The notes beneath the pieces are model-generated. The model ran no database searches and was not told the origin of the DNA. It worked only from the letters and a program-made list of their open reading frames with translations. The translations under genes were made by a program, and so were the position numbers. A DNA stretch of 64,000 nucleotides from Armatimonas rosea (GTDB taxonomy: Bacteria > Armatimonadota > Armatimonadia > Armatimonadales > Armatimonadaceae): NCBI RefSeq assembly GCF_014202505.1, contig NZ_JACHGW010000007.1, forward strand, positions 1 through 64,000, in the 5' to 3' direction. Below, piece by piece: positions 1 to 64,000 of this stretch (within the stretch, counting starts at the first letter, position 1; each line of letters starts with the position of its first letter).

Positions 1-47
1 GGGGCATAAGCCTTTGGGAAAATAGCGCGACGCCAGAATTTATGTGA

Positions 48-97
48 GGGCCTTGTCTTTCTCTACGAATATCGTAGGGAGAGGCGAGGCCCTTTTT
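48..97 (+). terminator. Strong intrinsic terminator of the gene upstream of the window
   Basis: A 21-bp stem (48-68 with 72-92) pairs completely if G-U wobbles are allowed, with the 3-base loop ATA and a run of five T at 93-97. It ends a + strand transcript that began before the window and separates it from aroA. Confidence 0.85.
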
Positions 98-120
98 GAT
101 TTTGTCTGATTGGGATTTTA

Positions 121-129
121 TGGTATTCT
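121..129 (+). promoter_or_regulatory. Extended -10 promoter of aroA, leaderless spacing
   Basis: TGG followed by TATTCT (124-129) forms an extended -10. The GTG at 137 lies 7 nt after the box, so transcription would begin at or next to the start codon. This supports GTG 137 over the TTG at 110. Confidence 0.55.
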
Positions 130-136
130 GGAGTAC

Positions 137-1432
137 GTGATCTACCCTCCGTTTCTCCCTATTTCGCCTCTCTCTAAACCGTTCACCGCGAGTGTTTTGT
201 TGCCTGGTAGCAAGAGTATTACAAATCGCGCCCTTGCGTTGGCGGCTCTTGCTGAGGGAACAACGACGTTGCAGGGGGCGCTTTTTGCGGACGATACCCA
301 ACGGATGGAGGACTGTTTGACCGCGCTTGGCTTTCAGCTGGAAATCGATGCCGCTCGGGAGACTATTGAGGTTTTAGGGCAAGGCGGTGAGGTTCCTTCA
401 AAGTCTGCGGAGCTCTTTGTGGGAAATTCAGGGACAACGGCGCGGTTTATTAGCCCTCTTGCTGCCCTTGGGCAGGGGGAGTACCACCTGGATGGAGTGG
501 CCCGAATGCGGGAGCGACCGATTCAGGATCTTGTTCAAGCTCTGACGATGCTAGGGGTCGAGGTCGTTTGCCCAACAGGGTGCCCCCCGCTGACTATTCA
601 TGCGCGTGGACTGCATGGTGGCTGTACCACGATTCGAGCCGATGCGTCTAGTCAGTTTCTCTCAGGACTTCTCCTGGCAGCGCCCTGTGCATCTGGGGAG
701 ACCATCGTTCATCTTGAGGGACCCATTCTCTCGGCACCCTATATTGAGATGACAGTCGCGATGGTTCGCCAGTTTGGGGGGGAGATCGAGGTAGATGAAA
801 CAGGACGGACCTACCGGATCCCAGGTGGGCAGACTCTTCAGTCGCCGGGTCAGTACTCTATTGAGCCCGATGCGTCTGCGGCATCGTATTTCTTTGCCGC
901 TGCCGCGGTTACTGGTGGCTGTGTGCGCGTTCCCCATCTGTCGCTGGCGGCATTGCAAGGCGATGTGGCCTTTGTGAAGGTGCTTGAGCAGATGGGGTGC
1001 GACGTTCTTGAAGGTGATGGTTTCCTTGAACTCCGAGGGCCTCAACAGCTCCGTGGCGTTGTTGTGGATATGAATGCCATCTCGGATACTGTCATGACTC
1101 TGGCTGCGATCGCACCATTTGCCGACTCTCCAACCGTTATTGAGAACGTGGCACATATTCGCCACAAGGAGACAGATCGTCTGGCCGCTGTGACGACCGA
1201 GCTACAGCGCCTAGGGGTTAGGGTGGAGGAGAGGCCTGATGGTCTGACAGTCTATCCGGCTACCGATCTGCTCCCGGCGACAATTCAAACCTACGATGAC
1301 CACCGGATGGCGATGGCGTTTGCCATTACGGGACTGCGGTCCCCGGGTGTCGTTATTGAAAATCCTGGCTGTGTCGCCAAGACATTCCCGGCGTTTTTTA
1401 CCCGACTGGAGGAGCTATGCGCCGCTGGGTAG
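137..1432 (+). CDS. aroA: 3-phosphoshikimate 1-carboxyvinyltransferase (EPSP synthase)
   Basis: Sixth step of the shikimate pathway: joins phosphoenolpyruvate to shikimate-3-phosphate in the cytoplasm. The N-terminal PGSKSITNRA motif (about residues 23-32), GNSGTTARF, the RHKETDR segment near residue 345 and DDHRMAMAFA near 390 are family signatures. At 431 residues it is close to the usual 425-445. The frame is open from TTG 110, but GTG 137 is preferred because of the -10 box exactly 7 nt before it and because it gives the usual short lead-in to PGSKS. The 3' end overlaps cmk by 16 nt, so the two are likely co-translated. Confidence 0.95.
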   Translation: MIYPPFLPISPLSKPFTASVLLPGSKSITNRALALAALAEGTTTLQGALFADDTQRMEDCLTALGFQLEIDAARETIEVLGQGGEVPSKSAELFVGNSGTTARFISPLAALGQGEYHLDGVARMRERPIQDLVQALTMLGVEVVCPTGCPPLTIHARGLHGGCTTIRADASSQFLSGLLLAAPCASGETIVHLEGPILSAPYIEMTVAMVRQFGGEIEVDETGRTYRIPGGQTLQSPGQYSIEPDASAASYFFAAAAVTGGCVRVPHLSLAALQGDVAFVKVLEQMGCDVLEGDGFLELRGPQQLRGVVVDMNAISDTVMTLAAIAPFADSPTVIENVAHIRHKETDRLAAVTTELQRLGVRVEERPDGLTVYPATDLLPATIQTYDDHRMAMAFAITGLRSPGVVIENPGCVAKTFPAFFTRLEELCAAG

Positions 1433-2076
1433 TCGCTATTGATGGGCCAGCCGGGGCAGGTAAGTCGACTGTCGCACGCTTGCTGGCAGATCGCTTGGGC
1501 TATATCTACCTGGACTCTGGGGCGATGTACCGCTGTGTGGCACTGCTCGCGCTGCGTGGGGCGGTTGAGCCGGAGCTTGCGACACCGCTGGCAGAGACGG
1601 CGGAGATTCTCTTTGATCCCGCTGGTATCGGGGAGCCTCAGAAGGTCCTGCTGGCAGGGGAAGACGTGACACGTGCCATTCGTACTCCTGAGGTTTCACA
1701 GCTTGCCTCGAAGGTGGCTGCGGTTCCCGGAGTGCGGGCCGCACTGGTTCGGCTCCAGCAGGCACTTGGGGCGGGCGGCGGTGTGGTGATGGAGGGGCGG
1801 GATATCGGAACGGTGGTCTTTCCACACGCTGAGCTCAAGGTGTTCTTGACGGCGTCCCCGGAGGAGCGGGCCCGGCGGCGCTTTGCCGAGCTCGAGGCAC
1901 GAGGGGAGATCATTGATTTTGAGACCGTTCTCGCCGAGCAGCGTGAGCGCGATGAGCGGGACCAGACACGGGAGACCTCGCCGCTCAAGGCGGCCGCCGA
2001 TGCGATTACGCTCCTGACCGATGGCAGGACGATTGAGGAGATTGTTGTGGAGCTTGCGGGTAAAGTAATGTCATGA
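1417..2076 (+). CDS. cmk: Cytidylate kinase
   Basis: Phosphorylates CMP/dCMP to the diphosphates for nucleotide supply. It has a P-loop GPAGAGKSTVA (residues about 9-19), the DSGAMYR substrate segment, and GRDIGTVVFP followed by the LID-type stretch SPEERARRR. At 219 residues it has normal length. The ATG is preceded by a GGAGGAGCT ribosome site inside the end of aroA. Its last bases overlap the plsC start (ATGA). The order aroA-cmk is common in bacteria; here plsC follows as third cistron. Confidence 0.95.
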   Translation: MRRWVVAIDGPAGAGKSTVARLLADRLGYIYLDSGAMYRCVALLALRGAVEPELATPLAETAEILFDPAGIGEPQKVLLAGEDVTRAIRTPEVSQLASKVAAVPGVRAALVRLQQALGAGGGVVMEGRDIGTVVFPHAELKVFLTASPEERARRRFAELEARGEIIDFETVLAEQRERDERDQTRETSPLKAAADAITLLTDGRTIEEIVVELAGKVMS

Positions 2077-2756
2077 GTGAAGAAAAAGCGACGAAGCCAC
2101 CTACCGATACCTATTGGATCTTAAAACGTGGAACTCTGGTACTTTTGCGGCCATGGGCGACCTTCTATATCCAAGGCGCAGAGAATGTCCCAAAAGAAGG
2201 CCCTGTCCTCTATGTCAGCAACCACACGTCGTACCTTGATCCCGTCGCGATCGGCAATGTCAGCCCGCGTCGTGTGGTCTTTATGGGGAAGGCGGAGCTC
2301 TTTAAGAATAAAGTCCTGAACTGGTTGCTTCGAGGAGTCGATGGCTTCCCGGTCAAGCGGGGAGAGGCGGATATGTCGGCGGTAAAGGCGGCACTGGGCT
2401 TCCTAAAGACGGGCCGGGTGGTCTGTATCTTCCCGGAAGGGACGCGGCAGGACTCGGAGGAAGAGCTCGGGGAGCCTGAGGCGGGCGCCGCGACCTTTGC
2501 CATGAAGACGGGCTGCCCTGTTGTCCCGGTCTTTGTGAAGGGAGCACAAGGGGTGCTGAGCAAAAAAGGAGGGCTCCGGCGAGGAAAGATCACCGTTGTC
2601 TTTGGAGAGCCCTATACGATCCCGAAGAACGCGGATCGTGAGGTAGCTGGCCAGGAGATGATGGTGGCGATTGCCAAGACACGGGATGCCTGGCGCGGGA
2701 AGCCCGCACAGCGTGTTGGGGTGTTCTCTCCCATTCCTCCGATGGAGCGCTCGTAA
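2073..2756 (+). CDS. plsC: 1-acyl-sn-glycerol-3-phosphate acyltransferase
   Basis: Makes phosphatidic acid from lysophosphatidic acid in membrane phospholipid synthesis. The catalytic NHTSYLD motif (HX4D, H51 and D56) and the acyl-acceptor motif FPEGTR (near residue 118) are intact. It is 227 residues long, typical of the family. The start overlaps the cmk stop by 4 nt, and a hairpin terminator follows within 10 nt of the stop, so it is the last gene of the operon. Confidence 0.92.
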   Translation: MSEEKATKPPTDTYWILKRGTLVLLRPWATFYIQGAENVPKEGPVLYVSNHTSYLDPVAIGNVSPRRVVFMGKAELFKNKVLNWLLRGVDGFPVKRGEADMSAVKAALGFLKTGRVVCIFPEGTRQDSEEELGEPEAGAATFAMKTGCPVVPVFVKGAQGVLSKKGGLRRGKITVVFGEPYTIPKNADREVAGQEMMVAIAKTRDAWRGKPAQRVGVFSPIPPMERS

Positions 2757-2764
2757 AGAGAATT

Positions 2765-2789
2765 AAGGCCCAGCATCGTGCTGGGCCTT
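2765..2789. terminator. Bidirectional hairpin between plsC and a convergent gene
   Basis: AAGGCCCAGCA (2765-2775) pairs perfectly with TGCTGGGCCTT (2779-2789) around a TCG loop. It sits between the stop codons of two convergent genes. The T-rich tails are short, so termination may be partial. Confidence 0.7.
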
Positions 2790-2798
2790 GTCGTGTGG

Positions 2799-3203
2799 CT
2801 ACTCGGTGACAGGGTCGATAAAGACAATCGCTCCGCTGGAGCTGACATTGACTCCGATCGTCCCGGCAAGGACGCTGTCGAGAAGCGCTTTGTTCAGCTC
2901 AAAGGCGGCCATGCGCTCTGGAGAGGCGAGTGCCTTCTGCCGGCGAGGGCGGCCCACGAGGGTCTTGAGCTCTTCGGCTTCCCCATGGACACCACGTGCC
3001 CAAGCGATCACACTCTGGAGCTCCTCTTGGGAAGCTCCCTGAGCGCCACGAGTCTTGAGGAGCGACTCGACAAGCAGAGCGGTCTGTGCCACATGGTCAA
3101 TTGCCCCCGTGCGGCGGCGGCGGCGGCGAACAACGGGTGCAGCTGCTGCTACCTCGGGTGTTTCTGCGACGGGGTCCGTCGTTATTTTTGGTCTTCGTCC
3201 CAT
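2799..3203 (-). CDS. Hypothetical protein with Arg-rich segment
   Basis: A 134-residue protein I do not recognise. After a low-complexity Ala/Pro/Val stretch comes the basic patch RRRRRRTG (about residues 26-33), then a helical region and a C-terminal segment ending in GVNVSSSGAIVFIDPV. No signal peptide or membrane helix is visible. The basic patch could bind nucleic acid, but this is a guess. It is monocistronic, converges on plsC, and has a candidate extended -10 about 120 nt upstream. Confidence 0.6.
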   Translation of the reverse strand: MGRRPKITTDPVAETPEVAAAAPVVRRRRRRTGAIDHVAQTALLVESLLKTRGAQGASQEELQSVIAWARGVHGEAEELKTLVGRPRRQKALASPERMAAFELNKALLDSVLAGTIGVNVSSSGAIVFIDPVTE

Positions 3204-3323
3204 TTTAGTTTCGTCTTCTTTCTTCGTGCTACCTTGGAGAGCTCTATGTAGGACTCATGGTATGTCACGTCGTGTCAGGTTGTATCTCAGACACTTTAGT
3301 CTGCCTTAAGCAGTTACCTATTT

Positions 3324-3332
3324 AGTATACCA
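3324..3332 (-). promoter_or_regulatory. Extended -10 promoter for the 2799-3203 gene
   Basis: Read on the minus strand: TGG then TATACT. No good -35 at 17 nt; a TTGCCT lies 20 nt further up. The predicted leader is about 115 nt. Confidence 0.4.
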
Positions 3333-3369
3333 GACCTGCTTTTCTAAAGAGGCAAGAGTGCATTGCACA

Positions 3370-4431
3370 TCACTGAATAGAATGCCAAACTTGAGTGGAA
3401 AGTTCCCGTCGAAGGGCTATCACGGCATTTTTCGGTGTGATATTGGAAGAATGAACGGCATTCGTTAGTAATATGACGGCTGTGGCGGCTTGTGGGACGA
3501 TCCAAATGGACGTACCTGTAAATCCTGTATGCCCATAGGAACCCTCTAGGAACTCACCACGGATAGCATAGGCACTGCCGATATCCCAAAGCACTCCCCG
3601 CTGGCCATCGGGGCCGCTGAGCGGAGACTGGGGCGTTGTCATGAGCTGAACCGTCTCGGGGCGAAGCAGTCCCTTGCCCCTACGGAGCATCAGCTGGGCG
3701 TAGCGTGCCAGATCGTCCCCATTGGAGAATAGTCCCGCGTTTCCACTGACACAGCCCGTGTGCTGGAGCGAGGAGGCGGTCGGGTCATGGACCCAGCCAC
3801 GGCTCCCTGGGGTATCGTCGCCCGCCGCGGTTGAGGCGCAGCGCGGCGCGAGGCGGACGCCGGGACGGTAGGTGGTGTCGTTCATGCCGAGGGGGGCAAA
3901 GACACGCTCCCGGCAGAAGAGATCGAGGCGCTGCCCCGTCACACGCTCGACCAGCGCTCCCAGCGAGATCGCGGAGTAGTCGGAGTAAATAAACTTCGTG
4001 CCAATCTCGGCCATCTTACGCGAGCGGGCGATCTCCTCGACGATCTCCGAGAGGGTGACATTACGGTTGGCATAGGCCCCGCCCGCCGGAATCCCCGCGC
4101 AGTGGGTCGCCAGGTGCCGCACGGTGATCCCCGGACGAGCCGCAAACGCCGGCAGATAGCGCTCCATGGGATCGTCGAGCGTGACCTTTCCCTCCTCCAA
4201 GAGCAGCGCCAGCGCACTGCCGGTGGCGATGGGCTTGGTGAGCGATGCCAGGTCGAAGAGCGTCTCGCAGGTCAGGGGGCGCTTCTCGGGGCGCAGGCCT
4301 GCGTAGCCCCAGCACTGGCGGTGAGCAACCTCGCCTTTGTGGAGGATCACCAAGACGGCACCCGGGACCCCTTTTTTCTCTACGGCCTCCTCAACGAGGG
4401 CGGCGGCGGCGTGAAAGCGATTTGTCGGCAT
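3370..4431 (-). CDS. Serine hydrolase of the class C beta-lactamase / penicillin-binding protein family
   Basis: A 353-residue member of the beta-lactamase-like serine hydrolases (esterases, D-aminopeptidases, DD-peptidases). Ser63-Leu-Thr-Lys66 is the SxxK nucleophile pair. FIYSDYS near residue 149 replaces the usual YxN box (YSD), and GHTGFTG near residue 305 is the third box. There is no signal peptide, so it may act in the cytoplasm. The frame extends to 4455, but ATG 4431 is chosen because a TACAAT box lies exactly 7 nt upstream. It diverges from the thiolase, sharing one palindromic promoter. Substrate is not predictable. Confidence 0.88.
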   Translation of the reverse strand: MPTNRFHAAAALVEEAVEKKGVPGAVLVILHKGEVAHRQCWGYAGLRPEKRPLTCETLFDLASLTKPIATGSALALLLEEGKVTLDDPMERYLPAFAARPGITVRHLATHCAGIPAGGAYANRNVTLSEIVEEIARSRKMAEIGTKFIYSDYSAISLGALVERVTGQRLDLFCRERVFAPLGMNDTTYRPGVRLAPRCASTAAGDDTPGSRGWVHDPTASSLQHTGCVSGNAGLFSNGDDLARYAQLMLRRGKGLLRPETVQLMTTPQSPLSGPDGQRGVLWDIGSAYAIRGEFLEGSYGHTGFTGTSIWIVPQAATAVILLTNAVHSSNITPKNAVIALRRELSTQVWHSIQ

Positions 4432-4438
4432 AAACGTC

Positions 4439-4456
4439 ATTGTACCGAGGTACAAT
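4439..4456. promoter_or_regulatory. Palindromic divergent promoter with two leaderless -10 boxes
   Basis: ATTGTACCGAGGTACAAT is a perfect inverted repeat with a 2-nt centre. The right half gives TACAAT 7 nt before ATG 4464 (+), the left half gives TACAAT 7 nt before ATG 4431 (-). The two RNA polymerase sites therefore overlap. Confidence 0.65.
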
Positions 4457-4463
4457 CCGAAAT

Positions 4464-5591
4464 ATGAACAGTGTTGTGATTGTTGCGGCGGGACGCTCCG
4501 CTATCGCCAAGTCCCCCAAAGGCAGCTTTCGAGACCTACGCCCCGACGATCTCGCCGCCGCCGTGCTCCGGGGCGTCTTGGAGCGCGTCCCTCAGTTTTC
4601 GCTTGCCCTCATCGACGATGTGATCTTGGGCTGTGCGACCCCGGAGCTGGAGCAGGGGATGGACGTTGCCCGCGTCGCCGCGCTCCGTGCCGGGCTCCCG
4701 GAGAGTGTCGCCGGTCTGACCCTCAATCGGTTCTGCGCGTCGGGGCTGGAGGCGATTGCCACGGCAGCAGCCAAGCTCGCCACGGGCCAGGCTAGCTTTA
4801 TCCTCGCAGGCGGTGTCGAGAGCATGACCCGTGCGCCGTTTATGAGCGAGTCGCTGCGCCCCAACGAGTCCCTCCCTGCCGAGACCTGGCTGGGAATGGG
4901 GGAGGCGGTGGAGCGTGTGGCGGTAGAGGAGGGGATCACCCGCGCCCAGTGCGACTCCCTCGCTCTCCAGAGCCAGCAGCGCGCCGCCGCCGCCCAGGCC
5001 GCCGGAAAGTTCGACACCGAGATTATCCCGATCACCCTTCCCGATGGCCCCCTCGTTAACCGTGACGAAGGCATCCGCGCCGAGACCACGCTGGAAGGAC
5101 TCGCGGGCCTAAAAACACCCTTTGGCGGAGTCATCACCGCCGGCAATGCCAGCCAGCGCAGCGATGGTGCCGCCGCCGTCTTGCTCACCACCGAGGCGCT
5201 CGCCCGTGAGCATGGCCTAACACCTCTCGCTCGCTTTGTCGGCTACGCCACCGCCGCCGTGGACCCGGTGCACTTCGGAATCGCCCCCGCCGCCGCGATC
5301 CCCAAGCTCCTAGAGCGCACAGGCATTACCCTTGACCAGATCGACCTGATTGAGTTCAACGAGGCCTTCGCCGCCCAAGCGCTCGCCAGCCAGCGGCATT
5401 TTCCCCTCGACTGGAACAAGGTCAATGTGAACGGGGGCGCAATTGCGCTGGGCCACCCCCTCGGGGCCACGGGTGCCCGCCAGACGGTCACGCTCCTCCA
5501 CGAAGCCCCCCGACGTGGCGCTCGCTACGGCATGGTGACGATGTGCGCCGCGCTGGGAATGGGGGCCGCTGGGCTGTTTGAGTTTCTCTGA
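4464..5591 (+). CDS. Thiolase (acetyl-CoA acyltransferase)
   Basis: Thiolytic cleavage or condensation of acyl-CoA (beta-oxidation or acetoacetyl-CoA formation). The nucleophilic Cys91 lies in NRFCASG; GGVESM, NEAFAAQ, the His-containing GGAIALGHPLGA and the C-terminal MCAALGMGAAG with the second cysteine are all present. At 375 residues it is slightly short for the family (390-400). ATG 4464 is preferred over 4440 because a TACAAT box sits 7 nt before it. No fadB, HMG-CoA synthase or PHA gene adjoins, so the pathway cannot be set from context. Confidence 0.92.
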   Translation: MNSVVIVAAGRSAIAKSPKGSFRDLRPDDLAAAVLRGVLERVPQFSLALIDDVILGCATPELEQGMDVARVAALRAGLPESVAGLTLNRFCASGLEAIATAAAKLATGQASFILAGGVESMTRAPFMSESLRPNESLPAETWLGMGEAVERVAVEEGITRAQCDSLALQSQQRAAAAQAAGKFDTEIIPITLPDGPLVNRDEGIRAETTLEGLAGLKTPFGGVITAGNASQRSDGAAAVLLTTEALAREHGLTPLARFVGYATAAVDPVHFGIAPAAAIPKLLERTGITLDQIDLIEFNEAFAAQALASQRHFPLDWNKVNVNGGAIALGHPLGATGARQTVTLLHEAPRRGARYGMVTMCAALGMGAAGLFEFL

Positions 5592-5604
5592 GCCTGTCCC
5601 GCTC

Positions 5605-5680
5605 GAACCCACCCGGCTGAACCCACCCCATCCCTCCCTTGCCGCAAGGGAGGGTGCCGAGGAACGAAGCGGGTGGGTTC
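5605..5680. repeat. REP-like nested palindrome
   Basis: GAACCCACCC (5605-5614) pairs with GGGTGGGTTC (5671-5680), enclosing a second hairpin CCCTCCCTTG / CAAGGGAGGG (5632-5641, 5645-5654). It lies between the stops of two convergent genes and may also act as a terminator or mRNA stabiliser. Confidence 0.65.
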
Positions 5681-5684
5681 TGGG

Positions 5685-6332
5685 CTAGCCCTGGGGCATC
5701 GTCCCCAGGAGCGGGTGGCCTGCGGGCAGTCGGGCCACCAGCACCTTGCGGTACTGTGTCAGACGCGCAAGCAATGCTTTGCGCCGCGCCGCCCGTGCTC
5801 CTCGGAGCGTGCGAGCATGCTCCCGGTTCTGTGTCGCGCTCTGGTAGTACCCCCGAAGGGTCGCGGTGTCCGTGGCAAACTGCGCCTGGGAGTAGCCCAC
5901 TGGCAGGGTGAGCGGGACAAACTCACTCAGGCTCGTGTCGCTGTTGATGGTGGCCCAGAGCTGGCTGCTGTCTTCGAGTGCCTTGAGGAAGATACCTTCC
6001 CCCGCGTTGGTGGCAGGTAGGAGGGGGAGCATCCCGACATAGCGCGTCCCCGGCAACATGCCCTGTACCGCCGCGCGTAGCTGAGAAATCCGGGTACGGA
6101 GTGCTTTTTTGAGCGCGTCTCGCTCGGTTGCAGCGCCTTGGGCCGGGTTCTCGGCGGCCTGTATCTGCTGCTCATCGGCGATAAAGGCGGCGCGCTCCTC
6201 CGCAAGGCTCGCCACGGTGAACCCCGGCGCTAAGATCAGCTCCGAAGCCCCTAAAGCCGCATTGACATCGCTCCAGTGTGTCTCCCAGCGATTCAAGAGT
6301 GAGATGATGTTCTCAAGATCAGAAACTGCCAT
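5685..6332 (-). CDS. Hypothetical protein
   Basis: A 215-residue protein I do not recognise. It is mostly predicted helical and rich in Ala, Arg and Gln, without signal peptide, membrane helix or cysteine motif. An in-frame ATG at 6359 would add nine residues. I prefer ATG 6332 because GGGAG stands 9 nt ahead of it. It lies just downstream of the Septu-like pair on the same strand, but 96 nt away, so membership of the defence unit is doubtful. Confidence 0.6.
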   Translation of the reverse strand: MAVSDLENIISLLNRWETHWSDVNAALGASELILAPGFTVASLAEERAAFIADEQQIQAAENPAQGAATERDALKKALRTRISQLRAAVQGMLPGTRYVGMLPLLPATNAGEGIFLKALEDSSQLWATINSDTSLSEFVPLTLPVGYSQAQFATDTATLRGYYQSATQNREHARTLRGARAARRKALLARLTQYRKVLVARLPAGHPLLGTMPQG

Positions 6333-6428
6333 GTTAAAATCTCCCGTAGATGATGTCATTATTTTAACATAGCCAGTCTGTAGATTTCAAGAGGTGTCTG
6401 TGAAAAATTGAATTCTGTCTGTCAATAA

Positions 6429-7250
6429 TCAAGCCGTGTCTGTTGTTCTTAGGAAGTTAATATCCCGTGCTTCTGGTGCTTGCTCGAATAGTGCCCGTAG
6501 TTCGTCGTATTTATCCCACTGTCGCTGCATCTCTCGCCATACCGTTGGGTGGCTCCGACGGCGAAGTGCGCGAAGGGTTGCTTTTATCTCTCCACCTGTG
6601 TCTCGCCGGATAATATACTTCTCCAGTAGCGCAAGATAGCTCTCGTAAGCTTCCTCACGGGCTTGGAGGAGATAGTCACGGTCATTGAGGTGGAGTAGCT
6701 CCCAGGTGTAGCGTGCACGCTGCTCTTCTCGTGTTCCGGTGGGGTGGGGTGCGCCAAACTGCCACGTTCGCAGATCGAGAATCAGATACTCCAGCGGGTC
6801 TTCCTGTCGTGGGTCGATCAGCGCGGGGTCACCGAAGACAGGCGGCTCAAGGGGATCGTCTTTTTTCCGCGCCACACTCTGGAGTACCCCTTGGTGGAAG
6901 ACAGCGAAGCCATTGCTCTTGGGTCCATTGCAGGGGCCGCAGGCATAGAGGTAGTTTTCCCAGAGAAACACGCGCTCGGGGTAGAGGTCCTTCGGCCAGA
7001 TATGCTCGACCTCATCGGCGGGGGCATCTTCGCAGTAGCAACAGCGCCGCGCCCCGCTACACATCGCCGTGAGCGCGGCCTTTACCGCACTAAAGACTGC
7101 ATTGCTTTTCTTGTTGTAGGCCGAGAAGCGCTCTTTTGCCTTGGCAACCTGCTCCGGGTATTCCCCTGAATCGGTCACTTCTTGTTGGTAGCGGTTGAGC
7201 GCATCCAGGGTCGCTCTATCCGGCGCGATTCCCTCGTCCAGCCGGATCAT
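6429..7250 (-). CDS. HNH endonuclease, Septu PtuB-like
   Basis: A 273-residue protein with a zinc-supported HNH fold: C70-x-x-C73 (CCYCE), His83 in DEVEHIWPK and C104-x-x-C107-N in ACGPCNGPKSN. This spacing, with the DPRQEDPLEYL segment after it, resembles the PtuB nuclease of Septu anti-phage systems. The ATG overlaps the stop of the upstream AAA ATPase (ATGA), as in ptuA-ptuB. Expected role: the ATPase senses infection and the nuclease cuts DNA. The gene is intact, unlike its partner. Confidence 0.8.
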   Translation of the reverse strand: MIRLDEGIAPDRATLDALNRYQQEVTDSGEYPEQVAKAKERFSAYNKKSNAVFSAVKAALTAMCSGARRCCYCEDAPADEVEHIWPKDLYPERVFLWENYLYACGPCNGPKSNGFAVFHQGVLQSVARKKDDPLEPPVFGDPALIDPRQEDPLEYLILDLRTWQFGAPHPTGTREEQRARYTWELLHLNDRDYLLQAREEAYESYLALLEKYIIRRDTGGEIKATLRALRRRSHPTVWREMQRQWDKYDELRALFEQAPEARDINFLRTTDTA

Positions 7251-8545
7251 CGGGCACGTCTCCGAGACAGTCCGACACTCGCGCTACTGGGGAAGAGTCC
7301 CCGGAGAAACTCCTGACGCTCGATCTCCTCATCTGTCAGATCGTCGTCCAGCTCCTTGATATTCAGCGCCGCCAGCTCCTCAAGGAGCCCCTTCGCCTCC
7401 TCGGAGCGCTCGACGCCAACCCCAAACACCCCGGTTCCGTACGCCTCAGACACGCTTCCGTACTTCAGCCGCAGGAGATTGTTCCCCGTCACAAACTCCC
7501 CAACCTCATCCGTCCCTGGAGTCGGGAGCTTGAAGACCGTATCCGCTGCCTGACAAATAATCGGCGAGTGGGTAGTCACGATGAATTGGATATTAGGAAA
7601 ATGGGTCGTAAACCACTCCCCAATCCGATGTTGCCAAGTCGGGTGCAGGTGCGCGTCCACTTCATCAATCTGTACCACCCCCGGCGCAATAATCTTCGTC
7701 GCATCCTCCGGGTCGAAGACCTTGTCCACCCCAAAGCAATCCACCAACTGCCGGATCAGCTCAAACGTCAAAGACAACACCGACCGATACCCATCTGACA
7801 TCTCCTCAACATTGATTTGATTGTTATTAGCGTCTTCTATAACCACCTCTTTTGAGGTCACATCAATTATTTTTGTGTCATGAGCTAGAAATTCGGTTTG
7901 ATTGACAAATTCAAGGACTTTTTCTAAAGTTTTGCCAGAGTCTTTATGGTTTTCAAATTGCTCAAAGCGGAGTTTCTGGAGCCAAGGCAAAGGCTTGGTT
8001 AGTCCTATTAGTTCTGAATACGCCTGTGCATGACGATATACCTGAGGATAATCTTCAATAACGGTACTTTGAAAATTTTGTGATCCGGAAAACCCCCTCT
8101 CAGGGCCAAAAGATATTGAAAACCATCCTTGAATTCTTTTGGTGTCGTGGTTTTCCTTCTATATAGGTATTGTTTGAGAGTTATGTGCGTCATGGAAAAA
8201 TAGGAATACCTCTGATCCGTCTAAAATTGATGTCTGTGATTCGAAAAAGTATCCTTCGTCCGTAAAGTTCTCATAGAAATCATTTTGGGGGTCAGCTTCA
8301 ACGCGGACAACTAACTTTGATTGTGCAGACTTTTTGTTGCGCAGTTGAAATCCTGACATGGGGAGGCGGCTTCGCTCCGAGGGACTTAACAAAGAATATG
8401 CGATGCTTCTAATAAAACTTGTCTTTCCACTGCCATTATCGCCGAGAATAACATGCCATCCTGCGCCGTTTTGTTCTTCGGGCAACTCCCAAATTAGGTG
8501 CTTGATGGCGCGGATATTCTCGATCTCAATGCGGCGAATGTGCAT
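7247..8545 (-). pseudogene. AAA family ATPase, Septu PtuA-like, interrupted by an in-frame TAG
   Basis: One continuous frame of 433 codons broken only by TAG at 8161-8159 (codon 129). Codons 1-128 hold Walker A GDNGSGKT (residues 35-42). Directly after the TAG the frame resumes with sensible family sequence (GWFSISFGPERGFSG), then an MSDGYRS signature near 248, Walker B VVQIDEVDAHLHP near 291 and the H-loop TTHSP near 324. No frameshift is involved. It is either a nonsense-inactivated gene, a sequencing error, or a readthrough codon. The region around 7800-8545 is clearly AT-richer than its neighbours, which suggests transfer. It sits with the HNH gene as a ptuA-ptuB pair. Confidence 0.8.
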
Positions 8546-8551
8546 GAGGGA

Positions 8552-8557
8552 ATTATA
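8552..8557 (-). promoter_or_regulatory. Consensus -10 (TATAAT) of the Septu-like operon
   Basis: On the minus strand GGTATAAT is followed by 6 nt and ATG 8545, which implies a leaderless mRNA. No Shine-Dalgarno sequence is present. Confidence 0.65.
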
Positions 8558-8594
8558 CCGGGTACGGCGTTTCGTGTGGGCGTCGCCATGTCCG

Positions 8595-8781
8595 GGACGG
8601 TGAACGTCCGGCTATAGGGCGGGCAAGCCGCCGCGCTTCGCAGGTTCGTTTGACGGGAGGCCCCGACGCCACGAACACCCACCCCGTACCGACGAGGAAC
8701 GAGGAGGCGGCGCGAACGCGCCCCATAGCGGGACGATCTCCGTCCACGCGAATGCGCCCCATAGCCGGACGTTTACCATCC
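8595..8781. repeat. Three copies of a GC-rich palindromic repeat unit
   Basis: Two direct copies at 8712-8745 and 8748-8781 share the core GCGCCCCATAGC and start 36 nt apart. A third, inverted copy lies at 8595-8622 (core GTCCGGCTATAGGGCG). The inverted arrangement allows long stem-loops. Only three copies with mismatches, so this is not a CRISPR. Confidence 0.6.
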
Positions 8782-8855
8782 TGGCTCATGCCCGGCTCGT
8801 GCGCCGTGCGCCCGTCCCGCGCGAATTCCATAACCTTCCCATGGGCACAATGCGA

Positions 8856-8861
8856 TACAAT
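8856..8861 (+). promoter_or_regulatory. Possible -10 of tkt
   Basis: GATACAAT gives a TACAAT box 44 nt before the tkt start. No clear -35 is seen. Unlike most promoters here it would leave a short leader. Confidence 0.4.
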
Positions 8862-8905
8862 AGCCCAGGATATTTCCGAAATCTAAAGGACACTTAAAAA
8901 ACGAC

Positions 8906-10750
8906 ATGGCCGACGCCAACGAACTTCAGCTCTTCAACGACCTTGCCCGCCAGCTCCGTGCGGACTCTATCCGCTGTACCACCGCCGCCGGGAGCGGTCA
9001 CCCGACCTCCGGGATGAGTGCCGCCGACCTGATGGCCGTGCTCCAAGCCAAGTACCAGCGCTACGACTACAACAACCCCGAGCACCCCAACAACGACCAC
9101 CTGATCTTCTCCAAGGGCCACGCCTGCCCGGTGCTCTACGCCATGTACCGCGCTGCCGAGGCGATCACCGATGAGGACCTGCTCTCCCTGCGCAAGTTTG
9201 GCTCGATCTACGAAGGCCACCCGACCCCGATCATTCCCCATATCGACGCCGCCACCGGCTCGCTGGGGCAGGGGCTGGCGATCGCGGTGGGGGTTGCCAT
9301 TGCCGGCAAGCACATCGAGAAGCTCCCCTACAAGGTCTGGTGTCTGCTGGGCGACTCCGAGATGGCCGAGGGCTCCAACTACGAGGCGCTCATGGTCGCC
9401 AGCGAGCAGGGGCTCGACAACCTGATCGCCATTGTCGATGTCAACAAGCTCGGCCAGCGCGGGGAGACCGCTCTGGGGCATGACATGGCAACCTACGCCG
9501 CGCGCGTCTCCGCGTTTGGCTGGAAGGTGCTGATTGTCGATGGCCACAATGTCGCTGAGATCGACGAAGCGTATGCCGAGGCAGTGAAGCACACCGGCTC
9601 GCCCGTCTGTATCCTGGCCAAGACCGAGAAGGGCGGCGGCGTCAGCTGGCTAGCGGGTGCGCCCGGCTGGCACGGCAAGGCGCTCAAGCCTGACGAGGCC
9701 GAGAAGGCGCTTGCGGAGCTGGCACAGGCTGGTCCCATCGCGGGCTACACCGTCAAGCCGCAGCTCCCTGAGGACCTGACGCCCGCCCCGTTCACCGGCG
9801 ATGCGCCTCTTGTGCTCCCGAGCTATGAAGTGGGCACGAAAGTGGCCGTCCGCAAGGCCTATGGCGACACGCTGGCCGCGCTGGGCAAGTCCCGTGGCAA
9901 TCTGTTCGCGGTCGATGCCGAGGTCGGCAACTCCACCTACACCGAGAGCCTGGGGAAGGTCGCCCCGGAGCGCCTGTTCCAGGTCTATATCGCCGAGCAG
10001 GTGATGGTCGGGGTGGCGCAGGGGCTCGATGTCCAGAACAAGAACACCTTCGCCGCGACCTTTGCCGCGTTCTTCTGCCGCGCCTACGACCAGATCCGCA
10101 TGGGCGCGATCTCGGGTGCCAAGCTCCGCCTGGTCGGAACCCACGCCGGTGTCTCGATTGGCGAGGACGGCGCGAGCCAGATGGCGCTGGAGGACCTGGC
10201 GATGATGCGCTCGATCCACGGCTCGACCGTGCTCTATCCGTCGGATGCGGTCAGCTGCGCCCACCTGATGAGCCTCATGGCCGACTACGATGGGATCGCC
10301 TATCTCCGCGCCACCCGCGAGGCCACCGCCGTGATCTACCCCGCCACCGAGACCTTCGAGATCGGCGGGAGCAAGACCCTGCGCGAGGGCACCACGGCTA
10401 CCGTGATCGCTGCGGGAATCACCCTGATCGAAGCGCTCCAGGCCGCCGACACGCTCGCCTCAGAGGGGATCAACATCCGTGTGATCGACCTCTACTCGAT
10501 CAAGCCCGTGGATGAGGCCGCGATCCTCAAGGCCGCCACCGAGACCGAGCACCTGATCGTGGTCGAGGACCACTGGCCGGAGGGCGGCTTGGGCGATGTG
10601 GTTGCCGCAACCCTCACCAAGAACTGTGTGGCGCCTAAGAAGTTCTCGCACCTGGCGATCCCGCAGATGCCGCGCTCCGGAAAGCCCGACGAGCTCTTGG
10701 CCGCCTACGGAATCGACTCCCACGCGATCATCAAGGTCGTCAAGGGCTAG
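8906..10750 (+). CDS. tkt: Transketolase
   Basis: Transfers two-carbon ketol units between sugar phosphates (non-oxidative pentose phosphate pathway) using thiamine diphosphate. At 614 residues it is a full single-chain enzyme of the shorter, animal/archaeal-like type (bacterial TktA is about 660). Visible: SGHPTSGMS (residues 29-37), the ThDP/metal segment GDSEMAEGSNYEA near residue 152, and the catalytic-glutamate pyrimidine domain DAEVGNSTY near 339, followed by the transketolase C-terminal domain. It is monocistronic with its own terminator. Confidence 0.95.
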   Translation: MADANELQLFNDLARQLRADSIRCTTAAGSGHPTSGMSAADLMAVLQAKYQRYDYNNPEHPNNDHLIFSKGHACPVLYAMYRAAEAITDEDLLSLRKFGSIYEGHPTPIIPHIDAATGSLGQGLAIAVGVAIAGKHIEKLPYKVWCLLGDSEMAEGSNYEALMVASEQGLDNLIAIVDVNKLGQRGETALGHDMATYAARVSAFGWKVLIVDGHNVAEIDEAYAEAVKHTGSPVCILAKTEKGGGVSWLAGAPGWHGKALKPDEAEKALAELAQAGPIAGYTVKPQLPEDLTPAPFTGDAPLVLPSYEVGTKVAVRKAYGDTLAALGKSRGNLFAVDAEVGNSTYTESLGKVAPERLFQVYIAEQVMVGVAQGLDVQNKNTFAATFAAFFCRAYDQIRMGAISGAKLRLVGTHAGVSIGEDGASQMALEDLAMMRSIHGSTVLYPSDAVSCAHLMSLMADYDGIAYLRATREATAVIYPATETFEIGGSKTLREGTTATVIAAGITLIEALQAADTLASEGINIRVIDLYSIKPVDEAAILKAATETEHLIVVEDHWPEGGLGDVVAATLTKNCVAPKKFSHLAIPQMPRSGKPDELLAAYGIDSHAIIKVVKG

Positions 10751-10770
10751 TCCTAGGCGCTCCACTCTAC

Positions 10771-10811
10771 GCCGTCCGTTGCCGCAAGGCAGCGGGCGGC
10801 TTTGTTTTTTT
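10771..10811 (+). terminator. Intrinsic terminator of tkt
   Basis: GCCGTCCGTTGCC (10771-10783) pairs with GGCAGCGGGCGGC (10788-10800) through two G-U wobbles, followed by TTTGTTTTTTT. Confidence 0.85.
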
Positions 10812-10814
10812 AGG

Positions 10815-10820
10815 TAGAAT
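10815..10820 (+). promoter_or_regulatory. Leaderless -10 (TAGAAT) of the MpaB-like gene
   Basis: AGGTAGAAT ends 7 nt before ATG 10828. It lies immediately after the tkt terminator. Confidence 0.6.
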
Positions 10821-10827
10821 CCCTACC

Positions 10828-11850
10828 ATGACACCCAAACAAGCCGCCCTCGCGCAGGCAAGGACGCGTCCCATCACGCCCCGAAAAACGCCGCCATCGT
10901 GGCTCGACTTCGAGCAGCTCCAGCGGGCCGGTGACTTTCAGAAGCGGCACAGTGCCTTTATCCAGCAAGTGCTCGGGACCTCGTCGCTGGCTGCCACCTT
11001 TGCCGCGCGGGATATCGCCCCGATCTTGATGCAGACCGAGCGCCTTCCCAAGGACTTCACCGCGCGGATGCAAGAGACCGTGGCGCTGATGAACCGTGTC
11101 ATGGCCCGCTTCACCAGCCGCGACGAGTTTCTGAAGAACAACTACCGTGAGGCGGTTTCTTTAGGCGAGCTTCATCGGCAAGTTGGAGAGTCTGTACGCG
11201 GGGCGGTGCGGTGGGACCCGCGCGAGCGCCTGCCGATGAACCAGCAAGCCTTTGCCTTTGTCCTCTACACCTTTGCGTGGTGGCCGGTTGAGGCACTGAT
11301 CACCCGGAAACTCGTCGATCCCGCCAAAGACGAAAAAGACCTAGATGCCTGGCTCCACTACTGGTCGGTGCTGGGCTATGGCATGGGGCTGGACCGGGAG
11401 CTGTTGCCCCTCTCGTATGCTGTCGCGCGGGAGCAGGTTGTCGCGCTCCGGCAGGCCCAGTACCTGCCGTCTAGCACGCCGCGCCCGGAGGGGATTCCCA
11501 CGCTCCTCGGTGGGCACGTCCGCTTCCTCGCCACGATGCTCGCGACAAAGCCGGGCGGCCCCGTCCCGGAAAAAGCAACAGTCGATAAGCTGATTCCCTT
11601 TGCCGCGCAGGCACTTCTGGGGATGATCGCGCTCTCGCCGGGCCTCAGCGAAGCACTCGGGCTAGAAAAAGACGCTCTCGCGCAGCTTATCCGCTTTGCC
11701 CAGCGTGAGGTTGCGAGGTTGCCTGAATCTTTTTTAGCAGGTTGCAGACCCGTCCGACCGCTTCTTCCATGGTCGTTAGCTTACGCTGGTCTACATAGAA
11801 CGGGAGCATTCCATCGGCGGTTTCCAGCTGGACATCCTTCTGTCGGGTGA
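10828..11850 (+). CDS. MpaB/rubber-oxygenase-like DUF2236 protein
   Basis: A 340-residue protein resembling the DUF2236 family (haem oxygenases such as latex-clearing protein, and fungal MpaB). The match rests on the central helical block, with PMNQQAFAFVLYTFAWWP near residues 131-148 and the following YWSVLGYGMGL segment, and on the overall helical character. Haem ligands cannot be assigned by eye. The last roughly 54 codons lie antisense to the end of a convergent gene, and the C-terminus (GCRPVRPLLPW onwards) is compositionally unlike the rest, so a lost stop codon or frame error near 11740 is possible. Confidence 0.55.
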   Translation: MTPKQAALAQARTRPITPRKTPPSWLDFEQLQRAGDFQKRHSAFIQQVLGTSSLAATFAARDIAPILMQTERLPKDFTARMQETVALMNRVMARFTSRDEFLKNNYREAVSLGELHRQVGESVRGAVRWDPRERLPMNQQAFAFVLYTFAWWPVEALITRKLVDPAKDEKDLDAWLHYWSVLGYGMGLDRELLPLSYAVAREQVVALRQAQYLPSSTPRPEGIPTLLGGHVRFLATMLATKPGGPVPEKATVDKLIPFAAQALLGMIALSPGLSEALGLEKDALAQLIRFAQREVARLPESFLAGCRPVRPLLPWSLAYAGLHRTGAFHRRFPAGHPSVG

Positions 11851-12229
11851 TCCCGGGCAAGCGAAACCACCAGATCCCATCGTCATCGGCGGGCCAGACA
11901 TACTGATACTGGGTGACCTGGAGCCCGGCAAAACGCTTCCAGACCTGGGCGATCAGTGTGTCGATATCGGTGCGATGGGCACGCTGGTAGGGGGAGACGT
12001 TGCCGAGGGGCGATTCGATATAGAACTTGACCTGGCGCTGCTTGGGCCAGCCGCGCCAGAGCGTGCCGCAGCCGGGGCAGACGAGCTCGCCGCGGGAGTT
12101 GGAGGGGGAGTGGTAGACATTCTCCAGCGCGGCGATGTTGAGCACCGATGCGGGGGCGGGGTTGCCCTGCGAGTCGATGTGCTCACAGAGCCAGGTGCCG
12201 TCGGCTGCGATAGTACGGGTCCACTCCAA
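11687..12229 (-). CDS. Hypothetical protein with CPGC motif
   Basis: A 180-residue cytoplasmic protein I do not recognise. VCPGCGTLW (about residues 50-58) could be half of a zinc site, and KVKFYIES-like strands with YQYVWPADDDGIWWFRLPG suggest a beta-rich fold. The 3' end overlaps the convergent upstream gene by 164 nt. It diverges from the sugar dehydrogenase gene with about 50 nt between them, so a shared regulatory region is possible. Confidence 0.6.
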   Translation of the reverse strand: MEWTRTIAADGTWLCEHIDSQGNPAPASVLNIAALENVYHSPSNSRGELVCPGCGTLWRGWPKQRQVKFYIESPLGNVSPYQRAHRTDIDTLIAQVWKRFAGLQVTQYQYVWPADDDGIWWFRLPGITRQKDVQLETADGMLPFYVDQRKLTTMEEAVGRVCNLLKKIQATSQPHAGQSG

Positions 12230-12281
12230 GTTTCTCTTCCTCCACGCAGGAGTTTACCCGGCTGAAAGCGAAGGAGAGGGC

Positions 12282-13430
12282 ATGGTAACTTCTCTGCTCT
12301 CTCTGGCGCTCCTGATCGGACAAGCGCCTCCTGCGGCGCCCGCGTTCTGGGTGCGCCCCGGCTATCAGGTCACGGTTGCGGCGGTGCTGCCGTCGGCGCG
12401 CTTTATGGAGTTCGGCGACGATGGCACGCTCTATATCTCCGAGCCCCGTGCGGGCGAGGTCTATGCCTTCAAGGACAAGAACAAGGACGGCTTCTACGAG
12501 ACCAAGACGACGTTTCTGACCGATAAGCCCACGGTGCACGGGCTCTGCTTTGAGGGCGGCTGGCTCTGGTATTCCGAGTCCGGGGCGATCTCCAAGGCCC
12601 GCGACAAAGACGGTGATGGCAAGGCCGACGAAGATATCACCGTGATCGAAGAGGGAAAGCTACCGCTGGGGGGCGGTCACTGGTGGCGCTCGCTTCTCGT
12701 GACTGCGGACGCGATCTTTACGTCGATTGGTGACAAAGAGAACGCATCGGACCTGATGGAGGGCAGCGAGCGCGAGAAGGTCTTCAAGTTCAACAAAGAC
12801 GGCTCCGGCAAGACCCTCTGGAGCGGGGGAATTCGCAACACCGAGAAGCTGCGCCTGCGGCCCGGCACCCAGGAGGTCTGGGGCGTGGACCATGGCTCGG
12901 ACAACATGGGGGCACCGTTTGGGGAGAGCAAGGGAAACCTGCCCATCACCAACCTCAACCCGCCCGATGAGCTCAACCGCTACGACCAGGGCAAGTTCTA
13001 CGGCCACCCGTTTATCCCCGGCTACGGCTTTCCCCGCCTGGAGTTCAAGGACCGCCCCGATATTCTGGCTCTCGCCGCCAAGACCACACCGCCGGCCTGG
13101 AACTTCCCCGCCCACGCCGCGAGCAACTCGTTTTGCTTCGTGACCAACACGAAAAAGCAGTTCCCCGTGGACCACACCGGCGATCTCTTTGTGGCGCACC
13201 ATGGCTCGTCGAACGCAACCCTGAAGGTGGGCTACTCCGTGGACCGTGTCTGCTTCGACAAAGAGACAGGCCTACCCTACGGCATCCTGCCCATTGTCAA
13301 GACCATGGGAGCCGATGGCAAGGCACTGGCGCGCCCGGTGGACTGTGTCGAGGCACCCGATGGCTCGATCCTCTTCTCCGACGATGCGGGTGGCAAGGTC
13401 TACCGGATTCGCTATGTGGGCAAGAAGTAG
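12282..13430 (+). CDS. Glucose/sorbosone dehydrogenase-like beta-propeller, periplasmic
   Basis: A 382-residue secreted protein with an N-terminal signal sequence (LLSLALLIGQAPP). Repeated blades such as FGDDGTLYISEPRAGEVYAF and APDGSILFSDDAGGKVYRI fit the PQQ-dependent glucose/sorbosone dehydrogenase fold. It would oxidise a sugar or alcohol in the periplasm and pass electrons to a cytochrome c, encoded by the next gene, whose start overlaps this stop by 17 nt. ATG 12282 is chosen because AAGGAGAGG precedes it and the signal peptide starts there. PQQ ligands could not be checked. Confidence 0.8.
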   Translation: MVTSLLSLALLIGQAPPAAPAFWVRPGYQVTVAAVLPSARFMEFGDDGTLYISEPRAGEVYAFKDKNKDGFYETKTTFLTDKPTVHGLCFEGGWLWYSESGAISKARDKDGDGKADEDITVIEEGKLPLGGGHWWRSLLVTADAIFTSIGDKENASDLMEGSEREKVFKFNKDGSGKTLWSGGIRNTEKLRLRPGTQEVWGVDHGSDNMGAPFGESKGNLPITNLNPPDELNRYDQGKFYGHPFIPGYGFPRLEFKDRPDILALAAKTTPPAWNFPAHAASNSFCFVTNTKKQFPVDHTGDLFVAHHGSSNATLKVGYSVDRVCFDKETGLPYGILPIVKTMGADGKALARPVDCVEAPDGSILFSDDAGGKVYRIRYVGKK

Positions 13431-13956
13431 CGCCTGGCTTGCTCTGGCGCTGGTGGCACTTCCCCCTTCGCTTGCCGGAGGGGGGCAGGGGGGAGGTGTA
13501 AAGCCCCTGGCGCGTGGCCCGATCACGGTCTACGAGCAGGCGTGTGCACGCTGCCACGGCCCTAACGGGAGCTTCTACGGCCCGGACCTGGGCAAGGGCA
13601 AGACCGATGCCCAGCTCTATAAAGCCGTCCAGGACATGGCCGATAACCAGGGACAGGTCGAGCTGACCACGGTAGAGCTTGAGGCCCAGACCGCCTACCA
13701 CCGGGCCATTATCAAGCACGAGCCCTTTGTTGCGGTGACGGCCCGAACCAAGACCGAGCTGCGGGGCGAGGCGACCAAAGGGGCGACAGTCAGCGTGACA
13801 GTTGCCGGGAAACCACAGCTCGTCAAGCGCACGGGTTTTACCTGGAGTTCCACGCTGGAGGGCGCGGGTACGGTGCTGATTCTGGCGCGACTCAAAGGTG
13901 CCGAGACCCGGCTCGACCCGCAAAAAGCGGCACACTCGCATTCTTGCAACCAATAG
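13414..13956 (+). CDS. Secreted c-type cytochrome
   Basis: A 180-residue protein with a signal peptide and one haem c site, C44-A-R-C47-H48, followed by a small cytochrome fold; the Met in VQDMADN is a candidate sixth ligand. The C-terminal 90 residues (VAVTARTKTELRG, GATVSVTVAGK) look like a small beta domain. It overlaps the dehydrogenase gene by 17 nt and is its likely electron acceptor. The junction of signal peptide and mature protein (SLAGGGQGGG) is encoded by a GC-rich palindrome that looks inserted. Confidence 0.8.
   Translation: MWARSSAWLALALVALPPSLAGGGQGGGVKPLARGPITVYEQACARCHGPNGSFYGPDLGKGKTDAQLYKAVQDMADNQGQVELTTVELEAQTAYHRAIIKHEPFVAVTARTKTELRGEATKGATVSVTVAGKPQLVKRTGFTWSSTLEGAGTVLILARLKGAETRLDPQKAAHSHSCNQ
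13461..13496. repeat. REP-like hairpin inside the cytochrome gene
   Basis: CCCCCTTCG and CCGGAGGGGG form a hairpin inside the coding sequence, with further G runs after it. It resembles the intergenic hairpins of this window and encodes a Gly-rich linker. Confidence 0.45.
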
Positions 13957-13996
13957 TGAATTTTCTCTGTCTTGAGTTCTTAGGAGGAATCTTTCC

Positions 13997-15157
13997 ATGA
14001 ATAAGCGTGTTGTTTCTGAGCTCGCGCGAACCGGGCTCATGACTGCGGCGGTGACCGCGGCCCTACTCTTGCCGGCGCAGCTCGTGAGCCGCTCCCAGCG
14101 CACCCTTCCGCCCCCCGGTGACGAGAAGCTAGAGGTGCAGCAAGTCGGTCCCCTAGAGCTGACCGGAAGCATGGGTATCGCCATCAACGATAAGAACGAG
14201 GTGGTGGGTACGGCGTTTGGTGACAATGAAGTGCGGGCATTTATTGTCCGTGGCCGTCGTGGGGAGCTCTTGCCCCTGCCCAAGGGAGTTCCCTTCAGCG
14301 CCGCCGCGGGGATCAATGCCAAGGGCGAGGCCGTGGGCATTATCGGCAACGAGGAGCATATTCGGGGGACGGTCTGGTCGGGCAATAAGCCGGGCGTCCT
14401 GACCAGTGGTAAGCGGGAGACCATGGCGACCACGATCAGTGGCAGTAGTGTCGCCGCAGGGCTTGCCTTTGACAACCAGCAGAGCGCGTTTCTCCTCCAG
14501 CGCCAGCGCCGCGCCAATGCCACGGTAAGCGCGATGCGCGGTGGCTTCACAGCCGGTGCCCAGTCTGCCCTTGCCGAGACCGGTCTCTTTGGCCCCCTCG
14601 ACAATGGCTTCTCAGGGATGCAGTGGGCCAAGCCAGGGGATGGCAAGTCGATCGGGGAGTTTGTTCCCCAGTCCGGCAATGCCGCAGGAACCCTGGTTGG
14701 GCTGACGGTCGGCAAGAATGGGCCGGTTCCCGCTGCGTTTAAGAACGGACGAATCGGGGCGCTACCGTCACCGGAGGGCCTCCAGATGGCGATTCCGATG
14801 TCGGCCAATGCCAAGGATGTCTTTGTCGGGGCGGGCGTGACTGAGGACAAGCTGGTCAAGCCCGTGGGCTGGATCAGTGGCAAGACGGGCTTCCTCGCCG
14901 TTCCCGGTGACCGCCAGGGTCTTGCGCTGGGAATCAACGACAGCAACCAGGTCGCTGGGATCATCGAGACGGCCGACGGTCAGGCGCACGCGGCGGTCTG
15001 GAGCGGCGGTAAGGTGATCGACCTCAACGACGTGATCGACGGCGGTGAGGGCTGGACCCTGGTGCAGGCCCGTGGAATCAACAACAAGGGCTATGTCGTG
15101 GGCACCGGGATCAAGGGCGGCCATGTGGGGGCTTTTGTGGTTGGCCCCATCAAATAG
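13997..15157 (+). CDS. HAF-repeat extracellular protein
   Basis: A 386-residue protein with an N-terminal membrane/signal segment (TAAVTAALLLPAQ, residues 15-27) and repeats of the HAF type, for example GINAKGEAVGII, GINDSNQVAGII and GINNKGYVVGTG, each followed by a short AxVWSGGK-like strand. Such proteins are predicted secreted or surface beta-propeller-like proteins of unknown role. A strong ribosome site (TAGGAGGA) lies 11 nt before the ATG. Confidence 0.75.
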   Translation: MNKRVVSELARTGLMTAAVTAALLLPAQLVSRSQRTLPPPGDEKLEVQQVGPLELTGSMGIAINDKNEVVGTAFGDNEVRAFIVRGRRGELLPLPKGVPFSAAAGINAKGEAVGIIGNEEHIRGTVWSGNKPGVLTSGKRETMATTISGSSVAAGLAFDNQQSAFLLQRQRRANATVSAMRGGFTAGAQSALAETGLFGPLDNGFSGMQWAKPGDGKSIGEFVPQSGNAAGTLVGLTVGKNGPVPAAFKNGRIGALPSPEGLQMAIPMSANAKDVFVGAGVTEDKLVKPVGWISGKTGFLAVPGDRQGLALGINDSNQVAGIIETADGQAHAAVWSGGKVIDLNDVIDGGEGWTLVQARGINNKGYVVGTGIKGGHVGAFVVGPIK

Positions 15158-15170
15158 CGCCAAGATCAGG

Positions 15171-15176
15171 TAGAAT
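15171..15176 (+). promoter_or_regulatory. Promoter-like -10 (TAGAAT) upstream of a terminator
   Basis: AGGTAGAAT matches the -10 boxes of the leaderless genes, but no start codon follows at 5-7 nt. Initiation near 15184 would run straight into the hairpin at 15193-15219. Confidence 0.45.
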
Positions 15177-15192
15177 ACCGGGCAGAAATGCC

Positions 15193-15225
15193 GGGGCTGG
15201 CGGAGACACCGCCAGCCCCTTTTTT
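15193..15225 (+). terminator. Intrinsic terminator, possibly an attenuator of the amidohydrolase operon
   Basis: GGGGCTGGCGG (15193-15203), loop AGACA, CCGCCAGCCCC (15209-15219), then six T. It terminates the HAF gene. Because a -10 box lies just before it and the next start is only 18 nt after it, it could also attenuate that gene. Confidence 0.85.
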
Positions 15226-15242
15226 ATTTGGGAAGCCCTCTC

Positions 15243-18200
15243 ATGCGAAAATCCACTGCACTTATCCTGACTGTCAGCCTTGCCGCCGCCGCCCACGCCC
15301 AGGGCAACGACCCCGGAGCGCCCAGTGTCTACGCGATCACCGATGCCAAGATTGTCACCGCTCCCGGGAAGGTGATCGCCTCCGGCACTCTCGTGCTGCG
15401 CGATGGGCGGATCGAGTCGGTGGGGGAGAGGGTCAAGGTTCCCAGCGATGCCAAGGTGATCTCGGGGAAGGGGCTAACTCTCTATCCGGGGCTGATCAAT
15501 GCCTCGACCCGCCTGGGAATGCCCACGGAGGCGGTAAAGTCCGACCGGGGCGACCGCTATCCTATCGCCGCGATCCAGGCGGAGAACACCGCCGCCCTGC
15601 TCTTCAAGCCCGATCTGGAGGCGATCAAACCGTACCGCCAAGCCGGGTTTGGAATCGCCCTGACGGCTCCGATGACGGGGCTGATCCAGGGAACCAGTGC
15701 GGCGATTAGCCTCAGCGAGTCCGACAAGGTCAATGAGCTGATCCTAAAATCGGCGACCGGGATGCACCTCTCCTTTGAGCGCGGGAGCTTTGGGGAGTAC
15801 CCCGGCTCGCTCATGGGCCAGCTCGCCGCGACCCGCCAGGCGCTCTACGATGCCCAGTTCAAGGGCGGCAAGGGAACCCCGACCCGCACGATGCAGGCGC
15901 TCCAGCCCGTGGTGGAGAAGAAGCTCCCACTGATCATCAAGGCCACCGGTGCCCGAGAGATCGAGCGCGCCCTGAAGCTCTGCAAGGAGTTTGGACTGAC
16001 ACCTATCATCGATGGTGGCACGGAGGCCTATGCGGTGGCGCAGAAGCTCAAGGATGCCCACGCGAGTGTCTTTCTCTCTGCCGACCTGCCCGCCGCGCCG
16101 ACAACCACTCCCGGAGAGCCGTCGACCGAGACCCTCCAGAGCCTGCGTGCCCGTGCCCTCGCCCCGACCGCCGCCACCGCGCTGGCGAGGCTCGGGGTGC
16201 CCTTTGCGCTGACCACCAATACTCCCGCCGACCTGCTCAAGAACACCCGCAAGCTAATCGCCGCCGGGCTCACCGAGGAGCAGGCACTCACCGCGCTCAC
16301 GCTCTCGCCCGCCAAGCTGCTTGGAATCGAGAAGCAGACCGGAACCCTGGAGCCGGGCAAGCTGGCGAATGTGGTCGTGGTGGAGGGGGACTCGCTCTTT
16401 GCCCCCAAGGCCAAGCTGGCGCATGTCTTTATCGACGGCAAGCCGGTCGTGCTCTCTGCTCCCGGTGCCGCGACGGCGGGGGGAGCGCGCGTTGCGGCGG
16501 CTGCAGCGCCTGCTGTGGATATCAAGAAGAGCCTGCCGCCTGGGGTGACACCCGAGATGGCACTCCAGTTTCTCAAAGCCGACCCGGAGGCTGCCAAGCC
16601 GTTCCTGCCCGCCGGCGTGACGGTTGAGCAGGCAATCGCGGCCCTGGAAGGCAAGCCCGCCCAAGCGCCTGCGGCCCCGACCGGTGCGGGAGCCGCGCAG
16701 GAAGAGAAGCCGTTTGTGCTCTCCAAAGTGGGGGCGGGGCAGGTTCCTCCCACGCCTCCCGCTCTGGCATCGAAGAGCTTCGTGCTCCGCAACGCGACTG
16801 TCTGGACCAGCGCCGCCGCCGGGATTCTCAAGGAGACCGATGTGCTGGTGCGCGACGGCAAGCTCGCAGCGATTGGCAAGGACCTGAAGGTTCCCAGTGG
16901 GACGGTTGAGGTCGAGGGGCGTGGTAAACATGTCACGCCCGGCATGATCGATGCCCACTCGCACACGGCTGTTGCGGGAAGTGTCAATGAGGGCAGCAAC
17001 ATTGTCACGGCGGAGGTGCGGATCGCCGATGTGCTCAACCCCGACGATGTCAATATCTACCGGCAGCTCGCGGGGGGGACCACAGCGGCCAATATTCTGC
17101 ACGGCTCGGCCAATGCGATTGGGGGGCAGAACGCGGTCGTGAAGTGGCGCTGGGGCGTGGACAGCGCCGACGATCTGCTGATCGACAGCGCGCCGCAGGG
17201 AATCAAGTTCGCGCTCGGGGAGAACCCGACTCGCTCCAACGGCGGCTTCCCCCGCGATGGCAGCCCGCGCTACCCAAGCAGCCGCATGGGGGTCGAGCGG
17301 GTGATTCGTGCCAAGTTTATCGAGGCGCGCGACTACGCCGCCAAGCGCAAGGCCGACCCCGAGCACACCCGCCGCGACCTCCAGCTCGATGCGATTGTGG
17401 AGATCCTAGAGGGCAAGCGCCTGGTCCACTGCCATAGCTATGTCGCCAGCGAGATCCTGATGCTGATCCGTCTCGCGGATGAGTTTGGCATTAAGATCGC
17501 CACCTTCCAGCATGTCCTGGAGGGCTACAAGGTCGCCGATGAGATCGCCAAGCACGGCGCGGGCGGCTCGACCTTCACCGACTGGTGGGGCTACAAGCTC
17601 GAGGCCTACGATGCCATCCCCTGGAACGCTGCCCTCATGACCGAGCGCGGCGTGAATGTCTCCTTGAACTCCGACTCCAACGAGCTGGCTCGTCGCCTCA
17701 ACACCGAGGCTGCCAAGGCCGTCCGTTGGGGGAGCCTGTCACCCGCGGAGGCGCTCAAGCTGGTGACCATCAACCCCGCCAAGCAGCTCCATATCGACAA
17801 GCTAACCGGCTCCCTAGAGATCGGAAAAGACGCCGACCTTGTGCTATGGTCCGGCGACCCGCTCTCCCCGCTCTCGATGCCCGAGAAGACCTTCGTGGAT
17901 GGCAAGCTCCTCTTCGACCGCCAGGCCGACCTCGCCGCCCGCAAGGAGCTGGAAGAAGAGAAAGCGCGGCTCACCAAGGAGCTGGCTGGCACCACAACGC
18001 CGCCCGCAAGCCCCCGCCCCACGAGCGAGCCGGAGAAGGCCACGCCGGCGAGACCCAACGCACTCCCACAGCTTCCTGCCCGAGCGCGGGTGCAGGGGAC
18101 GCCGGTTGCGCAGCTTTCGGCAGAGACGGATAAGCCAATCGCACTGCTGGGAGGGACGATCCATACGGTAAGTGGTGCAGATATTGAGGATGGCTTTATC

Positions 18201-19451
18201 TTGATAGACAAGGGCCAGATTGTCCAAGTGGGGCCGCGGAAGGGGGTCAGCGTCCCCGGTGGTCTCTGGAACGTGATCAATGTAACGGGGATGCATATCT
18301 ACCCCGGTCTGATCGATGCGAATACCAGCCTGGGAACCTACGAGATCGACTCGCGGCGAGAGACCCAGGACAACCAGGAGCAGGGCACCTACCAGCCCGA
18401 GCTCTTTATCGCCCACGTCATCAACCCGGACTCTGAGGCGATCAAGGTGGCCCGTGCCGAGGGGATTCTGAGCGCCTTGGTCGCGCCGCAGGGGGGGACA
18501 CTCTCCGGGATGGGGGCGCTCATCAACCTCGATGGCTGGACCTGGGAGGAGCTGACCCTCAATCCTCTGGCGGGCTTGCTCGCGACACTGCCCGGTGGCG
18601 GCGGCGGTGGGCGGCGCTTTGGCGAGGAGGAGCACCTCGACGATGCCGACCGTGCGGGCTCAGCCCAGCCGCCTGCTGTCCCCGGCCCGGGGCGGCGTGG
18701 TCCGGGTGGCCCCCTGACCCCCGCGAGCGGAGGAGCGGGGACGGCCGACCCCCTACAGCCGGTCACCGATTTTCTGGAGCAGGCACGGCGCTACAAGGTG
18801 GCCCGCGATGCTGAGAAGACCGGCGCACCCCGCCACGACCGCGACCCGAAGTTCGAGGCGATGCTCCCCGTCCTGGAAGGGGCCGTGCCGGCCTATATCC
18901 GCGCCGACCGCAAGAAGGAGATCGAGACCGCGGTTCGCTGGGCAAAGAAAGAGGGCTTTAAGCTCGTGATTGTGGGCGCGGGCGAGGCCGATGAGTGCGC
19001 CGAACTACTCGTCAAAGAGAATGTCCCCGTGATCCTCGGACCCACGCTCTCCCTGCCGCGCCGCTTAGATGCGCCCTACGACGATGCCTTCACCCTGCCG
19101 GCGCGCCTTGCCAAGGCCGGGGTGCGCTTTGCCATCACAACACCGCCGGCCAGTGAGGGCGACAAGAGCCGCAACCTCGCCCAGCACGCCGCGATGGCGG
19201 CCGCCTTTGGCCTCACCCGCGACGAGGCGCTCAAGTCCATCACCCTGGGCGCGGCGCAGATTCTCGGGGCGGGAGACCGCTTGGGGAGTATCGAGCCTGG
19301 GAAAGATGCCAACTTGGTGGTGACCAATGGTGATATCCTGGAGGTCATGACCCAGGTGCGCCAGGCCTTTGTGGCAGGAAAGCCCGTGAGTCTCTCCAGC
19401 AAGCAGTCCGGCCTCTACGAGCGCTGGCGGGCACGACCGAAAACCAAATGA
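15243..19451 (+). CDS. Secreted triple amidohydrolase fusion
   Basis: A 1402-residue protein with a signal peptide (ALILTVSLAAAAHAQ) and three tandem imidazolonepropionase-like amidohydrolase modules (about 25-410, 510-910, 965-1395) joined by Ala/Pro-rich linkers. Only the middle one keeps metal ligands: H572-S-H574 in DAHSHT, H729 and H731 in VHCHSY, and an Asp in LNSDSN. In the outer two the first motif reads INASTRLG and DANTSLG, so they look catalytically dead. Each ends with the family's LGxIEPGKxANLVV strand. Starting at ATG 15243 places the signal peptide at the N-terminus. It overlaps the next gene by 4 nt. Confidence 0.88.
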   Translation: MRKSTALILTVSLAAAAHAQGNDPGAPSVYAITDAKIVTAPGKVIASGTLVLRDGRIESVGERVKVPSDAKVISGKGLTLYPGLINASTRLGMPTEAVKSDRGDRYPIAAIQAENTAALLFKPDLEAIKPYRQAGFGIALTAPMTGLIQGTSAAISLSESDKVNELILKSATGMHLSFERGSFGEYPGSLMGQLAATRQALYDAQFKGGKGTPTRTMQALQPVVEKKLPLIIKATGAREIERALKLCKEFGLTPIIDGGTEAYAVAQKLKDAHASVFLSADLPAAPTTTPGEPSTETLQSLRARALAPTAATALARLGVPFALTTNTPADLLKNTRKLIAAGLTEEQALTALTLSPAKLLGIEKQTGTLEPGKLANVVVVEGDSLFAPKAKLAHVFIDGKPVVLSAPGAATAGGARVAAAAAPAVDIKKSLPPGVTPEMALQFLKADPEAAKPFLPAGVTVEQAIAALEGKPAQAPAAPTGAGAAQEEKPFVLSKVGAGQVPPTPPALASKSFVLRNATVWTSAAAGILKETDVLVRDGKLAAIGKDLKVPSGTVEVEGRGKHVTPGMIDAHSHTAVAGSVNEGSNIVTAEVRIADVLNPDDVNIYRQLAGGTTAANILHGSANAIGGQNAVVKWRWGVDSADDLLIDSAPQGIKFALGENPTRSNGGFPRDGSPRYPSSRMGVERVIRAKFIEARDYAAKRKADPEHTRRDLQLDAIVEILEGKRLVHCHSYVASEILMLIRLADEFGIKIATFQHVLEGYKVADEIAKHGAGGSTFTDWWGYKLEAYDAIPWNAALMTERGVNVSLNSDSNELARRLNTEAAKAVRWGSLSPAEALKLVTINPAKQLHIDKLTGSLEIGKDADLVLWSGDPLSPLSMPEKTFVDGKLLFDRQADLAARKELEEEKARLTKELAGTTTPPASPRPTSEPEKATPARPNALPQLPARARVQGTPVAQLSAETDKPIALLGGTIHTVSGADIEDGFILIDKGQIVQVGPRKGVSVPGGLWNVINVTGMHIYPGLIDANTSLGTYEIDSRRETQDNQEQGTYQPELFIAHVINPDSEAIKVARAEGILSALVAPQGGTLSGMGALINLDGWTWEELTLNPLAGLLATLPGGGGGGRRFGEEEHLDDADRAGSAQPPAVPGPGRRGPGGPLTPASGGAGTADPLQPVTDFLEQARRYKVARDAEKTGAPRHDRDPKFEAMLPVLEGAVPAYIRADRKKEIETAVRWAKKEGFKLVIVGAGEADECAELLVKENVPVILGPTLSLPRRLDAPYDDAFTLPARLAKAGVRFAITTPPASEGDKSRNLAQHAAMAAAFGLTRDEALKSITLGAAQILGAGDRLGSIEPGKDANLVVTNGDILEVMTQVRQAFVAGKPVSLSSKQSGLYERWRARPKTK

Positions 19452-20233
19452 CGATAGCCGTACACGATGATGCCCTTGGGGCGTGGCGCGGGGCCTGGAT
19501 CGGGGAGCTCTTGGGAGGAGCACGCGTGCTCGCCTGCCCCGATCCTGCCGCCGCCGTCCGGGCCGGCGAGGCCGAGGCCGCCGCACTCTCAGCGGAGCAC
19601 CTCCCCGACGATCTAGAGCCCGCCGCATTCTGTGAGCGCGGCGATATCCGTGAGGCACTGGTTGCACCCGGAATCGGGGGAATCGAGCACCTGCCAGAGG
19701 GGGCGCGTGTGGGATTGAGCACGCTTCTCCAGCTGACACAGCTCACGCTACTGCGCCCCGATTTACAGTGTGTCGTTCTGGATGGCCCGCTGGAGGCTCA
19801 GCTCACCGCGCTAGATCAAGGCGATGTGGTTGCGCTGGTCACAGGCTACGCCGATCTCTCGCGTCTCGGGCTGGCAGAAGCGGCGACGGAGATCTTTGCG
19901 CCGGAGCTGTTTATGCCAGCGATTGGCCAGGGGGGAACCGTGGTGCTCTGCCGCAAGGACGATCTGGAGAGCTGTGCACGTGTGAATGAAGCCTGCGACC
20001 ACTTCCCCGCCCGTCGTGAGCTGGTCTGTGAGTGGCAGTTCCGCCGCCTCAACCCCAGCCCCTTGACCACGGCTATCGCTCTTGCCAGCGACCGGTTCCT
20101 CTACCTCTTCACGCTCCACCTGACGCTAACCGGAGTCGCAACGCGCCTGCGCACCAGTGTGCCCGTCGGTGAGGCGCTCACCCTCGCGGAGCGTGCCACC
20201 AAGGACCTCTTGCAAAAATCGTCGCCGCTGTAG
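19448..20233 (+). CDS. HemC-like protein lacking the catalytic cysteine
   Basis: A 261-residue protein with the outline of porphobilinogen deaminase: LSAEHLPDDL aligns with the family SLKDLP segment, ERGDIREALV with ERxDPRDAL, GLSTLLQLTQL with GTSSLRRxxQL, and PAIGQGGTVVLCR with PAxGQGALAIE. The arginines and the RGN motif are lost, and the C-terminal GGC that carries the dipyrromethane cofactor is replaced by RRLNPSPL. A true HemC is about 310 residues. It is therefore probably a non-enzymatic paralogue, or a very remote relative. Translationally coupled (ATGA) to the amidohydrolase. Confidence 0.6.
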   Translation: MTIAVHDDALGAWRGAWIGELLGGARVLACPDPAAAVRAGEAEAAALSAEHLPDDLEPAAFCERGDIREALVAPGIGGIEHLPEGARVGLSTLLQLTQLTLLRPDLQCVVLDGPLEAQLTALDQGDVVALVTGYADLSRLGLAEAATEIFAPELFMPAIGQGGTVVLCRKDDLESCARVNEACDHFPARRELVCEWQFRRLNPSPLTTAIALASDRFLYLFTLHLTLTGVATRLRTSVPVGEALTLAERATKDLLQKSSPL

Positions 20234-20239
20234 TACAGT
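20234..20239 (+). promoter_or_regulatory. Possible internal promoter (TACAGT) for the M48-like gene
   Basis: A TACAGT box right after the preceding stop would start RNA near 20247. A strong ribosome site (AGGAGG, 20249-20254) precedes ATG 20262. Confidence 0.4.
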
Positions 20240-20261
20240 ACCTCTTGTAGGAGGTAGCAGA

Positions 20262-22073
20262 ATGTTGCGACGAGCTCTTGGTATCGTCCTTTGTCTCTGG
20301 TGGGTTGCCTCGGTAGTGCATGCACAGACCCATGCTGTGGTGGAGTCTCAGCAGACAATTGCAGATCGAAAGACGCGGGGTGCTTTTGAGCGGCTGGGAG
20401 AGCGTGGCCTTCGCCTCCCGGACACGCTAGCAACCGATCAGGATGTCTATGTGTTGGTGCGCCAGGGAGGTGCCTACACCGATGTACGCGTGCTGGGAAG
20501 AACCAGTGTCCCTGCAAAGAAGCTCGCCGAGGCCCTCAGCCAGGTTGCCCACACGACCAAAAACGAGGGGCTTGACCAGGGGCAGGTAACCTATGCCGAT
20601 GACGACGAGTTCCATGCGGCACAGCTCCATAGCACCCAAGGAAAGCTGGGAGCAACAACAGCGGAGAGCACCGTTTCGGTAGGAGTGCTGGTTCGAGGGC
20701 TGGAGCAGGCGGGCTATAAGCCACACGCCCTGCTCGCCGTGCCCCGCTACGCTCAGCTACGCCTCGGGGGCACGGAGCGCAAGCCAGATATTACGGGGGA
20801 GAAGTTCCTTTGGTGGGATATCTCGCAGGAGCCTCTGGAGCGTGAGGCGCGTGTCACAGTGGCGCTCGATCCCTTGGCACCCGCGCTCGTGGCAGGGTTT
20901 CTCTTGTTTGTGCCCGTTATCGGCATCCTGGGACTCCTCTCGGCGCTCTGGGTAGGGCAGGCAAGCCATATCCCTCTAGAGCGCCGCCGCTCGCTCTACA
21001 TGAAGTTCGCGGTGTACCCGACCGTTGGGGGCATCGCCCTCCATGTTCCCTTTGCCCTCTGGTTCATACGCACAACCCAGATACAGCAGCTCATCGACCT
21101 CTGGTTTGGTACGAATAGCCTCTCGGGAACACTGGGACCGCTTCTCATGATCGGACCGCTGAGCATGATGTTTATCCTGCCCTTCGCCAACAAGCGGGAG
21201 AAGCAGCTCTTTGGCAACGACGACATCAAGGCAGAGCTCCCCCCCGAGGTCGTGGCCGAGGCGGAGCGGGTCAAAGAAGTCCGGATGCGAATCTTTCGGC
21301 TCTCGCTGATCCCGATGGTACTGGGGCTCGCGATCATCCTGAGCTCTCAGTTTATCCCCATGCCCCGCTCCGTAGCGCGCTATCTGCCGATGATCGGGCT
21401 CGTGATTCTCAAGGGCGGCTCGTTGCTTATCCAGTACCTGCACCGCGATCAGCTCAAGTCGGTGACCACTCCGCCTGTGGAAGACGGCGTCCTGAGTGAG
21501 CGCCTCCTGCGGCTCACCTCGGCGGGGGGAGTGCCCGTTCGCGAGGTTCTGGTGGACCAGAGTGCTACCGGCCGTACGACTCCCACCGTCACGCTCCTCT
21601 CTGGGAAACTGACGGTCTCACAGCGGCTGCGCGATATCCTCACGGCCGAGCAGCTTGATTTTATTGTCTTGCGCGAGGCGGTCGCCCAAAAGAGCAGTCC
21701 TCCCGCCCGGATGCTCTTGCTGGTCCTTCCCATCTCCTTTCTGGTGGTACTGCCCTTCCAGCTCCGCCTATTTGGGCTGGGGAGCACCGTCGAGCCGTGG
21801 AGGACGGTAGTCTCTACCGTGCCCTTTCTCGCGCTTGGGGCACTCTTCTTTGTCCTGCCGCAGGTCCAGCGCAAGAAGCTCCTGGAGGCCGATCGGCTCA
21901 CGCTGGCACAGACCCGGAACCTACGTGCCGCCGAGGGAGCGCTCACCGCGTTGGCCGCTAACTCGCCCATGCCCTATCTGGAGGAGGCCCCGATACCGCT
22001 GAGTGGTAAGCCCGCTCTGGAGAAACGGCTCGCCGCCCTGCGCCAAGCAGCCTCCGCACTCGACCTGCGCTAG
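20262..22073 (+). CDS. Membrane protein with degenerate M48 (HtpX-like) domain
   Basis: A 603-residue protein: signal peptide (LGIVLCLWWVASVVHAQ), a 180-residue extracellular region, then about six membrane helices. After the fourth, SERLLRLTSAGGVPVREVLV and LLSGKLTVSQRLRDILTAEQLDFIV read like the M48 peptidase core before its zinc helix. Where HExxH is expected (near residue 470) the sequence is LREAVAQ, so the zinc site is gone. Function unknown; perhaps a regulatory or substrate-binding pseudo-protease. ATG 20262 is set by the AGGAGG site and signal peptide. Confidence 0.65.
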   Translation: MLRRALGIVLCLWWVASVVHAQTHAVVESQQTIADRKTRGAFERLGERGLRLPDTLATDQDVYVLVRQGGAYTDVRVLGRTSVPAKKLAEALSQVAHTTKNEGLDQGQVTYADDDEFHAAQLHSTQGKLGATTAESTVSVGVLVRGLEQAGYKPHALLAVPRYAQLRLGGTERKPDITGEKFLWWDISQEPLEREARVTVALDPLAPALVAGFLLFVPVIGILGLLSALWVGQASHIPLERRRSLYMKFAVYPTVGGIALHVPFALWFIRTTQIQQLIDLWFGTNSLSGTLGPLLMIGPLSMMFILPFANKREKQLFGNDDIKAELPPEVVAEAERVKEVRMRIFRLSLIPMVLGLAIILSSQFIPMPRSVARYLPMIGLVILKGGSLLIQYLHRDQLKSVTTPPVEDGVLSERLLRLTSAGGVPVREVLVDQSATGRTTPTVTLLSGKLTVSQRLRDILTAEQLDFIVLREAVAQKSSPPARMLLLVLPISFLVVLPFQLRLFGLGSTVEPWRTVVSTVPFLALGALFFVLPQVQRKKLLEADRLTLAQTRNLRAAEGALTALAANSPMPYLEEAPIPLSGKPALEKRLAALRQAASALDLR

Positions 22074-22128
22074 GGGGGATTTCCCGCCGGGGCAGGAATT
22101 TTGGCCTGTCCCGGTGAACCTGCCAGGC

Positions 22129-22410
22129 ATGAACGACAAGGAATTGTTGCGCTCGGTGATGCGCCGGCAGGCAGGGCTGAGCCTGCGTGTGGCTGCGGTG
22201 TTTCTGGGGATAATCTTTCTCCTGCCGCTTGTGAACCTCTATGCTCCAGCGCTGGCCGCGACCAATGTGGGTGGGTTCTCTCTGACCTGGCTCATCCTCG
22301 GTGTCCTGTTCTACCCAATTACGTGGGGGCTCTCGGCCTATTTTATCCAGCGCTCCAACGCTCTGGAAGAGGCGATTGTGCATGAGAACCTGAAGGAGAA
22401 CCTCCATTGA
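22129..22410 (+). CDS. DUF485 small membrane protein (YjcH-like)
   Basis: A 93-residue protein with two membrane helices (VAAVFLGIIFLLPLVNLYA and FSLTWLILGVLFYPITWGL) and a charged tail, the DUF485 pattern. These proteins usually accompany ActP-type symporters, as here. The stop overlaps the TTG start of the symporter. No strong ribosome site precedes ATG 22129. Confidence 0.8.
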   Translation: MNDKELLRSVMRRQAGLSLRVAAVFLGIIFLLPLVNLYAPALAATNVGGFSLTWLILGVLFYPITWGLSAYFIQRSNALEEAIVHENLKENLH

Positions 22411-24350
22411 TTCCTCTGCTTTTTGTCATCCTCGTGACGGTCGCGACCGTCGTCCTGGGCATTGTCGCCACCAAGCGCGCCCAGTCTGCGTCGGACTTTT
22501 TCGTCGCCGGGCGCCAGGTCTCCGTGGGGATGAACGCCTCGGCGATCTCCGGGGAGTACCTCTCCGCAGCGAGCTTTATGGGAGTCGCCGGGCTCATCCT
22601 CAAGAACGGCTACGATGCCCTCTGGTACCCGGTCGGCTACGCCGCGGGCTACTTGCTCCTGCTACTCTTTATCGCGGGTCCTCTGCGCCGCTTCGGGGCC
22701 TACACCATCCCCGACTTCGCTGAGGGACGCTTCGACTCGCCGCTGTTCCGCAAGATCGCGGTGAGCTTCGTGCTCTTTATCGGGTTCTTCTACACCATGC
22801 CGCAGATGAAGGGCGCGGGGGTGACCATGGGCACCATCATGAACTGGCCGTACTGGGTCGGGATTGTGGTGGTCGGCTCCGTGATCACGTTCAACGTCGC
22901 CCTTGGTGGGATGAAGGGCATTACCTTTGTCCAAGCGTTCCAGTACTGGGTCAAGCTCTTTGCGATCTCCGTCCCGGTGTTCGTGCTCATGGCGGTCTAC
23001 GGTGGCTACAACGCCAAGCTCTCCGCCTCGACCCTGGAGCCCAAGGGAATCCCCAAGGTCACCAAGGACACGACTCTGAAGTTTGTAGGAAAAGACAAGG
23101 CCCCCGCCAACGCCGTGAGCTTCTCCGCCGCGTCCGAGACCACGATCACCTTCACCAAAGAGACCGAGATCGACAAGATCAGCACCGCGCGCAAGCCCGA
23201 GGCGGGCGAGGACAAGCTCGATGCGAGCCTCGCCGTTCTTCCCAAGGTCGAGGGCCCCATTCCCGCCGGAACCACAGTGACGATTCTGCCACTGATCGTC
23301 ACCAAGGGCGGTGTGCCGGTCCTCAAAGACGGCAAGCCGGTCAAGACCGCGCCCAAGCTGGAGTTTGCCAAGCCCACCGAGGCGGTTCTGGCCGCGGGGA
23401 GCTTTGTTCCCAATACGCAGAATAACGCCAAGTGGGGCCTGCCTTTTGGCACGCTGACCAGCAAGCACGGCTTTCCGCTGCTCTACACCTACTCGCTGAT
23501 CATCGCGCTGATCTGTGGGACGGCGGGGCTGCCCCATATCCTGGTGCGCTTCTACACCAACCCCGATGGCCGGAGCGCGAAGGCAACCACGTTCTGGGTG
23601 ATGGTGCTAATTGGCGCGTTCTACTTCTTCACCCCGATCTGGGGAGCCCTAGGCCGCACGGATCTACCATCGCTCTATGCCAACAATAAGACCGATGCGG
23701 TGGTGATCGCGCTCCCCAAGGCAATCGGGGGAGTCTGGGGCGATATTCTCTCCGGGATCACCAGTGCGGGCGCGTTCGCGGCGTTTATGTCCACGTTCTC
23801 TGGCCTCCTGGTCTCGATGAGCGGTGCCCTCGCCCACGATATCTACGGCAAGATCCTCAAGCCCAAGGCCACCCCCGACGAGCGCATCAAGATGTTTAAG
23901 ATCGCCGCGGTGATCTTTGGCGTCATTGCCATGGGGCTAGGGCTGCTGGTGGAGACCTTCGATATCGCGATGCTGGTCGGCTGGGCCTTCGCGATTGCCG
24001 CCGCCAGCTACTTCCCGCTTCTTCTGCTGGGGGCGTGGTGGCGCGGTCTGACCATGCCGGGGGCCGCCGCGGGGATGCTCGGTGGAGGACTGTGCTCGCT
24101 CTTTGCGATCATCGCCTTCATGCTCTCGGACAAGAAAATCATCACCATCGACGATCCCTTGGTCAAGAGCCTCTGTGAGCAGCCAGCGATCTGGGGCGTC
24201 CCGCTCTCGATGCTCCTGATGTTCTTTGTCTCAAAGGCGACCGCAAGTCAAATCCCGGCCGATGCCGATGTGAAGATGCTCCGCCTGCACGCACCCGAGG
24301 AGCTAGGCCATAGCCGCGACTATATCGAGGACTCCGCTGGGGCGCACTAG
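22407..24350 (+). CDS. ActP-type sodium:solute symporter with extracytoplasmic insertion
   Basis: A 647-residue member of the sodium:solute symporter family, subgroup of acetate/short-chain carboxylate permeases. It shows SASDFFVAGRQVS, ISGEYLSAASFMG, NGYDALWYPVGY and about 13 membrane helices. An insertion of roughly 150 residues (about 215-365), Lys/Thr/Val-rich and beta-like, sits between two helices where ActP of E. coli has a short loop. The start is TTG 22407 with AAGGAG upstream, overlapping the DUF485 stop. Likely regulated by the sensor kinase/regulator pair downstream. Confidence 0.88.
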   Translation: MIPLLFVILVTVATVVLGIVATKRAQSASDFFVAGRQVSVGMNASAISGEYLSAASFMGVAGLILKNGYDALWYPVGYAAGYLLLLLFIAGPLRRFGAYTIPDFAEGRFDSPLFRKIAVSFVLFIGFFYTMPQMKGAGVTMGTIMNWPYWVGIVVVGSVITFNVALGGMKGITFVQAFQYWVKLFAISVPVFVLMAVYGGYNAKLSASTLEPKGIPKVTKDTTLKFVGKDKAPANAVSFSAASETTITFTKETEIDKISTARKPEAGEDKLDASLAVLPKVEGPIPAGTTVTILPLIVTKGGVPVLKDGKPVKTAPKLEFAKPTEAVLAAGSFVPNTQNNAKWGLPFGTLTSKHGFPLLYTYSLIIALICGTAGLPHILVRFYTNPDGRSAKATTFWVMVLIGAFYFFTPIWGALGRTDLPSLYANNKTDAVVIALPKAIGGVWGDILSGITSAGAFAAFMSTFSGLLVSMSGALAHDIYGKILKPKATPDERIKMFKIAAVIFGVIAMGLGLLVETFDIAMLVGWAFAIAAASYFPLLLLGAWWRGLTMPGAAAGMLGGGLCSLFAIIAFMLSDKKIITIDDPLVKSLCEQPAIWGVPLSMLLMFFVSKATASQIPADADVKMLRLHAPEELGHSRDYIEDSAGAH

Positions 24351-24355
24351 CGCAG

Positions 24356-26047
24356 ATGGAAACGGTCGAGGCGCTCCTCCGGCAGCAAGAGGTCCTGCGC
24401 GCGGTGATCGAGTCGATCAGCAGCGAGCTGAACCTCCGCCCGCTGCTGACCCGGATCGTCCGCCACGCCTGCGAGCTGATCGGGGCGGATAACGGGACGA
24501 TCGGCCTGGTGGACGAGCGCCGGGAGCTGGTGCGCACCGAGGCGATCTGGCAGATGCCGGAGAGCGAGCTGGGCGCGGAGATGCCACGCGGTGTGGGGCT
24601 TGCCGGTAAGGTCTTTGCCACCGGCGAGCCGCTGGTCCTAGGGCGCTACGGTGAGCTGGAGAGCACGACCCAGCCGAGTCTGAGTGCCAATGCGGTGATC
24701 GGCATTCCGATCTGGTGGCGCGAGAAGATGATTGGCTTCTTTGGGATCGGCACCGATGCCACGCGCCAGAGTCGCCAGTTCGACCAGCGCGATGTCGAGA
24801 CCCTGACCCTCTTTGCACGACACGCCGCGATCGCGATCGAGAACGCACGCCTCTACGCCGCCTCGGAGCATGCCCTTGAGGAGATGGAGCTGCTCTATGC
24901 CACGAGCACACAGATCGGCACCGCCCACACGACCCGTGAGCTGGTGGCCGCCTACCTCAACCTGGTGACCCGTGGAGGACGCTTTGCCTGCACGGTGACA
25001 CGCTATCTGCGGGAGAGCACAGAGGTGGGGACGGTCGAGGTATTGGGGCGCTGGACCCCTCAAGACGGTCTGGACCTGACTCCTCACCACTATCCCTACC
25101 ACCGCGATGCCCTCGACGAAGCACTGGACCGGGGGGAGACGCTTGCGATTCCCGATGTCCACACGGACCAACGGGTCCCCGAGACGCTACGGCGCATCCA
25201 AGCCGAGTCGGGGCGGCCTGCCCTCGCCCTGATCCCGCTCCGAGTGGCTGGGGCGGAGCGCCTTGGGCACGTGATCCTGAGCCACTCTCAAATCCACGAC
25301 TGGACACCGGTCGAGCTCCACCCCTTCGAGATCACGGCCCAGCAGCTCGCCAGCGCCTTGGACAGCCGCCTGCAACAAGAGCGGGTCGCGACCCAAGGAC
25401 AGCAGATGGCGATCTTCGAGGAGCGCCAGCGGATCGCACGCGACCTGCACGACTCCGTGACCCAGCTCCTCTTCACGATGACCCTGATCGCCCAGACGAC
25501 GGCCGCTGCCTGGAAGCGCAACCCCGACGAGGGCGAGCGGCGGGTGGGACGCCTGGTGGAGCTCAGCCAGACCGCCCTCTCAGAGATGCGCGCACTGCTG
25601 GCCGAGCTGCGTCCCCCGGTGCCCCAGCCGACCGGTCGGGAGCTCTTGGAGACCAAGGGACTCGTTGCTGCACTGGAGGCGCACCTTGCGGCAACGAGCG
25701 ATGAGAGCACGCCGGTCGTGCTCAAGGTTCAGCGCTACCGGCCCGCCACTTTTGTGGTAGAGCACGCTCTCTACCGAATTATTCAGGAAGCGGTTGCCAA
25801 TGCACGCAAGCACGCGCAGGCGCGGCAGGTGAGTGTCACTCTCTCAACACTGAGCCGTGGCACGACTCGGCTGGTCATCCAGGACGATGGCTGCGGCTTC
25901 GACACGCGCACCCCGACAGCACCGCGCGCCGATGGCAGTGGGATGGGGCTCTCGACGATGCAAGAGCGCGTGGTGAAGCTGGGGGGGACACTGACAATTG
26001 ACTCTCGCTTAGGGGCAGGGACTCGGATAACGGTAAGGGTTGCGTGA
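24356..26047 (+). CDS. GAF-domain sensor histidine kinase (NarL/DesK type)
   Basis: A 563-residue soluble kinase: GAF domain (about 15-165), a second GAF-like region (190-340), HisKA_3 dimerisation domain with H365 in ARDLHDSVTQ, and an HATPase domain (NARKHAQA, QDDGCGFD, GSGMGLSTM). It has no membrane helix. It begins 5 nt after the symporter stop and its own stop is 1 nt before the regulator ATG, so the three form one unit. It probably senses a cytoplasmic ligand or redox state linked to carboxylate uptake. Confidence 0.9.
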   Translation: METVEALLRQQEVLRAVIESISSELNLRPLLTRIVRHACELIGADNGTIGLVDERRELVRTEAIWQMPESELGAEMPRGVGLAGKVFATGEPLVLGRYGELESTTQPSLSANAVIGIPIWWREKMIGFFGIGTDATRQSRQFDQRDVETLTLFARHAAIAIENARLYAASEHALEEMELLYATSTQIGTAHTTRELVAAYLNLVTRGGRFACTVTRYLRESTEVGTVEVLGRWTPQDGLDLTPHHYPYHRDALDEALDRGETLAIPDVHTDQRVPETLRRIQAESGRPALALIPLRVAGAERLGHVILSHSQIHDWTPVELHPFEITAQQLASALDSRLQQERVATQGQQMAIFEERQRIARDLHDSVTQLLFTMTLIAQTTAAAWKRNPDEGERRVGRLVELSQTALSEMRALLAELRPPVPQPTGRELLETKGLVAALEAHLAATSDESTPVVLKVQRYRPATFVVEHALYRIIQEAVANARKHAQARQVSVTLSTLSRGTTRLVIQDDGCGFDTRTPTAPRADGSGMGLSTMQERVVKLGGTLTIDSRLGAGTRITVRVA

Positions 26048-26048
26048 G

Positions 26049-26699
26049 ATGGACGAGATTCGTTTACTGATTGTAGATGACCACGAGCTGGTGCGCGAGG
26101 GGCTGACCCTCCTGCTGGAAGAGGCCGAGGAGATCGTGATCGCGGGGCAGGCGGGCTCGGTCGCGCAGGCGGTTGCGCAGGCAAACGCGCTCCAGCCAGA
26201 TGTGATCCTGCTGGACATGATGCTCCCCGATGGCGATGGGGTCGCGGTGATCCAGCAGCTCAAGGCGGTGGGCCACCCCGCACGGATTGTCGTGCTGACG
26301 AGCTTTGCCGAGGATGAGAAGATTCGAGGAGCCCTCCAAGCCGGAGCGACCGGCTATCTCCTCAAGGATGTGCTTCGCCACGAGCTGCTCGCCGCCATCC
26401 GCGCCGCCGCCGAGGGCCGCCCAACCCTGCACCCGGTCGTACAGTCTCACTTGATGCAGCAGCTCAACCCGCGCAAGCAAGCCACGCCGCTCGATTCCCT
26501 CACGGAGCGCGAGCGCGATGTGCTCAAGGCGCTCGCGGAAGGGCGGAGCAATAAAGAGATCGCCGCGACCCTCGGCCTCACTCTGGGGACGGTGAAGGGC
26601 TATGTCAGCACGATCTTTAGCAAGCTTGATGTGGCCAGCCGCACCGAGGCGACCCTGCTGGCGATCCGAAACGGGCTGGTCAACCCTAACCAAAGTTAG
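26049..26699 (+). CDS. LuxR/NarL-family response regulator
   Basis: A 216-residue regulator: receiver domain with VDDHELVREG, phospho-acceptor D56 in ILLDMMLPDGDG, the switch threonine in VLTSF and Lys in YLLKD, then a LuxR-type helix-turn-helix (LTERERDVLKALAEG, NKEIAATLGLTLGTVKGY). It partners the kinase directly upstream. The symporter operon is the obvious target, though no binding site could be identified. Confidence 0.93.
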   Translation: MDEIRLLIVDDHELVREGLTLLLEEAEEIVIAGQAGSVAQAVAQANALQPDVILLDMMLPDGDGVAVIQQLKAVGHPARIVVLTSFAEDEKIRGALQAGATGYLLKDVLRHELLAAIRAAAEGRPTLHPVVQSHLMQQLNPRKQATPLDSLTERERDVLKALAEGRSNKEIAATLGLTLGTVKGYVSTIFSKLDVASRTEATLLAIRNGLVNPNQS

Positions 26700-26746
26700 G
26701 AGGGAGGCACTGACTTTTAGCCGGGGTTAGCCTCCAAGAAAGGCGC

Positions 26747-26752
26747 TATTCT
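26747..26752 (+). promoter_or_regulatory. Possible -10 (TATTCT) of the PEP-CTERM gene
   Basis: GCTATTCT stands 29 nt before ATG 26782; GAAAGGGAAAA forms the ribosome site in between. Confidence 0.4.
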
Positions 26753-26781
26753 CTTTACAGTTACTTCGAAAGGGAAAACTA

Positions 26782-27666
26782 ATGCGTCTCTCAACCACCA
26801 CACTCGTTGCTACTCTTGTCGCCCTGCCTACCCTCGCACAGGCACAGACCGTCCGCTCCGCCAGCGGAGCCAATGCGGCCGCGATCCTCTCCACAGTCAA
26901 CGACTTCCGCGCCGACCTCGGGGGAGCCAATAATGGGATCAATGCCCACGCCGGCTCCGATGGCCGCCGCGAGATCAACTGGGACGCGGTTCCGATCGGG
27001 TTCTCCGCGCCCAACACGCTCAACGCCAACTTCTTCAACCAGAACTCCCAGCGTGGTCTCCAGCTGGTCCCGACCGCCGGCGTGACGGGATTTATGGTAA
27101 GCGATGGCGACAGCACCAACCTCGGTGGGACCAACGGTGCAGGGGTGCGCTTCAATAACCTCAACGATACCTACGCTAGTACCTTCACCACCTTTACCCC
27201 CCAGAAGCTCTTCACGTCGCTGGGGAGCAATGTCTACGATGTGACCTTCTTTGTTCCGCTGACAGGGCCGGTTCTCCCCGGAAGCACGCCCGCGCTCGTG
27301 AGCGGCTTTGGCTCAGTCTTCACCGATGTGGACACGGTGGGGGCGACCACGATCCAGTACTTCGATAAGAACAACGTCTCCCTAGGCACCTTTAGCGCTC
27401 CCGTCCAGAACCTTGGCCTCTCGTTTATCGGGGTCTCTTTTGGCTCCGCGACGATCTCCCGAGTCCGCATCACCCAGGGAACGACCGCCCTCGGTCCCGC
27501 CGACAACCCCGGTGCCGGCCAGGATGTCGTGGTCGCGGATGACTTTATCTACGGTGAGCCCGTCGCTGCGGCTTCGACCAGCGCACCGGAGCCAGGGACA
27601 CTCGCCTTCCTCGCGCTGGGAGGGACGCTCACCCTGATTCGTTGCCGTCGCCGCCGATTGAAATAG
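26782..27666 (+). CDS. PEP-CTERM sorted extracellular protein
   Basis: A 294-residue secreted protein: signal peptide (TLVATLVALPTLAQA), a beta-rich body without recognised domain, then a C-terminal sorting signal APEPGTLAFLALGG, a hydrophobic stretch and the basic end RCRRRRLK. PEP-CTERM proteins are cut and sorted by an exosortase, usually to exopolysaccharide-rich surfaces. No exosortase is in the window. The last codons and the stop lie inside a dispersed repeat that begins at 27650. Confidence 0.85.
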   Translation: MRLSTTTLVATLVALPTLAQAQTVRSASGANAAAILSTVNDFRADLGGANNGINAHAGSDGRREINWDAVPIGFSAPNTLNANFFNQNSQRGLQLVPTAGVTGFMVSDGDSTNLGGTNGAGVRFNNLNDTYASTFTTFTPQKLFTSLGSNVYDVTFFVPLTGPVLPGSTPALVSGFGSVFTDVDTVGATTIQYFDKNNVSLGTFSAPVQNLGLSFIGVSFGSATISRVRITQGTTALGPADNPGAGQDVVVADDFIYGEPVAAASTSAPEPGTLAFLALGGTLTLIRCRRRRLK

Positions 27667-27707
27667 GCGTCTGCAGTGGCCCTTGGCCGCAAAGCCCGTT
27701 CCGGGCT
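27650..27707 (+). repeat. Dispersed palindromic repeat, copy 1
   Basis: Matches the unit at 29535-29592 (shared core GCCGCAAAGCCCGT) with few differences. It starts inside the PEP-CTERM gene and supplies its stop codon. A partly complementary GGGGGCTTT plus T-rich run (27727-27750) follows and may terminate transcription. Confidence 0.7.
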
Positions 27708-27753
27708 CCCGAGCTATGAAGAAACCGGGGGCTTTGGGGCGGGCTTTTTCTGC

Positions 27754-27759
27754 TAGAAT
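27754..27759 (+). promoter_or_regulatory. -10 (TAGAAT) of the 27769 gene
   Basis: GCTAGAAT ends 9 nt before ATG 27769; there is no ribosome site. Nearly leaderless. Confidence 0.5.
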
Positions 27760-27768
27760 GTCGCAAGA

Positions 27769-28815
27769 ATGGCGATGACCGAGGCAGACTATCTCGCAAA
27801 AGCAAGTGATCCTACGACGAGTGGTGCGGAGCTGGAGGCACTCTGGATTGAGATCGGGAGCTTCACGTTCCCGCTGGGGGGGAGCGCTGCGACCCGCATT
27901 CAGCACACGATTGCCAAGAACCCGAACCTCACGCCGCACCTTGCCAAGCAGTGCTTCGGACAGCTCTCAAGCTCACTTGCCGACAACCCTGCACTTTCGC
28001 TACTCTTTCTAGAGAACCCGACACTCGCCGAGCAGGCCGCCGAGCTGACCCTGCTGCGCATGACCCGGCGCACCGACTCTCCGGCGACGATTTTAGAGAT
28101 CCTCACCCGCCATTCGATCCCGCAGGTGCGCGAGGCCGCCCGACTCCATGTCACTCTCTTTGGGGAAGCAACCGAGGAGCAAGTGCGCCAAGAGCTACAA
28201 AGCATCCCGGTCGGGGGAAAAGCCAACCTCACCGAGCTACATTCCTGGGGGCTGGTTCCGGGCTGGCTTGCGACCCATCACAAGATCAAAACTATGCCTC
28301 CCCAGCTTCCGAAAAACAACCTGGTCCTCGATCCCAATCCGCTGACCGCTTCCGAGAGCAAGTGGATCCAGGAGCTGCTCCAACTCTACATGGCTGAACC
28401 GACCAGACCTCCCTTTGGAACTGCAAGAGAATCGGGCCAGGGATGGGCAATGACACTGTGTAAGGTAGCGGTTCCCCTAGACGTGCTGGTACTCACGGGA
28501 GACTGGGATATCTTGCTCCTGCGGTCGGACACTCCCGAGAACCTGAAGCCGGGCTTGATTGCGGAGAGCAGCCGGTGGAAAAATGGGCTGGTGGGTACCC
28601 TGGCACGTGCGGCCTGTCTCTCGGGCTGGTATCTGCACGAAGAAGCCCTCTCCACCCGCTGGATTCGCCGTCTCGGGGCAGCACTAAACCCTCGCCTCAC
28701 CGAAAAAGACCAGAAGCGCTTGATGGATGATGCCAATGCAATTGTGCGGGCGGTGGCCCGGGATTCAAAACTACGAGATAGGATAATGGACTATGGATGC
28801 GATGGAGCAGTATGA
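27769..28815 (+). CDS. Hypothetical protein with helical repeats
   Basis: A 348-residue cytoplasmic protein. The first half has short helical repeats with the pattern IAKNPNLTPHLAKQCF, SLADNPALSLLFLENP and LTRHSIPQVREAA, reminiscent of leucine-rich-repeat variant or HEAT-like arrays. The second half has no recognised motif. The stop overlaps the start of the PhyH gene by 23 nt, so they are probably co-transcribed. Function unknown. Confidence 0.6.
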   Translation: MAMTEADYLAKASDPTTSGAELEALWIEIGSFTFPLGGSAATRIQHTIAKNPNLTPHLAKQCFGQLSSSLADNPALSLLFLENPTLAEQAAELTLLRMTRRTDSPATILEILTRHSIPQVREAARLHVTLFGEATEEQVRQELQSIPVGGKANLTELHSWGLVPGWLATHHKIKTMPPQLPKNNLVLDPNPLTASESKWIQELLQLYMAEPTRPPFGTARESGQGWAMTLCKVAVPLDVLVLTGDWDILLLRSDTPENLKPGLIAESSRWKNGLVGTLARAACLSGWYLHEEALSTRWIRRLGAALNPRLTEKDQKRLMDDANAIVRAVARDSKLRDRIMDYGCDGAV

Positions 28816-29533
28816 AAAAGACGGTTATGCGATCTTCCGCGATGTGCTCGATGCGGAGCTAATCCGCGAGGCGAGTGCGCATGTGGAGTGGCTACAGAAG
28901 AAACACCCCGATATACGGCCCGAGAAGCTGGACTGGTTTCTGGTGCTCAACGACCCGTTCTGGGTGCGTCTGGTGGCGGATGAGCGGCTGCTGGATATCG
29001 CGGAGAGGTTTATCGGGCCCAATATCGCGCTCTTTGCCAGCCACTACTTTGCCAAGCCGCCCCACGACGGCCTGCCGGTGCTGTGGCACCAGGATGGCAG
29101 CTACTGGCCGCTCGATCCCTGTGAGGTGGTGACTCTCTGGCTGGCGGTGGACGACTCGACACCCGAGAACGGCTGCCTGAGAGTGATCCCAGGGACCCAC
29201 ACGCTGGCATTCCAGGAGCACGTCAAGGACACCAGTGTCGAGAACGTGCTCTCGTCGGGGATTGCGGGGGTGGACGAGCGCTCCACAGTCGATGTGATCC
29301 TCAAGGCGGGGGATGTCTCGGTGCACCACCCCAATCTCATCCACGGAAGCGATGCCAACACGTCGGATAAGCGCCGCTGTGGCCTGACCATTCGCTACAT
29401 CCCGACCAGCACGCGCATCACCAAGCCGATTGGTGCGCCGTTCTTGCTCCGCGGCCAAGCCGTCCCCGGTGTTAATGACTACCGAGAGCGGCCTGTGTAC
29501 GTGGAAGGGGAGCACTTCCCCTTCCGCCACTGA
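28793..29533 (+). CDS. Phytanoyl-CoA dioxygenase (PhyH) family oxygenase
   Basis: A 246-residue Fe(II)/2-oxoglutarate oxygenase. The iron triad is visible as H99-Q-D101 (WHQDGSYW) and H184 (LIHGSDAN), with the 2-oxoglutarate arginine in RRCGLTIRY just after. Members hydroxylate diverse small molecules; many bacterial ones act on natural-product or sugar-derived substrates, so the substrate is open. ATG 28793 is the first of two close starts, the other being 28802. Overlaps the upstream unknown gene. Confidence 0.88.
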   Translation: MDAMEQYEKDGYAIFRDVLDAELIREASAHVEWLQKKHPDIRPEKLDWFLVLNDPFWVRLVADERLLDIAERFIGPNIALFASHYFAKPPHDGLPVLWHQDGSYWPLDPCEVVTLWLAVDDSTPENGCLRVIPGTHTLAFQEHVKDTSVENVLSSGIAGVDERSTVDVILKAGDVSVHHPNLIHGSDANTSDKRRCGLTIRYIPTSTRITKPIGAPFLLRGQAVPGVNDYRERPVYVEGEHFPFRH

Positions 29534-29534
29534 T

Positions 29535-29670
29535 CGCCGATTGGAAATCGGCGTCTGCAATAGCCTTCGGCCGCAAAGCCCGTGCCGGGCTACCAATGCT
29601 GTCCCCAGCCCGGCACGGGCTTTGCGGCGGAGGAACGACGCCATTGCAGACGCCCAATTCGACTGGGCGA
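29535..29670. repeat. Dispersed palindromic repeat, copies 2 and 3 as an inverted pair
   Basis: The left unit (29535-29592) is homologous to 27650-27707. The right unit (29606-29670) is the same sequence reversed, with the shared GGCGTCTGCAAT and GCCGCAAAGCCCGTGCCGGG parts. It fills the gap between two convergent stop codons and resembles a REP doublet or MITE. Confidence 0.75.
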
Positions 29671-30528
29671 TTACAGATACGGCGTGAGGTTGGCCTTGGC
29701 GCGGATCAGCCCGAGCTTGTCGCCCTCGACACTGCCGTTGTAGCGGAAGTCCTCCAGCTCAATGGCGATGGTATCGTCGAAGCCGTGGCGCTGGAGCTCG
29801 CCCAGGACCCAGGCCCAGTTGACCACGCCCTCACCGGGGATGCAGTAGCGCCAGTCGCCGCCGCCGCAGTGGACCGGGCGGTCGAGGCTGGGGCCAAGGT
29901 TGCCGTAGAGATAGGCACCGTCGCCGTCGAGCTGCGTGTCCTTGCCGTGGGCATGGATCGCGCGGCCCCCGAACTCCCGCAGGAAGCGCTGGTAGTCCAC
30001 GCCGATACGCACGAGGTGGCTTGGGTCGTAGTTGATCCCAAACTCGTCGCCGGGGACCACCGCAAACATGGCGCGCAGGGTCTCGGGAGTGACACCTAGC
30101 GCGTTGTTGTTGGGCCCCGGCCAGCCCTCCACCGCGATTCGCACGCCAAGCCGCGCGGCCACTTTTGCCACCTCGGGGAAGCTCTTGCTCCAGTTTTCCA
30201 GGCTCACCCGGCGGCTCTGGGTGCTATCGGGCGGGTTGAAGGTCGTAAAGGCCTTGGTAAAGCCCTGTGCTGCCATCGCCTCCAGCCCCGCGCTACAGGC
30301 CTCGATGCCCTTCTTCTGCACTGCTTCGTCGGTGGAGAGCAGGTCACGCGTGCCGCCGAGATCGCAGGTTCCCAGCCCCAGCCCATTGGCCTTGAGCGCC
30401 GCGACATTCTCCGGGCTCGGCGAGCCTAAGTCGATCGAGCCAAAGCCGTTCTCTGCGGCCCAGGCCGCCAGCTCTGCGAAGGGGATGCGCCCTAGCGCCC
30501 CCGGAATCCGAAATCCAACCTGAATCAT
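29671..30528 (-). CDS. Sugar phosphate isomerase/epimerase, TIM-barrel (AP_endonuc_2) family
   Basis: A 285-residue TIM-barrel protein of the xylose-isomerase-like group (IolE/IolI type). Metal-site candidates include the Glu in RIAVEGWPG, the Asp/His pair in NYDPSHLVRIG and IHAHGKD, and a late Glu in IAIELEDF. Likely isomerises or epimerises a sugar or inositol derivative. It has a good ribosome site (AGGAGA) and lies 9 nt after the esterase gene. It is the last gene of the long minus-strand run. Confidence 0.82.
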   Translation of the reverse strand: MIQVGFRIPGALGRIPFAELAAWAAENGFGSIDLGSPSPENVAALKANGLGLGTCDLGGTRDLLSTDEAVQKKGIEACSAGLEAMAAQGFTKAFTTFNPPDSTQSRRVSLENWSKSFPEVAKVAARLGVRIAVEGWPGPNNNALGVTPETLRAMFAVVPGDEFGINYDPSHLVRIGVDYQRFLREFGGRAIHAHGKDTQLDGDGAYLYGNLGPSLDRPVHCGGGDWRYCIPGEGVVNWAWVLGELQRHGFDDTIAIELEDFRYNGSVEGDKLGLIRAKANLTPYL

Positions 30529-30537
30529 TTACTTCTC

Positions 30538-31497
30538 CTAGAGATCACTCATAAAGTCAAACACAATATCCGAGCAGCCGGGGAGTCCCTCGTGCCCGAA
30601 GTCGGGGTAGATCACGAGGTTTTTCTTGCTGGTGATCTTGTTGTAGGCCGCAAACTGCGTGCTGGGCGGGCAGATCGTGTCCATCAGGCCCACCGGCATG
30701 AGCACCTCGGCTTGAATGCGCGGCGCGAGGTGCTGGTTGTCGATGTAGCCCAGGCGCTCCCACCAGAGGTCCTCTTGCTCGTGGCGTGGGTCGAAGTTGC
30801 GGAAAAACGTGGCGAGCTCCTCGTAGGCACCCTTGGCGAGGTCCATCTCCCAGACACGCTTGTAGTCGCACAAGAACGGGAAGGTGGGGGCGGCTTTCTT
30901 GAGAGTGGGGGTGAGCGACGCACAGGCCAGGGTCAAGCCGCCGCCCTGCGAGCCCCCGAGTGCGCCCACACGGCTCGCATCGACTTCGTCGAAGCCCATC
31001 ACGATCCGGGCCAGTAGCGCCGTGTCGAGATAGACATTGCGGTAGTAGAGCTTCTCCGGGCTATCGGCGAGGCCGCGGATGATATGCCCCCGCAGCGTGT
31101 TGCCCTTCACCCCGCCCACGTCCTCGGATTTCCCACCCTGGCCGCGGCAGTCTAGCGAGGCAATCGAGAATCCCTGCGCCACATAGGGCAGCTTGCCTAC
31201 CCAGTCGCCCGAGTGGCCGGAGTAGCCATGGAACTCGACAATCGCAGGGTGGGGCGTCGTCGCCTGCTTGGGCCGTAGGTACTTGGCATAGACCCGTGCG
31301 CCACCGATCCCTGTGAACCAGAGATGGAAGCACTCGGCGTGGTGTGTCTTGAGCGTGTGGGGGATCAGCTCTACCTGCGGATCGTGGCCGTCCAGCTCCG
31401 CGAGCGCCTTGTCCCAGAACGCATCGAAGTCCGCCGGGCGCGGGTTGCGCCCCTCATACGCATAGAGCCGCTCCAGCGGCATGTCTACCTGTGGCAT
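30538..31497 (-). CDS. Acetyl-xylan esterase / cephalosporin-C deacetylase family esterase
   Basis: A 319-residue alpha/beta hydrolase of the AXE1 type. HGYSGHSGDW forms the oxyanion region, the nucleophile serine is in LGGSQGGG, and the late PDFGHEGLPG supplies the histidine; an Asp in LMDTICPPS fits the acid. It has no signal peptide, so it acts on acetylated oligosaccharides inside the cell. Starts 9 nt after the preceding stop and is followed by a sugar isomerase. Confidence 0.85.
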   Translation of the reverse strand: MPQVDMPLERLYAYEGRNPRPADFDAFWDKALAELDGHDPQVELIPHTLKTHHAECFHLWFTGIGGARVYAKYLRPKQATTPHPAIVEFHGYSGHSGDWVGKLPYVAQGFSIASLDCRGQGGKSEDVGGVKGNTLRGHIIRGLADSPEKLYYRNVYLDTALLARIVMGFDEVDASRVGALGGSQGGGLTLACASLTPTLKKAAPTFPFLCDYKRVWEMDLAKGAYEELATFFRNFDPRHEQEDLWWERLGYIDNQHLAPRIQAEVLMPVGLMDTICPPSTQFAAYNKITSKKNLVIYPDFGHEGLPGCSDIVFDFMSDL

Positions 31498-31506
31498 GGT
31501 AAAAAC

Positions 31507-33372
31507 TCACTTTTTCTCAGAGATTTGACGGAGCGTCTCGCGGTCGGCGGGGCGCTCACTGGGGTCGATTGCAAAGCGTGCCTCGTCGGCGAGTAGCTCT
31601 TGGCGGCGGCGCTCCAGGCGCTCCGCAAGGCCCTTCTGCCGTGAGGCAACATAGATCGCGACTTTGTGCTGGGTGTCGCGGACCTCAATGCCGGTCTTGG
31701 TGGCCTTCCAGACAACAGACGTGACACCGTCGGCGTCTACACGGACGACCTCGGCGGGCTTTTGGAGGTAGCCAGGCAAGGGGAAGGCAAAGACCGCGGC
31801 GCGGGGCGCCCCAAAGACAAAGACCTTCTTCTCCAGCTCGGGCGTGTAGGCGGTGTCGCAGGCGAAGCAGAGGGCGCCGCGGGACGAGGCGATCACGGAG
31901 AGCTCCCACTTGTCCTTGGTGGCGGCAAAGTGAGTCGCGGCCCCCTCCAGATAGAACGGCTCCAGGAGGCGAATCTCGCGGCCGATGCGCTGCATCTCGG
32001 GGAACGTGTCCGGAAACTTGACCCACGAAATGGGCTTGAGATTGAACCAGTAGAGGCTCGTGATGCGGCTGGCGAGCGCGTGGTAGGCTTGCAGGCGCAG
32101 CTCGTCGGGCGTCGGGGCACCGCGGGGCCGCCAGCCGTTCCAGTCATCGTGGGGGCCTTGCGACCAGTACGCGGTCGGAGCGGGCTTGTAGCACTCCCGC
32201 AGGCTTCGGCACAGCTCCCCGATAGTCTCCAGTGGCGCGCCCCACGCGATCTTCACACCGCCCGGCCAGTCGTAGCCGCGCCAGGAGTCCGTGGCGGGGG
32301 CACAGACCCGGTAGGCATCGTAGTGGGGAAAGTCTGAGATCCCGGCGTAGCGGCACCAGTAGCGCGGGTCGCTCCAGGTGACTGTCGTGGCGAGGCGGCT
32401 CGTCGCAAAGGGCGCGAGCTTACTCCAGACCTCCTGGGGTGCCGTTGGGCCCTTGCGCCCGCCGTACTGCGGCTCACCGAGAAACTCGACCGCGTGCACT
32501 TTCGGCAAGACGCGCTCGTTGTCGTAGCTCGCAAGGGGCTGGCAGGCGTGGAAGTGCTTGAGCGGATACTTCTCACTGAGCGCCGTGTCCGAGTAGCCGG
32601 GGACAAGCGGGATATGGGCGGCGTTGATATGGACTTTCTTCAGCGCCTGGAGATACGGCTCGTCGGTGAGGTACTTCTCGCCCACCCAGCCGCCCGAGAT
32701 ATCGAACGCCTCACGCTTGATCCGCTGGTGTGCCCAGAGGAAGCCGGTGCTGAGCTTGACCTCGATCAGGCAGTAGGTGAGTGGGAGTTTGCCGGTCTCT
32801 AGTGTCAGGGCACAGAAGTCGTGGGCGGGAAGAGTGCGCATGTCGGGGGCGAGCGGCGGTGTTGGAGAGAAGCGGTTGGGGAACTTCGGATCGGCGGGCA
32901 GCCAGAGACGCACGGACTCGACACGAACCTGGGCCTTTGCGCGATTTTCCAGATGCAGGATGAGTCTGTCGGGCTGGACTCCCTCCCCGAGAAAGGTCGC
33001 CGCGGCAATTGTCTGCTCGCTCGGCTTCAGAGGCACACGCACCCCGGGCTGGTCTTCGTCCCACTGAAGCGTCACCGACTCGGGGAGCGCGGTGAGCTGG
33101 TTGAACGTCAGGACCGTGAGCTGGCCGGGAACGACTTGAACCGCGGCATCGGGGGCATCGTGCGGAAAGTCGCACCAGCCCCAGCTCCCACTGGCGAGTC
33201 GCTCCGCCGGGTTCTCGCCCTCGATAAGCAAGTCGGGCCGGCGGAAGGGGGAGTCGCCGCGGACAATCAGGCGCACCAGCGCACCTGGTGAGGGAGGGAC
33301 AGGGCGGAAGAACTTCAGCGTCTGCACCGACACATGGGGCGTCACACTGACCCCAACTACCTCGACAGCCAC
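31507..33372 (-). CDS. Large hypothetical protein, glycosidase-like
   Basis: A 621-residue protein without assured family. The first 200 residues are beta-rich (VSVTPHVSVQTLKFF, VRVESVRLWLP). The middle has TIM-barrel-like segments such as HINAAHIPLVPGYSD, VTWSDPRYW and DDWNGWRPRGAPTPDELRLQ, with YHALASRITSLYWFNLKP. The last 150 residues are again beta-rich. The layout recalls putative glycoside hydrolases with an N-terminal sandwich, but no catalytic pair can be named. There is no signal peptide. The GTG start follows the darA stop by 4 nt; it is in an operon with the esterase and isomerase. Confidence 0.65.
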   Translation of the reverse strand: MAVEVVGVSVTPHVSVQTLKFFRPVPPSPGALVRLIVRGDSPFRRPDLLIEGENPAERLASGSWGWCDFPHDAPDAAVQVVPGQLTVLTFNQLTALPESVTLQWDEDQPGVRVPLKPSEQTIAAATFLGEGVQPDRLILHLENRAKAQVRVESVRLWLPADPKFPNRFSPTPPLAPDMRTLPAHDFCALTLETGKLPLTYCLIEVKLSTGFLWAHQRIKREAFDISGGWVGEKYLTDEPYLQALKKVHINAAHIPLVPGYSDTALSEKYPLKHFHACQPLASYDNERVLPKVHAVEFLGEPQYGGRKGPTAPQEVWSKLAPFATSRLATTVTWSDPRYWCRYAGISDFPHYDAYRVCAPATDSWRGYDWPGGVKIAWGAPLETIGELCRSLRECYKPAPTAYWSQGPHDDWNGWRPRGAPTPDELRLQAYHALASRITSLYWFNLKPISWVKFPDTFPEMQRIGREIRLLEPFYLEGAATHFAATKDKWELSVIASSRGALCFACDTAYTPELEKKVFVFGAPRAAVFAFPLPGYLQKPAEVVRVDADGVTSVVWKATKTGIEVRDTQHKVAIYVASRQKGLAERLERRRQELLADEARFAIDPSERPADRETLRQISEKK

Positions 33373-33376
33373 GGGC

Positions 33377-33706
33377 TTAAAATCTTTCGAAGCGCTCGAC
33401 GTCCACTACCCAGGCGATTGCCCCACCTACCTCAACCTCGACGGGGGAGGGGATAAACGTGCCCACCGGCCCGGCATCGGGCGGCAGGACATTGACATAC
33501 TGCTTACGGCTTTTGCTCGCCTCGTTGATCAGGCCGAGCACTCTTTCCACGTCCTTGTCGTCGGCCCCAATCAGCAACGTTATGTTGCCCTCCCGAAGGA
33601 AGCCCCCCGTTGAGCCGATCTTTGTAAACTTGAACCCGTTCCTGAGCAGACTTTCGCTGATCTTTCCCCGGTCCCGGTCGTGGACGACGGCGATTACTAG
33701 TTTCAC
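33377..33706 (-). CDS. darA: Cyclic-di-AMP receptor, DarA/PstA PII-like protein
   Basis: A 109-residue trimeric PII-like protein that binds c-di-AMP and relays it to partners, known from Firmicutes. It begins MKLVIAVVHDRD and carries GSTGGFLREGNITLLIG, the family signature, and ends VEVGGAIAWVVDVERF. The GTG at 33706 gives exactly the family length and N-terminus. This start lies inside rluB, in another frame of the same strand, with a 203-nt overlap. No diadenylate cyclase gene is in the window. Confidence 0.9.
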   Translation of the reverse strand: MKLVIAVVHDRDRGKISESLLRNGFKFTKIGSTGGFLREGNITLLIGADDKDVERVLGLINEASKSRKQYVNVLPPDAGPVGTFIPSPVEVEVGGAIAWVVDVERFERF

Positions 33707-34487
33707 TTTGTGTAGAATCCTCTCCCTTGACTTCGGGGCCATTATACGCCATGATGGCCTCAATTTCCCAGCGCGTGAGCTCTCGCCACTGCCCAGGCTC
33801 AAGATTTCCAATCAGCACGGGGCCGACTTGGACCCGCACCAGCCGTACCACGGGATGCCCGACCGTGTCCATCATGCGACGGATCTGGCGGTTGCGGCCC
33901 TCGTGGATAATCATCTCCAATCGCGTGTAGCCCTTGCTGGACCGTCCCAGCTTGGTCACCTGCGCCTTGGCGGTCTTGCGTGTCTCGCCCGCCAGCGAGA
34001 GCCCCCGCGCCAGCCGACTGAGCGTGTCCGAGTCGGGCGAGCCCTCCACGGTCACGATATAGGTCTTGCCCAGGCTCATGCTGGGGTGCGTGACCTTGTA
34101 GATAAAATCGCCATCGTCGGAGAGCAGGATCAGGCCCTCGGAGTCGGCGTCGAGCCGCCCGGCGGGCTTGAGCTTGGCACCGGGAATCTCTACCAGATCG
34201 ACGACTTTCTTCTGCGCATGCGGATCGCTGACCGTCGAGACATAGCCCTCCGGCTTGTGCAGCGCGACATAGTGCCGCTTGCCGATCTCTTTGAGTGCCT
34301 TCCCATCGACCTGGATCTTCTGCTTGGTAGGATCGACCTGGACCCCCATCTCCGTCACCACGATGCCATCTACCTTCACACGCCCGCCCTTGATCAGCTC
34401 CTCGGCGCGGCGGCGCGAAGCCGCCCCCGCATCCGCGATGGCTTTCTGAAGACGAACGGTCGTGGGACTCGTTGGTTGCTCACTCAT
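33504..34487 (-). CDS. rluB: Pseudouridine synthase RluB/RsuA family with basic tail
   Basis: A 327-residue enzyme: N-terminal S4 RNA-binding domain (residues 10-65; SRRRAEELIKGGRVKVDG), then the RsuA-type catalytic domain with the catalytic Asp in AGRLDADSEGLILLSDDG and HEGRNRQIRRM. It modifies uridine in rRNA. After residue 250 comes a disordered Arg/Gly/Lys-rich tail of about 77 residues; the last 67 are encoded in the region that also encodes darA in another frame. The ATG overlaps the Uma2 stop (ATGA). Confidence 0.9.
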   Translation of the reverse strand: MSEQPTSPTTVRLQKAIADAGAASRRRAEELIKGGRVKVDGIVVTEMGVQVDPTKQKIQVDGKALKEIGKRHYVALHKPEGYVSTVSDPHAQKKVVDLVEIPGAKLKPAGRLDADSEGLILLSDDGDFIYKVTHPSMSLGKTYIVTVEGSPDSDTLSRLARGLSLAGETRKTAKAQVTKLGRSSKGYTRLEMIIHEGRNRQIRRMMDTVGHPVVRLVRVQVGPVLIGNLEPGQWRELTRWEIEAIMAYNGPEVKGEDSTQSETSNRRRPRPGPGKDQRKSAQERVQVYKDRLNGGLPSGGQHNVADWGRRQGRGKSARPDQRGEQKP

Positions 34488-35041
34488 GGCAAGAGCTCGC
34501 TAACCGTAAGGGGTGCACTCGGGCGGGAGAGCGGCGCGACCTGCTCGGTCTCGGTGTAGGTGCGAATATCAAGGTAGTCCTCTCCCTGTGGGGTGCGGTG
34601 AACCAGCAAGCGCCGGTGTGCGACATCAACGATCCAGTACTCGTCAATATGTGCGAGAGCATAGAGCCGGAGTTTAATATTTTTGTCCCAGCCCAGCGTG
34701 GCATCCGAGACTTCGACAACAAGAACGCAATCCGCGGCGGTCGGGGTCTCCGAGAAGCTCTCGGTGGGCTGATTGAGCACAAAGGCATCGGGTTCAGGGT
34801 CACTATCTTCACTTACCTGGATCGGTGCCTGTGATCCCACAAACTCCCAGCCAAAGAGCTGCTCCAGCGCCCGCCGAACCCGCTTGGTGGCGTGGACATG
34901 GCGTGGGTTTTGCGGCATCTTCTCCAGTAGGTCTCCGTGGATGTACTCCGAGGTCCCGGGAACGACTAAGCCGCCATCGACCAGCAAGCGCACCTGAGCA
35001 CGTGTCAGGGGCAGGCGGCGTGGGAGGGCTAGCGTTTCCAT
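34484..35041 (-). CDS. Uma2-family (DUF820) putative endonuclease
   Basis: A 185-residue protein of the Uma2/DUF820 family, a PD-(D/E)XK-like nuclease fold of unknown biological role, expanded in cyanobacteria, Chloroflexota and Armatimonadota. Visible: EYIHGDLLEKMP, the acidic EPDAFVL, and the core VVEVSDATLGWDKNIKLRLYA (Glu, Asp, Lys). The frame is open far upstream, but ATG 35041 gives the family start and has a TACGAT box 6 nt before it; only 4 nt separate it from the preceding stop. Confidence 0.88.
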   Translation of the reverse strand: METLALPRRLPLTRAQVRLLVDGGLVVPGTSEYIHGDLLEKMPQNPRHVHATKRVRRALEQLFGWEFVGSQAPIQVSEDSDPEPDAFVLNQPTESFSETPTAADCVLVVEVSDATLGWDKNIKLRLYALAHIDEYWIVDVAHRRLLVHRTPQGEDYLDIRTYTETEQVAPLSRPSAPLTVSELLP

Positions 35042-35045
35042 GCCT

Positions 35046-36076
<1,031 letters not shown>

Positions 36077-36080
<4 letters not shown>

Positions 36081-36826
36081 GATTTTTGATAGACGCGGAC
36101 GTAGTCGATCTCGTAGCGGGTCGGGAAAGAAGAATGCGCCGGGTCTCCGCCGTTCTGGCCGCCGATGGCAAGATTTAAAAGCAAGTAGTGCGGTTGTTTG
36201 AAGGGGCACTTTCCATCGGGGTTGGTTGCTTTTGATAACTCCACACGGTTGAGCGAGCGCCCGTCCACAAAGATCTCCAGGGCGGTTTCATCCCAGTCCA
36301 AGCGCCAGACATGGAACTTCTTCGCCCAGTCTTTCCCCAGCGACGGCAGGGGAGTCTTGGTGCTGGCCCACTTGGCATTCCAGCGCTGCTTGGTTCCCCA
36401 GGCCACATTGGCAAGGAGCTGGCCGCGGTAGAACTCCATAATGTCCACCTCGCCATTGCTGGGCCACTCGCCGTCGTTGCCGAGGGTCCAGAACGCCGGC
36501 CAGAGCCCGAGCTGTGTGTCAATCCGGGCCTTCATCTCGAAGCGCCCGTACTGAAAGCTCTGCAACCCCGACGATGTCAGACTGGCCGCCGTGTACTCCG
36601 CAAACTCCCGATTCTCGCGCCAGTTCTTACTGCCAGGCTTAAAGGCGGGGTTCTTGACTTTCTCGCGGCGCCCCTCGATGATCAGGTGGCCGTTCTCGCA
36701 CCAGGCGTTCTGCTCTTGATAAAACTGGTGCTCCTCGTTGCGGACAAAGCCGTGCTCAAGCTTCCAGTTCTTCGGGTCGGGAGGGCCGGGTTTATCAAAC
36801 TCATCGGCCCAGACTAGCTTATACAT
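36077..36826 (-). CDS. GH16 family endo-beta-glucanase
   Basis: A 249-residue glycoside hydrolase family 16 domain (laminarinase/lichenase type). The catalytic motif GEVDIMEF contains nucleophile and acid/base glutamates (ExDxxE). WPAFWTLGND, the early VWADEF and the final DYVRVYQ are typical. There is no signal peptide at ATG 36826, unusual for GH16, which normally acts outside the cell; the longer frame to 36868 adds none either. Coupled (ATGA) to the MetE-like gene. Confidence 0.92.
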
Positions 36827-36837
36827 ATAGTCCCTTT

Positions 36838-36860
36838 CCCCCGCCCCCGTCGGGCGGGGG
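36838..36860. repeat. REP-like GC hairpin between M28 and GH16 genes
   Basis: CCCCCGCCC (36838-36846) pairs with GGGCGGGGG (36852-36860). It lies in the 42-nt gap of the minus-strand run and might set the mRNA ratio of the flanking genes. Confidence 0.55.
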
Positions 36861-36868
36861 ACGGGCAC

Positions 36869-38305
36869 TTAGCGATTGAGCGGTTTGTCTACCTTGGGAC
36901 GCTGCGGGAGGTTGGCGACATTGACCGCGGTGAGGAAGACGGTACGCGCGATCTTCTCCATCTTCGCGAAGTCGATCTTACTTACTTCGTCCCCGACTTG
37001 GTGGTAGTCCTCGTGGACGCCGTCGAACCAGAAGCAGATCGGGATGCCTTTGCGGGCGTAGTTGTAGTGGTCGCTACGGAAGAAGAAGCGGTTCGGGTCG
37101 TTGGGGGAGTCGTACTGTGGATCGTAGGTGAGCTTGAGGTACTGAGCGTTGGTGCTGTGAATAATGCTCCCCAGCTCCGTGCTCATCATGGTCGTCCCGA
37201 TCACGTAGATCGCGTTGGGGCCTGAGAGCGTCTTGTTGGCGGGCTTCGTGTCGCCCTCGGGGCGGCTGCGGCCGATCATGTCGATATTGAGCTGCGCGGT
37301 GATCTGGCCAATCGGGACCGTGGGCGTGTCGGTGAAGTACGACGAGCCCCAGAGGCCTTTTTCCTCACCGGCGTGCCAGACAAAGATCAGCGAGCGCTTC
37401 GGGCGCGCCTTCGAGGCCGCATCGGCGATAGCCAGGACCGCAGTCGTGCCGGAGCCGTCGTCATCGGCGCCGTTGAAGATCACATCGCCGGGGCCGGTTC
37501 CCACGCCCACGTGGTCGTAGTGCGCCCCGATCGCGACATACTCGCTCTTGAGCTTGGGGTCAGCGCCCTCGACAATCCCGACCACATTCTGCGTAAAGAT
37601 GCGGTCGAGCTTTGCCAGAGCGCTCACCGTGATCTCCTTGCCCACGCCTGCTTGGAGGGCGGCACTGGCATCGGGGCTCACGCTCAGGACGGGGGGCGCG
37701 GTGGCGGGATCGGGGGTGGGGGTGCGCTCCATGCGCCAGCCGCCCCCGCCACGTCGGCTCATGAACTGTGCACGCCGGCTCCAGTTCTGGCTGGTGATGG
37801 TCTTGAGCACGGCCACGGCACCCGCTTCTAGGGCATCATTGACACTGCTCTCGGCCTCCACGCCCAGCCAGACAACCTTCCCCTTCACATCAGTGGTGCC
37901 CAGCTCTTTTTCGACAAAGACCAGCGTGCCGCTTGCACTGCCATTGCCCCGGTCGATGGCGAACGACTCGCCGTAGCGCAGGGTCTTGTCGCCCACGACC
38001 ACGCTGGACTTGGCCTCGTCGAAGCCGTTCTTGACCATGGGGATTTTTTGGAAGTAGGTCCCGTTGTCCCCGCCGGGCTTGACCCCGAAGCGCTTGAGGT
38101 TGAAGGCGAGAAACTGCGCCGCAGCATCCAGGCCCGGCGACGGCGTATCGCGGCCTTGGAGGGCATCGGAGGCGATAAAGGTCAGGTAGTCGCGCAGGAG
38201 CTCCTGAGTGATTGCCTTCTCCCCGACCAGCCGTGCGGTGTGGAGGTCTACCGGCTTGGCGGCGGGCTGGACGAGAGCAAGAGCGGGGGCAAGAAGAAAG
38301 AGCAT
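36869..38305 (-). CDS. Secreted M28 metallopeptidase
   Basis: A 478-residue exported peptidase with signal peptide (LFLLAPALALVQPAA), an inserted PA-like region (about 120-190), and the M28 di-zinc core: GAHYDHVG, FNGADDDGSGT, HAGEEKGLWGS and the Asp in NIDMIGR, all intact. M28 enzymes are aminopeptidases or carboxypeptidases. It follows the ABC ATPase gene by about 20 nt, so it appears to be the last member of the envelope system whose first gene encodes an inactive M28 domain. Confidence 0.88.
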   Translation of the reverse strand: MLFLLAPALALVQPAAKPVDLHTARLVGEKAITQELLRDYLTFIASDALQGRDTPSPGLDAAAQFLAFNLKRFGVKPGGDNGTYFQKIPMVKNGFDEAKSSVVVGDKTLRYGESFAIDRGNGSASGTLVFVEKELGTTDVKGKVVWLGVEAESSVNDALEAGAVAVLKTITSQNWSRRAQFMSRRGGGGWRMERTPTPDPATAPPVLSVSPDASAALQAGVGKEITVSALAKLDRIFTQNVVGIVEGADPKLKSEYVAIGAHYDHVGVGTGPGDVIFNGADDDGSGTTAVLAIADAASKARPKRSLIFVWHAGEEKGLWGSSYFTDTPTVPIGQITAQLNIDMIGRSRPEGDTKPANKTLSGPNAIYVIGTTMMSTELGSIIHSTNAQYLKLTYDPQYDSPNDPNRFFFRSDHYNYARKGIPICFWFDGVHEDYHQVGDEVSKIDFAKMEKIARTVFLTAVNVANLPQRPKVDKPLNR

Positions 38306-38328
38306 ATTGATTTCGTGTCCGTAGGTCG

Positions 38329-39084
38329 TTAGTGACCGTCGTTTGTAAATTCCGATTCGATATCCGATCGGTCCTGAATCTTGTCGATCAGGCCATCACG
38401 AATGATCACCGCCCGGTCCGAGACTCGGATCATCTTCGGGTCATGGGTCGCGGTAATGATCGTGACATTGTGCTCCTGGTTCAAGCGGCGGAGGAGCGCG
38501 ATAATCTCCGTTCCCGTATTCTGGTCCAGGTTTCCCGTAGGCTCGTCGGCGAGGATAATCGAGGGATTGTTGGCAAGGGCGCGGGCAATCGCGACACGCT
38601 GCTGCTGGCCACCGGAGAGCTGCCCCGGCTTGTGGTGGTAGCGGTGCCCCAGCCCGACCGTGTCCAGGAGCTCCATCCCGCGCTTGACACCGTCTTCGCT
38701 GGGCATTCCCGCAAAGACGGTCGGTAGGGTGACATTCTCCAGCGCGGTCATCACCGGGATCAGGTTAAAGGTCTGGAAGATATACCCAATCGTGTGACAG
38801 CGAAGAAACGCCAGCTCGGTCGCATCGAGCTGCGCCATGTCCACATCGTTGATAAAGACCGAGCCGCTGTTGGGCCGGTCCAGGCCGCCGATCATGTTGA
38901 AGAAAGTCGACTTGCCCGAGCCCGAGGGGCCGATGATCGAGATGTACTCGCCGCGCTTGATGTCGATGGAGATTCCCTTGAGCGCGCGGGTTACTTCATT
39001 GCCCATCACAAACTCTTTGGTCAGGTCCTTGGCACGGACGACATACTCGATCTTGCCGGATTCGTTGGTGGTTTCGTTGCTCAT
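38329..39084 (-). CDS. ABC transporter ATPase, LolD/MacB type
   Basis: A 251-residue ATPase: Walker [10 protein letters not shown] (residues about 54-62), signature [15 protein letters not shown], Walker [13 protein letters not shown] and the H-loop in TATHDPKMI. The EPTGNLD form is typical of LolD/MacB/FtsE ATPases that power FtsX-type permeases by mechanotransmission rather than substrate passage. It lies 12 nt after a small FtsX permease and in the same operon as a giant FtsX fusion, so it likely drives both. Confidence 0.95.
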
Positions 39085-39096
39085 AGTTTTTGTGCT

Positions 39097-39732
39097 CTAA
39101 ACATCGCTTCGTAGCGCCGCGGCGGGGGGGATGCGCGAGGCGGTGATCGCCGGGAAAAGAGTGGCTAGCATGGTCAGGACAATCCCAATTCCCACACACA
39201 GCACAAGGTTCAGCCCAAAGTCTGCGCCGGTGTAGGCACCGCTCCAGGTCTCGCCGTGGAAGGCGGTCTTAGGGTTGTAGGAGAAGTACTTGGTGACAAT
39301 CATCAGGAGAGTCCCGATGAGATAGCCCAGCGACGAGGCAATCGCGCCCATGAGCGCGGCCTCGATCAGGAAGATCTTCACCACGAACTGCTCCAGCGCG
39401 CCCAGACACTTCATCGTCCCGATCTCACGGAAGCGCTCGGTGACACTCATCAGCATCGCGTTGGTGATTCCCACAGCGCACACCAGGAGCGAGAGCCCCA
39501 CCAGCCAGTTGCTGCGCGCGGCCTCATCGGCGGCGACATTGGGCCCCGCCACCGCCTTGCCGGTCAGCACCGACGCTAAAAAGGCGATTCCTAAAAAGAC
39601 GCCCCCGGCGGTGATCATCGAGCGCCAGAAGCGAATCTTGATCGTGTTGAGCGCGAACTCAAAGGCCTTCTTGAAGGGGAGCTGAACCCCCCGCTTGATG
39701 CCACTCTTGCTATGGTCTGTGGTGTTGCTCAT
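39097..39732 (-). CDS. Small FtsX-type ABC permease without periplasmic domain
   Basis: A 211-residue permease. Four membrane helices (MITAGGVFLGIAFLASVL, NWLVGLSLLVCAVGITNAM, AALMGAIASSLGYLIGTLL, VLCVGIGIVLTMLATLF) and the FtsX coupling segment TERFREIGTMKCLGA are visible. The large MacB periplasmic domain between helices 1 and 2 is missing (only about 25 residues), so it is a reduced half-transporter. The ATG overlaps the PqqD-like stop (ATGA). Confidence 0.88.
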   Translation of the reverse strand: MSNTTDHSKSGIKRGVQLPFKKAFEFALNTIKIRFWRSMITAGGVFLGIAFLASVLTGKAVAGPNVAADEAARSNWLVGLSLLVCAVGITNAMLMSVTERFREIGTMKCLGALEQFVVKIFLIEAALMGAIASSLGYLIGTLLMIVTKYFSYNPKTAFHGETWSGAYTGADFGLNLVLCVGIGIVLTMLATLFPAITASRIPPAAALRSDV

Positions 39733-40154
39733 TTTTTCTTGGTCGTCCCCGTCTGTAGGCCGATCAGCCGCCGATCCGCCAGCATCTTCAAGTACGCAGT
39801 CACCGATGCCTCCGCCTGACGCTTATTCAGCTGGTAGCTCTTGCTAATGCGGCTGGCAATACTCTCCACACTATGAGTGCCATCGCACAGCTCCCAGACA
39901 TCGGAGCCGATCTGGTCCAGCTCGATCTTCTTGTCATCCGGGAGCTTGAACCACTTGGCGATAAAGTTGCCCCAGCGGTCTTGGCGGCGAGGAACCCGCA
40001 CCAGCACCAGCTCGGGTAGGCCCTCCTGGCGGGTGGGCTCGCGCGACCAGGCGATCAGCGGGTGGCGCACCGGCCGTGCGGTCAGGACCTGCATCCGGCT
40101 GGGACGGTTCTTCTTCTGCTCGATGACAGCGCGGAGCTGGCCGATCACGCTCAT
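39729..40154 (-). CDS. PqqD-like protein (RiPP recognition element fold)
   Basis: A 141-residue protein whose C-terminal 80 residues match the PqqD winged-helix pattern: WFKLPDDKKIELDQIGSDVW, CDGTHSVESIASRISKSY and KMLADRRLIGL. The first 60 residues are basic (Arg/Lys/Pro). PqqD-type domains bind leader peptides for modifying enzymes. Here there is no radical-SAM or precursor gene nearby, but an ABC permease follows (4-nt overlap) and another coupled gene precedes (ATGA). It may present a peptide or protein to the transporter. Confidence 0.78.
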   Translation of the reverse strand: MSVIGQLRAVIEQKKNRPSRMQVLTARPVRHPLIAWSREPTRQEGLPELVLVRVPRRQDRWGNFIAKWFKLPDDKKIELDQIGSDVWELCDGTHSVESIASRISKSYQLNKRQAEASVTAYLKMLADRRLIGLQTGTTKKK

Positions 40155-41140
40155 ACGTGGCACCTCATCCGGGCGACAATCTCCTCGACCGGGTCGGTGG
40201 CGCGGCGTGGGCGAAGGCTCTGCACGAGGTAGATCTTGTTGGAGGGCTCACAGTGCCACGCCCGCGCCGAGAAGCGTGTCGCAGGAACATGGAGGCTCAT
40301 CAGATCGCGGAAGGCCTGCACCCAGGGCTGACCGAAGGCAAGTCCGCCGTCCAGGGCGATCGCCTCGTGGCCTTGGACGCTTGCCTCCTCCACTTGGGAG
40401 CGGGCTTGGGTCAGGTCGCCCTTGGCGTTGGCCTCCACCCAAGAGTCGAGGTAGGCATCGCGGCGTGCCACATTGGCGACCGCCCACTGCTCGATCCCGA
40501 TCTTGTCCATCCCATCGGCCAGCGAGAGGCGCAGGTAGACATTCATCAGCTGCTGGCTGGCGAGCTGGTAGCGGCTGGGGAGCTCCAAGGTCAGGTCAAA
40601 GAGCGACCAGAGCCGCCAACCAGGCTCGGCATCACGGTTCTCGATAGACGCCAGGATGCTCTCCGCAACCCCCGCGAGCCCCTTGCGCCCGCTCCGGTCC
40701 CCAATCACCTGGGCGATCACCACGCGTCGGGTCTCTTTGCAGTGCCAGAGCGCGCCAAAGGCTTTCTTATCCCCAGTCCACTTAAACCCAAAGCCCGTGC
40801 GCTCCGTGCGCTGCACGCCACGAGGAAGCGGGGTGAGCTCGCTCTCAAACTCTAGCTTTTTCTTCTTTGCCGCCCGGCTCAGGGAGGCCAGATAGGACTC
40901 GGCGCGCACCTCCACATCGAGAGGCTTCTTAGTCTTCTTCGGCTCGGTCGCCCACTTGAGCTCAAGGCCCTGCTCCCGGCCGTCATCGACCCGCAGGTAG
41001 CCCTCGTCGAAGCTCCCCGAGAACCCCGAGAGCTCCCAGCCCTCCGGGACAGACAGGGTAAAGCCCTGCCAGCCCAGAAGCCTGGTCTGTCGTCGCGCCT
41101 CTCTCGGAGTGTCTTTAACGGGGGCTGCAGTCATGAGCAT
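40151..41140 (-). CDS. Hypothetical protein with duplicated domain, envelope operon
   Basis: A 329-residue protein of unknown family. Two halves look like diverged copies: GFTLSVPEGWELSG...YLRV near residue 26 and DLTLELPSRYQLAS...YLRL near residue 186, a pattern like lipoprotein or PsbP-type domains. No signal peptide or helix is seen, so it should be cytoplasmic. The ATG directly follows the preceding stop codon and the end overlaps pqqD-like ATG, so it is tightly coupled on both sides. Confidence 0.7.
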   Translation of the reverse strand: MLMTAAPVKDTPREARRQTRLLGWQGFTLSVPEGWELSGFSGSFDEGYLRVDDGREQGLELKWATEPKKTKKPLDVEVRAESYLASLSRAAKKKKLEFESELTPLPRGVQRTERTGFGFKWTGDKKAFGALWHCKETRRVVIAQVIGDRSGRKGLAGVAESILASIENRDAEPGWRLWSLFDLTLELPSRYQLASQQLMNVYLRLSLADGMDKIGIEQWAVANVARRDAYLDSWVEANAKGDLTQARSQVEEASVQGHEAIALDGGLAFGQPWVQAFRDLMSLHVPATRFSARAWHCEPSNKIYLVQSLRPRRATDPVEEIVARMRCHV

Positions 41141-43222
41141 CTAGAAGGGAAGCGGCTGGACCGCCTTGGCGATCAGCGCGAGCGCAATCGCGGCCATGGA
41201 GATCAGGCCCGTGCCACAGGCAAAGCCCGCGAGCAGAACCGGGGCGTAGTTGCGCCACTTCTCGACCCCGTAGCGCTTGGCAAAGTAGTACTTACCCAGA
41301 CAGGCACCCACAAAGGTCGGGATCGTGTCGGCGGGAAGCGCATTGGCACCCCCGGCCGCGCCGTAGAAGGCCAGCATCGGGAGCTTGGCGACATACATGA
41401 TCCCGTAGAGGGCCAGGGTCGCCACGCCGCCGCCCACGATGAAGGCCGGCTTGATCGAGTCCAGCACCCAAGCCGCGCCGCCGGACTTATTGATCTGGTT
41501 CCAGATCGCCTGCTGCGAGGCGATCAAGGGCCACATGCGCTGGGCGAAGGGATACTGGCTGGACGGAATCTGGCTCGTGCCCCAGATAAACGACCAGTAC
41601 ATAAAGCCCCCGAGCATGATCAGCGGGAACATCAGGGCCTCGGCCTTGAGAATCGACGTGAACTTGGTCTTGGTGAGCTCGACCTCACGGAAGCGCTGGG
41701 CCAGAGAGCCGTAGTCGTGGATGGGCAGGGGGGCAAACCAGACATCGATCTTCTTGTACCCCGACTCCATCACGGTCAGCTCTTTAACAAACGGGAACTG
41801 GGCGTCTTGGCTGGTAAGCCCAAACATACGGGCCGCTACATAGGAGTTGAGTGGGGTCAGGAGAAGCCCATAGCCCAGTAGGAGCCAGACCGGGAACGCG
41901 GGGATCAGGTAGTGGGTGAAGGCGATATAGGCGACAGTCGCCACCAGCCAGATACCCAGCGCAATCTTCCACCAGCCTGCTTTATCGCCGCGGCCTGCCG
42001 GGACCTCGTGCCAGGCACCCCGAGTCTCGCGCTTCAGCCCACGCGAGGCCTCGATCGAGCCCTTGACAATGATATAGATCCCGATAAAGGCAATCGCGAG
42101 CTGGATGCCCACACCCGCCGAGAGCCAGAAGTCAAAGTGGTTGACGACACGCGTCTCAATGGACTCGGTTCCCGGATGCCACTGCTTGAGAATCCCCTGG
42201 TGGTAGAGCACTGGGTTGAGCCCAATCTGGCAGATCACCGACGAGATAAAGCTAGCAAAGACCATCTCAAAGGGCAGGACAAAGCCGGTGAGAATCTTGC
42301 CCAGGTCGCCCGAGTAGCCCACGGGCGCAGCGGGAAGAAGGTTCTCCGTGGACGACATGAAGTCAATAAACGGAATCGGGATAAGGGTGACGGCCTTACC
42401 AAACGCGGTTCCGGTCAGGATCGGGATGGCGGTGTAGATCGCGCCAAAGATCAGCCCAATCACGGTCCCGGTGGAGAAGATGCGCCAGCGCCAGGAGTCC
42501 TCTTTGCTTCCGGCCTCGGCGAGCGCGGTCGCCCCGGAAGCGGCGACGGAGGCCAGGGGGAAGGGGAGGCGCTCGACATCACTGGTGGCACGGAAGAGAA
42601 TATAGCCTGCCGGAAGCCAAGAGAGGCGCTCCAGGGTCTGGTGCACCATCATGACCCCGATTGGCCCCCACCACGCAGGATGGAAGAAGCTGCGCTGGTC
42701 GAGCGCGGCAGAGCCGGGCTGGGGCGTCGAGAACCAGGGAATCTCCTTGGCGATCGAGGCGGCCTGTGGGCTCTGGATGTAGTACTGGTTCCAGATCAGC
42801 CAGCCAAACGGCCCTCCTGAGATGCCACGGTCCGCCCCTGCGACGGCCGCAAGGCCGCCGGCGACGTAGTACAGCAGGAAGATCTCTTGGCGCTTGAGTG
42901 GCAAGAACGAGCGGCGCGCGATCTCGGCAAACAGCACAATGGTTACCCACTGCGACGCCGCCCCGAGCCCCGAGCCCGCAACCAGCCCAAGGTAGATCGC
43001 ACCGGCGGTCATGATCAGGCTCACAAAGATCGAGCCGAGGATCGTCTTGCCCGTGAAGCCCTCCTCAAACGTGTTGTCATCGCCCTCGGACTCCGCCTCG
43101 ATAAAGTCGCGGCTGTCGGAGACACTATGGTCTTCGTGGTCGCTGTGGCGAGGCGTTGCGACCTCCTCGGAGGGGTGGGCCTCGCGGGCGCTGTGGTTGT
43201 TCTCTTCCATTTCGTTTGCCAT
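41141..43222 (-). CDS. Multi-pass membrane protein, OPT-like, envelope operon
   Basis: A 693-residue protein with an acidic, His/Ser/Glu-rich cytoplasmic N-terminus (residues 1-50) and roughly 14 membrane helices. GFTGKTILGSIFVSLIM followed by AGAIYLGLVAGSG recalls the first helix of oligopeptide transporters (OPT) and uncharacterised relatives. Other landmarks are GPFGWLIWNQYYIQ, FIDFMSSTENLLPAAPVGY and MFGLTSQDAQFP. Transport function is inferred only from topology. ATG 43222 follows the upstream stop by 1 nt. Confidence 0.7.
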   Translation of the reverse strand: MANEMEENNHSAREAHPSEEVATPRHSDHEDHSVSDSRDFIEAESEGDDNTFEEGFTGKTILGSIFVSLIMTAGAIYLGLVAGSGLGAASQWVTIVLFAEIARRSFLPLKRQEIFLLYYVAGGLAAVAGADRGISGGPFGWLIWNQYYIQSPQAASIAKEIPWFSTPQPGSAALDQRSFFHPAWWGPIGVMMVHQTLERLSWLPAGYILFRATSDVERLPFPLASVAASGATALAEAGSKEDSWRWRIFSTGTVIGLIFGAIYTAIPILTGTAFGKAVTLIPIPFIDFMSSTENLLPAAPVGYSGDLGKILTGFVLPFEMVFASFISSVICQIGLNPVLYHQGILKQWHPGTESIETRVVNHFDFWLSAGVGIQLAIAFIGIYIIVKGSIEASRGLKRETRGAWHEVPAGRGDKAGWWKIALGIWLVATVAYIAFTHYLIPAFPVWLLLGYGLLLTPLNSYVAARMFGLTSQDAQFPFVKELTVMESGYKKIDVWFAPLPIHDYGSLAQRFREVELTKTKFTSILKAEALMFPLIMLGGFMYWSFIWGTSQIPSSQYPFAQRMWPLIASQQAIWNQINKSGGAAWVLDSIKPAFIVGGGVATLALYGIMYVAKLPMLAFYGAAGGANALPADTIPTFVGACLGKYYFAKRYGVEKWRNYAPVLLAGFACGTGLISMAAIALALIAKAVQPLPF

Positions 43223-43223
43223 T

Positions 43224-46200
43224 TTACGCCTCCACGCTCGTGAACTCGGTCTCGGTGAGGTAGCGCTCACGATCCGCGGCGGTCAGGGTGCGCCAGACCA
43301 GGAACTGCTTGCGCAGGGTGTTGAGGAAGCGCCGGTTGACACGCTTCCAGTTGGAGACATCGCCCGAGACCCGGTGGAGGGTGAGCTTCAGGTCGAAGAC
43401 ATCCTCGAAGTCGGTGGGCAGGGTCTCAAGCCGAATCATCTGGGAGACACCCAGGTCAAAAGGCGCTAGCCATGCCTTACAGCCGATTCTATAGGCGGTG
43501 CCGTTGGGGGTCTCGAAGGTCTCTCGCGTGATGCCCTCGGTGATGAAGTCCCCGACCGAGTAGCCCTCGTAGCTCTGGAACCACTCGGCGAGGAAGCCAT
43601 TGACACCCACTGCCTGGTTTCCTGTCACGGCGAAGGGGAGCTGGAGCTGCCAGTCATCGCCCACGGGCTCGGGCACGGACCAGGTGCGGCTGCTCGACGG
43701 GCTCGCGACCTCGGATGCCTTCTTGGCCGGCCAGAGGGTCGAGAGCAGCACCACCGCTACCACCACGAGGGTGGAGAGCACGGCGCTCACCGACGAGAAG
43801 TTCAGGGAGAGGCCCTGCATGAGGTGGAAGGTGGAGAGGAGCTTGCTGATGCCCTGGCCCAAGACGTAGCCCGAGACCGAGCCCAGGATGGCGTAGACCA
43901 GCGCCTCCGCCATGAATAGCGTCCCAATATTGGCCGGCGAGAGCCCAATCGAGCTAAAAATGTGAATTTCTTTCACACGCTCAAAGACCGAGCCCAGCAT
44001 CGTGTTGAGGACAATCAGCGCCGCGATCAGAATCGGGATCAGGATCGTCCCAAAGTCCTCGCCCTTGGTCGCGCCCACCGACGAGAACCGCTCGATCTTG
44101 CCCGGCTTCTCCCCGAGCTTCTCGGAGGCCGCGTAGAGGTTCATGTCGAAGCGCTTCATCAGGTTCTCTTTGAGCTCCTTGACCACCGCGCTCTCGTCGT
44201 CGCCGTAGCCGATCGCCACGGAGCGCAGGTCGCCGCCCAGGTTGATGAGGGTCTGGTAGGGGACAAAGAAGATGACGTCGCTGTCGAGGTGGAGATACTG
44301 CTGGAAGCCGCTGGAGCTATCGGTCTTGCCCTGCTTCTGGAGCTGCTGCATCTGCACAAAGTCGACCGGCGTGAGCGGCTCCTGGTCGTGGTCGAGGATC
44401 TGCTTGAACTTGTCCTGATCCAAGATACCAATCACCGTGTAGTCTTGCCCGGAGAAGCTCACCTTCGCCGACGCATTGCTCACATCTGAGTCCGTGATGC
44501 GCAGGTTGTCCGCGACTTTCCGGGGCAGGATCATCACCAGCGTGTCGCCGGGAGCGAACCAGCGGCCGGCGGCCAGGGCATCGGCGGCATGGGTGACCTT
44601 GGCCTCGTTGGCCGAGAGCCCGACCGCGCCCTTGGCACCAAACTCACGGTCGGCACGCTTGAGGGTGAGGAAGGTCTGCTCCCCGGGCTGCGTCCCCAGG
44701 AACCAGCCGCGCGGAGCCACCAGGCGGGTCTTGCCAAACTCATCGTCGAGCAGGCGGTAGGCCACCTGCTGGAGCGCGTTCCAGTTCGGGTCTCGCAGGA
44801 GGATCCCATTGTAGAGCGGCTTGCCCGGCGCGGGGACCTGGTTGAAGCGTAGCTCCTGGACAATCGACGTGAAGGCCAGAACCGTGAAGGTCAGCAAAAT
44901 CAGGGTCGCGCAGGTTAGGATCGTGCGGGTTGAGCGACGGCGCATGTTGGCGACGCCCAGTGCAAAAGCGGCGATGGCAATCGAGCCCTTGCCCGCATCG
45001 AGAGAGTGCGTTCCCTGGGTCTCCTTGGACTGCTGCTTGAGCTGTTGCTCGAACTTCTGCCACACCAAGACGGTCACCAGCACCGAGAGGGCCATCATGA
45101 TAAAGGCCAGCAGGATGATCCCCGCGTTCAGGGTGATGCGAAAGGCCGGGTGGATCAGGGCGAAGATGCCAAAGATGCCCAAGAAGATCAAGAACACCCC
45201 GCCCAGCTGGCGCTTGAGGTCCGAGAAGCCAAAGAGCAGGCGCTCTAGGAAGTAGGCAAAGGGGATCATCAGCGCCAGGTAGAAGATCACGCCATTGACC
45301 ACGTCCTGCTGGGTCTTGGTGACATCCGGGTAGGCGCGGCTCTCGTAGCCCCAGGCGGCGCGGGAGTAGGTATCGAAGCTCTGGTAGTCCTTGGCGGCGA
45401 GCGCGGCCTCTGCCTTGTCGATAAACTCCTTGGCGTTGGCGTGGAGCCCCTCGATCCCGCGGTTGCGAATATTGTTGGTAATCAGGCGCTGGATGCGGAA
45501 GTCATCGAGCTTCCACATGTCCTTGGCGACATTGAGCGCGGTGTGGATAATCGCCGACGAGCGCGACGACTCAATGGCGTCCTCTCCCTTGCCCGCGCCC
45601 ATCACATAGCCCTCGCCCTCGGGGTTCTTCTCGGTGGAGTTGATCAGGAGGAAGCGGGTGGCGGCGGGGCCGGAGCCCATGATGATCTTGAACTGGCGCA
45701 GCTTGTTGGTGGCGGCGTTCTTCTCCTGGCCCATGCTGTACTCATCGCCGCGGCGGGCAAAGATGACGGCGGTGTCCTCGACATAGCTGACACCGGGCTC
45801 GGGCTTGGAGAGGGCATAGCCAAACTGGCGCGGCTCGCCGTTGGAGATGCCATCGTAGATCGTCATCGTGGAGAGGGTGCGAAGCGCCTGCTGGTCCACG
45901 AGGTCGAAGATATTGGTCGCCACACACGGGAAGACTACCGAGAGGACCTCTTTCTCGCCCGTGGTAATGCGGAAGGTGCTGGGATAGGCTGCGCCGGTGA
46001 CCCCTTTATCCGGGGCGTAGTCCAGATCACCTGTCTTGGGGTCGAGGCGGTAGGCCTCGATCCGGTGCTCCTGGTTGTCTGCCGTGGTGGGAGGCATGCC
46101 CTTGAAGGCAAAGCTCGCCTTGCCCTCTTTGCCCTTGAAGCCGCCTTCGTCGTCGCCCACCATCTGGATGAAGTTGCCACGCACCCCGATAAAGCTCTTG

Positions 46201-47864
46201 GTGTTGGCGTTGCTGGGAACCACAACCAGCGCGCGGTCTACTGGGTCGGTGGGGACCAGCGAGCGGCGGGGCTCGAACTCACGCACACGCCCCTTGAGGG
46301 TGGCAAAGCCCGAGCGCAGGCCCATACGGGTCCACTGGCAGGTCTTGTAGAGCGGAATCTGCTTCTTGGGATCAGCGTTCTGGTCGTTGGGGTCGTTGAC
46401 ATAGTGCTGCAGCAGACAAACAAAGGTCTTGAGCTGGAGCGCGAGGTTGGCGATATTGACTTTCTCCAGCGTGTCAAACGGGGTGTCGACCTGGTTGCGG
46501 GAGTCGTCGATGGAGGAGAATGTGACCCCAAAGCCGCCGGCCATCCCCACTATTTCGGAGTCAAAGGCGGGCTTGCCGGGGATAAAGTTGCGCCAGCTCT
46601 TGCCATCGACCGGGTTGACCCCATCCGAGAAGCGCTTCTTGGCATCGTAGCCGAGGGTCTCGGCGACCTTATCGTTGTTCTCACGGGCCACACGTGCGAT
46701 ATCGGAGAAGAGGTTCTGGGTGTCCTCACGCACATTGATCAGGTGGGCTTTGTAGAAGATTCCCAGCGCACGGGTCTGGCTGGAGAGATCGAGGCCAACC
46801 CAGAGATAGATCGGGTCCTTGGGGTCCTTCGCCTGCCCAAAGAGCTTGGCAAACGGCCCCGGGACTTGCCAGTCGTCGATGTGGTTGTCCAGAAACTCGC
46901 GCACGCCTTGCAGCCCGAGGCAGTGCCCCGAGGTCGCCAGAAACCAGATCGTGCGCTCATGCCCGAGCTTCTTAAACGTCCGCGCGGTCTGGAGCAGGCC
47001 CGCAAGCCCACCCGCCTGCTCGGCACCAGGGGCGATCCCGGGGACCACGGACATGGCATCGTAGTAGCTCTGAACGACAATAATCTGCTTGGCGATCTTG
47101 GGGTCTTTGCTCTGGCCGGGGAGGACTCCCAGGAAGTTCTTGGCCTGCACCCGCTCCCACTTCATGTCGGCGTGGAGGCTGGCGGTGAGGCTCTTGCGGG
47201 AGAGCGCGAGGGCCTGGAGCGCGGCAGCATCGCTCTTCTTGATGTAGAAGCGGGGGATGGAGAGAGGGATCGAGACAAACTTGGCCTCAGCCTCTCCGCG
47301 CATGGTCTTGTCGGGCTCGATAAAGATCACGGCCTTGGCCCCGAGGCGCGGCGCGTTGAGCCAGTCGGTGCCGGAGTTGAAGTCTACGAGGACAATCGAG
47401 CCCTCGACATCCTTGCCGTTGAAGGCACCCAAGAGTCCGTTGCCGGCGTAGATCAGCGGCCCGCTCAACCCTTCTTCGGGGAGCTGGCTGGTGCGCACTA
47501 AGTTGGGCCAGATGCAGTAGAGCGGGTAGGTCTTGCCATTGGCCTCCAGTCGGGCGCCCTTGTCCATCGGGACGGTGGCGGTGAAGCTCTCGGAGGTGAC
47601 CGCAGAGTCCCCAAAGAGGCTCTTGAACTCGCGCTCGACATACTCGGCGGCCTTGCGCTCTCCGGGGTAGCCCACGACACGCGAGCCATTACTGGAGAGC
47701 TCACGTATGGTCTGCGCCAGCGCTGTGTTGTCCACACTCGCCGCCAGGGCCTTGTACTTGTCCGCCAGAGCCGGGTCCACTGCAGCCCGGACCGACGAAG
47801 AGACTGCGACGAGCGCCGTCAGCAGAAAAGTCGCCTGACGAACAAAGCGCGCAAGAGTCATCAT
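43224..47864 (-). CDS. Giant pseudo-M28 peptidase / FtsX permease fusion
   Basis: About 1546 residues. Signal peptide (FLLTALVAVSSSVRAA), then an M28-like domain with PA insert (about 40-500). Its metal motifs are lost: HYD is QSYYD, ADDNxSG is GAEQAGG, GEE is SGHCLG. A long extracytoplasmic part follows (to about 860), then three to four helices (YLALMIPFAYFL, FLIFLGIFGIFALI, GIILLAFIMMALSVLV), a MacB-like half with one helix (TILTCATLILLTFTVL), a periplasmic domain, three FtsX helices (LIPILIAALIVLNTML onward) and a 140-residue C-terminal domain. The coupling motif is VFERVKEIHIFSSIGLS. ATG 47864 or 47861 starts the signal peptide. It probably works with the LolD-type ATPase downstream. Confidence 0.82.
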   Translation of the reverse strand: MMTLARFVRQATFLLTALVAVSSSVRAAVDPALADKYKALAASVDNTALAQTIRELSSNGSRVVGYPGERKAAEYVEREFKSLFGDSAVTSESFTATVPMDKGARLEANGKTYPLYCIWPNLVRTSQLPEEGLSGPLIYAGNGLLGAFNGKDVEGSIVLVDFNSGTDWLNAPRLGAKAVIFIEPDKTMRGEAEAKFVSIPLSIPRFYIKKSDAAALQALALSRKSLTASLHADMKWERVQAKNFLGVLPGQSKDPKIAKQIIVVQSYYDAMSVVPGIAPGAEQAGGLAGLLQTARTFKKLGHERTIWFLATSGHCLGLQGVREFLDNHIDDWQVPGPFAKLFGQAKDPKDPIYLWVGLDLSSQTRALGIFYKAHLINVREDTQNLFSDIARVARENNDKVAETLGYDAKKRFSDGVNPVDGKSWRNFIPGKPAFDSEIVGMAGGFGVTFSSIDDSRNQVDTPFDTLEKVNIANLALQLKTFVCLLQHYVNDPNDQNADPKKQIPLYKTCQWTRMGLRSGFATLKGRVREFEPRRSLVPTDPVDRALVVVPSNANTKSFIGVRGNFIQMVGDDEGGFKGKEGKASFAFKGMPPTTADNQEHRIEAYRLDPKTGDLDYAPDKGVTGAAYPSTFRITTGEKEVLSVVFPCVATNIFDLVDQQALRTLSTMTIYDGISNGEPRQFGYALSKPEPGVSYVEDTAVIFARRGDEYSMGQEKNAATNKLRQFKIIMGSGPAATRFLLINSTEKNPEGEGYVMGAGKGEDAIESSRSSAIIHTALNVAKDMWKLDDFRIQRLITNNIRNRGIEGLHANAKEFIDKAEAALAAKDYQSFDTYSRAAWGYESRAYPDVTKTQQDVVNGVIFYLALMIPFAYFLERLLFGFSDLKRQLGGVFLIFLGIFGIFALIHPAFRITLNAGIILLAFIMMALSVLVTVLVWQKFEQQLKQQSKETQGTHSLDAGKGSIAIAAFALGVANMRRRSTRTILTCATLILLTFTVLAFTSIVQELRFNQVPAPGKPLYNGILLRDPNWNALQQVAYRLLDDEFGKTRLVAPRGWFLGTQPGEQTFLTLKRADREFGAKGAVGLSANEAKVTHAADALAAGRWFAPGDTLVMILPRKVADNLRITDSDVSNASAKVSFSGQDYTVIGILDQDKFKQILDHDQEPLTPVDFVQMQQLQKQGKTDSSSGFQQYLHLDSDVIFFVPYQTLINLGGDLRSVAIGYGDDESAVVKELKENLMKRFDMNLYAASEKLGEKPGKIERFSSVGATKGEDFGTILIPILIAALIVLNTMLGSVFERVKEIHIFSSIGLSPANIGTLFMAEALVYAILGSVSGYVLGQGISKLLSTFHLMQGLSLNFSSVSAVLSTLVVVAVVLLSTLWPAKKASEVASPSSSRTWSVPEPVGDDWQLQLPFAVTGNQAVGVNGFLAEWFQSYEGYSVGDFITEGITRETFETPNGTAYRIGCKAWLAPFDLGVSQMIRLETLPTDFEDVFDLKLTLHRVSGDVSNWKRVNRRFLNTLRKQFLVWRTLTAADRERYLTETEFTSVEA

Positions 47865-47887
47865 CGAGGAGTTCCTTCGTACCACCT

Positions 47888-47907
47888 CCCCCAAGTTCGT
47901 TGGGGGG
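47888..47907. other. Leader hairpin of the envelope operon
   Basis: CCCCCAA and TTGGGGG pair around GTTCG, 24 nt before the start of the giant fusion gene and just after its putative promoter. No T run, so not a terminator; perhaps an mRNA 5' stabiliser or another REP-like unit. Confidence 0.45.
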
Positions 47908-47917
47908 ATTCGCCGTG

Positions 47918-47926
47918 ATAATAGCA
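47918..47926 (-). promoter_or_regulatory. Extended -10 (TGC-TATTAT) of the envelope operon
   Basis: On the minus strand TGCTATTAT lies about 54 nt before ATG 47864. No -35 match was found. It is the only good promoter seen upstream of this long run. Confidence 0.5.
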
Positions 47927-47967
47927 CGTTAACGCATTTCGCCGCAACCGAGGCAATATCCTGCCGT

Positions 47968-48075
47968 GCATTGAAATACCCGGCAGAAGGCAAGGAGCGT
48001 CCCGAGGACGCATAAACTCCCAGCCTCTCCCGCGTCCCCGGGACGCTCCCTTCCCCGAGACGGGTATTTCAATGC
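47968..48075. repeat. Nested inverted repeat, MITE- or REP-like
   Basis: Outer 15-nt perfect arms: GCATTGAAATACCCG (47968-47982) and CGGGTATTTCAATGC (48061-48075). Inner arms of about 20 nt: 47992-48011 with 48032-48052, core AGCGTCCCG. It fills the gap between two divergent genes. Confidence 0.7.
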
Positions 48076-48090
48076 CTGGCTCATACCAGG

Positions 48091-48096
48091 TACAAT
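48091..48096 (+). promoter_or_regulatory. Leaderless -10 (TACAAT) of the GNAT gene
   Basis: AGGTACAAT ends 5 nt before ATG 48102. A small inverted repeat, CCTGG-CTCATA-CCAGG, directly precedes it and could be an operator. Confidence 0.6.
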
Positions 48097-48101
48097 CGTC
48101 C

Positions 48102-48596
48102 ATGCCTGACTTACTCGTGCCGCTCTACAAGCTGCCTTCGGTGGACGAGGAACTCGCCCGCCTGCGCGCCGAGGGGATTGTCGTGCGCCGCGCCTTTCCC
48201 TTCGATCTCTCCCGTACCCGACGCTTTATCGCCAAGACGTTCTCCGAGGGCTGGGCCGACGAGACCGAGGCGGGCTTTGCCCGCCAGCCCATCACCTGCT
48301 GGATCGCCATCCACGAGAAACGGGTGATCGGCTTTGCCTGCGTCGATGCGACCATGCGCGGCTTTTTCGGCCCCACCGGGGTCGATCCTACCTTTCGTGG
48401 CCGGGGAGTGGGGGCGGCGCTCTTGCTTGCCGCGCTCCATGGACTCAAAGAGCTGGGCTACGGCTACGGTATAATTGCCGGGGCCGGGCCGGTCGCCTTC
48501 TACGAGAAGTGCTGCGGTGCCACGGTGATCCCCGGCTCGGAGCCTGGTGTCTACGTGGACATGCTGGACGCCGATGGTGAAGAAGCTGCCCGCTAG
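48102..48596 (+). CDS. GNAT family N-acetyltransferase
   Basis: A 164-residue acetyltransferase. IAIHEKRVIGFACVDAT is the core strand pair, VDPTFRGRGVGAALLLAAL is the acetyl-CoA pyrophosphate loop (RGRGVG), and AGPVAFYEKCCGATVI the last strand/helix. Substrate unknown. The frame begins at 48072, but ATG 48102 lies just after the -10 box and has the natural N-terminus. The PilZ gene follows within 20 nt. Confidence 0.88.
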   Translation: MPDLLVPLYKLPSVDEELARLRAEGIVVRRAFPFDLSRTRRFIAKTFSEGWADETEAGFARQPITCWIAIHEKRVIGFACVDATMRGFFGPTGVDPTFRGRGVGAALLLAALHGLKELGYGYGIIAGAGPVAFYEKCCGATVIPGSEPGVYVDMLDADGEEAAR

Positions 48597-48600
48597 AGAC

Positions 48601-48606
48601 GATAAT
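48601..48606 (+). promoter_or_regulatory. Possible leaderless -10 (GATAAT) of the PilZ gene
   Basis: GATAAT ends 6 nt before ATG 48613, immediately after the GNAT stop. No ribosome site is present. Confidence 0.4.
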
Positions 48607-48612
48607 ACAACC

Positions 48613-49080
48613 ATGCCATTTGAAGACGAAGAAGAGTTTGAGATCCCCGACGATGTCGAGGCGATCCTGCGCCGACAGGACGAGGCCATGGCCTTGCTGG
48701 AGCGCCTGCGCGCCGCCGAGCCGTTTCGCCGCCCCAAGGCCGACCAGCAGGGCGCACGCCGCCGGGAGTTCCGCCGCTGGCCGATTCCCGAGGGCGTGAC
48801 CCTGGAGCTCCACGATAGCAACGGCTGGAGGACCGCCGATGTGCTGGACATGGGAGTGGGCGGTGCTCGGCTCAACGTCCTACCTGCCTTCGCCGATGGC
48901 CCCACGCCCGCCCGGCTCAAGGCTCCGGCGTCGCAGGCCGTGCTCGTGCTGTGCGATGTGATGTGGAAAGACAACGACGGTCGTGCGGGGATTCGCTTTG
49001 AGTTCCGCGACGAAGACGAGCGTGAGAACTGGTCGGGGGGGCTGATCGATGCGCTCCTGGCACGGCACGCGGTGAGCTAA
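48613..49080 (+). CDS. PilZ-domain protein (c-di-GMP receptor candidate)
   Basis: A 155-residue protein: a 45-residue acidic helical N-terminus, then a PilZ domain with RRREFRRW (residues about 55-62) as the RxxxR c-di-GMP motif, LDMGVGGARL in place of the D/NxSxxG loop (Ser replaced by Gly), and AGIRFEF. The loop change may weaken binding. A degenerate EAL protein at 57-58 kb is the only other c-di-GMP-related gene here. Confidence 0.8.
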   Translation: MPFEDEEEFEIPDDVEAILRRQDEAMALLERLRAAEPFRRPKADQQGARRREFRRWPIPEGVTLELHDSNGWRTADVLDMGVGGARLNVLPAFADGPTPARLKAPASQAVLVLCDVMWKDNDGRAGIRFEFRDEDERENWSGGLIDALLARHAVS

Positions 49081-49084
49081 TAGC

Positions 49085-49158
49085 CCCCTAACCCCCGCCA
49101 AGCGGGGGGAATACAAGGAATTTCCTCTTTGTCCCCCCGCTTGGCGGGGGCTAGGGGG
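49085..49158. repeat. REP doublet between PilZ and Gfo/Idh genes
   Basis: CCCCCTAACCCCCGCC (from 49085) and its near-perfect inverse ending at 49158 form arms of about 27 nt. Each arm also folds alone (CCCCCGC-CAA-GCGGGGG). A classic paired REP/MITE-like layout. Confidence 0.75.
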
Positions 49159-49168
49159 TAGGAAGAAC

Positions 49169-50182
49169 ATGAAACGAATTGGACTCATGGGCTGCGGCGT
49201 GGTCGCCGACTACGGCCACTCCCACGCGGTCGCCCAGACCGATGGCCTGACGCTGGCCGCGCTCTACGACCCCAACCCCGAGGCACTCGCGCGGCTGGCG
49301 GGACGCTACCCCGAGGCGCAGGCCTTCACCGATGCCGAGGCGTTCTACCGCAGTGGGCTCGATGCGGTCACGATCACGTCGCCGGCTCCCTACCATCTGG
49401 AGAACCTACGCGGCGCGGCCAACCACGGCCTGCACGTGCTCTGTGAGAAGCCCCTCGCCATGACCGAGACCGAGATCGAGCAGATGATCGGGATCGCCGA
49501 GGGGGCGGGGATTCTCTTCGCCACCGCGCTCTGCTATCGGTTTAGCCCGGTCGCCCAGAAGATCAAGCAGATGGTCGAGGAGCGCTGGATCGGCGATATC
49601 CGGGCGATGCGCCTGATCTATGTCTGGAACCTGCACGGCAAGTGGGAGCGCGATAACCACGGCAACCACTACGAATCGGCGCGGCGCATCGGGCGCTTTG
49701 AAGAGGGCGGCCCGATGGTGGACTGCGGCGTGCACCAGATCGATCTCGCGCTCTGGTGGAGCGGCTCGGAGCTCGTGCGCCAGCAAGCCGCCGCCGCCTG
49801 GATCGAGGAGCACGATGCCCCCGGGCACATGTGGCTCCACATGGACCATGCCAACCAGTGCCACACCTGTGTCGAGATTAGCTACTCCTACACCCACACC
49901 GCACAGAACCCCTACGATCTCTTCACCTACGAGCTGATCGGCACCGATGGCCTCATCCGCTATGTCCGTGATGGCTGGTTCTTTGAGGTCCGCAACTCCC
50001 AGGGAACCCTCCAGCTCCCTGGCGCGAGCGAGAAGGACTTCCACGGGATGTACGCCGCTTGGCGCGATGCCCTCCACACCGGCAAGCTCGGCTCGCTGCC
50101 GTCGGCGCGCGAGGGCCTCCGGGTGACCCGGATCGCCCGCCGCGCCACCGAGGCCGTGATGGGCTCACGCTACCGAAAATAG
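49169..50182 (+). CDS. Gfo/Idh/MocA family NAD(P)-dependent oxidoreductase
   Basis: A 337-residue oxidoreductase: Rossmann start MKRIGLMGCGVVADYGH, the conserved CEKPLAM near residue 95, and GGPMVDCGVHQIDLALWW carrying the catalytic Asp/His. Family members oxidise or reduce sugars and inositols. The ribosome site GTAGGAAG abuts the REP doublet. A ROK kinase lies downstream beyond a small lipoprotein, so a sugar role is plausible. Confidence 0.9.
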   Translation: MKRIGLMGCGVVADYGHSHAVAQTDGLTLAALYDPNPEALARLAGRYPEAQAFTDAEAFYRSGLDAVTITSPAPYHLENLRGAANHGLHVLCEKPLAMTETEIEQMIGIAEGAGILFATALCYRFSPVAQKIKQMVEERWIGDIRAMRLIYVWNLHGKWERDNHGNHYESARRIGRFEEGGPMVDCGVHQIDLALWWSGSELVRQQAAAAWIEEHDAPGHMWLHMDHANQCHTCVEISYSYTHTAQNPYDLFTYELIGTDGLIRYVRDGWFFEVRNSQGTLQLPGASEKDFHGMYAAWRDALHTGKLGSLPSAREGLRVTRIARRATEAVMGSRYRK

Positions 50183-50205
50183 GCTCTCGCGCCGAAGATA
50201 GGGGT

Positions 50206-50379
50206 ATGAAGTATCTCGTACTCCTTCTTCTTCTGGGAGCCCTCTGTGGCTGTGAGCGTGAGGCGACCCCCCAGGAAGCCACGGCAACCGCACGCCGGAC
50301 GATCGACCAGGCCGATGCGATCCAGAAAGATTCCCAGAAACGTGTCCAGGAAAACGATGCCCTCACCAGCGGAAAATAA
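50206..50379 (+). CDS. Small lipoprotein
   Basis: A 57-residue protein with a clear lipoprotein signal: KYLVLLLLLGALCGC, the second Cys in the lipobox LCGC, then a charged helical tail (TARRTIDQADAIQKD). Likely an outer- or inner-membrane lipoprotein of unknown role. It starts 24 nt after the oxidoreductase stop. Confidence 0.7.
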   Translation: MKYLVLLLLLGALCGCEREATPQEATATARRTIDQADAIQKDSQKRVQENDALTSGK

Positions 50380-50389
50380 CGGTTGGACG

Positions 50390-50398
50390 TGCTATACT
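50390..50398 (+). promoter_or_regulatory. Extended -10 (TGC-TATACT) of the ROK kinase gene
   Basis: TG-C-TATACT lies 29 nt before the TTG start. A ribosome site GGGAGG (50413-50418) follows. Confidence 0.5.
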
Positions 50399-50427
50399 GA
50401 CCCGATGATTTTGGGAGGTAGGACACG

Positions 50428-51426
50428 TTGAGTTGGAATCGGGAAGCCCGCTATGTGGTGGGAGCGGATCTGGGTGGCACCAACATTCGCGCGGCGGTAC
50501 TAGATCGCGAAGGCAAGATGCTTGGCCACGGGAAACGCCCGTCGCTGGCGCTGGAGGGCGCGACGCGCACGGTTGCACAGATCAAACAAGCCGTTGACGA
50601 AGCCATCTCTGAGGCGGGCGTCAGCCGGGCCGAGATCGGGGGGCTTGGCATTGGAGTGCCGGGCCATATCGACCCCACGGGCAAGAAGGTTCTCTGGGCT
50701 CCGAACTTCTACGAGGATGGCTTTCCCTACCGGAATATCTCCCTGGGCGATCCCATTGCGGAGGCGACTGCGCTTCCCGTTCTGATGGGCAACGATGCCA
50801 ATGTCGCGGCCATGGGCGAGTTCCGCTTTGGCGCGGGGCGCGGCACGCGGACCATGGTGATGTTTACCCTTGGGACGGGTGTTGGTGGCGGGCTGATCCT
50901 GGACGGCAAGCTCTGGACCGGCTTCACGGGCGGTGCGGGTGAGCTGGGGCACATTATTATCGCGGCGGGAGACCGGGGCGGGGCGGCTGCCTACGGGAGC
51001 CTGGAGTCCATGGCCCAGATCGCGGCGATCTGCGAGCGTGCCTCCCGCAAACTGTGCCAGGGACGACCGAGTGTGCTGGCGGAACGCTGTGCCTACGACT
51101 GGCACCGAATCACCCCCAAAGATATCGCCGATGCTGCCAACGAAGGCGATGCGGTCGCGCGGGAGGTGCTGGAAGAGACCGGCTACTACATTGGTCTTGG
51201 GGTGACGTCTGTGGTGATGCTCCTCAACCCGGAGAAGATCGTGATCGGGGGCGGCGTCTCGGGTGCAGGCGAGCTTCTCTTTGAGCCGATCCGACGGACC
51301 GCGTGGGCGAACTCGTCCAGCACGCTCATCAAGGACTGCCCGATTATCGCGGCGGAGCTGGGCGACGATGCCGGGATCTACGGCGGGGCAGGGCTTGTCT
51401 TCGATGCGCTTGAGAGCGCCGTTTAA
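50428..51426 (+). CDS. ROK family sugar kinase (glucokinase type)
   Basis: A 332-residue kinase: ATP-site GADLGGTNIRAAV (residues about 10-22), GNDANVAAMGEF with the catalytic Asp, TLGTGVGGGLIL and GGAGELGHIII. The zinc-binding CxCGxxGCxE motif usually found just after is absent; the corresponding stretch is GDRGGAAAYGSLE. The start is TTG with GGGAGG 10 nt upstream. Glucose is the likely substrate, by family only. Confidence 0.88.
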   Translation: MSWNREARYVVGADLGGTNIRAAVLDREGKMLGHGKRPSLALEGATRTVAQIKQAVDEAISEAGVSRAEIGGLGIGVPGHIDPTGKKVLWAPNFYEDGFPYRNISLGDPIAEATALPVLMGNDANVAAMGEFRFGAGRGTRTMVMFTLGTGVGGGLILDGKLWTGFTGGAGELGHIIIAAGDRGGAAAYGSLESMAQIAAICERASRKLCQGRPSVLAERCAYDWHRITPKDIADAANEGDAVAREVLEETGYYIGLGVTSVVMLLNPEKIVIGGGVSGAGELLFEPIRRTAWANSSSTLIKDCPIIAAELGDDAGIYGGAGLVFDALESAV

Positions 51427-51429
51427 CCC

Positions 51430-51858
51430 GTGAGCTGGGCAGGCTGGGCGCTTCTCTCAGCCTGCTTCGCCGCGCTGACCGCGATCCTCGCCAAGGTCGG
51501 TATTCAGGGAATTCCCTCCAACTTAGCCATGGCGGTGCGCACGAGTGTCGTGCTGGTCGCGGCCTGGGGGCTGGTGCTGGCCCGCGGCGAGGCACGAGAG
51601 CTGACCGCGCTTCCCCAAAAGACCCTTCTCTTTCTTGTCCTCTCGGGCCTCGCCACCGGCGCGTCCTGGCTGTGCTACTTTAAAGCCCTGGCACTTGGCC
51701 CTGTCTCACGAGTCGCGCCTATCGACAAGCTCAGCTTTGTGCTCGCCGCGATCCTGGCGGTGGTCTTTCTCAAGGAGAAGCTCACCTGGCCGCTGGCGCT
51801 GGGGTGCCTGCTGATTGTCGCGGGGGTTTTGCTGACCCTCTACAGCCCCACAAAGTAA
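51430..51858 (+). CDS. Half-size EamA transporter
   Basis: A 142-residue protein with one EamA domain of about five helices (WALLSACFAALTAILAKVG, GASWLCYFKALALGPVSRVAP, LSFVLAAILAVVFLKEK). Usual EamA transporters have two domains of ten helices; single-domain forms act as dimers. The GTG start follows the kinase stop by 3 nt, so the kinase and transporter are co-transcribed. Confidence 0.85.
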   Translation: MSWAGWALLSACFAALTAILAKVGIQGIPSNLAMAVRTSVVLVAAWGLVLARGEARELTALPQKTLLFLVLSGLATGASWLCYFKALALGPVSRVAPIDKLSFVLAAILAVVFLKEKLTWPLALGCLLIVAGVLLTLYSPTK

Positions 51859-51896
51859 AAGCCCCCTCCCGCGAGTGAGACTCTCAGGAGGGGGCT
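51851..51896 (-). terminator. Terminator of the Spy-like gene
   Basis: AGCCCCCTCC (51860-51869) pairs with GGAGGGGGCT (51887-51896). On the minus strand it is followed by TTTTACTTTG, so it mainly serves the minus-strand gene; for the + strand EamA gene it has no T run. Confidence 0.75.
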
Positions 51897-51906
51897 CTGC
51901 AGGTTC

Positions 51907-52350
51907 CTAGCCCTTCTTGCCGGACTTTCCAGGTGCCCCCCCGGTGGCCCCGGGAGCGCCGCCCCCGGGGCCACCAGGTCCTCCGGGACCACCCGGAGCG
52001 CCGCCGCCCGGCCGTGAGGTGCGGCCCATGGCGTTCTTGCGGGCCTCTTCCAGCTTCTTCTTCTGCTCCGGGGTCAGGAGGGCCGTGAGCTGCTCCAAGT
52101 GCTTCTTGCGCAGTGCAAGCGACTCTTCGCGCTGCTTGGTTTGGAGAGCCTTCACCTTCGCCTTTTGCGCATCGGTGAGCCCAAGCTCGGCGATGATGCG
52201 ATCGTTGCCGCCGCGTCCACCCCCCGGTCCACCAGGGCCTCCCGGTCCGCCCGGGCCTCCGGGACCGCCAGGACGACCAGGGCCTCCTTGGGCGAGAGAC
52301 GGGGCCACGAGGGCCAAAAGTGCCACGAGGGCGAGTGCGGTTGCTTTCAT
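51907..52350 (-). CDS. Secreted Spy/CpxP-like LTxxQ protein with GGP repeats
   Basis: A 147-residue periplasmic protein: signal peptide (TALALVALLALVAPSLAQ), a collagen-like run of GGP units, a helical hairpin with LTDAQ and LTPEQ motifs typical of Spy/CpxP chaperones, and a second Gly/Pro run with basic end. Role in envelope stress is inferred from family. AAGGAG lies 12 nt upstream of ATG 52350. Confidence 0.8.
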   Translation of the reverse strand: MKATALALVALLALVAPSLAQGGPGRPGGPGGPGGPGGPGGPGGGRGGNDRIIAELGLTDAQKAKVKALQTKQREESLALRKKHLEQLTALLTPEQKKKLEEARKNAMGRTSRPGGGAPGGPGGPGGPGGGAPGATGGAPGKSGKKG

Positions 52351-52415
52351 GGTAGTTTCATACTCCTTGTAGGACTTGTTATACGGCCAAAAGATGAAAA
52401 AGTTCTGTAGAGATG

Positions 52416-53186
52416 CTAAGGCACGGTCGGCCAGGTTGCGTATTCTCTCACAAACTTGACAATTACGTCGGTGGCGGTCTGGATCAGAAGCTCGCCTTTC
52501 TCTGGCGAGGCGTCGTCGGGGAAGCCAAATGCGCCGGTCTCGCTGCCTTGCTTCATCGTGCGGAGGACCGCCAGACGATTGTTCTTGATGTGGTCCGGGC
52601 TCCAGAACGCCGAGTCGATATCCCGCCGTGATGCCGGGCGGCTGTCTTTGACGAGCTCGGGGTGGGTGACCTGAATGACACTGGTCTCCCACTCACAGGC
52701 ATGGATCACCTTCTTCTGCACCAGCCCCAGGGCCGCTAGCTCGGGGAGGGCGAGCTCGAACCAGGAGCCCACCGAGAGATAGAGCTCGGGCAGCGTCTCT
52801 TGGTAGCGGAGCTGAACTTCGAGCAAAGCGGACTGGGTGGGGACGATATTGCCCGAGTGGGAGTTGAGGAAAAATAGCTTGCGAAACCCCGCCGAGATCA
52901 GGCTCTCCGCCATGTCCTCGATCACGGCACGGTAGGTCGCTTGCGAGAGGCTAACCGTCCCGGGGAAGCTCAGGTGGTGGTGGCTCGCCCCGACCCAGAG
53001 CATGGGGGTGAAGAGGGCAATCTCCTCGGTTGCTGCCTCGACTCGTCGCGCGATCTCGCCGCCGATAAACGAGTCCGTGAGGAGGGGGAGGTGGTGCCCA
53101 TGCTGCTCCAGTGCGCCAATGGGACAGACCACGACCCGCTCGGTGAGCCCGGGGATCTCGGTCCAGGTTTTTGTGCCAAGTTGCAT
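52416..53186 (-). CDS. Creatininase family amidohydrolase
   Basis: A 256-residue metal-dependent hydrolase. GALEQHGHHLPLLTD (residues about 24-38) provides Glu, His and Asp ligands, and NSHSGN plus the Glu in CEWETS complete the di-metal site. The family covers creatinine amidohydrolase, formamide hydrolases and mycofactocin MftE; substrate open. ATG 53186 is the family N-terminus; the frame to 53375 adds unrelated sequence. It diverges from the LD-carboxypeptidase. Confidence 0.88.
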   Translation of the reverse strand: MQLGTKTWTEIPGLTERVVVCPIGALEQHGHHLPLLTDSFIGGEIARRVEAATEEIALFTPMLWVGASHHHLSFPGTVSLSQATYRAVIEDMAESLISAGFRKLFFLNSHSGNIVPTQSALLEVQLRYQETLPELYLSVGSWFELALPELAALGLVQKKVIHACEWETSVIQVTHPELVKDSRPASRRDIDSAFWSPDHIKNNRLAVLRTMKQGSETGAFGFPDDASPEKGELLIQTATDVIVKFVREYATWPTVP

Positions 53187-53210
53187 GGCGGCCTGTTCAC
53201 CAAAGCGGGG

Positions 53211-53216
53211 TACAAT
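53211..53216 (+). promoter_or_regulatory. Leaderless -10 (TACAAT) of the LD-carboxypeptidase gene
   Basis: GGGTACAAT ends 6 nt before ATG 53223, which decides that start over the upstream 282 nt of open frame. Confidence 0.6.
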
Positions 53217-53222
53217 TCCTCT

Positions 53223-54152
53223 ATGAACTGGCCACGTCCTCTTCGCCCCGGTGGCACCATTGGTATCTGCTCCCCCGCGGGGCCGTCCCCGGAGGGCGCG
53301 GTCGAGCGTGGCGCGCAAGCCCTCGAAAAGCGTGGCTACAAGGTCGTGGTCGCGCCCCATGCGACGGCTCATCACCCGCGCCTCGACTACCTCGCGGGCA
53401 CCGAAGCCCAGCGCCTCGACGATCTTAACGGGCTGATTCGCAACCCGGAGATCGACCTGATCCTGGCGGCCCGTGGGGGCTACGGGGCGGGGAAGCTGCT
53501 CGATGGGCTCGACTACGAGGCGCTCTGTGCCGATCCCAAGCCGCTGGTGGGCTACTCGGATATCACGGCGCTCAACCTCGCGCTGGCGAGCAAGGGCGTC
53601 GTGTCGTACTCAGGGATCATGGCCACGGCGGGCGATGGCTTTGGCGAGGATACCCTAGACCCGTTCTCGGAGGCGAGCTTCTTCCAGGCCGTCACCCAGA
53701 GCGATCCGGTCTTCACCCAGCCCACCGATGCCCCGCTGCTTGTCCACCGCGGCGCATCCACCCTCACCGGGCCGCTCTTCCCGGTCTGCCTGAGCCTGCT
53801 AGAGTCGCTGATCGCCACGCCCTATGTCCCGGACATGACCGGAGGGCTGCTCTTGATCGAGGATGTCTACGAGGAGCTCTACGCCGTCGACCGAGCGCTC
53901 AACCAGCTCCGGCTCGCAGGCGTCCTGGAGAGGCTGGCAGGCATCCTCATCGGCTCGTTTAATGGCTTCAAGGACGAGCGCGATGCCGTGCTGCTCCATG
54001 GAGTTCCCGAGCTCGCTCTCGAAGCCGCCCCAGAGCAAGTCGGCGTGGTCTCCGGCTTTGTCTACGGCCACATTCCCCGCCGCTTCACACTTCCAATGGG
54101 CGTGACGGCGACACTGCATGCACCGAAGAGCACGCTGACGATCACGCGCTAA
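53223..54152 (+). CDS. LD-carboxypeptidase / MccF-like S66 peptidase
   Basis: A 309-residue serine peptidase of family S66, which trims murein tetrapeptides or detoxifies microcin C-type compounds. RPGGTIGICSPAGP is the N-terminus, ARGGYGAGKLLDGLD and GYSDITALNLAL hold the nucleophile region, and GYGHIP-like YGHIPRRFTLPMG carries the late His. There is no signal peptide, consistent with murein recycling in the cytoplasm. The amidohydrolase follows after 16 nt. Confidence 0.88.
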   Translation: MNWPRPLRPGGTIGICSPAGPSPEGAVERGAQALEKRGYKVVVAPHATAHHPRLDYLAGTEAQRLDDLNGLIRNPEIDLILAARGGYGAGKLLDGLDYEALCADPKPLVGYSDITALNLALASKGVVSYSGIMATAGDGFGEDTLDPFSEASFFQAVTQSDPVFTQPTDAPLLVHRGASTLTGPLFPVCLSLLESLIATPYVPDMTGGLLLIEDVYEELYAVDRALNQLRLAGVLERLAGILIGSFNGFKDERDAVLLHGVPELALEAAPEQVGVVSGFVYGHIPRRFTLPMGVTATLHAPKSTLTITR

Positions 54153-54156
54153 GGGG

Positions 54157-54162
54157 TACAAT
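54157..54162 (+). promoter_or_regulatory. Leaderless -10 (TACAAT) of the YtcJ-type amidohydrolase
   Basis: GGGTACAAT ends 6 nt before GTG 54169. The same GGGTACAATCC string precedes the neighbouring gene. Confidence 0.6.
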
Positions 54163-54168
54163 CCCTAC

Positions 54169-55674
54169 GTGACTGTCTACTTTAATGCCACTGTCCACAC
54201 GATGACCACTCCCAGCGCCCGCGCTGAGGCGTTTGTGGTGCGTGAGGGTGCGTTCGCCTTTGTCGGGAGCAGCGCCGACGCACTTGCCTATGCGGGGCCG
54301 GATGCAGAGCGGGTCGATCTCGGGGGAAAGACCCTGGTCCCTGGCTTCTGCGACTCCCACCTGCACCTCTACATGTACGGCGCGGGGCTCCTGCGAACCG
54401 CGGATGTGATGGGAGTTGCCTCCTTGGGCGAGCTCTTCGCCAAGCTCGCCGACCACGCCGCCCGCTACGACGGCCCTTTCTTGCTCGCACGTGGCTTTGA
54501 CCAGAGCAAGCTGGCCGAGGGGCGCTTTCCCACCCGAGAGGAGCTCGATGCGCTCTCGCCCACACGACCGCTCCTGCTGACCCGCATCTGTGGCCATGCC
54601 ATGGTGGTGAACTCCGCGGCGCTGGCGCTGGTCACCGACGCCGAGCGCAGGGCGGGCGACCCGGAGACGGGCCTCTACACCGAGACCGCGATCACCCCGT
54701 TTTATCAGCTCGTCCCCCCGCTGACCGAGGCGGAGGGCGAGGAGGCCGTGCTTCACGCGGCCCAGGTGGCGCTTGCGAGTGGGATTACCAGTGTGGGGAC
54801 ACTTCTTGACACGCCCGAGCAGCTCGGGGCATACGCACGCCTTCATCGGCGGGGACAGCTCCCGATCCGGGTCACGGGGATGCCCCCTCAGGCGAGCTGC
54901 GACACGCTCCATGCCCACGGGATCGGCACGACCTTTGGCGACTCCTGGCTCAAGCTGGGCGGGGCGAAGTTCTTCTCCGATGGCTCCCTGGGGGCCTACA
55001 CCGCCCTCATGGCCGAGCCCTACGACGCGACCGGCGAGTGCGGGACCCGCATCTACGACCCCGAGGTCCTCAAGCAGCGCTGCGCCGAGCTCCAGAAAAA
55101 GGGCTTCCAGATTGTGATCCATGCCATTGGAGACCAGGCCGTGCGCGAGAGCCTCGATGCGATTGAGTTTGCCCTCGGCGACGAAGACAATGCCTTCCAC
55201 CGTCACCGCATCGAGCACACGTCGATCCTGCCCCCCGATCTGCAGGCACGGATGGCCCAAAAGAAGGTTATCGCCGCGATCCAGCCGCAGTTTGTGACCT
55301 CCGACACCTGGACCGGGGAGCGGATCGGGGCGGAGCGAGCACGTCATGCCTACCCCTTCGCCGCCATGCGCGCTGCGGGGATTCCCCTCGCGCTGGGGTC
55401 GGACTGCCCTGTGGAGAAGCTCGATGCCTTTTTATGCCTCCACGCCGCGGTCAATCGCCATCCGTGGAGCCCCGAGGGGGGCTTGACCGTGGACGAAGCC
55501 CTCTACGACTACACGGTCGGGAGTCACTATAGCCTCCACAACGACCACCAGCTGGGCCGGATCGCACCAGGCTATCTTGCGGACTTTGTCGCTCTCTCCG
55601 CGCCCCCGAGCCCGGAGAACCTCCTCACTCTGAAAGCGGAGCAGGTCTATGTCGCGGGCCAGAAAGTGGGCTAG
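54169..55674 (+). CDS. YtcJ-type amidohydrolase
   Basis: A 501-residue metal-dependent hydrolase of the YtcJ/Amidohydro_3 type. CDSHLHLYMYG gives the HxH ligands (near residue 63), then IVIHAIGDQA and RIEHTSIL supply two more His, and LGSDCPVEKLD the Asp. Family substrates range from formamides to cyclic amides. The start is GTG. The last 26 nt overlap the next gene. Confidence 0.88.
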   Translation: MTVYFNATVHTMTTPSARAEAFVVREGAFAFVGSSADALAYAGPDAERVDLGGKTLVPGFCDSHLHLYMYGAGLLRTADVMGVASLGELFAKLADHAARYDGPFLLARGFDQSKLAEGRFPTREELDALSPTRPLLLTRICGHAMVVNSAALALVTDAERRAGDPETGLYTETAITPFYQLVPPLTEAEGEEAVLHAAQVALASGITSVGTLLDTPEQLGAYARLHRRGQLPIRVTGMPPQASCDTLHAHGIGTTFGDSWLKLGGAKFFSDGSLGAYTALMAEPYDATGECGTRIYDPEVLKQRCAELQKKGFQIVIHAIGDQAVRESLDAIEFALGDEDNAFHRHRIEHTSILPPDLQARMAQKKVIAAIQPQFVTSDTWTGERIGAERARHAYPFAAMRAAGIPLALGSDCPVEKLDAFLCLHAAVNRHPWSPEGGLTVDEALYDYTVGSHYSLHNDHQLGRIAPGYLADFVALSAPPSPENLLTLKAEQVYVAGQKVG

Positions 55675-57049
55675 AGGCGCGCTTGGCTTGCTCGTGGTTG
55701 CCGCGCTCGGAACCACGGCATGGGTGCTGGCTCTGATGGCGGAGCGCGATAGCCGCCTGCCCAAGCTCGCCCTGACTCTCCCCGACGAGCGCGAGCGCGC
55801 AAGCCATGCAGGGCTCCCCCGGAAGATGGCCGAGCTCCCCAAGCGCCCCCCACTCCTCCCCGCCGAGAACGCCGCGCTGCTCTACCGGGAGGCGGTGAAT
55901 GTCCTGCCCGAGTGGACACCGGAAGACCGTGCAACAATTCAGCGGGCACTGGGCCGGAGCACGGCCCTGAGTGCCAGCGATACCAAGCGCCTTTCAAAAC
56001 TCGTCCGCGCTGCCCAGCCCGCGCTGGCGCTCACGCTCCAGGGTGTCCTCCGACCACACTGCAACTTTGGCTGGGACACCGACCTCACCGACGACGAGTG
56101 GAAGCAGCGGCGGGAGGTACTGATGGGCTGTGATCGGCTCGCCCGGCTTTTGCTGGTGCAGGGACGTGCCCTGAAAAATCCTACGGAGAAATTGAGCAAC
56201 CTCGCCCGTGTCGAGCACCTCACGCGGCACCTCACCGAGGAACCTGGACTACTGGTCTGGCAGCTCCGAGGCTACCATGCGGGGCTCGTCGCCAATGCCC
56301 TCTACGAGCTGGCGTCGCGTGAGCCCACGCTGCAGCCGGTGTGCGAAGAGGCGCTGCGGGCCTGGGAGCCGCCTGTGGGCATCCTGAAGCGGGCCTGGTG
56401 GGTGCAGTGCATCAAAGAACAAGCCGATGCACGCCAGAGCCGAACCAAGCCTTACAAAACGGACGATGCGCCGTTTCTGGACTACAACCCGCTCTGGCGG
56501 GAGCTGGACCGACTGGATCACTTGCTGGGGTGGAAGCTCTATGCCGATGCCTCGGAGGTGATCAACCTGCGCTACTGGCGGGAGGTAAAGAACGCACTCG
56601 CCACCGTGAACGACAAGGATCTTACGGCCCAGTGGCGGGTGCTTGCGGCGCTGGATACCGCGGAGGAGCGGCGTGCCAAGGCCTTTAATGGCTACTGGTA
56701 TCCCCAGCGCTACAGCGGTGTGGCTGCCCAACTGGTGGTGATGCGCCTCAACCAGGAGCTCCTGCCGCTCGCACTGGCACTGGGCCACTACCGCCAGCAA
56801 CAGGGGACCTACCCAGACACTCTCAAAGCACTCCCCGGTGCCCCGCTGGTTACTGACCCGTTCTCAGGGAAACCACTGCACTGGAAGGCACCCGTTCTCT
56901 ACAGCGTCGGCCCCGATGGGAAAGACAACGGGGGAGACCCGCAAAAGGATATCGTCCTGGACCTAGATGCCGGGCGACGTGCGCCGCTGGCACGGAGTCC
57001 GCGGGGAGCTTTCCGTCGGCCGGGGAGAACCACGGGGGCGGTGCAGTAA
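55649..57049 (+). CDS. Hypothetical membrane-anchored protein with pseudopilin-like end
   Basis: A 466-residue protein: an N-terminal membrane anchor (GALGLLVVAALGTTAWVLALM), a long helical body, and a C-terminal segment GTYPDTLKAL, TDPFSGKPLHW, YSVGPDGKDNGGD that is typical of the globular end of type IV pseudopilins and of large Planctomycetes/Armatimonadota surface proteins. Otherwise unrecognised. It overlaps the amidohydrolase gene by 26 nt. Confidence 0.7.
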   Translation: MSRARKWARGALGLLVVAALGTTAWVLALMAERDSRLPKLALTLPDERERASHAGLPRKMAELPKRPPLLPAENAALLYREAVNVLPEWTPEDRATIQRALGRSTALSASDTKRLSKLVRAAQPALALTLQGVLRPHCNFGWDTDLTDDEWKQRREVLMGCDRLARLLLVQGRALKNPTEKLSNLARVEHLTRHLTEEPGLLVWQLRGYHAGLVANALYELASREPTLQPVCEEALRAWEPPVGILKRAWWVQCIKEQADARQSRTKPYKTDDAPFLDYNPLWRELDRLDHLLGWKLYADASEVINLRYWREVKNALATVNDKDLTAQWRVLAALDTAEERRAKAFNGYWYPQRYSGVAAQLVVMRLNQELLPLALALGHYRQQQGTYPDTLKALPGAPLVTDPFSGKPLHWKAPVLYSVGPDGKDNGGDPQKDIVLDLDAGRRAPLARSPRGAFRRPGRTTGAVQ

Positions 57050-57055
57050 CCGCGC

Positions 57056-58249
57056 CTAGGGCAGCTGGTAGCTCCCCGAGCGAATGATCTCCTCAAGGGC
57101 CTCGGCGGCGAGGGGGCGGGAGTAGAGGTAGCCCTGAAGAACGGGATACCCGCGCTCCTGAAGCCAGGTCGCCTGGGCACTGGTCTCGACCCCATCGGCG
57201 ACAAGCTGGAGGTTATGCTCCCGTGCCTGCGCTGCCAGCGCCTCGGCTCGCTGTTGGTTCTCGGGGGAGTCGAGGTCTTGGACAATCGTGCGGGAGAGCT
57301 TGACATAGGAGAGGGGGAGCTGCTCCAGTAGGCTCTCGGGGAGGGGAGTCAGGCCGGCGTTGTCTAGACCCAGCGTGAAGTCGCGCTCCTTGAGGGCTGT
57401 CAGGTGCGGCACCAGGGCCTTGCCATGGAGGGCGAGGGCACTCTCGGGGAGCTCCAGGCTGAGCGGGGCCGCTGGGAGCTGCTCGGCAAAGTGGGGTGAC
57501 GTGACCTGGTTGACCGCAAGGTTGATGCTCAGCGGGATCGAGTAGCCTCTCTGGAGCCAGGCTTGCTGTTGCGCAAACGCGGCCTCGATCACCCAGGTGC
57601 CAAGCGGGATGATCAGCCCCGACTCTTCCGCTTTCTGGAGGAAGCGGCCGGGAAAGAGGAGGCCCTGGCTGGGGTGACGCCAGCGGACAAACACCTCCGC
57701 GCCCACCAGCATCCTCTCCGCTGGCCGGAGCTGGAACTGGTAGGCAAGGGTGAACTGTTTCTCATCGAGGGCACGCTCCAGCTCCCCAGAGGTGGTTGGT
57801 TTTGCGAGTGTTCGTAGCGAGCGGGGGCGCGGTGCGGCCGGCTCGGGCTCTGGGCGAACGAGGGGCTCGATGGTCGGAGGCACGGTGGGGAGCACGGAGA
57901 GAACCCCTACCACGTGAGTGCCTTCGACAATCGCCTCCTCATGGAGCCAGTGGGTGGTTCCCTCTTGGTCGGTGCAGCGGACACGGGTTTGCACCTCACG
58001 TCGCCCCGACTGAAAGGCCCTTAAGCGTGCCTGCTGGTCTTCGGGGGGGATGGCGGCTTCCAAGGCTGCCCCAAAGCTACTGCCAGGGGCGAGCGGGAGG
58101 AGCTCCTGCGCCCGCGCACACTCCGCAATGGCAAGGTCCGATAGCCTGCCCGTCTCCCGGTCGAGCTGGGCGACATAGGCGATCCCACGCGTCGCGTGGA
58201 GCAGACGCGCGACAAGCTCTTCACGGTGGGCCACGGATAGAACAGGCAT
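57056..58249 (-). CDS. PAS-like / degenerate EAL-domain protein
   Basis: A 397-residue soluble protein. Residues 10-120 resemble a PAS/PAC sensor (CTDQEGTTHWLHEEAIVEG); 160-397 are an EAL fold. The catalytic residues are altered: the EAL loop reads GAEVFVRW, the paired aspartates of DDFGTG read DNAGLT, and the late AEGVET is ADGVET. The Lys in VKLSRTIVQD is kept. It is therefore probably a c-di-GMP binding or regulatory protein, not a phosphodiesterase. Confidence 0.82.
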   Translation of the reverse strand: MPVLSVAHREELVARLLHATRGIAYVAQLDRETGRLSDLAIAECARAQELLPLAPGSSFGAALEAAIPPEDQQARLRAFQSGRREVQTRVRCTDQEGTTHWLHEEAIVEGTHVVGVLSVLPTVPPTIEPLVRPEPEPAAPRPRSLRTLAKPTTSGELERALDEKQFTLAYQFQLRPAERMLVGAEVFVRWRHPSQGLLFPGRFLQKAEESGLIIPLGTWVIEAAFAQQQAWLQRGYSIPLSINLAVNQVTSPHFAEQLPAAPLSLELPESALALHGKALVPHLTALKERDFTLGLDNAGLTPLPESLLEQLPLSYVKLSRTIVQDLDSPENQQRAEALAAQAREHNLQLVADGVETSAQATWLQERGYPVLQGYLYSRPLAAEALEEIIRSGSYQLP

Positions 58250-58254
58250 GCTAT

Positions 58255-58260
58255 TCTATA
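58255..58260 (-). promoter_or_regulatory. Possible leaderless -10 (TATAGA) of the EAL gene
   Basis: On the minus strand TATAGA ends 5 nt before ATG 58249; no ribosome site. Confidence 0.4.
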
Positions 58261-58291
58261 TTCTGGCAAGTCCGCACCAAATGAAGAGGTC

Positions 58292-59563
58292 TTAGGCGAG
58301 CCGCTCTGCTAGCAGATCCAAGGCAATGCTCTCTTGGGCCTTGGTTTGCATGTCGCGAACGGTTGCTACCCCCTTAGCAAGCTCATCATCGCCCAGAATA
58401 ACGGCAAAACGGGCGCGGTTCTGGTCGGCTTGCTCCAGCATGACCTTCATACGCCGCTCGGTGTAGTCCATGTCCGCTGCGATTCCCGCCCGACGAAGCT
58501 CTGCAAGCAGCTCGACACAGCGCGCGCGTGCCGCATCTCCGAGGGGACAGAGAAACGCACCGAGGGTTGGGGCGGGTGCCTCCAGGGTCTTGAGCTCCTC
58601 GAGCGCCAGGAGGACGCGCTCCAGCCCGAGCCCAAACCCAATCCCGGGAGTCGCGGGGCCACCGACCGCCTCGATCAGGCCGTTGTAGCGCCCGCCGCCG
58701 CCCAGTGCCTTGTCGCCCAGCACCGACGACTGAATCTCAAAGACGGTGTGGGTGTAGTAGTCAAAGCCACGCACCAGCCGTGGGTCTTCGTCGTAGGCGA
58801 GCCCCAGGGCGGTGAGGTAGTGCTTCACCTGGGCAAAGTGCTCCTGGCTCGGGGCATCGAGGTAGTCACGAAGGGCGGGGGCTGAGCCCAGAAGCGCGAT
58901 ATCCTGCGGCTCCTTGGAGTCCAGCATCCGTAGTGCGTTCTCCTCGTAGCGGCGGCGGTTATCGGCGCTCATCTGGGGCAGGAGCGGCTCGGCCCAGGCG
59001 CGCAGTGCCTCCACATAGGCCGCACGGCTCTCTGGGGTCCCGACCGTGTTGAGCTTGACGGTCAGATCGGTCAGGCCAAGGCGCGCGTAGAAGGCGCAGG
59101 CAAGCGCGATAATCTCCGCATCGGCCTCCGGGCCTGCCGCCCCCAGGAGCTCCGCGCCGGCTTGGTGGTGCTGGCGGTAGCGGCCCTTCTGCGGGCGCTC
59201 GTAGCGGAAGTTCGGGCCGATATAGAACAGCTTACTGGTGGGGCGCTCGACATAGAGGCGGTTGGTCACAAAGGCCCGCATCACGCCCGCGGTGCCCTCT
59301 GGGCGCAGGGTCAGGTGGTCGCCGCCCTTGGTCACAAAGTCAAAGGTCTCTTTGGCAACGATATCCGTGCCCTCACCGACCGAGCGGTGGATCAGCTCGT
59401 GGGCTTCAAAAATAGGGGTTCGCACCTCGGAGAAGGCGTAGAGGCGGCAGAGCTCGCGGAAGTGGGACTCCAGCCACTGCCAGTTACTTGAGTCTTGGAC
59501 AGCATCACGGCCGGGAGCCGAGGGAAGGATATCGTAGGTACCTTTGGGGGGGGCATAGCGCAT
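58292..59563 (-). CDS. hisS: Histidyl-tRNA synthetase
   Basis: Charges tRNA-His. At 423 residues it has normal length. It starts MRYAPPKGTYDILP; motif 2 appears as RYERPQKGRYRQHHQ, the histidine-binding LVRGFDYYTHTVFE near residue 265, motif 3 GIGFGLGLERV, and a C-terminal anticodon domain (AARARCVELLAELRRAGI, VILGDDELAKG). It is clearly HisS rather than the HisZ paralogue because the RGxDYYT loop is intact. Leaderless promoter directly upstream. Confidence 0.95.
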   Translation of the reverse strand: MRYAPPKGTYDILPSAPGRDAVQDSSNWQWLESHFRELCRLYAFSEVRTPIFEAHELIHRSVGEGTDIVAKETFDFVTKGGDHLTLRPEGTAGVMRAFVTNRLYVERPTSKLFYIGPNFRYERPQKGRYRQHHQAGAELLGAAGPEADAEIIALACAFYARLGLTDLTVKLNTVGTPESRAAYVEALRAWAEPLLPQMSADNRRRYEENALRMLDSKEPQDIALLGSAPALRDYLDAPSQEHFAQVKHYLTALGLAYDEDPRLVRGFDYYTHTVFEIQSSVLGDKALGGGGRYNGLIEAVGGPATPGIGFGLGLERVLLALEELKTLEAPAPTLGAFLCPLGDAARARCVELLAELRRAGIAADMDYTERRMKVMLEQADQNRARFAVILGDDELAKGVATVRDMQTKAQESIALDLLAERLA

Positions 59564-59570
59564 AGTGGCT

Positions 59571-59576
59571 ATTATA
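59571..59576 (-). promoter_or_regulatory. Consensus leaderless -10 (TATAAT) of hisS
   Basis: On the minus strand TATAAT ends exactly 7 nt before ATG 59563; no ribosome site is present. Confidence 0.65.
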
Positions 59577-59598
59577 TCGCCGCCCCCCGCGATCTTGC

Positions 59599-59763
59599 TC
59601 AGTGATGGTCGCCCTCGCCATGGTCTGGCTTACCGTCATGGTCGTGGTCGTGATCGGCGTAGGTCTGCACGTTTTTGCTATTAATGGAGTTCATGGCCAC
59701 GAGCCCGCCTACAAGCAGTGCCAGGAGCGCGAGAGCCCAGAGAGGGAATGCCGGTTTTTTCAT
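59599..59763 (-). CDS. Small membrane protein with His/Asp-rich tail
   Basis: A 54-residue protein: one membrane helix (LWALALLALLVGGLVAMNS) and a periplasmic tail ADHDHDHDGKPDHGEGDHH that could bind metal ions such as zinc, nickel or calcium. ATG 59763 begins with the basic MKKP typical of such anchors; the longer frame to 59838 looks non-coding. A TACACT box about 35 nt upstream is a possible promoter. Confidence 0.6.
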   Translation of the reverse strand: MKKPAFPLWALALLALLVGGLVAMNSINSKNVQTYADHDHDHDGKPDHGEGDHH

Positions 59764-59847
59764 ACGAGGTTTTTTCGTCCCTTGATTCGGATATAGAGCC
59801 AGTGTACCCCCTTCTTGGCAGGTTCTCACATGGTACAACAGTACGTC

Positions 59848-61119
59848 ATGCGAAAGCGCTCCTCCGATGCTTCTCTTCCCGATGATGGCTTCAAGGCCGT
59901 CCTGCGTCCCATTCTCCTCCTGGCCCTGACGGTCTTTATCGACCTATTGGGTTTTGGGATTATCCTGCCGAACCTGCCGCTCTACATCAAGCAAGCGGTC
60001 GGCCAGAGTGCGGGGGATGCCGCCTTTATGGGAGGCCTCCTGGCGGCATCGTACTCCCTGACGCAGTTTCTCTGTGCGCCCTTCTGGGGCCGCTACTCCG
60101 ACCGAGTGGGGCGTCGCCCCGTGATCCTAATCTCCCTGCTCGGTGTGGGGGTGGCCTATATCTTCTTTGGGCTCTCCAATGGGCACCTCTGGATGCTCTT
60201 TACCGCGCGGCTCCTCGCGGGCGTGCTCTCCTCGGCCTCGATTGGTGTCGCCTTTGCCTATGTCGCCGATGTGACAACGCCTCAGAACCGTGCCAAGGGG
60301 ATGGGGCTTCTAGGGGCTTGCTTCGGGCTGGGGTTCATGATGGGGCCGGCTATCGGGGGCTTCTTGGGGAAGGTCAGCCTCTCGCTTCCCGCCTATGTCG
60401 CGGCCGGGATGGCTCTAGCGAACTTCTTTCTCTCGTCGCGTCTCCTTCCCGAGTCCCTCTCCCCGGAGGAGCGTGCGCGGCTCAGCGCCGCCGACCGTCC
60501 GGGGACTCTGGAGCAGCTACGGCGGGTGCTCACGGGACCAACCATCGGGCTCTACGCGCTGTCGTTTATCTCGATTCTCGGGTTTGCTGCTATCGAGCAG
60601 GCCTTTGGGTTCTTTCTTCTGGCACGCGGGATCGCGACCGATAAGAACCTCCCCGAGCGTTTTGGGATCATCATGGCCTTCGTGGGGATCGTCGGGATCA
60701 TTGTCCAAGGGGGGCTGATTGGCCGCTTTGTGACCCGTCTTGGCGAGGGGACTGTCGCGCGGATCGGGATGGCGGTTCTGGTGGTGGGCTATATCGCCCT
60801 GACCCTGCCACGGGAGTGGAGCTGGCTGGTGTTCCTGCCGACCATCCCGCTCTCCGGGGGGCGCTCGATGATGGGGCCGGCGATCTCGGCGCTGATCACG
60901 CGAAAGTCGACCGAGGGGCAGGGGCTGAATCTCTCCGTGCAGTCGTCGTTTGATGCCCTTGCCCGCACCATTGGCCCTCTTCTCGCAGGCTGGCTCTTCA
61001 AGACCTTTGGGCCAACCATGCCTTACTACTTCTCTGCGGGGATAACCGTGGTTGCGCTCGTGATCACGGTCGCGGTGCCCTCGATTCTGACACTCTCCCA
61101 GGACGAGGAAGCACGATGA
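59848..61119 (+). CDS. MFS transporter, TetA/DHA1 type
   Basis: A 423-residue major facilitator with 12 helices. The loop 2-3 motif GRYSDRVGRRPV and the helix 5 motif LGACFGLGFMMGPAIGG mark a proton-driven drug/metabolite antiporter (DHA1, TetA-like). Starts at 59815, 59830 or 59848 are possible; ATG 59848 follows a TGG-TACAAC extended -10 by 8 nt. The gene overlaps the next by 4 nt (ATGA). Confidence 0.88.
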   Translation: MRKRSSDASLPDDGFKAVLRPILLLALTVFIDLLGFGIILPNLPLYIKQAVGQSAGDAAFMGGLLAASYSLTQFLCAPFWGRYSDRVGRRPVILISLLGVGVAYIFFGLSNGHLWMLFTARLLAGVLSSASIGVAFAYVADVTTPQNRAKGMGLLGACFGLGFMMGPAIGGFLGKVSLSLPAYVAAGMALANFFLSSRLLPESLSPEERARLSAADRPGTLEQLRRVLTGPTIGLYALSFISILGFAAIEQAFGFFLLARGIATDKNLPERFGIIMAFVGIVGIIVQGGLIGRFVTRLGEGTVARIGMAVLVVGYIALTLPREWSWLVFLPTIPLSGGRSMMGPAISALITRKSTEGQGLNLSVQSSFDALARTIGPLLAGWLFKTFGPTMPYYFSAGITVVALVITVAVPSILTLSQDEEAR

Positions 61120-61829
61120 GACGCGCGGTCTTGGTCTGCGCGATGCTGCTGGCTCTGGTGGGGTGCGCTCGGCCGGGCGAGAAGAAGGCGGAGCGCATGG
61201 TCGAGGAGCTCCTGCCGAGCTACCTGGGGCCGGCAAAGAGCTACCGGGCGCAGGTCAAGGCCGCGAGCCTGGGAGCACTGATGCGGGGGCGGGTTCGGAC
61301 GGTGCAGATTATTGGCCGTGAGGTGCAGCTCCTGCCCGAGCTCACGGTCGCCGAGCTACGGGTGGACGCCGCCGAGATCGAGGTGGACCGGGAGCGAGCC
61401 AGCCTCAAGAGTGTGGGCGAGGCCCGCTTTACCGCCCGTATCGATGAGGCGGAGCTGAATCGACTCGTACGAACCCGGCGCCCTCGGCTCGCCGATCTGC
61501 GGGTGCAGCTACGGGGGCGTTACGTGAGTGTCCAGGTGACCCCTGAGCTCTTAGGGCACCCGACCGTCCCCATTCAAGTGGAGGGAAACCTGCTCTCAAA
61601 AGGAGGCGGCGTGGCGCTGGACTTCGAGCCCGACAAGGCACGGCTCCTGATCGTCCCCATCCCCAAGCCCCTCCTTGATTTTGTGGCGGAGCGGCTCAAC
61701 CCCGTGGTGGATTTTTCGGGCTTGCGCGCCCCGATCCGGGTGGAGTCGGCGGAGGCTAAGGGGGGCTATCTGTTGCTGCGTGGCTTTCTTCCGCCCGAGA
61801 GCGTGACGAATCTGCGCCTCTCGCGCTAG
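61116..61829 (+). CDS. DUF2993 (LmeA-like) lipoprotein
   Basis: A 237-residue lipoprotein: signal with lipobox LVGCA (Cys near residue 17), then a DUF2993 domain with GALMRGRVRTVQI, FTARIDEAELNRLV and VPIPKPLLDFVAERLNPV. DUF2993/LmeA proteins bind phospholipids and are thought to move lipids between membranes. Its coupling with an MFS exporter suggests that both serve one envelope substrate, but this is inference. Confidence 0.82.
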   Translation: MRRAVLVCAMLLALVGCARPGEKKAERMVEELLPSYLGPAKSYRAQVKAASLGALMRGRVRTVQIIGREVQLLPELTVAELRVDAAEIEVDRERASLKSVGEARFTARIDEAELNRLVRTRRPRLADLRVQLRGRYVSVQVTPELLGHPTVPIQVEGNLLSKGGGVALDFEPDKARLLIVPIPKPLLDFVAERLNPVVDFSGLRAPIRVESAEAKGGYLLLRGFLPPESVTNLRLSR

Positions 61830-62074
61830 TAGTGCTTCTTGGCGGGAGCGGCTTGCGGGGGAGGTGGGGCAAACTGCACAAAGGCATCGCCCACAAACCC
61901 GACAACATAGTACGCCAGGACCGTGCACGCAATCCCGATCACCCCGGCGCGGCGGCTATCGCGCTTAAACACCAGGAGTAAGAAGAATGTGATGGCAATG
62001 GCGTAGGGCCGGTAGGCACTGTCTGAGCCATAGAAACGCTCGATATTCTCGCTGACAATAGGAGGCAGGGACAT
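61826..62074 (-). CDS. Small membrane protein
   Basis: An 82-residue protein with two membrane helices (YAIAITFFLLLVF and IGIACTVLAYYVVGFVGDAF) and a Pro-rich tail (APPPPQAAPAKKHY). Not recognised. The stop overlaps the convergent DUF2993 gene by 4 nt. ATG 62074 is chosen as the start because the extra residues up to 62101 look non-coding. Confidence 0.65.
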   Translation of the reverse strand: MSLPPIVSENIERFYGSDSAYRPYAIAITFFLLLVFKRDSRRAGVIGIACTVLAYYVVGFVGDAFVQFAPPPPQAAPAKKHY

Positions 62075-62106
62075 GCCACTATTTTTGGCAGTCCCTACCA
62101 ATAACC

Positions 62107-62745
62107 TTAGGCCGCCTTGGCACTACGGCGCCGAGAACGTGGTGCGGGGGACTCCTCGGGCTCCGTCGGAGCCGTCTCGGGCTCGCTCTCGTGCAGGGGG
62201 AGCGTTGGCTGAGAGAGCTCGGCCAGCGGCAAGACCACGGTCATCGCCTCTTGGCGGCGGCGGAAGTTGACGGTCTCCCAGTCGCGGATGTAGTCGAGAA
62301 CCGTCTGCGCGAGCTTGCGGGCCTCAAACTCGGAGAGGAGCAGCGTGAGAGAGTCTCGCACCTCCACCATCTTGACCGCACCGCTGGCGAGGGTCTCGCC
62401 GTGGCCGTTGTCGATCTTGAGAACAAAGGGCTGGCGGTACTTGGTGTCCTTGCGGAGAGAGAGCGTCCGCGCCTGGATGCCATCGTCGTAGACCGTGCCC
62501 TTGTAGTCCGTCCACTCGTCGAAGCTGCCGTAGAGAATGTCCCAACAGACCAGCTTAAAGTCCGCCGCATCGGCGTAGTGCTTGACGCGTACGGTTGCTT
62601 TATGGCTCTCATCGAACTCTACGAGCGTGAAGGCAATCTTACTACGCCGCGGCTCCAGAGAGAGCATCTCACTCACATCCAAGACCCGATCCCGGGTGAC
62701 TTGCTTGTAGACCTGTACCCGCGTCAGTGCATTGGCAGTGGTCAT
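62107..62745 (-). CDS. Hypothetical protein with disordered acidic-basic tail
   Basis: A 212-residue cytoplasmic protein of unknown family. A compact alpha/beta part (VQVYKQVTRDRVLDVSEM, FKLVCWDILYGSFDEW, DSLTLLLSEFEARKLAQTVL) is followed by a tail rich in Glu/Pro and ending in RSRRRSAKAA. ATG 62745 is preferred to 62775. The upstream 60 nt are AT-rich and may hold the promoter (AACAAT 6 nt before the ATG). Confidence 0.6.
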   Translation of the reverse strand: MTTANALTRVQVYKQVTRDRVLDVSEMLSLEPRRSKIAFTLVEFDESHKATVRVKHYADAADFKLVCWDILYGSFDEWTDYKGTVYDDGIQARTLSLRKDTKYRQPFVLKIDNGHGETLASGAVKMVEVRDSLTLLLSEFEARKLAQTVLDYIRDWETVNFRRRQEAMTVVLPLAELSQPTLPLHESEPETAPTEPEESPAPRSRRRSAKAA

Positions 62746-62812
62746 ATTTATATTGTTACTTACGATCATGATCAAACCTCACTTCATCTCGCCAAATGGT
62801 CAAAAAATAGGG

Positions 62813-63034
62813 TTAAAGCACTTTTTTATAGCCGCACGTGGGGGACTCCCCCTGACTGGCCCAGCACTCCCACTGGATCACGTAGCCCTCGTTGCGCTTG
62901 TAGTACAGATGTGAGACCAGCTCATCGCCACACTCAGGGCAGCGGCCACGTACCCAGGCGGGATCGGGGCGCTCGGTGCGGCGCACACGGGTCTCGCTAG
63001 CCGGGGACTTGGTAACGGTTAGTACCTGACTCAT
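62813..63034 (-). CDS. Small zinc-ribbon-like protein
   Basis: A 73-residue protein with CPEC (residues about 32-35) and a second pair, WEC and TCGY, about 25 and 35 residues later, consistent with a zinc ribbon. Function unknown. A ribosome site GGGAGG lies 12 nt before ATG 63034. Confidence 0.6.
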   Translation of the reverse strand: MSQVLTVTKSPASETRVRRTERPDPAWVRGRCPECGDELVSHLYYKRNEGYVIQWECWASQGESPTCGYKKVL

Positions 63035-63169
63035 CCTTTTCTTACCTCCCGAAGGGACTTCCTTCGCTTCCATACTCGGAATCGTAGGGGAAAGGCGGAA
63101 AGCAGGTGTCAAAAATTATCAGATAGGCGTGTGGGATCTATCAGTAAGTGCAAAACTTGCTCCGTGTGC

Positions 63170-63997
63170 CTAGCGACGCTGGGGAGAGAGCCGGGTTGTG
63201 TGGAGCACGTGCTGGTCGGTGTCTTTTAGGGTAACACTCAGCTCCCCCGTGGCTGCCGTGAGCCTCACCTCGCCAAAGAACTGGTTCCCTGCGGCGGGAC
63301 CACCCGTCCCCGCCTTCTGGAAGAGCACCTGTGGCCCAAAGGTGTTGTCGAGCTTGTTGGGGCCGAAGGTGCCGGCATGGATGGGCCCCGCCACAAACTC
63401 ATGGAAGGGAAGAAAGTCCTGAAAGACAGCCTTGTTGGGATCGTAGTAGTGGGCGGCGCAGTAGTGGACATCGGCAGTGAGCCAGATAATATTATGGACA
63501 CGCTGCTTCTTGAGCGCTGTCAGGAGCTCGGCTAGCTCGAGCTCCCGGCCCGTGGCCGCGCCATCGCCGTTGGCCACGGCCTCGATGGTTTTCTTTCCTT
63601 GGTAGGTATCGCCCACAACCAGCCCGAGAGGCATGTCTGAGGCGATTACTTTCCAGAGTGCCTTACTCGCCGTGAGCTCGCGCTTGAGCCAGGCGAGCTG
63701 GGCGGGGCCGAAGAGGGGAGTGTCGGCACCCGGAGTCGCCTCGCGGCCGTCGGTGTTGTCGCCGCGGTAGGTACGCATGTCGATCAGAAAGACATCGAGC
63801 AGGGGGCCATAGGCGATCTTTCGGTAGACACGGCCCGGCTCCTCGGGGCACTCGCGGATCGGCATCCACTCCCGGAAGGCCTGGTTGGCGCGGGCGGAGA
63901 GCAGTGCCGCGCTCTTGGTCTTGTAGCGGGGATCGTCGAGCACCCGCCCCGGAAACCAGTTATTGAGCGTCTCGTGGTCGTCCCACTGCACCAGCAT
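63170..63997 (-). CDS. PhoD-family alkaline phosphatase, 5' end outside window
   Basis: The C-terminal 275 residues of a PhoD-like metallophosphatase; the gene enters from the right window edge. It shows QWDDHE (metal ligands), LIDMRTYRG, WKVIASDMPL and WLTADVHYCAAHYY with late metal-binding His residues, and HAGTFGPNKLD. PhoD enzymes are usually Tat-exported phosphodiesterases/phosphatases; the leader cannot be seen. Confidence 0.88.
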   Translation of the reverse strand: MLVQWDDHETLNNWFPGRVLDDPRYKTKSAALLSARANQAFREWMPIRECPEEPGRVYRKIAYGPLLDVFLIDMRTYRGDNTDGREATPGADTPLFGPAQLAWLKRELTASKALWKVIASDMPLGLVVGDTYQGKKTIEAVANGDGAATGRELELAELLTALKKQRVHNIIWLTADVHYCAAHYYDPNKAVFQDFLPFHEFVAGPIHAGTFGPNKLDNTFGPQVLFQKAGTGGPAAGNQFFGEVRLTAATGELSVTLKDTDQHVLHTTRLSPQRR

Positions 63998-64000
63998 CGG

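What the first reader, a model, noticed from the sequence alone, without database searches (positions are those of the whole stretch)
6429..8545. Septu-like ATPase/HNH pair with a single in-frame amber codon in the ATPase
The ATPase reads correctly in one frame before and after TAG at codon 129, and the HNH gene is intact and coupled. The module is AT-richer than its surroundings. Either the defence system has just been silenced by one mutation, or TAG is read through, or there is a base error.
Basis: partly seen in the sequence, partly recalled or inferred. Interest (0 to 1): 0.65.

Follow-up and report, generated by a model that had tools for sequence, protein, structure and literature searches.

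The report
Broken phage-defence gene pair (Septu)
A bacterial anti-virus gene pair of the known Septu kind has lost its first gene to a premature stop signal that this organism really uses as a stop, so the system is most likely switched off here; this is an ordinary event.

Summary
On the minus strand, 8545-7247 is a ptuA gene (432 codons) open in one frame except for TAG at 8161-8159 (codon 129). It overlaps an intact ptuB (7250-6429) by 4 nt. Both match the PADLOC Septu families over nearly their whole length (E 4e-129 and 2e-100). All 29 full-length homologues aligned with it lack the stop, and none shows two separate proteins.

Read-through is very unlikely. TAG is the commonest stop codon in sampled DNA of this genome (42 of 85 long ORFs). 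Release factor 1 is present. No suppressor-type (CTA) tRNA was found among 74 tRNA-like genes. No in-frame ATG lies between the stop and about codon 249.

The stop does not look like the only change. Residues 61-235 are unusually divergent: the longest terminal branch of 30 sequences for residues 146-235, and an otherwise invariant arginine is lost. The C-terminal half and PtuB look normal. "Just silenced by one mutation" is therefore only partly supported.

The genome carries other, open ptuA-like genes, and its same-genus relative lacks this module. Best reading: an inactivated, horizontally acquired Septu system. A base error at the stop cannot be excluded without reads. Interest is low.

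The parts
7247..8545 (-). ptuA reading frame (432 codons, Walker A to C-terminus) interrupted once by TAG
   Evidence: PADLOC PtuA1 PDLC00269, residues 1-426 against profile 1-437 of 446, E 4e-129; single-frame match to a homologue profile
8159..8161 (-). in-frame TAG, codon 129; lies in the least conserved stretch of the protein and in a low-confidence loop (residues 121-135) of the read-through model
8162..8545 (-). N-terminal fragment that would be made: 128 residues with the Walker A region, without Walker B, signature region or C-terminal part
7841..8365 (-). ptuA residues 61-235: anomalously diverged, AT-rich stretch around the stop
6429..7250 (-). ptuB, HNH nuclease of 273 residues, intact; 48 of 50 near-invariant positions kept, including the CxxC pairs, H83 and N99
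   Evidence: PADLOC PtuB1 PDLC00340 E 2.4e-100
7247..7250 (-). ATGA overlap of ptuA stop and ptuB start (translational coupling expected)
8552..8557 (-). TATAAT ending 6 bases before the ptuA ATG: possible promoter of a leaderless message
   Evidence: 2 such arrangements in the window, 0.16 expected; consensus match only
8711..8782 (.). two copies of a dispersed intergenic repeat upstream of ptuA

Best explanation
This is a Septu anti-phage operon (ptuA ATPase then ptuB HNH nuclease) that its host acquired horizontally and that has been inactivated by a true nonsense codon in ptuA. Translation stops after 128 residues. No complete ATP-binding head can form, because Walker A lies before the stop and the signature region, Walker B and C-terminal region lie after it. 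PtuB may still be made but has no ATPase partner, so the system should be silent. The stop and the one-frame anatomy are shown. Loss of function is inferred from published work showing that the ATPase and HNH motifs are both required. The stop may not be the first damage: residues 61-235 have diverged abnormally, which suggests relaxed constraint or a local replacement before or around the stop (inferred).
For: Full-length single-frame homology with one TAG. No stop in any of 29 full-length homologues. TAG is a normal, commonest terminator, 42 of 85 long ORFs. Release factor 1 scores 488 bits against a cut-off of 423. No CTA-anticodon tRNA among 74 tRNA-like genes (with 23-25 read by eye). The C-terminal AAA_21 region lies wholly after the stop. 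Published work: PtuA or PtuB of retron-Eco7 alone gives no growth arrest (PMC11555353); Walker A/B or HNH mutants abolish Septu immunity (PMC13096335). Six of 31 near-invariant sites are lost before residue 236 and 0 of 54 after it, p 0.0017. Terminal branch for residues 146-235 is 1.62 against a median of 0.25, rank 1 of 30. Horizontal acquisition: no ptuA in the same-genus genome G001, whose matching flank genes lie at two different places, and AT-rich composition.
Against: Only one lesion is present and PtuB is well preserved, which is also what a base error would give. The C-terminal half of PtuA shows no decay. The local divergence could be adaptive, or come from recombination with a divergent ptuA, rather than from decay. 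No second isolate of the species was available.
Confidence: 0.75

Rival explanations
1. The TAG is a base-calling or assembly error; the strain has an intact Septu system.
For: Single lesion, no frameshift, intact ptuB, apparently normal C-terminal half.
Against: The surrounding 61-235 stretch is also anomalous, including loss of an otherwise invariant arginine, which one base error does not explain. The genome is 98.2% complete in 19 contigs, but no read data were available either way.
Confidence: 0.18
2. TAG is read through or recoded, so that a 432-residue PtuA is made, perhaps conditionally.
For: The frame is open after the stop and the read-through product is predicted to fold as PtuA (pLDDT 82; best PDB matches are PtuA chains). 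The stop falls in a flexible loop where many residues would be tolerated.
Against: Release factor 1 present; TAG the commonest stop codon; no suppressor-type tRNA found; none of 29 full-length homologues has a stop.
Confidence: 0.03
3. The ATPase is made as two pieces: residues 1-128 and a restarted C-terminal piece.
For: A TTG-started ORF of 247 codons (7990-7247) exists in the same frame.
Against: No in-frame ATG between the stop and about codon 249. The TTG at 7990 has no evident ribosome-binding site in the sequence and would lose residues 130-185. No homologue is split here.
Confidence: 0.03
4. ptuA is a chimera: an AT-rich, divergent middle part (about residues 61-235) came by recombination from another ptuA lineage, and the stop arose later or came with it. 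(This adds to the nonsense reading and does not compete with it.)
For: GC3 is 39 and 32% in residues 61-235 against 63-72% after residue 236. Divergence is confined to that stretch, and residues 1-60 are normal.
Against: No donor lineage was found among phylum genomes, plasmids, phages or viral contigs. Some same-phylum homologues show a milder gradient of the same sign.
Confidence: 0.25

Closest known systems
Septu (PtuA-PtuB), PADLOC PtuA1 PDLC00269 and PtuB1 PDLC00340 lineage
   Same: Both proteins match over nearly their whole length; gene order ptuA-ptuB with ATGA overlap; many homologous pairs in Cyanobacteria, Chloroflexota, Myxococcota, Armatimonadota, Planctomycetes and Bacteroidetes genomes and MAGs.
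   Different: ptuA carries an in-frame TAG and a diverged middle stretch.
E. coli Septu (PDB 8EE4/8EEA; Septu EcB88, PMC13096335)
   Same: Same fold class by Foldseek (8eea chains, E about 1e-15) and same two-gene logic.
   Different: About 16-17% identity in the structural alignment; target of the window's lineage is untested.
Retron type I-A effectors PtuAB (retron-Eco7/Ec78, Ec83)
   Same: PtuA fold (9e90, E 1.4e-18) and distant PtuB similarity.
   Different: No reverse transcriptase near; the genome's only RVT_1 match is on another contig.
A second ptuAB pair in the same genome, G000:C1:434278-436428
   Same: Same subfamily, 43% identity over the C-terminal part.
   Different: ptuA is open throughout.

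Membership tests
Septu (type I PtuAB) | PtuA ABC-type ATPase with Walker A, DEVDAHLHP Walker B region and PtuA profile match | tested here: met
   As one protein only when the TAG is read through: PDLC00269 E 4e-129, residues 1-426. In the actual sequence it is present as two stretches either side of the stop.
Septu (type I PtuAB) | A translatable full-length PtuA | tested here: not met
   TAG at codon 129, standard stop in this genome. The locus is filed as a disrupted copy, not as a working system.
Septu (type I PtuAB) | Adjacent PtuB with HNH motif | tested here: met
   PDLC00340 E 2.4e-100; 48 of 50 near-invariant sites kept.
Septu (type I PtuAB) | Protects against phage | not testable with these tools
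   Needs plaque assays.
Retron type I-A | Reverse transcriptase and msr/msd beside ptuAB | tested here: not met
   Only RVT_1 match in the genome is at G000:C4:509654-510265, on another contig.
Programmed TAG recoding (suppressor tRNA or code change) | CTA-anticodon tRNA and avoidance of TAG as terminator | tested here: not met
   No CTA tRNA in 74 tRNA-like genes; TAG ends 42 of 85 long ORFs; RF1 present. Two tRNA genes with inserts and a few with odd anticodons were read by eye only.

The most novel reading that the evidence does not exclude
A Septu ATPase whose middle part has been remodelled and whose expression is gated by low-level TAG read-through, giving a normally silent system with intact PtuB.
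Probability: 0.02. Interest if true: 0.6.

Novelty: new member of a known kind. Interest (0 to 1): 0.12.

Why it matters
It is one more example of a defence system lost by point mutation while other systems of the same kind remain in the genome. It fits the picture of rapid gain and loss of costly immune genes, and it warns that profile-based defence annotation can count a dead locus as active. It does not change understanding of Septu.

Tried and rejected
Frameshift instead of nonsense: rejected, one frame fits end to end. Split proteins: no start codon or homologue support. Code change or suppressor: rejected. Retron membership: no reverse transcriptase nearby. Close relatives of the ATPase by back-translated patterns: none in genome contigs or viral contigs, so no strain-level comparison was possible. 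The G002 copy looked truncated near the composition break, but it simply runs off its contig end. An apparent internal stop in L042 is probably the alignment running past the gene's real end; I did not check it and left L042 out of later counts. A first tree attempt failed to produce a file and was redone with FastTree.

Full report
What is there. On the minus strand, bases 8545 to 7247 form a 432-codon frame that starts MHIRRIEIENIRAIKHLIWELP and ends just inside the start of the next gene. It is open except for TAG at 8161-8159, codon 129. The next gene, 7250-6429, codes for 273 residues and overlaps the first by ATGA. PADLOC identifies the pair as PtuA (PDLC00269, E 4e-129, nearly full length when TAG is read as a residue) and PtuB (PDLC00340, E 2.4e-100). 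Pfam sees the two ends of an AAA_21/AAA_15 ATPase on either side of the stop.

Is the single-stop picture real? Twenty-nine full-length homologues, mostly found through their ptuB, have no stop in ptuA. A profile built from them without the window matches one window frame end to end and no other frame significantly. In residues 61-235 composition predicts about 10 stops, and there is one; the other two same-strand frames have 9 and 14. This is a real gene with one nonsense codon, not a chance ORF or a frameshift.

Is TAG a stop in this organism? Yes, on three lines. TAG ends 42 of 85 long ORFs in about 119 kb of this genome. Release factor 1 is present over its curated cut-off. Among 74 tRNA-like genes found by Rfam, ARAGORN shows no CTA anticodon. 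Two tRNA genes that ARAGORN does not report and a few odd ones were read by eye, and none showed a CTA anticodon. Read-through is thus very unlikely. Re-initiation is also poorly supported, because the first in-frame ATG after the stop is at about codon 249.

Is the stop the only damage? Probably not. Among positions that are at least 90% conserved, the window departs at 6 of 31 before residue 236 and at 0 of 54 after it (Fisher p 0.0017). One of these is an arginine (R151, in the GPFRRF motif) that is invariant in the other 29 of that alignment. For residues 146-235 the window has the longest terminal branch of 30 sequences (1.62, median 0.25), while residues 1-60 and 236-425 are ordinary. 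The same stretch is AT-rich (GC3 39 and 32%, against 63-72% downstream). This fits relaxed constraint, or local replacement by divergent sequence, but a single sequence cannot separate these. The segment boundaries were chosen after looking at the alignment, so the p value is indicative only. PtuB keeps 48 of 50 near-invariant positions.

What the product would be. The read-through protein is predicted with mean pLDDT 82, and codon 129 falls in a low-confidence loop (121-135). The model's best PDB matches are PtuA chains of retron Ec83, Ec78/Eco7 and E. coli Septu. The real product ends before the signature and Walker B regions. Published work reports that PtuA or PtuB of retron-Eco7 expressed singly does not arrest growth (PMC11555353), and that Walker A/B or HNH mutations abolish Septu immunity (PMC13096335). 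Those are distant relatives, so loss of function here is inference, though strong.

Setting. The locus lies between a thiolase (4440-5591) and a transketolase (8906-10750). The same-genus genome G001 has no ptuA match and has these two flank genes on different contigs, next to unrelated genes, so the module sits at a point where gene order differs between the two genomes. No reverse transcriptase is near; the genome's only one is on another contig, so this is not a retron. The genome has a second ptuAB pair of the same subfamily with an open ptuA at G000:C1:434278-436428 and more distant ptuA-like genes. Disrupted Septu genes occur elsewhere too: ptuB of L045 is broken by a frameshift, and a few ptuA-like matches in relatives contain stops.

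Verdict. A Septu operon disabled by a nonsense codon is the best reading (0.75). A base error is the main rival (0.18) and needs reads. The finding is correct and well observed but ordinary.

Noticed in passing
L098 (G000:C4:212680-212801, minus) and L092 (G000:C4:624771-624900, minus): Two tRNA genes that reach Rfam's threshold but are not reported by ARAGORN carry inserts of about 50-60 nt in the anticodon loop. The inserts look like small tRNAs themselves (an acceptor-like stem and a T-arm-like hairpin), as if one tRNA were nested in another; whole-gene folds are more stable than shuffles (z -2.6 and -4.1).
   Followed up: partly
L085:6123-9056 minus (G000:C1:1186125-1189054): A cluster of divergent, low-scoring tRNA-like genes that duplicate standard anticodons (Ser, Met, Glu, Cys, Ala, Trp), one with an unclear anticodon.
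   Followed up: no
window 8592-8784: Short dispersed intergenic repeat with core CCCCATAGCSGGACG: 15 exact copies in the genome, none of the reversed control, two of them just upstream of ptuA.
   Followed up: partly
window 8543-8557: TATAAT ends six bases before the ptuA ATG, so the message may be leaderless.
   Followed up: no
window 5685-6359: Protein of 224 residues without a Pfam match beside ptuB; the genome has three more copies at 29-37% identity, one about 8 kb from the second, open ptuAB pair.
   Followed up: no
L045:4168-4179: ptuB of a Planctomycetales MAG is broken by a frameshift between residues 67 and 72 of the match while its ptuA is open: another disrupted Septu pair.
   Followed up: partly
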